Shown here in pieces: positions 1-23,081 of a stretch of 23,081 nt of DNA; the stretch's first letter is position 1; the number at the start of each line of letters is the position of its first letter. The stretch spans positions 1 through 23,081 of IMG/VR virus record IMGVR_UViG_3300046816_000126. The stretch is one strand, 5' to 3'. The position numbers were made by a program, and so were the translations under genes. The notes beneath the pieces are model-generated. The model had not been told where the DNA came from. It did not search any database and worked only from the letters and a program-made list of their open reading frames with translations. The DNA comes from a virus.

Positions 1-354
1 CTCCGCATTCGTCTCCTCGGCTTCCCCTATCGAGCCGCCCGCATCATTTACAAGTTGATGACCGGCGCTGAACCGCCGCAGACCATCGACCACAAAGAGG
101 GTAATCGTGACGACAATCGTTGGGAACAATTGCGCCCAGCGACCCAACAACAGCAAATTTGGAACCGCTCCATATTTAAGAACAATCTGTCTGGGTTTCG
201 CGGCGTCAATCAGGAACGAGGCGGGAGATATCGGGCGCGCATCAGAGTTGGCGGCAAGCGCATACAACTCGGCACCTTCTCTACACCACAAGAGGCATCT
301 GCCGTCTATGAAGCCGCCGCCCGCCAGCTACGCGGCGAGTTTTATCGGGCTTGA
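1..354 (+). CDS. HNH homing endonuclease with AP2 DNA-binding domain, 5'-truncated by the window
   Basis: The frame is open from base 1, so the true start lies outside the window. The visible part holds the second half of an HNH nuclease motif (IDHKEGNRDDNRWEQLRPAT, encoded around 82-141), where the His and the Asn residues belong to the metal-binding and catalytic site. A linker follows, then a C-terminal AP2-like domain (SGFRGVNQERGGRYRARIRV, then the LGTF...EASAVYEAAA helix). HNH-AP2 proteins are typical free-standing phage homing endonucleases: they cut intronless alleles at specific sites and spread by repair. The stop overlaps a TTGACA box for the next genes. The family is clear; the cleavage target is not visible. 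Confidence 0.9.
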   Translation, partial: LRIRLLGFPYRAARIIYKLMTGAEPPQTIDHKEGNRDDNRWEQLRPATQQQQIWNRSIFKNNLSGFRGVNQERGGRYRARIRVGGKRIQLGTFSTPQEASAVYEAAARQLRGEFYRA

Positions 355-379
355 CACGACAGGCGACCGCGCGTAGCAG
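351..379 (+). promoter_or_regulatory. candidate promoter for the left plus-strand genes
   Basis: A perfect TTGACA (351-356) overlaps the endonuclease stop codon and is followed after 17 bases by TAGCAG (374-379). The -10 is weak. The octamer CTGCGACA (383-390) lies just downstream, as it does after the TTGACA at 18293. This site would drive 415-1549. Confidence 0.4.
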
Positions 380-414
380 AAGCTGCGACATCCGGTGTCG
401 AGAGGAACCCACCC

Positions 415-624
415 ATGTCCTACGCCCCGCAGATCAAAGGCCTTCGCGAGTATGAGGGCCAGTGGCTCGGCAACCGACTGCGCTTCGCCACCGCAGGCGA
501 GGCGATCAACTACTGCAACCAATGGGAGCCCAGCCCAGCATACCGGCGCGCGGTCGAATCGAACGACCCGGTGACCCACCGCTGGACCCTGAAGGGCCTC
601 GTGAAAAAGGAGACGACCACATGA
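415..624 (+). CDS. small phage protein, 69 aa, unknown function
   Basis: The ATG is preceded by an AGAGGA ribosome site at 8-9 bases. The protein has the pattern QWLGNRLRFATAGEAINYC...NDPVTHRWTLKGL, which resembles a very widespread class of 60-80 residue phage proteins with a compact alpha/beta fold and conserved Trp, Phe and Arg residues. No catalytic residues or membrane segments are visible. The stop codon overlaps the start of the next gene (ATGA at 621-624), so the two are probably translationally coupled. The class is recognised from memory; no function is known. Confidence 0.8.
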   Translation: MSYAPQIKGLREYEGQWLGNRLRFATAGEAINYCNQWEPSPAYRRAVESNDPVTHRWTLKGLVKKETTT

Positions 625-968
625 AATTCGTCATCGCCGCCGCGCTCATCGTCAGCGCCCAGCCAGCAACTGCCTGTCATAGGTTCGCCGTCTGGAAATA
701 TCCTTTTCCACAACGGTGCGCGGTGACGCGCACCACCTATCACGCGCCTGCGCCAGCCAAGACCTACTACGTCGAGATCACCACGCCGCCGCAGATCCCG
801 CTGCCGAAGGTTGACGCCATAACTGAGCCAGAGCAACGGACCAATGAACAGATCCGGGATCAGCAGGAACACGATGAAGCGGTCGCGGCTCACAAGGACG
901 AGATAAACGGTCTGATGTTTATCTTGCATGCCAAGGAAGACGCCAAACGCGCAGCGGGGATCGAATAA
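621..968 (+). CDS. small exported protein with Sec signal peptide, 115 aa
   Basis: The start is fixed by the ATGA overlap with the upstream gene and by a GGAG site 8 bases upstream; the longer open frame beginning at 462 is rejected. The N-terminus (MKFVIAAALIVSAQPATA) is a compact Sec signal peptide with a likely AxA cleavage before Cys19. A Cys directly after the site could suggest a lipoprotein, but the -3 residue is Ala rather than Leu, so this is not a good lipobox. Mature residues 20-60 are rich in Pro, Tyr and Thr, and the C-terminal half is charged and helical (EQRTNEQIRDQQEHDEAVAAHKDE). It is probably periplasmic in the host. Function is unknown. Confidence 0.75.
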   Translation: MKFVIAAALIVSAQPATACHRFAVWKYPFPQRCAVTRTTYHAPAPAKTYYVEITTPPQIPLPKVDAITEPEQRTNEQIRDQQEHDEAVAAHKDEINGLMFILHAKEDAKRAAGIE

Positions 969-982
969 GCCTAGAGGACGAC

Positions 983-1549
983 ATGACCCAAACGATGCAG
1001 ATCAAGACCGCGACAGGCGCGCACACGTTTCAGGTCGAAATCGCTGCGGACGATGCGAGCCGGATGCGCGGGCTGAAGGGCGTCCGGTCTATGCCGCCCG
1101 ATCACGGCATGCTGTTCGCATTTGACCAGGAAGCGCCTCGCACCTTCAACATGAGTGGCGTCGAGATCCCGCTCGACATCATCTTCCTTTCCCAGGCTGG
1201 GCTCGTGACCCACATCGCAGCCAACGCCGAACCGGGGTCAGATCATCCGATCGTCGGCGCGGGCGCGGCGGTGCTTGAAGTGAACGGCGGCACCGCCGCC
1301 AAGCTCGGGCTCAAGGTCGGCGACGAGATAGGAGGAGCCACAATGGCCACCGAACAGATCGACCCCCGCCTCCTCCGGGCAGCTAAGCAAAGCCCTACGC
1401 TCCGATACATGATCGAGCACAAGCTGCCGCTGACCCGCGAGCAGTGGATCAGCTTGAACTACATGGGCCACCCGCCAGAGCCGTGGACGGCCGAGCACGA
1501 GGCCGAAGTGCCGACGCCGTTCAGCCTTCATCCGCAGGATGAGGACTAA
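983..1549 (+). CDS. DUF192 domain protein fused to a second small phage protein, 188 aa
   Basis: A GAGG site lies 5 bases before the ATG. Residues 1-115 match the DUF192/COG1430 fold: the core RMRGLKG...PPDHGMLFAFDQEAPRTFNMSGVEIPLDIIFL is typical (R-x-x-GLm, DxGMLF, F-x-M-x-n-x-x-ipLDiiFl), and KLGLKVGDEI is the usual C-terminal end of that domain. Residues 121-188 (SPTLRYMIEHKLPLTREQWISLNY, then EPWTAEHEAEVPTPF) resemble a separate short phage protein. Met121 (base 1343) sits 7 bases after a perfect AGGAGG, so this part may also be made alone. DUF192 biochemistry is not established. The last codons overlap the convergent gene at 1546. Confidence 0.88.
   Translation: MTQTMQIKTATGAHTFQVEIAADDASRMRGLKGVRSMPPDHGMLFAFDQEAPRTFNMSGVEIPLDIIFLSQAGLVTHIAANAEPGSDHPIVGAGAAVLEVNGGTAAKLGLKVGDEIGGATMATEQIDPRLLRAAKQSPTLRYMIEHKLPLTREQWISLNYMGHPPEPWTAEHEAEVPTPFSLHPQDED
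1330..1345 (+). promoter_or_regulatory. internal ribosome binding site and start codon within the DUF192 fusion
   Basis: AGGAGG (1330-1335), a 7-base spacer and ATG (1343) lie in frame inside the 188-aa gene, exactly at the junction of its two domains. Initiation here would give a 68-residue protein ending at 1549. This is the strongest Shine-Dalgarno sequence in the left cluster. Confidence 0.6.
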
Positions 1550-4500
1550 TCGGCTTCCTCGACTTCTGGCGCGCCAGAATACCAAGACGGCGCCCGGATG
1601 CGCGAAGCTCCGGTCGCCGGATCTGTCATCAGATGCTGCTGGACTTGCTGCTGGGTCCAGGCTCCGTTCCGGTGGTTGGCCCAGGCGTCGTTGACGCGAG
1701 CGCGGAACGCGGCGCTGCGTTTCTCAGCAGGGCTATAGAGGCCCCTGATTGCCTCCCAAGTGATCGACTGCATCTGCCGAGGTAAGATCCCGCGCTCTGC
1801 CGCCGCGCGCCGGTAAGCATCAGCATAAGCGCCATAGAGCCCCTTAGCCCCCGTCGCTGACGATTGTGGCGCGGGCTTGCCGAGCCCAATGCCAGTGTCT
1901 TTGTCCGCGCCGGAAAGGGGCCGCAGGAGCGCAGCGGCGATAGCGTGCGTGTCGATCGTGACATCGCCGGTCGGCGCGTTGGGGTTGAGGATGTTATTGT
2001 AGAAATTCCTCACCTTGTGCATGTCGCCCATCGCATCCGAGATCGTCGGCATGTTCTTGGCGTCGAACGCGGTCACGGCCTTGGCGATGGCGTCGAAACC
2101 GCCCCACCCAGCGCCAGCGTCGGTTCCGTCCCCCTTCTTCACCGTATCGCCGAAGGTGCCATTGGGATTGACGAGATTGTAGGCGCGAGAATTGTGGGCC
2201 TCATCGTATGCCCGAATCCAGTGCGCTCTCTCAACCGGGTCCGTGATCTGACCAAGTGGCAAGGTTTTAATCTTGTCGATGATCGCTGCCGACTTCGTCG
2301 TGTCCGCCGCCGTACTGTTTTTAAGGTAGTTCTCAGCCCATTCTTGCATCTGGGGGCTGAATGGCGTGTTGCCCTGCCTATGCGAGATGTCCATCACCCG
2401 GTCGCCGAGCGAGGCGTTCTTGTACCAGTCCATCTGCGGCGAGAGCGCCGCATAGACGCCCGCGATGTTTTCTAGCGGCCGGTCGTATGTCGTCGCCCGC
2501 TGCCTCGCGATCGTGTTCGCGCCATCATACCACTGCTGCGAACCTTGGCGGATGTCCTCCGGGACGGCGTCGTGCAGCGCCAGGATGTTGTTCTTCGCAT
2601 GCTCGATAAAGGCCTCGTGCGCCTCTTCCGGCGTGGCGTCGGCGGGAATGTTGAGGTCGCTGGTCGGCGTCCAGGTCGTCTCCGTCTTGGCCTTTTTCCC
2701 GCCCTGCGCCGGTATCTTCGTCTTCACGCCCGTGTAGGGCATCTCCTTGATGATGTCGGCCGTCTTCTCGTACATCTTCGGCGCGGCCTGCATCGTCTCG
2801 TGACTGATCGTCCCCTCGCCAGACAGATGGGCATCTGGCGCGTTAGCGGCCCATGGCATTGCGGTGGCGATTCGACCTTCGGGGAAAGCAGGGTTGACAT
2901 GGCGCAAGACGCCGTCGGCGCCGCGCTCGACCGCCCCAACGGCAGTCCGCTCGGCCGCGCCAGCCCCCGGCAGGGGGACCGCGCCGATCGCGCCCGTGAT
3001 AGCGCCGAGAACATCGCCGCGCTGCCCGGCGCGGTAGGCCTCGTTCGCCGATAGGACGTTGCTGGCGCCAGGAGCGTATTCAGCGCCCGTCCGCACTGCT
3101 GACCCCATGCGCTCGGCGCCGACATCCGGCACCCCGAGGCGTTGCGCACCCTCGCTCACGCCCTGCTGGATCTGTTCGCCCCAGGATGGGTCGCCAGCCG
3201 CCAGTGTCCCCTGCGGCCTTGCCTCAAGGTATTTCGGCGTGAACACCTGACCGGGAACCGGCGCCGCTGGGACATGGCCCATGATGTGCGGCTCGTCCTG
3301 CGAGGCCGCCGCGATCCGCTCGTGCATCGGCGAGCGCGGCTCCGGGAAGCCCATGGCGCGATGGAGATCCGTCGTCTTCATCGTACGATCGGGAGGCTGG
3401 AGGTCGAACGGATTGCCCTCGACCGGCTCCAGCGCGCCGCCGTCCGCCATCGCGATCCGGCCGCCGGTCCATTCTCCGGGCGGTTCGAACCCCTCGCGCT
3501 GTCGCTGCGCCGCCTCCTCCTGGCCCATCAGACCTGACGGCGCGCGGCCAGCGACCTGGGGCGCGGTGATCGGCCGCCCCATGTTCTCGCGCCACGTCCA
3601 TTCCGGCATGTTGCCGATCTTCTGGTCGGCGAAGATCGTATCGGCCGCCTTAGCCGTGCGGTTCGCCTCGCCGTGCGGCCCGAAATTGAGCCAGGAGTTC
3701 TGTCCCCGAAGCTCGCTCGCCATCGCTGGCTTGGCGGCGTCGGAGTACATCGCGGCATGCGAGCGGAAGGCGTTGTCCTCGCCCTCGGCGCGGAAGCCGT
3801 GCCCCTCCTTGGCGTGGCCGAAATAGTCGTGGACGATGCGGAAGATGTCGTTGACCCGCGCCGGATGGCCGCCGATCTCCTCGCCCGCGTCGGCGAGCAT
3901 CGGGTTCTCGGGCGCCTTCATGTCCTCGCCGGTCGAGCCGTAGCCGAGGTCGGTCGGATAGCCCCACCAGTGGTTGTTGTCGCGGATGTCGCGCAGGGCC
4001 ATGCGCGGGTTCTCGGCATAGGGGTCGCCGGTCTGCGGCGTGATCCAATCGACCTTGAGGCCGGTGTTCTTGACGTGCTGCCACTGCGCCATCGTCTCGC
4101 GCGCTAGGGCGTCATAGGAGGACCGCACCCCCGGATCGTCGGGCGCGTGCGGCATGTCCTCGTAGGCCTGGGCGACGCGGGTGGCGAAGCCCTTGTCGAT
4201 CTTGGCGTAGTCGCGCGGCGGATCATACGGCAGACCCGACTCGCGCATGTAGGCCTCGGCGGCCTGATGCGCCTTCTCCAGCGGGCCGGGGACATAGGAC
4301 GAGCCGTCCGGGAGGCCGATGATCTTCTGCGGGAGGCCGGTTACCGGCTGGTATGGCCCGGCGGCGGCGCGGGCGCGGGCGACCTCGGCGGCCTCTTGGG
4401 CGGATAGGCCACCGGGCGGCGATGCTTCTCCCGGTGCTGGGCGAAGGCTCGCGCCTCCTCCAATTCCTCCGGGTCGTCCCAGCGGACCCGCTCCAGCGGC

Positions 4501-4671
4501 GGATTGGGCATGGATGTCTCCTGTCGCGCCTGATGCTACACTACGCTCTGGGTCGTCGTCCACCCCGCCGCCATCATCGAACCCGGCGCGGACGGACGAA
4601 TCGTGAACAGATGCAAACGGATCGAAGTCAACCGGTTCCGCTGACCATCCACCGATATCGTGACCGGCCAT
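1546..4671 (-). CDS. large virion-associated or ejected protein, 1041-aa frame
   Basis: This is the last and largest gene of the minus unit, downstream of the portal. Residues about 105-365 form a conserved phage domain: GLPQKIIGLPDGSSYVPGP, then a helical EAYMRESGLPYDPPRDYAKID, GDPYAENPRMALRDIRDNNHWW, the signature VHDYFGHAKEGHGFRAEGEDNAF (His281, Asp282, His286) and GQNSWLNFGPHGEANRTA. An Ala/Gly-rich hydrophobic stretch lies near 550-600, and a second ordered region at about 720-800 contains YAALSPQMDWYKNASLG. Similar multi-domain proteins beside portals are usually internal or ejected virion proteins; that is inference. The first ~90 residues are doubtful: coding bias there lies in another frame (see 4341-4511), so the true start may be the ATG at 4511, reached through a -1 frameshift. 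The 3' end overlaps the plus-strand gene by 4 bases without a terminator. Confidence 0.85.
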   Translation of the reverse strand: MAGHDIGGWSAEPVDFDPFASVHDSSVRAGFDDGGGVDDDPERSVASGATGDIHAQSAAGAGPLGRPGGIGGGASLRPAPGEASPPGGLSAQEAAEVARARAAAGPYQPVTGLPQKIIGLPDGSSYVPGPLEKAHQAAEAYMRESGLPYDPPRDYAKIDKGFATRVAQAYEDMPHAPDDPGVRSSYDALARETMAQWQHVKNTGLKVDWITPQTGDPYAENPRMALRDIRDNNHWWGYPTDLGYGSTGEDMKAPENPMLADAGEEIGGHPARVNDIFRIVHDYFGHAKEGHGFRAEGEDNAFRSHAAMYSDAAKPAMASELRGQNSWLNFGPHGEANRTAKAADTIFADQKIGNMPEWTWRENMGRPITAPQVAGRAPSGLMGQEEAAQRQREGFEPPGEWTGGRIAMADGGALEPVEGNPFDLQPPDRTMKTTDLHRAMGFPEPRSPMHERIAAASQDEPHIMGHVPAAPVPGQVFTPKYLEARPQGTLAAGDPSWGEQIQQGVSEGAQRLGVPDVGAERMGSAVRTGAEYAPGASNVLSANEAYRAGQRGDVLGAITGAIGAVPLPGAGAAERTAVGAVERGADGVLRHVNPAFPEGRIATAMPWAANAPDAHLSGEGTISHETMQAAPKMYEKTADIIKEMPYTGVKTKIPAQGGKKAKTETTWTPTSDLNIPADATPEEAHEAFIEHAKNNILALHDAVPEDIRQGSQQWYDGANTIARQRATTYDRPLENIAGVYAALSPQMDWYKNASLGDRVMDISHRQGNTPFSPQMQEWAENYLKNSTAADTTKSAAIIDKIKTLPLGQITDPVERAHWIRAYDEAHNSRAYNLVNPNGTFGDTVKKGDGTDAGAGWGGFDAIAKAVTAFDAKNMPTISDAMGDMHKVRNFYNNILNPNAPTGDVTIDTHAIAAALLRPLSGADKDTGIGLGKPAPQSSATGAKGLYGAYADAYRRAAAERGILPRQMQSITWEAIRGLYSPAEKRSAAFRARVNDAWANHRNGAWTQQQVQQHLMTDPATGASRIRAPSWYSGAPEVEEAD
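4341..4511 (-). other. alternative-frame ORF, probably the real N-terminus of the large virion protein
   Basis: An ATG at 4511 lies 6 bases after a perfect AGGAG (4522-4518) and opens a 56-codon frame (MPNPPLERVRWDDPEELEEA..., stop at 4343-4341). Over its first 38 codons, 33 third positions are G or C, against 18 of 38 in the long 1041-aa frame across the same bases. Downstream of about 4395-4420 the GC preference switches to the long frame (25 of 28). The simplest reading is one protein that starts at 4511 and moves to the -1 frame near 4400, by sequencing error, mutation or programmed slippage. Two separate overlapping genes are possible, but the long frame has no ATG or GTG between about 4420 and 4248. 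Confidence 0.6.
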
Positions 4672-4672
4672 C

Positions 4673-4852
4673 TCACAGCCTGCCCGACAGCCACAGGATC
4701 AGGATGATGATCAGGATGATGCCGACGATCCCGATGCCGCCGTGGCCAGCGCCATAGCCGTAGGGCCAGGGCGAGCCTGGATAGATCGAAGGCCCGATCC
4801 CGCCGAGCAAGACGATGACCAGGATGATGAGGAGAATCAGACCGAGCGACAT
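4673..4852 (-). CDS. DUF3309-like small membrane protein, 59 aa
   Basis: The frame encodes MSLGLILLIILVIVLLGG, a Gly/Pro/Tyr-rich loop (YPGSPWPYGYGAGHGG), then a second hydrophobic helix (IGIVGIILIIILILWL) ending SGRL. The MSLG-x-ILLIILI start and the WPY-Gly-rich turn are typical of DUF3309, a family of two-helix membrane peptides common in Rhizobiales and their phages. The gap to the upstream gene is 4 bases, and the stop lies one base before the ATG at 4671. Function is unknown. A membrane or lysis-related role (holin-like) is conceivable from the topology but is not shown. Confidence 0.82.
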   Translation of the reverse strand: MSLGLILLIILVIVLLGGIGPSIYPGSPWPYGYGAGHGGIGIVGIILIIILILWLSGRL

Positions 4853-4856
4853 CGCC

Positions 4857-5024
4857 TCACCCGTGGATCGGCGGGCCGAACACGCCCCAGCCGAGGAGGC
4901 CGATCAAGATCCACCAGACGACCGGATGGTACGGCGCGTAAGGCGCATTCGGCGTCCAAGTCGCCCATCCCCAAAAGATGAAACCGATGATCATTATGAT
5001 CCAGAACAATAGACCGATTGACAT
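4857..5024 (-). CDS. two-helix small membrane protein, 55 aa
   Basis: The ATG at 5024 follows an AGGAG site (5037-5033) with an 8-base spacer. The product has two hydrophobic, Trp-rich helices (MSIGLLFWIIMIIGFIFWGW and HPVVWWILIGLLGWGVFG) separated by a short Pro/Tyr loop, and ends PPIHG. It forms a pair with the next membrane gene, four bases apart. Peptides starting MSIGLLFWI and ending FGPP are frequent in phage genomes and remain uncharacterised. The start region overlaps an imperfect copy (ATTGTACGAT, 5023-5032) of the palindrome found elsewhere in the window. Confidence 0.8.
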   Translation of the reverse strand: MSIGLLFWIIMIIGFIFWGWATWTPNAPYAPYHPVVWWILIGLLGWGVFGPPIHG

Positions 5025-5036
5025 TGTACGATCTCC

Positions 5037-5282
5037 TCAATGCCGCCCAGCGCGCCCGAGCGAGGGCGCATTCGCTCCGCCAGTGACCGTGCCGCCATAG
5101 GCGCGGGAGAGGATCGCATCAGCCTTGCGGTCGATCGCCGCCTGATCGGGATCGTGGTGCATCGCGGCGAAGCCCTTGGCGATGCGGGCGTGTTTCTTAT
5201 CAGGCATCGGGTAGCCGCCAGATCCCGGCTTGCCGAGCCTGGAAGCGGGGAGGCTTTTGCGGACCTTGGCGCTGACGGTCAT
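5037..5282 (-). CDS. small basic phage protein, 81 aa, with shared C-terminal tail
   Basis: The gene starts 3 bases after the portal stop with a GGAG site just upstream. The body is helical and charged (MPDKKHARIAKGFAAMHHDP, AIDRKADAILSRAYGG). The last 16 residues, TGGANAPSLGRAGRH, nearly match the end of the gene at 9509-9748 (TGGVARPPSLGRAGRR), although the codons differ. No enzymatic motif is visible. Its position between the portal and the membrane pair suggests a minor structural or assembly role; that is inference. Confidence 0.75.
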   Translation of the reverse strand: MTVSAKVRKSLPASRLGKPGSGGYPMPDKKHARIAKGFAAMHHDPDQAAIDRKADAILSRAYGGTVTGGANAPSLGRAGRH

Positions 5283-5285
5283 CGT

Positions 5286-7982
5286 TCACTCCTCGCGCTT
5301 CACCCTGAAGTACTGGCCGGTGCGCGGGTGCCGAACGTAGTGGTGGCCGTCGGGCGCCTGCTCGGCCTCGCCGAACGGCGTCGTCACCCGGCCGCCGGTC
5401 GCGCGCTTCTGGGCGGCGGGCTTGGGCTTCGGCGTCGCCTTGATCTGCTGAAGCTTGCCCTGGTTCTGCTGCTCGCCCTGCGCGAGTGACGTGTCACGCT
5501 GCATCGCCCCCTGCGCCATGGCCGTCTGGTGCTGCTGTGCGCCCTGCTGCGCACCTTCTGCGAGTGCCGCGTGATGCGCCTGCTGGCCCTCGGCGAGCGC
5601 CGCCTGATGCCCGAACTGGGCCTCCTGCATCCGCCCCTGCTGCTCCATTCCGGCTTTAGCGACTTCGGTCTGGTGTTTCGCTCCAACCTCGGCCAGACGG
5701 CCCTGGTGGTCGAGGTTCGCCTTCTGCATCTCGCCTTGCTGCTCGACCCCCGCGAGCCGCATCTCGTGAGCATGCTTCATCTGCTCCTTGATCAGTTCGG
5801 TCTGGCGATCGGCGGCGTTCTCCTGCGATTCATGCTGGCGGCCCGCCTGCTCCATGGCGGGCTTCATCTGCTCGTTGCGCGCCTGGAGGCTCGCGGTGTG
5901 GGTCGCAAGCTGCTGCTTCTGCACCCCGGCGTGGGCCGCTTGGATCTTCGCCGTCGCATCCAACTGGCGCGCCTGCGCCTCCATCGGCGCGTTCTTGGCG
6001 TCGAGTTGCAGTTGCCCCTGCTTCGCCTGGGCGTCGAGGAGCGCGGCCTGGGCTGTCGTCAGCGCCGCCTCATCCTTCGGCGATGGCGGCTGCGGCTGCG
6101 GGTTCTGGTTGAGGAACTGATCGGGGTTGGCGAAGCCGATGCCCCGGATGCAGACGCGCCGGATCGTGGTGAGATCGAAGGCGGCCGGGTCGTCCTTCGC
6201 CATCATGTAGAGCGCGGCGTTGCGCAGCATTCGCTGCAAATGCGAGGCGGTGTTCGGGTCCGCTCGGGTGACAATCTGGTAGGTGTTGAGCGCCTTGACG
6301 ACGAGGTCGTCGTCCCATTGCACGACTGCGCTGGGCTTCTGGTGCCGGTAGAGGGCGGCTGGATCTTCGCGGAACCGCTCGACCAGAAGCTGAAGCTCGT
6401 CTGATTGCGCCGCACAAAGCCGCTTGTGCGTTGCGAGAAGCGGCTTGATCGCCTGCTCGATTAAAGCGAGCGTGGTGCCGACAGGCGCGTCCTGCCGCCC
6501 CTCGCCAACCATCACATCGGCCGTGCCGCCGAGGCGCTGGCCTTGCTGGTTCAGGTTGTCGATGAAGCCGACGAAGGTCGCGTCTGGGCTCTTGTAGGGC
6601 ATGCCCATGACGACTTGCTGAATCGGGAGGCCGCCGGTTTCGATCTCCTTGGCCCCGCCTGGGGGCACCCGAATCACCGCGTTATCCTGCCGCCCCGAGC
6701 CCTTCGCCATCAGGAGCCCAGGGAAGTTCGAAAACATCCCCGCGTCGATGAACTCGCGCCATGCCGCCGTGATGCCGTTGGAGATATTGCCGAGCAGATG
6801 CGAGAGGCCAATTCCGTAAATGCCGAAGCCGCGAATAAACGGAAACTGGACGAAGAAGGTCTTCGGCAGACACATCTCGTCGTCGTCGTTCCAGTTGCGG
6901 CGGATCTCCAGAACCTCCTTCGATTCCTTGTCGATCGCCACCTTGTAAGGCACCGCGAGCCCGTCGTTCTTGCCCTTCGTCTGGTGTTCGAAGCCCTCAA
7001 GATCGAGTTCGCAGTAGCATTCGAAGATCTCGTGGTCGCGGTCCTCGCGCTCCGGGCTCTCGTTCTTGCGGACGCCGCTGATCTCCTCGGACTGGACGGC
7101 TGGCGCATCCTTCTGCGTCCAGCCGGGATCGCCGAGCGGCACATCGCGGTAGGCCCCCACCAACTGCATGCGGCGCAGGGTCGAGGGCGCCATCATCACC
7201 CGGTGGGTGATGCGGGTCGCCTCATAGATCGAGGTCGCGCTGTTGTTGATGATGACATCTTCGCCGAACACCGCGCGCGAGACTGGGCGGCGTCGAATGG
7301 GGTCGTGGTAGACCTTCTTGAACACCGAGCCATCGACGCCGATGCGCAGCAGCATTGCGTCGGTGTCGGGAACGTATGGCTTATCGACCGCCGTCAGGTA
7401 GTGGTTGAGGGTCTTCTCCAGCGCATCGGCGAGGTCATCCAGTTCGGTGGTTGCAGCCGCCGTGTCCTGGGCCACCTTGGCCGGGCCATCGGTCGGGCAC
7501 ATCTCGCTGAAAGCGTTGGCTCCAAATCGTACGACCGCCTCGCACAGCATGGTGGCGCGGACCTGGGACTGGCCTTCCAACGGCGCCGAGCCGTCTGGGC
7601 CAGACGATCGCATCTCCTCGATCTTGAGGCCAAGGATCTTGATGCCGCGCGCCCGGGTGTCGAGCCACTCCTGGCGCGAGCGGTTGTCCTCATCGATGCG
7701 CAGCAGAAGCTCGTCGGCGATTCCGCCGAGCACCTCGCGCGGCACCGCCTCGGCGAGGTTGTCATCGAATTTAAGGTCCGCCTTGGGTTTGACCGGCGGC
7801 CCGATGCGGACAATGACCCCGCCGCCCTCGATCTCGATGCCCTTGTCGGTATCAGGGATGAGGGGCTCGTCGTCACTCAGATCGATGACGACGGTTCCCT
7901 GGCGACCGCCCATCGGCGCATCGTTGTCCATGCCGTCGATTGGAGACGGCGGGAGCCTGATGGCGCCCAGACCGGCGGCCAT
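5286..7982 (-). CDS. P22-type portal protein, 898 aa
   Basis: The portal forms the dodecameric ring at the DNA-entry vertex, where terminase docks. Residues about 95-125 (DEDNRSRQEWLDTRARGIKILGLKIEE) followed by ATMLCEAVVRFGANAFSEMCP match the N-terminal helices of podovirus P22-like portals. The middle holds the stem and wing (VQFPFIRGFGIYGIGLSHLLGNISNGITAAWREFIDAGMF, then APVGTTLALIEQAIKPLLATHKRL). Residues about 650-845 are a Gln/Ala/His-rich helical repeat region (HQAALAEGQQAHHAALAEGA), expected to extend the C-terminal barrel into the capsid. The tail carries ATGGRV, a motif common in structural proteins of related phages. At 898 residues it is longer than P22 gp1 (725). An AGGTAGG site supports the ATG at 7982. 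It follows the Ig-like gene by 7 bases. Confidence 0.94.
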   Translation of the reverse strand: MAAGLGAIRLPPSPIDGMDNDAPMGGRQGTVVIDLSDDEPLIPDTDKGIEIEGGGVIVRIGPPVKPKADLKFDDNLAEAVPREVLGGIADELLLRIDEDNRSRQEWLDTRARGIKILGLKIEEMRSSGPDGSAPLEGQSQVRATMLCEAVVRFGANAFSEMCPTDGPAKVAQDTAAATTELDDLADALEKTLNHYLTAVDKPYVPDTDAMLLRIGVDGSVFKKVYHDPIRRRPVSRAVFGEDVIINNSATSIYEATRITHRVMMAPSTLRRMQLVGAYRDVPLGDPGWTQKDAPAVQSEEISGVRKNESPEREDRDHEIFECYCELDLEGFEHQTKGKNDGLAVPYKVAIDKESKEVLEIRRNWNDDDEMCLPKTFFVQFPFIRGFGIYGIGLSHLLGNISNGITAAWREFIDAGMFSNFPGLLMAKGSGRQDNAVIRVPPGGAKEIETGGLPIQQVVMGMPYKSPDATFVGFIDNLNQQGQRLGGTADVMVGEGRQDAPVGTTLALIEQAIKPLLATHKRLCAAQSDELQLLVERFREDPAALYRHQKPSAVVQWDDDLVVKALNTYQIVTRADPNTASHLQRMLRNAALYMMAKDDPAAFDLTTIRRVCIRGIGFANPDQFLNQNPQPQPPSPKDEAALTTAQAALLDAQAKQGQLQLDAKNAPMEAQARQLDATAKIQAAHAGVQKQQLATHTASLQARNEQMKPAMEQAGRQHESQENAADRQTELIKEQMKHAHEMRLAGVEQQGEMQKANLDHQGRLAEVGAKHQTEVAKAGMEQQGRMQEAQFGHQAALAEGQQAHHAALAEGAQQGAQQHQTAMAQGAMQRDTSLAQGEQQNQGKLQQIKATPKPKPAAQKRATGGRVTTPFGEAEQAPDGHHYVRHPRTGQYFRVKREE

Positions 7983-7989
7983 GGCTTAC

Positions 7990-8670
7990 CTACCTTCTTG
8001 ACCGCGCTGGCGCTTTGACCGTCACCGCGTTGCTGTCGGACGAGGCCGAGCCAGCAGCGTTGGTCGCCGTCACGGTGCAATGCACGTCCTCGTTGACGTT
8101 CTCGTCGGTCGGAGTGTAGCCCGACGTGCTCGCACCTTCGATTACTGCCCCATCGGTCTTCCACTGATAGGCGTAGGAGTGCGGTTCGTCCTGCATGTTC
8201 TCCCAGGTGCCCATGGTGCAGGCCAGGGCTTCGCCGACATTGCCGCTCCCGCCGTTGTAGGGCGCTGTCGTCACGACCGGCGGGTTGACAACAGGCGCGG
8301 TTTGCGGGGGCAATGGCGGCGACGAGTAGTGGCCTTGGTCCTCGACCACATAAAACGACCCGGCCTTGATCTCCTCGGCCAGCGCGTCGGTCATCGGGGT
8401 CTGGAAGACAGGCACGCCGTCGCTGAGCCTACCCATCGAGATCCACTTCTCCGGTGGATCTCCATCCTTGGCGATGCGAGTGCCGTTCTTGAACAGCGAG
8501 ACGGCGGCGTCGGGAGCTAAGATCGCATGCTGCTGCTCGGGCTTGGGCGGCGCTTCGCGTGCGTCGGGCGATTCGAAGGGAGGCTGCGGCGTGCGCGCGG
8601 CGGGCGATTCGCGCCCATGATGGTCACGCTCATGCGGGTCGTGCGCCGTGGACTTCGGAGGCTGGGCCAT
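7990..8670 (-). CDS. Ig-like domain virion protein (decoration or head-associated), 226 aa
   Basis: The N-terminal ~50 residues are Pro/His/Glu-rich and probably disordered. Residues 50-110 form a small domain (ISMGRLSDGVPVFQTPMTDALAEEIKAGSFYVVEDQG). After a Pro linker, residues about 140-220 are an Ig-like fold with the hallmark Cys and Trp (GEALACTMGTWENM...SYAYQWKTDG) and the closing strand YTPTDENVNEDVHCTVTATNAAGSASSDSN. Such domains decorate phage capsids, tails or neck proteins and are thought to bind cell-surface or mucus glycans weakly. The location directly before the portal suggests a head or neck protein. The gene is preceded by the 185-bp gap that carries the plus-strand RNA candidate. 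Confidence 0.85.
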   Translation of the reverse strand: MAQPPKSTAHDPHERDHHGRESPAARTPQPPFESPDAREAPPKPEQQHAILAPDAAVSLFKNGTRIAKDGDPPEKWISMGRLSDGVPVFQTPMTDALAEEIKAGSFYVVEDQGHYSSPPLPPQTAPVVNPPVVTTAPYNGGSGNVGEALACTMGTWENMQDEPHSYAYQWKTDGAVIEGASTSGYTPTDENVNEDVHCTVTATNAAGSASSDSNAVTVKAPARSRR

Positions 8671-8751
8671 GGGACGAGGATCTCCTGGATAGCACCTCCC
8701 TCTCGCCTCTCGCCGTCGTTCTTAGCGCAATCCTCCGCCAGTTACAAAAGA

Positions 8752-8780
8752 CTTGACGCCGTCGCCGTTCCTGCTACATC
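8752..8780 (+). promoter_or_regulatory. plus-strand promoter inside the minus-strand operon
   Basis: CTTGAC (8752-8757), a 17-base spacer and TACATC (8775-8780), with TG one base upstream (TGCTACATC) as in extended -10 promoters. CTTGAC is the preferred -35 in alphaproteobacteria. It points against all neighbouring genes and towards the hairpin terminator about 90 bases downstream. Confidence 0.55.
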
Positions 8781-8786
8781 CGCTGC

Positions 8787-8894
8787 GGGTCGCCAGGGAA
8801 CCCGTTTCGATCCCGGCCAAGCGGATGGCTCCCGTGTCGCTCAGAACAGCCGCGCCTAGGCAGAGACGGCGACCGTGGCCACGGTCGCCGTTTT
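8787..8894 (+). ncRNA. candidate small phage RNA, about 108 nt, antisense to the operon
   Basis: The expected start about 7 bases after the -10 and a canonical terminator (8866-8894) define a transcript of roughly 108 nt on the strand opposite to every gene nearby. Near its 5' end CGGGT (8786-8790) pairs with ACCCG (8800-8804) around a 9-base loop. There is no ribosome site followed by a convincing reading frame. The 3' third is antisense to the last codons of the nuclease-like gene at 8856-9509. The 185-bp gap is exceptional in a unit where most genes overlap, which argues that it is kept for a purpose. Expression is not shown; no RNA family is recognised. Confidence 0.45.
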
Positions 8895-9509
8895 GCTATG
8901 CAGTCGGCAGTATGATCCGCCGGGCGGGACTGGACCCTGTAAGCCGCACACAGGACAGATGTGCCAGACGACCGCAATCTTCACCGCACCCGTCAGCCCC
9001 ATCGGAAGAAGCGACCCCGGCTCATCCAACCTCCCTTTGTGGAGATACCACGTCCCCGCCGCTATCCCGTACTCGCCCTTAGAAATCGTCTTTTCCGCTG
9101 CGAAGCGAGCCTTACTTATCACTCCCTCTATGGTCAGCCCTTCTTCAGATTCGCCAGTGACGAAACCTAAGGTGTTAAAATCCAGCCGATCAAATTTCTC
9201 ATTGCTTCTTTGAGGCCAGATCAGACGCGACCCGTAGAAGGTATGTTTCACGTCAAGCTTGGCGGCGCCAATTTGAATGTCATGCCCCTCACCGCGCTTC
9301 CTTTCGTTGAACCAATCCAAGTGGCTGACCGGGTCAAGGTGAACCGCCACGCACACCACGCACTCGGCCATCTTGCCAAACGCAACCATGCGCGTCTTTC
9401 GCGTGCCGGGCGGGGTCCATTCGGCCAGATTCTTGCCTTCGGTCAGAAGAGCGGCAAACTCCCACGAGCGCTTCCCGAGATCAGGCGGCAGGGGGACGTA
9501 GACCGGCAT
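8856..9509 (-). CDS. PD-(D/E)xK nuclease-like phage protein with C-terminal zinc motif, 217 aa
   Basis: I place the start at 9509 (MPVYVPLPPDLGKRSWEFAALL), where TGATG couples it to the upstream stop; the longer frame from 9584 would overlap that gene. The core has GHDIQIGAAKLDVKHTFYGSRLI, an Asp followed after a short strand by D-x-K, as in restriction-endonuclease-fold enzymes; a Glu in the preceding helix (SWEFAALL) fits the fold. The C-terminus holds CPVCGLQ...YCRLH, a probable Cys3-His zinc site. A role in DNA cleavage or processing is inferred. The family has many inactive members, so activity is uncertain. The last codons lie in the terminator palindrome. Confidence 0.7.
   Translation of the reverse strand: MPVYVPLPPDLGKRSWEFAALLTEGKNLAEWTPPGTRKTRMVAFGKMAECVVCVAVHLDPVSHLDWFNERKRGEGHDIQIGAAKLDVKHTFYGSRLIWPQRSNEKFDRLDFNTLGFVTGESEEGLTIEGVISKARFAAEKTISKGEYGIAAGTWYLHKGRLDEPGSLLPMGLTGAVKIAVVWHICPVCGLQGPVPPGGSYCRLHSKTATVATVAVSA
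8866..8894 (+). terminator. perfect 26-bp palindrome with T-tract, rho-independent terminator on the plus strand
   Basis: ACGGCGACCGT (8866-8876), GGCC, then ACGGTCGCCGT (8881-8891), running into TTTT (8891-8894). On the minus strand there is no T-tract after the hairpin, so the terminator orientation is plus. The palindrome also encodes the end of the minus-strand gene (ATVATVAV). Confidence 0.7.
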
Positions 9510-9748
9510 CAGCGCCGCCCCGCGCGCCCCAGGCTCGGCGGCCGCGCGACGCCGCCGGTCGAGAGCGGATGGGCGTGGCGCCATTTCGCGCCCTTGGCCT
9601 GCCGCTTCTCGCCCTTCTTGGTGAGTTCGCGCGTCCCAGGCTTCATCTCGCCAGCCTTCTGGAGCGAGGCAGTCGCCGCCGCGTAGGGATTCACGCCGGG
9701 CGATTCAGCCTTGATGTGCTCGACCGCGCGCTCCCAGATCTTCGGCAT
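9509..9748 (-). CDS. small basic phage protein, 79 aa, sharing a C-terminal tail with 5037-5282
   Basis: The start at 9748 (MPKIWERAVEHIKAESPGVNPYAAATASLQKAG) is chosen because AGGAG lies 7 bases upstream; two earlier ATGs (9763 and 9754) lack that spacing. The WERAVEHI..NPYAAATASLQKAGEMKPGTRELTKKG pattern resembles a common small phage protein of unknown role with a lysine-rich end. The tail TGGVARPPSLGRAGRR matches the tail of the gene after the portal. It overlaps the preceding gene by 40 bases and couples to the next by TGATG. Confidence 0.78.
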   Translation of the reverse strand: MPKIWERAVEHIKAESPGVNPYAAATASLQKAGEMKPGTRELTKKGEKRQAKGAKWRHAHPLSTGGVARPPSLGRAGRR

Positions 9749-9965
9749 AGCCATGCTCCTCATTCAGCACTTTGACATAGGCATTGAGCGCCCGGTCGTC
9801 CTTCGCCGTCCACCCGGCCTCCGGGTCCGAGGCCTTGAACACCGCGATCTCATCATCCTGCGGGCCTCGCGTCGGCCAATGGTGAACGAAACGGCGGTTG
9901 CGATCGGGCGGGCCAGACGGTCCCAGGTTCTTTGTCGTGTAGAAGAGAGGCGGCCTCGGGCTCAT
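9705..9965 (-). CDS. hypothetical phage protein, 86 aa
   Basis: The start at 9965 (MSPRPPLFYTTKNLGPSGPP) is chosen because it forms an ATGA overlap with the upstream stop; the longer frame from 10001 is not needed. The protein has an aromatic, proline-containing N-terminus, a WTAKDDRALNAYVKVLNEEHGY helix in the second half, and no recognised domain. Its end overlaps the next gene by 44 bases, so the two coding frames share sequence there. Function unknown. Confidence 0.65.
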   Translation of the reverse strand: MSPRPPLFYTTKNLGPSGPPDRNRRFVHHWPTRGPQDDEIAVFKASDPEAGWTAKDDRALNAYVKVLNEEHGYAEDLGARGRAHQG

Positions 9966-10276
9966 GCCCGCACCAGCGCCGGGAACACCTTCGCGACCCA
10001 CGCCTTATGGCCATACTCGGCCTCGTCGTAGGTGCAGTAGCGCTCCATCTCGCGATCGAACGCGCCACCGAACACCATGGTTTCAAACAGCAGCGGCTTC
10101 GACGTGAAGCCGTGACCGTGATCGAACACCAGGAAGACGGTTGACACGCGCAGATCGGCGTTGCCGGTGTGGAACAGAAGGCGGCTCGGACCAAATTGCT
10201 CCATTCCCTCCTGCTCCGAGGCGCACTTCACAATCTTGCGGCCAACCAGCTTGAAATAGTCAATCCCGAGATTCAT
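9962..10276 (-). CDS. conserved phage hypothetical protein, 104 aa
   Basis: The central part STVFLVFDHGHGFTSKPLLFETMVFGGAFDREMERYCTYDEAEYGHKAW follows a pattern I know from many phage genomes (VSTVFLGLDH...PLLFETMVFGG...RY.TW.EA..GH). Those proteins are near-invariant in this stretch but have no assigned function. No membrane segment. It overlaps the upstream gene by 17 bases and the downstream one by ATGA. Confidence 0.82.
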   Translation of the reverse strand: MNLGIDYFKLVGRKIVKCASEQEGMEQFGPSRLLFHTGNADLRVSTVFLVFDHGHGFTSKPLLFETMVFGGAFDREMERYCTYDEAEYGHKAWVAKVFPALVRA

Positions 10277-10526
10277 GCTCGATCACCGGCTTCGACCGAT
10301 CGCCAGCGGCGATCTCCGCCACCAGTTGGGCGTAGGTCGTGCGCCCGGTCCCGTCCTTCAGTTCACCCTCGATCAGCGCCTCGCGAGTTGACTTAAAAAT
10401 CAACTTCACCCGCAGCGTGTCGCCGAACTGCTCCGAGTGAACAACCTCGATGCGGACATCCTCAAGGAGATCTGGCTCGATGCTCCAGCCGGTCACCGAC
10501 AGGCTCATGGCCATGGGATGCGTCAT
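10260..10526 (-). CDS. hypothetical phage protein, 88 aa
   Basis: Not recognised. The sequence is mixed alpha/beta (SLSVTGWSIEPDLLEDVRIEV, TLRVKLIFKSTREALIEGEL, TTYAQLVAEIAAGDRS). The first ATG overlaps the preceding stop as ATGA; in-frame ATGs a few codons later are possible starts. It sits inside the run of short genes between TerL and the nuclease-like gene. Confidence 0.7.
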   Translation of the reverse strand: MTHPMAMSLSVTGWSIEPDLLEDVRIEVVHSEQFGDTLRVKLIFKSTREALIEGELKDGTGRTTYAQLVAEIAAGDRSKPVIEHESRD

Positions 10527-10828
10527 GCGTAAATGCCCCCGTACGACTCGTCGTCCTCGCGGTTCAGCCTTTCGACCAGATCCTTGACGAACTTCGGGTC
10601 GAAATCATTGATGTCGATCCAGGTGTCGTGCAGCCGCCGTGGCCAAGCGTGCTGCTTCAGATCGACCTTCCACTGATATGTCCAGTCCTCGCCGAGCCAT
10701 TGCGCTGGCACATAGAGAGGGGCGAACCGCGACGAGATCGGCATCAGCGGCGCAATGCGGATCACGGCGGGCGCCGCGACAAACGCGGCGAGCCCGGTGA
10801 TGAACCCGCGTCGGCCGATCTCGATCAT
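10523..10828 (-). CDS. small protein with twin-arginine-like leader, 101 aa
   Basis: The ATG at 10828 has GGAGG 7 bases upstream and a TGATG overlap with the previous stop; the GTG three bases earlier is less well spaced. The N-terminus MIEIGRRGFITGLAAFVAAPAVIR carries RRGFI followed by a hydrophobic Ala-rich stretch, close to a Tat signal (RRxFL) or a signal anchor. The remainder is soluble, Trp-rich and charged (WLGEDWTYQWKVDLKQHAW, WIDINDFDPKFVKDLVERLN). Similar RRGFITGL...AAPAI leaders recur in phages of alphaproteobacteria. Where the protein goes and what it does are unknown. Confidence 0.75.
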   Translation of the reverse strand: MIEIGRRGFITGLAAFVAAPAVIRIAPLMPISSRFAPLYVPAQWLGEDWTYQWKVDLKQHAWPRRLHDTWIDINDFDPKFVKDLVERLNREDDESYGGIYA

Positions 10829-11097
10829 CACACTGCCTCCACGGTCACCCTGAAGTTCTGGCCCCGGAACCGATACGTCATCGTCGGGCCGGGCGCATCC
10901 AGAAGCTCGACGCCAGCGTTGGGACTCAATGCGGCGCGAATCATGTTCGCCCAGAACATGAGCCCCTTATCCGCGACGGGCGCGAGTGACGGCGCGTCGG
11001 CGGGATAGAGAAGCTCGCGGATGCTCTTCAGCGCCTGCTCGTCGTCTTCCTGATCCAGGATGGCGTGGATCGCCTTAACTTGATCGGCGGCGCTCAC
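10828..11097 (-). CDS. hypothetical phage protein, 89 aa
   Basis: It starts with GTG at 11097 in a GTGA overlap with the upstream stop, with GGAAGG 7 bases before it. The first half is acidic and helical (AIHAILDQEDDEQALKSIRELLY), the second half strand-like (GPTMTYRFRGQNFRVTVEAV). Not recognised. Confidence 0.7.
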   Translation of the reverse strand: MSAADQVKAIHAILDQEDDEQALKSIRELLYPADAPSLAPVADKGLMFWANMIRAALSPNAGVELLDAPGPTMTYRFRGQNFRVTVEAV

Positions 11098-11477
11098 TCC
11101 GCAGCCTTCCGCGTCGGCAGGCTATACATGCCGTCGGCGCTGCGCTCGATCTGGCCGCTCTTCATCAACTGGGCGACGCCGGTCGAGAGCGAGCCAGCCG
11201 CAAGATTGGCCTTCACCAGCGCTTCCTTGAGCGCCTTGGTGTCGCGCGGCCCATCGGCGAGCGCGTTGATGAGCGCGTCGTTGACCTTGGAGCCACGCGG
11301 GGCGCGGGTCTTGTGCGGCAGACGGGTCGGCGCCGCCGGGTGAAGCTGGTGGACGACATCCGCGTCATCTTGCTCCGCGCCGATCGGCACGATGGTCGCG
11401 CCCTGGATTGCCCCCGAGTGAATGAGGCGCTTCAAGCCGTTGTCGTCTGTTTCCATGGTCACGCGATACTTGGTCAT
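11094..11477 (-). CDS. putative winged-helix protein, 127 aa
   Basis: Residues 1-60 form a small domain with a Gln/Asp-rich linker. Residues about 62-122 (KVNDALINALADGPRDTKALKEALVKANLAAGSLSTGVAQLMKSGQIERSADGMYSL) read as a winged helix: helix, turn, recognition helix ending with G-Q-I-E-R and a short wing (GMYSL). This suggests DNA binding, possibly a phage regulator, but no operator is evident beside the gene. Overlaps its neighbours by ATGA and GTGA. Confidence 0.72.
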   Translation of the reverse strand: MTKYRVTMETDDNGLKRLIHSGAIQGATIVPIGAEQDDADVVHQLHPAAPTRLPHKTRAPRGSKVNDALINALADGPRDTKALKEALVKANLAAGSLSTGVAQLMKSGQIERSADGMYSLPTRKAAE

Positions 11478-11650
11478 TGTCCTTCTTTCCTCTCCTTGCC
11501 GTCAATCCAGAGCGCCTTGTTTGCGTCCACCCCAACACTGATCAATAGAAGGGCGCCCGAAAGAAACAGCCTTTCCTTCAGCGTCAACGGGACTTTGTCC
11601 TCCAGCTTCTGAGCTAGATCGAGCAGCCGTTGTCGAGCGGGCGAAATCAC
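11474..11650 (-). CDS. small membrane-prone protein, 58 aa
   Basis: A GTG start at 11650 overlaps the upstream stop (GTGA). This is preferred to the 98-aa frame, which would run far into the upstream gene. An N-terminal amphipathic helix (RQRLLDLAQKLEDKV) is followed by a hydrophobic segment (LFLSGALLLISVGV) and a basic tail. It may be a single-pass or peripheral membrane peptide. Not recognised. The stop forms ATGA with the next gene. Confidence 0.65.
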   Translation of the reverse strand: MISPARQRLLDLAQKLEDKVPLTLKERLFLSGALLLISVGVDANKALWIDGKERKEGQ

Positions 11651-11964
11651 GTCTGCGGCGCTTCGCTCTCGATGATCTCCATCACCTTCAGCGTCAACGC
11701 CGCGTACAGCGAGCGCGCAGCGAACACCTTCAGGAACGCGCCCTCGCCGAGTTCCGCCCGGTTGGCGCATAGGATCACTTGCGGGGCGCCCGGCGCGAAG
11801 TCATCCACCACCGCGTCGCCGAGGTCGTCAACGAACACCAGGGCGTCATTCTGCTGGCCGACGCTCAAGCCGACGCCGTAGACGCGCCCGACGCTGCGCG
11901 CGGCGCGCGATAGGATCGTCTGCGCCTGCTCGATCGTCAGCGGTTCTGTTTTCGTTTCTGCCAT
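11647..11964 (-). CDS. hypothetical phage protein, 105 aa
   Basis: The ATG follows a GGAGAAGAG purine run and overlaps the upstream gene by 28 bases. An N-terminal helix (TIEQAQTILSRAARSVG) is followed by a strand-rich middle (NDALVFVDDLGDAVVDDFA, QVILCANR) and a C-terminal helix. No recognised family. Confidence 0.68.
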   Translation of the reverse strand: MAETKTEPLTIEQAQTILSRAARSVGRVYGVGLSVGQQNDALVFVDDLGDAVVDDFAPGAPQVILCANRAELGEGAFLKVFAARSLYAALTLKVMEIIESEAPQT

Positions 11965-12218
11965 TCTCTCTTCTCCATCGCCTCCGCTCGCGCCGCCTGC
12001 GCCCGCAAGATCATCGGATCACCGGCAACATCCGCCATTTCCTCATCGGTAAGCGCCCTAAACCCATTATCACCATACGCTTGGAGATGGCCGCAATAAA
12101 AGCAGATCGAGAGATCGCCCGGCGACGGCGTGGCGTCATTGTTGACACTCATCGACCCGTCGAGCCCCTTGCCGCACCCGAGGCAGAGGTATTCAGCAGC
12201 GTGCTTCGTATCGCGCAT
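11937..12218 (-). CDS. zinc-ribbon phage protein, 93 aa
   Basis: Two CxxC knuckles (CLGCGK near residue 12 and CFYCGH near residue 39) with PSPGDLSICFYCGHLQ between them form a treble-clef-like zinc ribbon, a common design in small phage proteins. The C-terminus is helical and charged (ILRAQAARAEAMEKREWQKRK). The partner, nucleic acid or protein, is unknown. This is the first gene after the 493-bp structured gap, so it may be first on a separate message. Confidence 0.78.
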   Translation of the reverse strand: MRDTKHAAEYLCLGCGKGLDGSMSVNNDATPSPGDLSICFYCGHLQAYGDNGFRALTDEEMADVAGDPMILRAQAARAEAMEKREWQKRKQNR

Positions 12219-12711
12219 CTTCCAATCACCGCAATGGGACGGGGCCGACGAACAGAAGGGGGCTCCGTTCGTCGGCCCCTACTCACGCAAAGCGACCAGC
12301 GTGGTTGTTCGCCCTGCACGAGATTTCACTCGGGAGGGGCCGACAGTGAGTCTTATCGAACCCCTCCCGCACCCAAGCTTTCGTTCGCCTAACGCCACGC
12401 CGCCCTCTCAATTCCGACCGGCGCGGGACGCTTGGATGATCTTTCTCTTGGCGGCTGGAGGGGACCGCAGACACTCGGCCCCCTCCTTCCCTCCCACTCT
12501 CATCCTCCCGCTTTCGTCCACCCAGCAGATACAGATGGGACGCCAGTTCCTCGTGAAAAATGGATAAAACACGAGGCCGGTACGCTTGGGTGAGCGGCGG
12601 AAGTCAATGTCTCAGATCGCGCGACAGAATGTCAAGGGGGCAGGGTATCGCCGATGTCGATCGATTGCCATCTGCCGCCGATCTCGACGCGAATGAAAAT
12701 CCCAGTGGAGA
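12219..12711 (-). other. non-coding gap with three GC-rich hairpins
   Basis: No convincing gene on either strand. Perfect inverted repeats lie at 12241-12253/12267-12279 (13 bp, GGGGCCGACGAAC), 12331-12339/12361-12369 (9 bp, CGGGAGGGG) and 12457-12463/12480-12486 (7 bp, GGAGGGG). None is followed by a T-run in either direction. A TTGACA on the minus strand at 12635-12630 would place all three in a long untranslated leader of the gene at 12218. Confidence 0.65.
12607..12635 (-). promoter_or_regulatory. candidate promoter for the mid-operon genes
   Basis: Minus-strand CTTGACA (TTGACA at 12635-12630), a 17-base spacer and AGACAT (12612-12607). The -35 is perfect and the -10 weak. GACATT occurs twice in the region in the same orientation, which could make it an operator. 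Confidence 0.35.
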
Positions 12712-13026
12712 TCATGGCAGATGTCCTGCGGCTTTGAGAGCAGCGCGCACGACATCGCGGCACTCCGATGTGGCGCGCGGCATCAGTCCGTCGTCCTCAA
12801 GAACATATCTCAGCGCCACCGCAAGATTGGCGTTCTGGGCCATCAGCCGCCCGATCTCGCGCATGACGACGATCAGATCGAGCGCAAATGGATCGTCCGC
12901 CTTCAGATACACACTGTCGATCCGGCGCATGGCGTCCTCGACGGTCGGCAGCGTCACCTTGCGCTCTGCCTTGTCGCTGTCGCCGCTGCGGTAGGGCGGA
13001 TCGATGTCATCGAGGGTGTCGGTCAT
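12712..13026 (-). CDS. hypothetical phage protein, 104 aa
   Basis: An acidic N-terminus is followed by LPTVEDAMRRIDSVYLKADDPFALDLIVVMREIGRLMAQNANLAVALRYVLEDDG, an amphipathic helical hairpin, and a conserved-looking end (ECRDVVRAALKAAGHLP). The ending resembles that of the gene at 15340 (ALIDAALAAAGHAPGS), suggesting related short helical proteins. Function unknown. Starts by ATGA overlap. It is followed by the structured gap. Confidence 0.72.
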   Translation of the reverse strand: MTDTLDDIDPPYRSGDSDKAERKVTLPTVEDAMRRIDSVYLKADDPFALDLIVVMREIGRLMAQNANLAVALRYVLEDDGLMPRATSECRDVVRAALKAAGHLP

Positions 13027-13196
13027 CGGCGGTGCTGCTCGGGTCGCTTGCGCTGATACTCGGCCAGCTTGATGTACCAGGGCAGGGTCGAGATCATCGG
13101 GCAGCGCGTGTCGCCGTAAGGGCAGTGCAAGTCAGGATGGCCGTACTCACGTCGGATAGAGCGGCGGCGGTCCTGTGCCTGGATCTCTGAGCGCAC
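13023..13196 (-). CDS. small Cys-rich ORF overlapping the TerL end, about 57 aa
   Basis: The frame ends in an ATGA overlap with the gene at 13026, as genuine genes in this unit do. Its visible core is GHPDLHCPYGDTRCPMISTLPWYIKLAEYQRKRPEQHRR, with two Cys and two His that could bind a metal. I use the GTG at 13196 because GAGG lies 6 bases before it; that makes a 50-base overlap with TerL. A TTG at 13130 is an alternative. Not recognised; the start is uncertain. Confidence 0.5.
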   Translation of the reverse strand: MRSEIQAQDRRRSIRREYGHPDLHCPYGDTRCPMISTLPWYIKLAEYQRKRPEQHRR

Positions 13197-14838
13197 TCTC
13201 GACCTCAACCTCGACCTCGCGAGCCCGCCGAACCAAACCACGCAGTCGCAGAAAACGCAACCCGTGGACGAAGCTGTCAACCAAGTCGTCGTGCTTCCCC
13301 TTGGGGAACTCGGAGGCCTCCGCCATCAGCATCTCGGCCCAAGTCCGGGGCCATGTCGCCCCGTCGGCCTGGGTCACGCACGGCACCCAGACCAGCCCCG
13401 GCCGCCGCGTGCCGTCGTCGCGCTCCTCGCCGAGGAGGTGGCTGACGGCGTTCGCCCGCGCCTCCTTGTCGGTGCCGCCCCCGGCCGCCGCGTTCTTGCT
13501 CGGATCGACCAACTGGACGCTGAAGCTCTCGTCCCGGGTCAATCGTACGATCTCCTGGAACAACGAGATGCCGGAAGCCTTGTTCTCGATCAGCACCCGG
13601 TCGCAGCGCTTCTTCTCCGCCCACTTGATCACCTCCTGCACGAGGTCGTGGAACTTGAGCCGCTGGCGCCAGACATGCACCACCATCACCTGGGGCTGGC
13701 CATAGAGGTTGGTCCACACTCCCAGGATCACCATCGCGCTATAGTCGTTCTCCTGCTTCTCGCCGAAAGCGGTATCAACCACGCCCAGGATATATTCGAA
13801 GTCGGGGAACTGATTCTCGCTGCGCCCGTAGATCAGGCTCACGCTCTTCGACCAGAACTCCCAGCCGTTGTACGGCAAGATGCCGCCGCCCCTGGGGATC
13901 GGCCGCTGCTGGTATTGGCTCGCCCAACCCACCGGACCCATGTCGCGCTTGAGGTCGTCGCACACTTCCTTCGACCAGCGACGAGGGCACAGAAGCTCGC
14001 CTTCAAGCGTGCGCGGATCTGAGAAACCAAGCTCGGTCGAACAATGTCTGCCACTCTCGTACTCCATCGGCAGCACCAGACAGGTGTAGCCCATCCCGGT
14101 GTCCATGATCTCGCCAGCGATGTCGCCCGAGTGCAGCCGCTGCATCACCACCACGATCGCGCTGCGCTTCTGGTCATTGAGCCGGTTGATCGCCCCCTCG
14201 CGGAACTTCCGAACCGTCGTCTGCCGCTCCATCTTGCTCTCGGCCCGAATCACCGAGTGCGGATCGTCGATGATCAGCCGGTCGCCTCTTTTTGAGGTCA
14301 GGCTGCCAAACGGAATACCATCGCGCGAGCCCGTCATCGAGTTTTCGAAGCTGAACTCCCCCACCCTTCTCAGCACGACATCTGGCCAGTGTTTCTGATA
14401 CCAATCGCTTAAAATCAGATCTCTCATCCGCCGACAGTCCCTGCCAACTGCAATCTCGGCGAACGAAGTCGTCAAGTAGCGCAAGCTCATCATCGAGCGA
14501 GGCCCCCATTCCCAGGCGGGCCAAAAAGAAGAGACGAGCAAGCTCTTCATCGAACCCGGAGGGATGTTGATCAGCAGTCTGGTTATGTGCCCGTCGGTCA
14601 CCGCCTCCAGGTGCGCGCATACCGCCTCCAAATGCCAGTTCGCGACAAACTCCGTCGCAGGCTCCAAAACATGCCACGCCTCCCTGACGAAATTGTACAG
14701 GCTGCGCTCGCTGCGGGCTCTGACCGCAGGGATGCTGCGGTCCATGTTCCTCGCGTTTTGATCGGAGGCCCTACGCCTCAGAGCCTCCTGGACCTGGGTC
14801 TTCGTCACTCGCCCGGCCAATGAGTCGATCAAGCTCAT
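13147..14838 (-). CDS. terL: terminase large subunit, 563 aa
   Basis: The motor and nuclease of DNA packaging, which docks on the portal. With the start at 14838, residues 93-99 are the Walker A loop (PPGSMKS), 189-192 the Walker B strand (IIDD) and MQRLHSGDIAGEI a likely coupling motif. The RNase H-like nuclease domain shows its acidic residues: Asp355 (VVDTAFG), Glu418 (LIENKASG) and Asp517-518 (GKHDDLVDSF). The length suits the family. A GAGG site 6 bases before ATG 14838 supports this start, which overlaps TerS by 68 bases. The ATG at 14745 (MDRSIPAV) would avoid the overlap but has a short ribosome-site spacing. The frame continues to 14934 without support. An ATCGTACGAT palindrome lies inside the gene at 13542. 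Confidence 0.95.
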   Translation of the reverse strand: MSLIDSLAGRVTKTQVQEALRRRASDQNARNMDRSIPAVRARSERSLYNFVREAWHVLEPATEFVANWHLEAVCAHLEAVTDGHITRLLINIPPGSMKSLLVSSFWPAWEWGPRSMMSLRYLTTSFAEIAVGRDCRRMRDLILSDWYQKHWPDVVLRRVGEFSFENSMTGSRDGIPFGSLTSKRGDRLIIDDPHSVIRAESKMERQTTVRKFREGAINRLNDQKRSAIVVVMQRLHSGDIAGEIMDTGMGYTCLVLPMEYESGRHCSTELGFSDPRTLEGELLCPRRWSKEVCDDLKRDMGPVGWASQYQQRPIPRGGGILPYNGWEFWSKSVSLIYGRSENQFPDFEYILGVVDTAFGEKQENDYSAMVILGVWTNLYGQPQVMVVHVWRQRLKFHDLVQEVIKWAEKKRCDRVLIENKASGISLFQEIVRLTRDESFSVQLVDPSKNAAAGGGTDKEARANAVSHLLGEERDDGTRRPGLVWVPCVTQADGATWPRTWAEMLMAEASEFPKGKHDDLVDSFVHGLRFLRLRGLVRRAREVEVEVESALRDPGTGPPPLYPT

Positions 14839-15334
14839 GCAGTTCCTCGTCGGAAAGTCTGTCGAGATCCACCTCAACACTGTTGCGCGCCTGATCATAG
14901 GCCGTCGGCTGACGCCACCCAAGCCGCTTGCCAAGCCAGAACCGCGTCATGCTGGCGTCGGCATGCCGGTAGTTCTTCTCGGGGCCGCCGACCGCCTGAT
15001 GGTAGGCGCTCTCGATCACGTCGAGGTCGCGCAGATCGGCCGCCGTCGTCAGCTCCTCGCGGAACACCCGGTAGAGCGTCGAGGGCCGGAAACCGGTCAA
15101 CCGCGCAATCTTGGTCACCGGGAAGCCGAACCCCGCCATCCTCGCCACGATGGCGCGAGCCTCCGGCGACGGCGCGCGGCCCCGGGGGCCAGTCCGATAG
15201 TCCAACGGATTGTAGGCGAGGGCCGCCATGTCGGTCGGCGGCGGCATCGGGTGAACCGCGTCCCAGTCCGGGATCAGCATGTCCCACGGCGGCGGCGGAA
15301 CGTGGCGGGAGCCGATCGCAAGCCGACGAGCCAT
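14771..15334 (-). CDS. terS: terminase small subunit-like protein, 187 aa
   Basis: Directly upstream of TerL. Residues about 60-95 contain a helix-turn-helix (ARAIVARMAGFGFPVTKIARLTGFRPSTLYRVFREEL), as expected for the subunit that recognises the packaging site. A helical region (DVIESAYHQAVGG...FWLGKRLGWRQP) follows, then an acidic end, DEELHELDRLIG. The GGPEKNYRHADASMTRFWLGKRLGW pattern is typical of phage proteins encoded before TerL. I use ATG 15334 with GGGAG 9 bases upstream rather than the TTG at 15343. Confidence 0.85.
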   Translation of the reverse strand: MARRLAIGSRHVPPPPWDMLIPDWDAVHPMPPPTDMAALAYNPLDYRTGPRGRAPSPEARAIVARMAGFGFPVTKIARLTGFRPSTLYRVFREELTTAADLRDLDVIESAYHQAVGGPEKNYRHADASMTRFWLGKRLGWRQPTAYDQARNSVEVDLDRLSDEELHELDRLIGRASDEDPGPGGSEA

Positions 15335-15339
15335 TGGCC

Positions 15340-15735
15340 TCAACTCCCTGGCGCATGCCCTGCGGCGGCAAGGGCGGCGTCGATCAAAGCGACATGGCCC
15401 ACATTTCCTTTGCCCTGCATTATCCTCTCACGCAGTTCCTCCAGCGCCGCCACCAGCTCGGCGTAGCCGCTCGCGCGGAGGACGGCGCGGACAAGACCCG
15501 CTGTGTCTGACGCGACGGCGTCGAGCGCCTCTTGCTCGCAATGGCGGATCAGATCAGCCGGAAATTCATAATTGCTCTTTATCGACTTGGGATCATTTCC
15601 CCCCAACTCAGCCTCTGCTTCTGGCGCGGCCTGTCGCCACAATTCGTCCGGCAATCGTTCACCAAGAGGGTCGTTAAGAAGACCCATTTTTTGGGCCGCG
15701 CGCCTCCTTGCGATCCGCTCCACGAGGGGGCTCAT
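15340..15735 (-). CDS. hypothetical helical phage protein, 131 aa
   Basis: GAGG lies 6 bases before the ATG, which overlaps the upstream stop (ATGA). Basic start (VERIARRRAAQKMG), Pro/Glu-rich middle, and a C-terminal coiled segment (AELVAALEELRERIMQGKGNVGHVALIDAALAAAG). The C-terminal half matches a pattern very common in small phage proteins with no function assigned; a similar pattern occurs in the gene at 16427. Confidence 0.75.
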   Translation of the reverse strand: MSPLVERIARRRAAQKMGLLNDPLGERLPDELWRQAAPEAEAELGGNDPKSIKSNYEFPADLIRHCEQEALDAVASDTAGLVRAVLRASGYAELVAALEELRERIMQGKGNVGHVALIDAALAAAGHAPGS

Positions 15736-15932
15736 CGCTCGCCTCCCGCCAAGAAATCTGCATCCTCCAATGTGATCAATTCACCCTCAACTTCCTCGCG
15801 CCCGGTTCCTGCGCAGCATAGACACGGCTCGACCCATTCGGCGTCTGGAGCATTAGGGTGGCCATGTTCAATAAACCCTTCCGAGCCACACCGCTCACAG
15901 AGGATGATGATTGGCAATTCATCTTGGGTCAT
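15732..15932 (-). CDS. DnaJ-type zinc-finger protein, 66 aa
   Basis: CERCGSEGFIEHG near residue 12 and CLCCAGTGREEVEG near residue 37 form the paired CxxCxGxG-like repeats seen in DnaJ Cys-rich regions and in small phage zinc proteins. These hold one zinc and often bind proteins or nucleic acid. It couples to the next gene by ATGA. The upstream gap is only 10 bases and the ribosome site is weak. Confidence 0.78.
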   Translation of the reverse strand: MTQDELPIIILCERCGSEGFIEHGHPNAPDAEWVEPCLCCAGTGREEVEGELITLEDADFLAGGER

Positions 15933-15942
15933 GGAGAGGCTT

Positions 15943-16437
15943 TCATTCGTTCAATTTTAGATTATCGTCCACAATCTCTGGAGCATTTGGATTGGAAGCG
16001 TCCTTGTACCAAACGGATCGAGCGGCTTTGGTCCATCCGACTTTCGGTTCAGCAAGGGCGGCGATGGCGTTGGCGATGTTTTCGGCCGCGTAGAAGCCGC
16101 GAGGAAATCCAACGGCCCTCTTAGCCTCCGCTCGTGCAATCGCCTCGCACCGCTCCCGCTCGTCTGCGGCGGCTTGGGCTAGGGCGACGACGATTGCTGC
16201 AACTGTCGCTTCCTCGTCAATGACCATCGGAGGGCCATAGGCGATACTAACGGTCCCTGTGAGAGGAACAGGCGTCGCCTCAAGAACCTTGCGCCTGATA
16301 GCGTCGCGCGCCTTCGCCTCATAGTCCGCCCCGCCCTCATTCCGGCGTTTCGAATGAGGGCAACCCCCATGCACACAATCAGAATATGGCGGGTGTAACC
16401 CACATGTCGTGCAGAGGCCCGGAGTGTCATCGGTCAT
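15943..16437 (-). CDS. hypothetical phage protein with N-terminal Cys cluster, 164 aa
   Basis: The first 27 residues hold CTTCGLHPPYSDCVHGGCPH, four Cys and two His arranged for zinc. The middle is helical, with AAIVVALAQAAADERERCEAIARAEA, a pattern found in very many phage proteins of unknown role. The C-terminus repeats a helical NIANAIAAL stretch. It overlaps the upstream gene by 11 bases. Function unknown. Confidence 0.74.
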   Translation of the reverse strand: MTDDTPGLCTTCGLHPPYSDCVHGGCPHSKRRNEGGADYEAKARDAIRRKVLEATPVPLTGTVSIAYGPPMVIDEEATVAAIVVALAQAAADERERCEAIARAEAKRAVGFPRGFYAAENIANAIAALAEPKVGWTKAARSVWYKDASNPNAPEIVDDNLKLNE

Positions 16438-16750
16438 CTCTTCCCTCCTTCGTGCTCAGTGAGCCCTCATTCCCGGCGCTGGGAGTGGGGTGTACGGCGA
16501 GGGCGGCGTCGATCTGGCGCATAAGTTGCGGATAGGCGGCATACGCCGGATGCTGACGGATGGCGTGAAGATGTTTGCGCGCCTCGGCCAGCGCCGCCAC
16601 AAGCTCGGCGTTCTGAGCGCGCAATTCCTTGATCTGCCCCGCAGCCTCGCCCAGTAGGTCTTCGACCGTATCGCCGTGGCCGGTGGCCAAGCTGTTCGCA
16701 ATCATCCATCGGGCTATTCTCTCCCGCTCGGCGTGCGCCTTCACATCCAT
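16427..16750 (-). CDS. coiled-coil phage protein, 107 aa
   Basis: I use ATG 16750 (MDVKAHAERERIARWMIANS), preceded by AAGG at 4 bases and overlapping the previous gene by 10 bases; the frame from 16813 has no support. Residues 35-65 (AAGQIKELRAQNAELVAALAEARKHLHAI) form a clear heptad coiled coil. Ends acidic and Gly/Ser-rich. No enzymatic motif. Confidence 0.74.
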   Translation of the reverse strand: MDVKAHAERERIARWMIANSLATGHGDTVEDLLGEAAGQIKELRAQNAELVAALAEARKHLHAIRQHPAYAAYPQLMRQIDAALAVHPTPSAGNEGSLSTKEGRDDR

Positions 16751-16959
16751 CGCACCTTGCCCTGCAACTCCGCCCGGCGCGGACAATCCGTCCAAGGAAC
16801 CCCGCACGGACACCGATCGGCGCGGCCGGGCTCGTGGCTGGCCTTGTCGAGAAACCGCCGACGGATCAAGACAACGAGGTTGTGGACTTGGGCAATCGCC
16901 TTGTTCACCCGCTTGCGCTCGCGTTTCATCCTGGCCTTGGCCTTGGCCTTCTTCCCCAT
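16741..16959 (-). CDS. small basic protein with C-terminal Cys motif, 72 aa
   Basis: The ATG at 16959 follows GGAGG at 5 bases and overlaps the upstream stop (TGATG). The first 20 residues are almost all Lys, Arg and Ala (GKKAKAKARMKRERKRVNKA), suggesting nucleic-acid binding. The end DRCPCGVPWTDCPR holds three Cys that could bind zinc. Not recognised. Confidence 0.7.
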   Translation of the reverse strand: MGKKAKAKARMKRERKRVNKAIAQVHNLVVLIRRRFLDKASHEPGRADRCPCGVPWTDCPRRAELQGKVRWM

Positions 16960-17186
16960 CACCGCCTCCGTGGCTCCAACGCCTGCTCGATCTTGCGCAA
17001 CACCACGACCTTCTGCGGGCCGTTGGGGCCGTGGGTCATAATGTAACCCCTGGCCCGGCCAAGCGCCGATCTCAAGCGCGCATTATCCGCTTGTAGCAGA
17101 AGCTGCTGCGCGAAGTCCACCGCCACATCCTCCGGGGTGGGGCCATCGATGTCATGCGGATCAACCAAACCACAGCCCATCGCCAT
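16959..17186 (-). CDS. small helical phage protein, 75 aa
   Basis: ATG 17186 overlaps the upstream stop (TGATG). An acidic N-terminal part (DPHDIDGPTPEDVAVDF) is followed by two helices (AQQLLLQADNARLRSALGRARGY and NGPQKVVVLRKIEQALEPRRR). It may oligomerise; no family is recognised. Confidence 0.7.
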   Translation of the reverse strand: MAMGCGLVDPHDIDGPTPEDVAVDFAQQLLLQADNARLRSALGRARGYIMTHGPNGPQKVVVLRKIEQALEPRRR

Positions 17187-17476
17187 CACACCGTCTCTTC
17201 GACCGGCGCCGATTTGACCAGCTCCTGCAATCGCTCGACCTCATCAAGCGGGCGGAACCGCTCCGATAGCCACCATCCCGGACGGCCAGCCAGACGGTAG
17301 TAATCAACCGGCTGATCCCACTGATAGGTTACGCCAGCGACCGTGGTCGTGTAGCGGCCCGGAGGCCGCACCAAGCCAACAACACAAATCTCGCCATAGA
17401 CCGGACCTACCCCTTTAGGCGCCTCAATGCCAAATGCGTTGCTCCACGGTCCCCGCTGAATGCACACAACCTTCAT
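17186..17476 (-). CDS. conserved small phage protein, 96 aa, first gene of the long minus unit
   Basis: ATG 17476 (MKVVCIQRGPW) is preceded by GGAG at 6 bases; the frame to 17650 is rejected. The pattern MKVVCI...GPVYGEICVV...YQWDQPVDYYRLAGRPGWWLSERFRPLDEVE is a common phage and bacterial small beta-rich protein ending in a strand with FRPL. Function unassigned. A good promoter lies 54 bases upstream, so this gene probably leads the transcript that runs to the portal. Confidence 0.82.
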   Translation of the reverse strand: MKVVCIQRGPWSNAFGIEAPKGVGPVYGEICVVGLVRPPGRYTTTVAGVTYQWDQPVDYYRLAGRPGWWLSERFRPLDEVERLQELVKSAPVEETV

Positions 17477-17529
17477 CGGTCGCTCCATAATCCACATGAC
17501 CATACTGGGATCATTGGCAAGCGGCCTGC

Positions 17530-17557
17530 ATATTAGCGGGAGGGCTGACATTGACAA
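17530..17557 (-). promoter_or_regulatory. promoter of the long minus-strand unit
   Basis: Minus strand: TTGTCA (17557-17552), 16-base spacer, TAATAT (17535-17530). The predicted start near 17523 leaves a leader of about 47 bases before the ATG at 17476. This is the best -10 in the window. Confidence 0.6.
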
Positions 17558-17661
17558 GAACGACGGCCGGGCCTCCCCCCCCCTTCGTCTGGCCAGCGCG
17601 CCCACCCCTATTAGGGGCCAGCGGGCGCTCAGTCCCCTGCCACCCACCACCCCCTTATAGG

Positions 17662-17682
17662 CAATCAGCGTGTCTCTGATTG
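17662..17682. promoter_or_regulatory. inverted repeat CAATCAG-N7-CTGATTG, operator-like
   Basis: A perfect 7-bp inverted repeat with a 7-base spacer (21 bp in all) about 105 bp upstream of the minus-unit promoter. Size and symmetry suit a dimeric helix-turn-helix regulator. Confidence 0.45.
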
Positions 17683-17717
17683 GTAGTCAAAGGTACGTCC
17701 GCGCTATGTCGCTGATA

Positions 17718-17727
17718 TTGCTACAGT
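17718..17727 (+). repeat. direct repeat TTGCTACAGT, copy 1 (copy 2 at 17938-17947)
   Basis: Identical 10-mers 220 bp apart in the control region. Each resembles an extended -10 (TGCTACAGT), but no -35 is found at the proper distance. The promoter of the RNA candidate at 8772-8780 carries the related TGCTACATC. Confidence 0.5.
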
Positions 17728-17828
17728 CTGTCGCAGCTCCTGCATCACTGGGTAACATAAGGGTATCGGCCTGCGGACCCCAGGCGGACCTCGCCGACGA
17801 CGGTCGCCGGGCGCGCGGCGCGGAACAC

Positions 17829-17838
17829 ATCGTACGAT
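17829..17838. promoter_or_regulatory. palindrome ATCGTACGAT, control-region copy
   Basis: A perfect 10-bp palindrome, one of four exact copies in the window (also 3380-3389, 13542-13551, 22870-22879). It lies between the two diverging units. Confidence 0.45.
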
Positions 17839-18176
17839 CAACCTCGCCGCTGCGAAGGCCTCCGATAAGCCGACCGTAGGGGGCTCGCACCAGGGTTTGG
17901 GCGCAAGATCGTTCACATCCGAACCACTGTGCAGGATTTGCTACAGTTTTTAGGTTAAAAGAGGGTCACTCGTGCGAGCGCGCGTACAGCGCGCGTGCGC
18001 GCCCGCGTAAGCGTTAAATTCTGTTAGGTTAGGTTATCGTGTGGCGTCGCCGCTTCGGGCTAGCCACACGGCAAGTTCCACAAGGCCTTAAGGGGTTAGC
18101 CGCTGCGCGCGTGCGCGAGGGCTGCGCGGGGGGAGAAAAACTCCTCTTTCCACCCACCTGTCAAACATTATTTTCT

Positions 18177-18236
18177 GACCCAGCAAATGACCCAGCAAAT
18201 GACCCAGCCTGTGTACCAGCTACTGACCCAGCCCTG
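18177..18236 (+). repeat. five tandem 12-bp repeats, iteron-like
   Basis: The units are GACCCAGCAAAT twice (18177-18200), GACCCAGCCTGT, GTACCAGCTACT and GACCCAGCCCTG; the constant core is ACC-CAGC. They lie about 95 bp before the first rightward gene and next to AT-rich DNA. Replication-initiator iterons look like this, but a repeat in a short reading frame (DPAN repeated) is the alternative. Confidence 0.6.
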
Positions 18237-18292
18237 TGGACAAGGGGGATTGACAGGTTTTGGCGGATTCGTCGCTTTTGGCGCTCCTGGGC

Positions 18293-18322
18293 TTGACAGC
18301 GAAGTGGCTTCATTCGCATTGT
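18293..18322 (+). promoter_or_regulatory. candidate promoter of the rightward unit, giving a leaderless message
   Basis: CTTGACA with TTGACA at 18293-18298, an 18-base spacer and CATTGT (18317-18322; GCATTG at 17 bases is the alternative). The start would fall at 18329-18330, right on the ATG. A second TTGACA lies at 18250-18255. Confidence 0.4.
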
Positions 18323-18329
18323 CTGCGAC

Positions 18330-18995
18330 ATGGAGCACCTCGATTTCGACGCCGTCTGGCGACTCCTCCACAATGGCGCAGCCGTGTCTGCGGCGCGCGA
18401 CGAAGCCCACCTCTTCAGCTTCCGGCTGCGGGTTGCGGCGGGATCGTTGCCGACCTTGGTCAAGGTTCTGATCGGGCCGCGTTATGAGGTTGCCGGTTGG
18501 CTTGAGCCTGGGGCTGTGAAGGTCGGGTTGCTTGAAGAGCAGGCCCATCCAAGCTTCCCGGACGTGCGCAAGGTCCACAAGCTCTTCAACCAGTTCCTGC
18601 TGGCTGGGCTGATGCCGAGCGACATCGACCTCGTGCCTGCCGTGGAGTTTGAGCGCCAGCGTTTCTTCACCTTCCAGGCCAATGAGCCAGAGCTTTACGC
18701 CCATCTGCGCGACAGCGGCTCCAAGCTCGCGACCGATTGCCTCAACCGGATACGTAATTACGCCGAGATCACCGAGGGTCAGCGACGGCTTGCGCTGCAA
18801 GAGATGGAGGTCGTTCGGAAGCGCAAGGAGTTCACCGACGCCCGGCAGCGGCGCGCAGCGCGAACGGCGCAGGCTCGGCGTGACGAGGACGCCATCCCCG
18901 ACGAGGGAGTGAGCGAGGCCGAGGCGGCTCTGCGGGAAGAGATGCGGCAGAAGCTCCTGAAGATGCGCGACCAGATCAGCGACGACCCGGCCTGA
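18330..18995 (+). CDS. unrecognised protein, 221 aa, first gene of the rightward unit
   Basis: The N-terminal half is mixed (FDAVWRLLHNGAAVSAARDEAHLFSFRLRV, GPRYEVAGWLEPGAVKVGLL), perhaps a small alpha/beta domain. The C-terminal half is a long, highly charged helix from about residue 140 (RRLALQEMEVVRKRKEFTDARQRRAARTAQARRDED, ending EEMRQKLLKMRDQI), a likely coiled coil. There is no Shine-Dalgarno sequence before the ATG and the best promoter would put the transcript start on it, so the mRNA may be leaderless. Its position beside the candidate origin would suit a replication or early regulatory protein, but I see no motif for either. Confidence 0.78.
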   Translation: MEHLDFDAVWRLLHNGAAVSAARDEAHLFSFRLRVAAGSLPTLVKVLIGPRYEVAGWLEPGAVKVGLLEEQAHPSFPDVRKVHKLFNQFLLAGLMPSDIDLVPAVEFERQRFFTFQANEPELYAHLRDSGSKLATDCLNRIRNYAEITEGQRRLALQEMEVVRKRKEFTDARQRRAARTAQARRDEDAIPDEGVSEAEAALREEMRQKLLKMRDQISDDPA

Positions 18996-18997
18996 CG

Positions 18998-19180
18998 ATG
19001 CCTCTGCGCTTTGCTCCCGAGATTTATCCGGCCTTGGCGACGAGCCTGATCAAGCGCCGTCGGCTCGCCAAGGCGCGGCTGAAGCAGGCCAAGGAGGCCC
19101 AGCCCAGGTGGGACGCCAAGGCTGACCGCGCCCTCTACGACGCCTTTCCCAGCATCGCCGCCCAGGAGGATAGCCATTGA
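18998..19180 (+). CDS. small basic protein, 60 aa
   Basis: Two bases after the previous stop, with no good ribosome site. A hydrophobic start (LRFAPEIYPALATSLI) is followed by KRRRLAKARLKQAKEAQPRWDAKADRALYDAF, a basic helix suited to nucleic-acid or protein contacts. Not recognised. Its stop overlaps the TTG start of the next gene. Confidence 0.68.
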   Translation: MPLRFAPEIYPALATSLIKRRRLAKARLKQAKEAQPRWDAKADRALYDAFPSIAAQEDSH

Positions 19181-19383
19181 GCATGACCGATAACGACTGG
19201 CGAGCGCGGGTGCTGGTGGAGCACACCGATCTCCAGATCAAGGTTGGGCGGCTTGAGGTGTTCCGCTCGACCCAGGCCTATCGCGATCTGCCGCGTGACG
19301 AGCGCGACCGGCTGACGGCGCAACTGATGTTCATGCGCGGTTATCTGGCGATGCTGAAGGCGCGGATCGACGGCTTCCAATGA
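19177..19383 (+). CDS. crAss001_48-like small phage protein, 68 aa
   Basis: I choose TTG 19177 because a perfect AGGAGG (19164-19169) lies exactly 7 bases upstream and the start overlaps the previous stop (TTGA); the ATG at 19183 is 13 bases from it. The product RARVLVEHTDLQIKVGRLEVFRSTQAYRDLPRDERDRLTAQLMFMRGYLAMLKARI follows the pattern of a widespread small helical phage protein (E..DL..K..+LE.F..S..F..L...ER..L..Q...M..Y...L..RI). The role is unknown; a three-helix fold is likely. Confidence 0.82.
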   Translation: MSMTDNDWRARVLVEHTDLQIKVGRLEVFRSTQAYRDLPRDERDRLTAQLMFMRGYLAMLKARIDGFQ

Positions 19384-19601
19384 ATAGCCGTGACCTGAAG
19401 CTGAAGAGGTACCTGGGCGACGGCGTCTACGCTGGCTACGAGCCCGCGACCGGCTGCGTCTGGCTGTGGACGAGCAATGGGGTGGTGGAGCACCACTGGA
19501 TCGGGTTGGAGCGCGGGGTGCGCATAGCGGTGAGCCTGTATTTCCGCGACTTCGTTGAGACAGACAAGGCAATCGTCGCGTCACTCCCGGAGCAGATATG
19601 A
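19380..19601 (+). CDS. conserved small phage protein, 73 aa
   Basis: ATGA overlap with the previous gene. The core YLGDGVYAGYEPATGCVWLWTSNGVVEHHWIGLERGVRIAVSLYFRDF matches a common phage beta-sheet protein (YLGDGVYA..d...i.L.t.....h.I.Le..v...L..+). No function is known. Confidence 0.8.
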   Translation: MNSRDLKLKRYLGDGVYAGYEPATGCVWLWTSNGVVEHHWIGLERGVRIAVSLYFRDFVETDKAIVASLPEQI

Positions 19602-19843
19602 CCGCCGAGGAAGCAATCCTGGAGCAGCACCGACGGTGCAACACCCTGATCAAGCAGATCAGCCCGCTGCTGGCTGATCAGGGTGAGCTTGTTCAAGGGG
19701 CGGTATTGGGCAACCTACTAGCGACCTGGGTGATGGGGCATTGCATCGAGGGCGGCAGCAAGAAGGCGATCGAGAAGTACCGGAAGGCGATGCTGCGCAT
19801 GCATATCGCTTGGGTGCGCCAGCAGATGGAGCGCCAGATATGA
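19598..19843 (+). CDS. conserved small phage protein, 81 aa
   Basis: ATGA overlap with the previous gene. Helical: EEAILEQHRRCNTLIKQISPLLADQGELVQGAVLGNLLATWVMGHCIEG, then a basic helix ending WVRQQMERQI. The LVQGAVLGNLLATWVMGH stretch is typical of a phage family (dv.gavladLvA.WlaGh). Not a membrane protein by composition. Function unknown. Confidence 0.78.
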   Translation: MTAEEAILEQHRRCNTLIKQISPLLADQGELVQGAVLGNLLATWVMGHCIEGGSKKAIEKYRKAMLRMHIAWVRQQMERQI

Positions 19844-20343
19844 CCGCCGTGGAGATCACGTTGACCCAGCGGCTCAAGGTGAGCCACTGCCCCGCCTGTC
19901 ATATGGCCTTTGCCGCGCCGGTCGAGTTTTGGGAGCGGCTGAACCGGCTTCACGACCAGGGCGGACAGCCGAACTGGTACTGCCCGGCTGGCCACGCGAT
20001 TATCCATGCTGGCGAGGGCGAACTCGACAAGGTTCGACGCGAGCGTGATCAGTTGAAGCAAGCGCAGGCGCGGCTCCTGGATGAGAAGGGGGCCGAGAGG
20101 CGCAAGCGCCTTGAAGCCGAGGGCGAGGTCCAGCGGCAGGCGAAGCGCTCGGCCGCTGGGGTCTGTAGCTGCTGCCATCGGACCTTCAAGCAACTGGCGA
20201 GCCATATGCGGACCAAGCACCCAGAACTGGCCTTGCAGCAGAAGGGGAGCGCAGGGGGCCGGGCGAGGGCGGCGGGCATGACGCCCGAGCAGCGGCATGA
20301 GTTCGCCAAGATGGGTGGCGCGAGAAGGTGGGGGCACTCGTGA
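19840..20343 (+). CDS. phage zinc-finger protein, zinc ribbon plus C2H2, 167 aa
   Basis: The start at 19840 forms ATGA with the upstream stop; the earlier ATG at 19741 is rejected. Residues about 15-50 hold CPACHMAFAAPVEFW and WYCPAGHAIIH, an N-terminal ribbon. Residues 58-105 form a charged coiled coil (DKVRRERDQLKQAQARLLDEKGAERRKRLEAEGEV). Residues about 109-130 hold the C2H2 finger CSCCHRTFKQLASHMRTKHPEL. The Gly/Arg-rich end resembles DNA-contact tails. This architecture is well conserved in many phages; it probably binds nucleic acid, with target unknown. Confidence 0.86.
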   Translation: MTAVEITLTQRLKVSHCPACHMAFAAPVEFWERLNRLHDQGGQPNWYCPAGHAIIHAGEGELDKVRRERDQLKQAQARLLDEKGAERRKRLEAEGEVQRQAKRSAAGVCSCCHRTFKQLASHMRTKHPELALQQKGSAGGRARAAGMTPEQRHEFAKMGGARRWGHS

Positions 20344-20450
20344 GCCTGTGGAGCGAGCCGGTCACCAAAGACTTCATCGTGGGCACGGTGTTCGGCATGG
20401 CGTTGATGGCGGGCTTTGTCGTCGTCATACTCTGGGCGTTTCACGGATGA
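20340..20450 (+). CDS. single-pass membrane peptide, 36 aa
   Basis: A GTG start overlaps the previous stop (GTGA) and its stop overlaps the next start (ATGA). The product MSLWSEPVTKDFIVGTVFGM then ALMAGFVVVILWAFHG has one hydrophobic helix. The double coupling makes it a credible gene despite its size. A membrane-targeting role is inferred; partners are unknown. Confidence 0.66.
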   Translation: MSLWSEPVTKDFIVGTVFGMALMAGFVVVILWAFHG

Positions 20451-20773
20451 CCGCAATGACCCATGACCGCCAAGGCTGGACCCTCTGGACCGAAGAGCCG
20501 CCGCCGAGAGGCGTGAAGATCGAGCTACGCCGTGGCGTGACGCCGATCGGCACCACTTGGCGAGACGACTTGTCGCAGTCGTTCAATATCCACGGAGTGT
20601 GGTGGCGCCCGGTGGCGTCCTGGCTGCCCAAGCCCAAGGTGATCCAGATCGCGCTAACGAGCGGCGACAGCCTGTACGTTTTGCGCGATGATGGGACGAT
20701 CTGGCAGTCGTTAACCCCCGGCAACAACTGGTCACAGATTCGTCTGCCTGAAGAGAGCGAAAGAGGAGAGTGA
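20447..20773 (+). CDS. small two-part phage protein, 108 aa
   Basis: The start is set by ATGA. The first part (GWTLWTEEPPPRGVKIELRRG, ending in a double Trp, VWWRPVASW) recalls the DUF551-like phage fold, where a W..P..G start and a W..W end frame a small sheet. The second part (VIQIALTSGDSLYVLRDDGTIWQSLTPGNNWSQIRLPEE) is a propeller-blade-like repeat common at the end of small phage proteins. Function unknown. Confidence 0.78.
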   Translation: MTAMTHDRQGWTLWTEEPPPRGVKIELRRGVTPIGTTWRDDLSQSFNIHGVWWRPVASWLPKPKVIQIALTSGDSLYVLRDDGTIWQSLTPGNNWSQIRLPEESERGE

Positions 20774-20775
20774 AA

Positions 20776-21243
20776 ATGTCACTGTTGAGCACGCTGGCGT
20801 TGTTGGTCCTGCCGCTCTACCGGCCGGAAGGGCGCGTCGCCGAGGTCGAGGAGGAGAACGCCGCGCTGCGTGAGAAGGTGAGCGAGCTTGAGAAGGAGGT
20901 CGCAGCCGGGAAGCGCCGTGAGGAAACGGCCGAGCGTGGATATTTGAATACCCTGCACCGGTTGGCCAACACCCAGCATGAACTCGCCTACTGGCGCGAG
21001 AGCTACCACCGGGCGATGTCTGGGCCACAGATGTTGGGGCAGGCGCAGCAGGCGCAGCAGCAGTTGTACGCGCAGGCGGGCGCGCAGGCGCTGGCGCGGC
21101 AGCAGTTTTACCAGCAGGCGCAGGCGGCGCAGGGGATGCTGGGCGCGCAGGGGTTGGAGCAGTGGGGCGAGTTCTGCAACTGCATCCCCGACCGGAATGA
21201 GGTGTTCCGCAGGACCGGCGCGGCCGGGCCGATCGCTCAGTGA
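20776..21243 (+). CDS. membrane-anchored coiled-coil Gln/Ala-rich protein, 155 aa
   Basis: ATG 20776 has AGGAG 7 bases upstream, better spaced than the GTG at 20770. Residues 1-15 are hydrophobic (MSLLSTLALLVLPLY), a signal anchor or uncleaved leader. Residues 20-50 are a strong coiled coil (VAEVEEENAALREKVSELEKEV). Residues about 80-135 are Gln/Ala-rich (AQQAQQQLYAQAGAQALARQ), encoded by a GCGCAGCAG-type low-complexity run (21039-21140). The end holds FCNCIP. It may be an oligomeric inner-membrane protein. Not recognised. Confidence 0.72.
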   Translation: MSLLSTLALLVLPLYRPEGRVAEVEEENAALREKVSELEKEVAAGKRREETAERGYLNTLHRLANTQHELAYWRESYHRAMSGPQMLGQAQQAQQQLYAQAGAQALARQQFYQQAQAAQGMLGAQGLEQWGEFCNCIPDRNEVFRRTGAAGPIAQ

Positions 21244-21246
21244 TCA

Positions 21247-21453
21247 ATGGCGCCCAGGCGCCGCAATGCAAGGCCGCTGACGCCCGCCGAGCTTGAGGCG
21301 GTGTGGCGGCCCTACCCGAGCTTCATCGGCCCTGTCGGGCCGCCGATGTGGCTCTGGGTGCGCGATCGGGAGAAGCAACGGCTATGGCGGATCAAGGTGA
21401 GCCTGAGTGACCCAGAGAACCGAGAAGCCTGGAGACAATGGTATCGGGCCTGA
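21247..21453 (+). CDS. hypothetical small protein, 68 aa
   Basis: Starts 3 bases after the previous stop. Basic start (MAPRRRNARPLTPAELEAVW), then PPMWLWVRDREKQRLWRIKVSLSDPENREAWRQWYRA; rich in Trp and Arg. No family recognised. Confidence 0.62.
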   Translation: MAPRRRNARPLTPAELEAVWRPYPSFIGPVGPPMWLWVRDREKQRLWRIKVSLSDPENREAWRQWYRA

Positions 21454-21469
21454 CCTATTTATTGCCTGG

Positions 21470-21586
21470 ATGAGCGACCTTCGCGGCAACCGCTATGGCC
21501 TCGCCTGCAACGATCGGGCGATTACCGCGCTGCTCCACAGGCTTAAGGCGCCTAAGCATTCTGGCGGAAGTGGTTATCGTGGCTGA
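21470..21586 (+). CDS. very small ORF, 38 aa, low support
   Basis: MSDLRGNRYGLACNDRAITA and on, ending GYRG. No ribosome site, but it fills the gap between two genes and ends in an 8-base overlap with the GTG start at 21579, as genes here do. Not recognised. Confidence 0.38.
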   Translation: MSDLRGNRYGLACNDRAITALLHRLKAPKHSGGSGYRG

Positions 21587-21785
21587 CGAGCCCCGGTTCA
21601 TCATCTTGGAGCGTCATGGGGGCTATATCCTGGCGTGGAAAAGCAACGTGCGGCGGCCGGATACCGGCGAGCCGCTCTATGTCTACGACGATGAGAGATC
21701 GGTTCTTTATCCTACCAAGGAGGCGGCCCAGGCTGGGATGGATAAATATCTCCAACGGCTTAGCCGCCATATTTCTGAAAAGTGA
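21579..21785 (+). CDS. hypothetical small protein, 68 aa, last gene of the rightward unit
   Basis: GTG start with GGAAG 8 bases upstream; the longer frame from 21495 has no support. The sequence ADEPRFIILERHGGYILAWK forms a strand hairpin, and the end is a helix (TKEAAQAGMDKYLQRLSRHI). Similar small proteins adding a helix after a TKEAA motif occur in phages; no role is known. Followed by the convergent terminator region. Confidence 0.66.
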   Translation: MADEPRFIILERHGGYILAWKSNVRRPDTGEPLYVYDDERSVLYPTKEAAQAGMDKYLQRLSRHISEK

Positions 21786-21875
21786 CCAATTTGGAGGGGG
21801 TGCGGCAAGTCGCGCTTTTCACCAAAAATCCCCACCAAATAAGGCATGTGATTAGGCTAGGATGGCCACAGGAGG

Positions 21876-21941
21876 CCGCTGAGCAGGGGGTATTGTCGCA
21901 CTTCCTGCGACACCGGGATTTTGGCCGATAGGGCTCAGCGG
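21876..21941 (+). other. nested hairpin in the convergent intergenic region
   Basis: CCGCTGAGC (21876-21884) pairs with GCTCAGCGG (21933-21941). Inside lies TGTCGCA (21894-21900), loop CTTCC, TGCGACA (21906-21912). Both stems are perfect. It lies in the 242-bp gap (21786-22027) that holds no gene. The inner stem contains the CTGCGACA octamer. Confidence 0.5.
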
Positions 21942-21977
21942 GCTTCTATGGCGATTTCGGCCTTTTAATTCACACAC

Positions 21978-22010
21978 AAAAAAAGGGAGCCAAAATGGCC
22001 CCCTTTCTTG
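21978..22010. terminator. bidirectional rho-independent terminator
   Basis: AAAGGG-A-GCC (21982-21991), loop AAAAT, GGC-C-CCCTTT (21997-22006), with an A-run before it (21978-21984) and TTTCTT after it. It separates the plus unit ending at 21785 from the minus gene ending at 22028. Confidence 0.8.
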
Positions 22011-22027
22011 CGCCTCGGCCGAGCCGG

Positions 22028-22798
22028 TCAGGCGGCGATAGCGAGGGCTTGAGCCTCGGCGACGATCTGGACGAGGCTCTTGCGGCTCATGTGCATGGTG
22101 TAGCCGGTGCGCGCCTCGACCTCGGCGAGCCGGGCGAAAAGCTCGGGCCGCGCCTGGGCGCCGTGCAGGATGTCGTTCCTGGAGCCCATGATGCAGAAGA
22201 CGCAGGAGAGGCGCTCGTTGCCCGCCGCGTAGGCCGGGTGGGGCTCTTGGCCATCGGCAGCAATCGTCGCGAACACCTCGACGGTGGTCAGGCCGTGGAT
22301 CGGCGCCCAGTCATACCAGTCGCGCCCGGCGACCGAATTGCGCTCGTGGCGCTTGAACACCTCGACCTTGGCGCGCGAGGCGCTCTCCTGGGCGCGGATG
22401 CCGGTGGCGTTGATGATCAGCCGGTGGCCATGGTTGCGGGCGAAGGTGCGGACCTCGCGCTCAATCGGGCCGCGCTTGAGGTCCGACGTGCATTGGCGGG
22501 TGGAAGCGGACGGGAAGGATGGGACATCGGGACGGGTGGCGAAGCGGCGCTCGACCATGTCGAGGAAGCTCTTGGCGGCGCGGGCGACGATGAAGGGAAC
22601 GCCAGCGTTGGCGGCTTGGCGTTCGGCAAGCTCCAGGGCGCCGTCCCATTCGAACTCTCCCAGGGAGGCGTGGACGACCAAGATTTGGTCGCGTGGCACG
22701 ATCTCCAGCATCTTGATCAGGAGGGCTTGGCTGTCTTTGCCGCCCGAGTGATTGACGACAACCAGGGCGCCCTGGTCAATGAGGTCTTGGGGGGTCAT
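22028..22798 (-). CDS. PAPS reductase-like adenine-nucleotide alpha-hydrolase, 256 aa
   Basis: ATG 22798 (MTPQDLIDQGALVVVNHSGG) has GGAG about 9 bases upstream; the frame to 22870 is not needed. The PP-loop SGGKDS is at residues 18-23. Further family features are VVHASLG (43-47), CTSDLKRGP (103-111), NATGIRAQESASRAK (130-144) and SCVFCIMGSRNDI (198-210), whose two Cys could be catalytic or bind a cluster. PAPS reductase/DndC-like proteins activate or transfer sulphur through an adenylated intermediate. Phages often carry them alone, with proposals ranging from nucleic-acid modification to sulphur metabolism. No dnd partner genes are visible. Isolated on its own strand behind an operator-like palindrome. 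Confidence 0.88.
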   Translation of the reverse strand: MTPQDLIDQGALVVVNHSGGKDSQALLIKMLEIVPRDQILVVHASLGEFEWDGALELAERQAANAGVPFIVARAAKSFLDMVERRFATRPDVPSFPSASTRQCTSDLKRGPIEREVRTFARNHGHRLIINATGIRAQESASRAKVEVFKRHERNSVAGRDWYDWAPIHGLTTVEVFATIAADGQEPHPAYAAGNERLSCVFCIMGSRNDILHGAQARPELFARLAEVEARTGYTMHMSRKSLVQIVAEAQALAIAA

Positions 22799-22867
22799 AC
22801 GATTCTCTCCTGCGAGGCCACGCGCCCCGCAACCCTGTGTCTCACTTTCTGCGACATCGGTCAACAA

Positions 22868-22881
22868 CAATCGTACGATTG
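22868..22881. promoter_or_regulatory. 14-bp perfect palindrome CAATCGTACGATTG, operator candidate
   Basis: It lies between the divergent genes at 22798 and 22958, directly upstream of a minus-strand TTGACC box. It contains the ATCGTACGAT core shared with 3380, 13542 and 17829; this copy has the longest symmetry. Confidence 0.5.
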
Positions 22882-22890
22882 CACCGCAGC

Positions 22891-22919
22891 TTGGCGGGGC
22901 GCGCCAACGCCGCTATGAT
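22891..22919 (+). promoter_or_regulatory. candidate promoter of the right-end gene
   Basis: TTGGCG (22891-22896), 17-base spacer, TATGAT (22914-22919). It points to the ATG at 22958. Confidence 0.5.
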
Positions 22920-22957
22920 CGCCGTGAGGCGGGAGGAGAGCACCACCGGGATCTGAC

Positions 22958-23081
22958 ATGCGCCTGGGACACTGGATCGCGGGCCTGGCCTCGCTCCTGC
23001 TATCGTCGGCCGCGATCGCACAGACGACGCCGCCGTCTTCGCCCGCTGACATGGGCATCACCAAGACGACCCTGCCCGAAG
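22958..23081 (+). CDS. exported protein, 3'-truncated by the window
   Basis: The frame opens with MRLGHWIAGLASLLLSSAAI, a Sec signal peptide with likely cleavage at AIA-Q (residue 20-21), followed by a Thr/Pro/Ser-rich stretch (TTPPSSPADMGITKTTLPE) up to the end of the window. A purine-rich site is present but far upstream (GGAGGAGAG at 22932-22940), so the start is less certain. Mature function cannot be judged from 41 codons. Confidence 0.6.
   Translation, partial: MRLGHWIAGLASLLLSSAAIAQTTPPSSPADMGITKTTLPE

Follow-up and report, generated by a model that had tools for sequence, protein, structure and literature searches.

Two minus-strand genes in the head cluster of this phage are separated by a gap that appears to carry a promoter and a terminator directed against its neighbours. 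Does the gap contain a transcription unit of its own and, if so, what kind of element is it? The features on which the answer depends lie as follows in the window (the whole stretch of 23,081 nucleotides that was analysed):

8671-8855, no strand: gap of 185 bp flanked by two minus-strand genes, 7990-8670 and 8856-9584
7990-8670, minus strand: Ig-like head-type gene on one side of the gap, matched in PHROG by Hoc-like and virion proteins
8856-9584, minus strand: nuclease-like gene (242 aa) on the other side, whose 3' end is the presumed antisense target
8753-8780, plus strand: predicted promoter, with -35 TTGACG at 8753-8758 and -10 TACATC at 8775-8780, the latter inside GCTACATC
8866-8894, plus strand: predicted intrinsic terminator, a 26-bp perfect palindrome (8866-8891) that ends in TTTT (8891-8894)
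8787-8894, plus strand: predicted noncoding transcript of ~108 nt, spanning promoter to terminator, its start placed 7 nt past the -10
8856-8894, plus strand: antisense stretch of the predicted RNA, overlapping the nuclease-like gene in its last codons

The promoter has the layout TTGACGC-CGTCGCCGTTCCT-GCTACATC, with TGC directly 5' of the -10 TACATC. The spacer is 16 nt from TTGACG to TACATC, or 17 nt if counted from CTTGAC, as in the earlier note, which had described a plus-strand promoter CTTGAC-17-TACATC with an extended TG. That description was borne out by comparison with the consensus TTGaCgS / GCtANAWC of RpoD, the principal sigma factor of Caulobacter (PMC8144410). The site at 8753-8780 matches TTGACGS-N13-GCTANAWC exactly, and no other exact match occurs in the 23-kb window. 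The number expected by chance per window is 0.01 by shuffling and 0.003 by Markov simulation, and the runner-up site has two mismatches, which is about chance level. An E. coli-type promoter scan of the window did not list the site, because position -7 is C. A T at -7 is absent from most of the alphaproteobacterial sigma-70 promoters analysed (PMC8407463), and the Sinorhizobium consensus, CTTGAC-N17-CTATAT, is related to that of Caulobacter (PMC2873474). The site would thus be a concrete instance of a strong alphaproteobacterial promoter overlooked by an E. coli-type scan. Relatives of the portal protein in named phages, all below 50% identity, are found mostly in alphaproteobacterial phages (Caulobacter, Roseobacter, Pelagibacter), with a few in phages of cyanobacteria and others, which makes an alphaproteobacterial host likely. 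Alignment of the portal against genome contigs yielded no relative, and hence no host by that route.

The terminator hairpin lies 86 nt downstream of the promoter in the same orientation. Its palindrome (13+13 nt, ungapped) is the longest perfect inverted repeat of the window, and palindromes of such a kind are expected by chance at about 0.003 per window (Markov simulation). The hairpin is very strong, but the T-run consists of only four residues and so gives a short U-tract; "perfect terminator", as the element had been called, is an apt description of the stem but not of the T-run. A chance origin of the pair is unlikely, and on these counts the case for a real promoter and terminator appears sound. 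The orientation previously described also held up, with both elements on the plus strand and the neighbouring predicted genes on the minus strand, as did the antisense character of the 3' part: the last ~39 nt of the predicted RNA run antisense to the nuclease-like gene at its 3' end.

A conserved-core search of viral and genome contigs found the short unit in only two further contigs, L005 and L006, so that three contigs in all carry it, all of them close relatives. Compared with the window, these two have a different version of the following segment:

8734-8859, no strand: allelic segment (putative recombined patch) of 126 bp, with 20 sites differing from L005 and L006 between nearly identical flanks

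Positions 8653-8733 are identical to the window in both contigs, 8860-9868 are identical in L005, and the Ig-like gene of L006 differs by one base. Such a sharp step in divergence suggests that the segment was swapped by recombination rather than having drifted in place. The diverged allele nonetheless has the layout seen in the window: the -35 core and the 16-nt spacing are kept in both contigs (-35 TTGACA, the spacing, then GCTACACC, with a -10 that departs from GCTANAWC by one base), and the terminator of L005 is identical to that of the window; the L006 contig ends within the terminator. In other parts of the window, the differences from L005 and L006 are clustered in patches, for example at 6435-6948, a mosaic typical of recombination.

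The two alleles also allowed the content of the predicted transcript to be assessed. Seven substitutions between them fall inside the RNA body and hit all codon positions, with no codon periodicity, which argues against a protein made from this stretch and agrees with the earlier statement that no convincing reading frame lies between promoter and terminator. The blocks that are unchanged between the alleles were looked at after the fact. Folding of the whole RNA was barely better than that of shuffled sequences (z -1.2), and the RNA bodies of the two alleles fold differently, which leaves the terminator as the only RNA structure with support. Rfam searches at gathering and relaxed thresholds found no real match for the gap RNA, in keeping with the previous failure to recognise a known family, and blastn of the unit against phages and plasmids returned nothing useful. 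The ~108-nt structured RNA that the earlier note had proposed to look for in related phages was not seen as a conserved element: the core occurs only in L005 and L006, with no shared fold besides the terminator. A short plus-strand transcription unit, apparently noncoding, is nevertheless well supported by the combination of features described above.

These results bear directly on the idea that the gap encodes a packaging RNA or a small protein. The gap is near the portal and terminase genes, and open plus-strand frames traverse it, but both versions of this explanation are highly improbable. The frames run on through the terminator, and the scattered substitutions do not favour a protein. 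pRNA is a conserved structured RNA common to phages whose portal and terminase are the same, and the pRNA class was rejected because the unit is missing from most portal relatives and its fold is not conserved; the packaging role suggested in the earlier note found no specific support. A regulatory RNA for the portal region, also suggested there, received no specific support, position being the only link to the portal.

Several other apparent signals were discarded. The stretch GTTTCGATCCC hints at a tRNA or tmRNA, and a search gave none. A 15-nt match between the RNA body (8788-8802) and codons of the portal gene (7893-7907) is in the same sense, not antisense; the stretch, near the portal gene start, is present in L005 and absent in L006, and may be due to chance. 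The change from CCTAGG to CTTAAG looks compensatory, but synonymous substitutions in the last codon and the stop of the nuclease-like gene explain it.

The locus was then compared among relatives with 77–86% portal identity and a looser set near 60%. The interval bounded by the Ig-like gene and a conserved small gene (9509-9763), at 8671-9763 of the window, is a hypervariable insertion slot. Plus-strand protein genes occupy it in L007/L027, L008 and L010 (141, 139 and 73–76 aa, respectively), head-strand genes in L009, L012 and L024, and no gene in L047-L051. In its gene content, the interval behaves like a slot for accessory (moron) elements, where relatives carry protein genes. The unit had been expected at this locus in related phages, and it is indeed carried by L005 and L006, but most relatives at 77–86% portal identity lack it, which counts in part against the earlier reading. 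In L008, the slot gene is preceded by AGGAGA before its start and followed just after its end by a hairpin, ACGGCGACC-GTCATT-GGTCGCCGTTTT, that aligns with the window terminator (E 2e-5) and extends over the end of a head-strand gene, nuclease-like but different from that of the window. The window terminator is thus homologous to one that serves a protein gene in L008.

This relationship bears on the main rival to an antisense unit, in which a plus-strand protein gene of the kind seen in L008, L007 and L010 formerly lay between promoter and terminator and has since been lost, leaving at most a short RNA without function. Such an emptied moron cassette would fit the plus-strand protein genes in the slot of three lineages (L008, L007 and L010), the homologous terminator behind the L008 gene, an RNA body that varies between alleles and the lack of conserved RNA structure. 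However, no remnants of the L008, L007 or L010 slot genes were found in the window, and the promoter is an exact consensus rather than a decayed one, with the -35 and spacing retained even in the diverged allele. We consider this explanation a serious one, if somewhat doubtful.

The reading that we prefer, at a probability of roughly 40%, is that of a moron-type antisense transcription unit, inserted among the head genes at an accessory slot, that would make an OOP-like cis antisense RNA. Morons usually encode proteins, and the present unit, which appears noncoding, differs from them in this respect. It is like them in having its own promoter and terminator, as read from sequence only, in being opposite to late genes, and in a content that varies between close relatives: between conserved flanking genes it is present or replaced, the slot carrying protein genes in L007, L008 and L010 and only a short noncoding stretch in the window.

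The second part of the comparison concerns the RNA. OOP RNA proper sits between cII and O, and cis antisense RNAs of the OOP kind lower their target through RNase III. In lambda (pO-oop-tO), OOP is transcribed from a promoter of its own to a terminator of its own, and shares 52 nt with cII at the 3' end of that gene (PMC5869508). The unit in the window shares this layout, as a short, independent antisense unit with a terminator hairpin placed over the 3' end of a neighbouring gene (8856-8894), and its predicted overlap is ~39 nt, compared to the 52 nt of OOP. The two differ in location (the immunity region in lambda, the head cluster here) and in target (a lysogeny regulator there, presumably the nuclease-like gene here), and their sequences are unrelated. 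OOP RNA proper of the lambdoid phages was accordingly rejected as an identification, there being no Rfam match, no match among phage records and a location in the head cluster. A parallel in genomic setting is STnc6030 of prophage BTP1, an antisense RNA to late structural-region genes that is encoded inside the late cluster; BTP1 moron loci have been described as antisense to lytic genes (PMC7067206). STnc6030 is far longer, however (786 nt predicted, versus ~108 nt predicted here), and it is expressed in the lysogen and was tested for superinfection exclusion, whereas the window shows no sign of lysogeny. The unit is a plausible further example of these known antisense and moron kinds.

From the promoter, the terminator, their orientation, the antisense overlap, the variability of the slot and another allele that has diverged in sequence but not in layout, we infer transcription, its start site and timing, and the pairing, decay and any effect that would follow. 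Starting at about 8787 with the housekeeping sigma factor, the host RNA polymerase would run to the hairpin and stop at about 8894, yielding a noncoding RNA of ~108 nt whose last ~39 nt perfectly complement the 3'-terminal part of the nuclease-like mRNA. Since the hairpin is palindromic, it would form in the RNA and in the nuclease-like mRNA alike, and its self-complementary loops could start the pairing. Acting in cis as lambda OOP does, the RNA would anneal to the nuclease-like message at its 3' end, the duplex leading to cleavage and decay of the message, and collision with head-strand transcription might add to the effect. Any antisense unit that overlaps a gene is bound to be complementary to it, so the complementarity is no evidence of regulation. 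A bolder version, in which a noncoding, swappable antisense cassette driven by the host's housekeeping sigma factor, with recombining alleles, lets the phage silence part of its own head cluster early in infection, or silence competing relatives with the matching gene, seems unlikely. If transcribed, the unit would place a short antisense RNA among the head genes of a group of uncultured phages whose distant relatives are phages of Caulobacter, Roseobacter and Pelagibacter, and would exemplify a moron slot carrying RNA rather than protein.

The RNA might alternatively act in trans as a phage sRNA, pairing with host or phage messages elsewhere. Its size, promoter and terminator are typical of that class, and the promoter is of host type. 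However, a duplex-energy scan of 36 gene starts in the window gave no convincing target (two weak outliers near z -3 come from a crude model and were not counted as evidence), and any seed conservation can draw on three contigs only. A trans-acting role is thus distinctly improbable, and the anti-host RNA proposed in the earlier note found no specific support.

The promoter itself might also be what matters, if polymerase bound at one of two back-to-back promoters excluded it from the other. A possible partner is found on the head strand:

8719-8747, minus strand: weak candidate divergent promoter for the Ig-like and portal genes, TTGTAA (8747-8742), 17 nt, TAAGAA (8724-8719)

Only 5 nt separate its -35 box from that of the plus-strand promoter, so that the two could compete, and L007, L008 and L010 have a similar element, TTTG..AC-N15-TAGAAC, at an equal distance from the Ig-like start. 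The RNA would then be incidental, with the terminator limiting its length. The weakness of the minus-strand candidate, and its position upstream of one gene block only, make such an interference or switch quite unlikely.

The presumed target of the preferred antisense unit, the nuclease-like protein, had no match in Pfam or PHROG searches, and its structure prediction reached a pLDDT of 37. The only relatives found were those in L005 and L004, the latter 81–83% identical and on a contig that stops short of the gap region. The residues GHD...LDVKH recall a PD-(D/E)XK enzyme, and the protein has a C-terminal CxxC...CxxH cluster; the terminator DNA encodes only the tail after this cluster. Two different small proteins of the window, encoded at 5037-5282 and 9509-9763 (both on the minus strand), share the C-terminal motif PSLGRAGR, an ending that is kept in relatives of the latter. 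A DUF192 protein (983-1549, plus strand) and a PAPS-reductase-domain protein (22028-22870, minus strand) are likely products of accessory genes.
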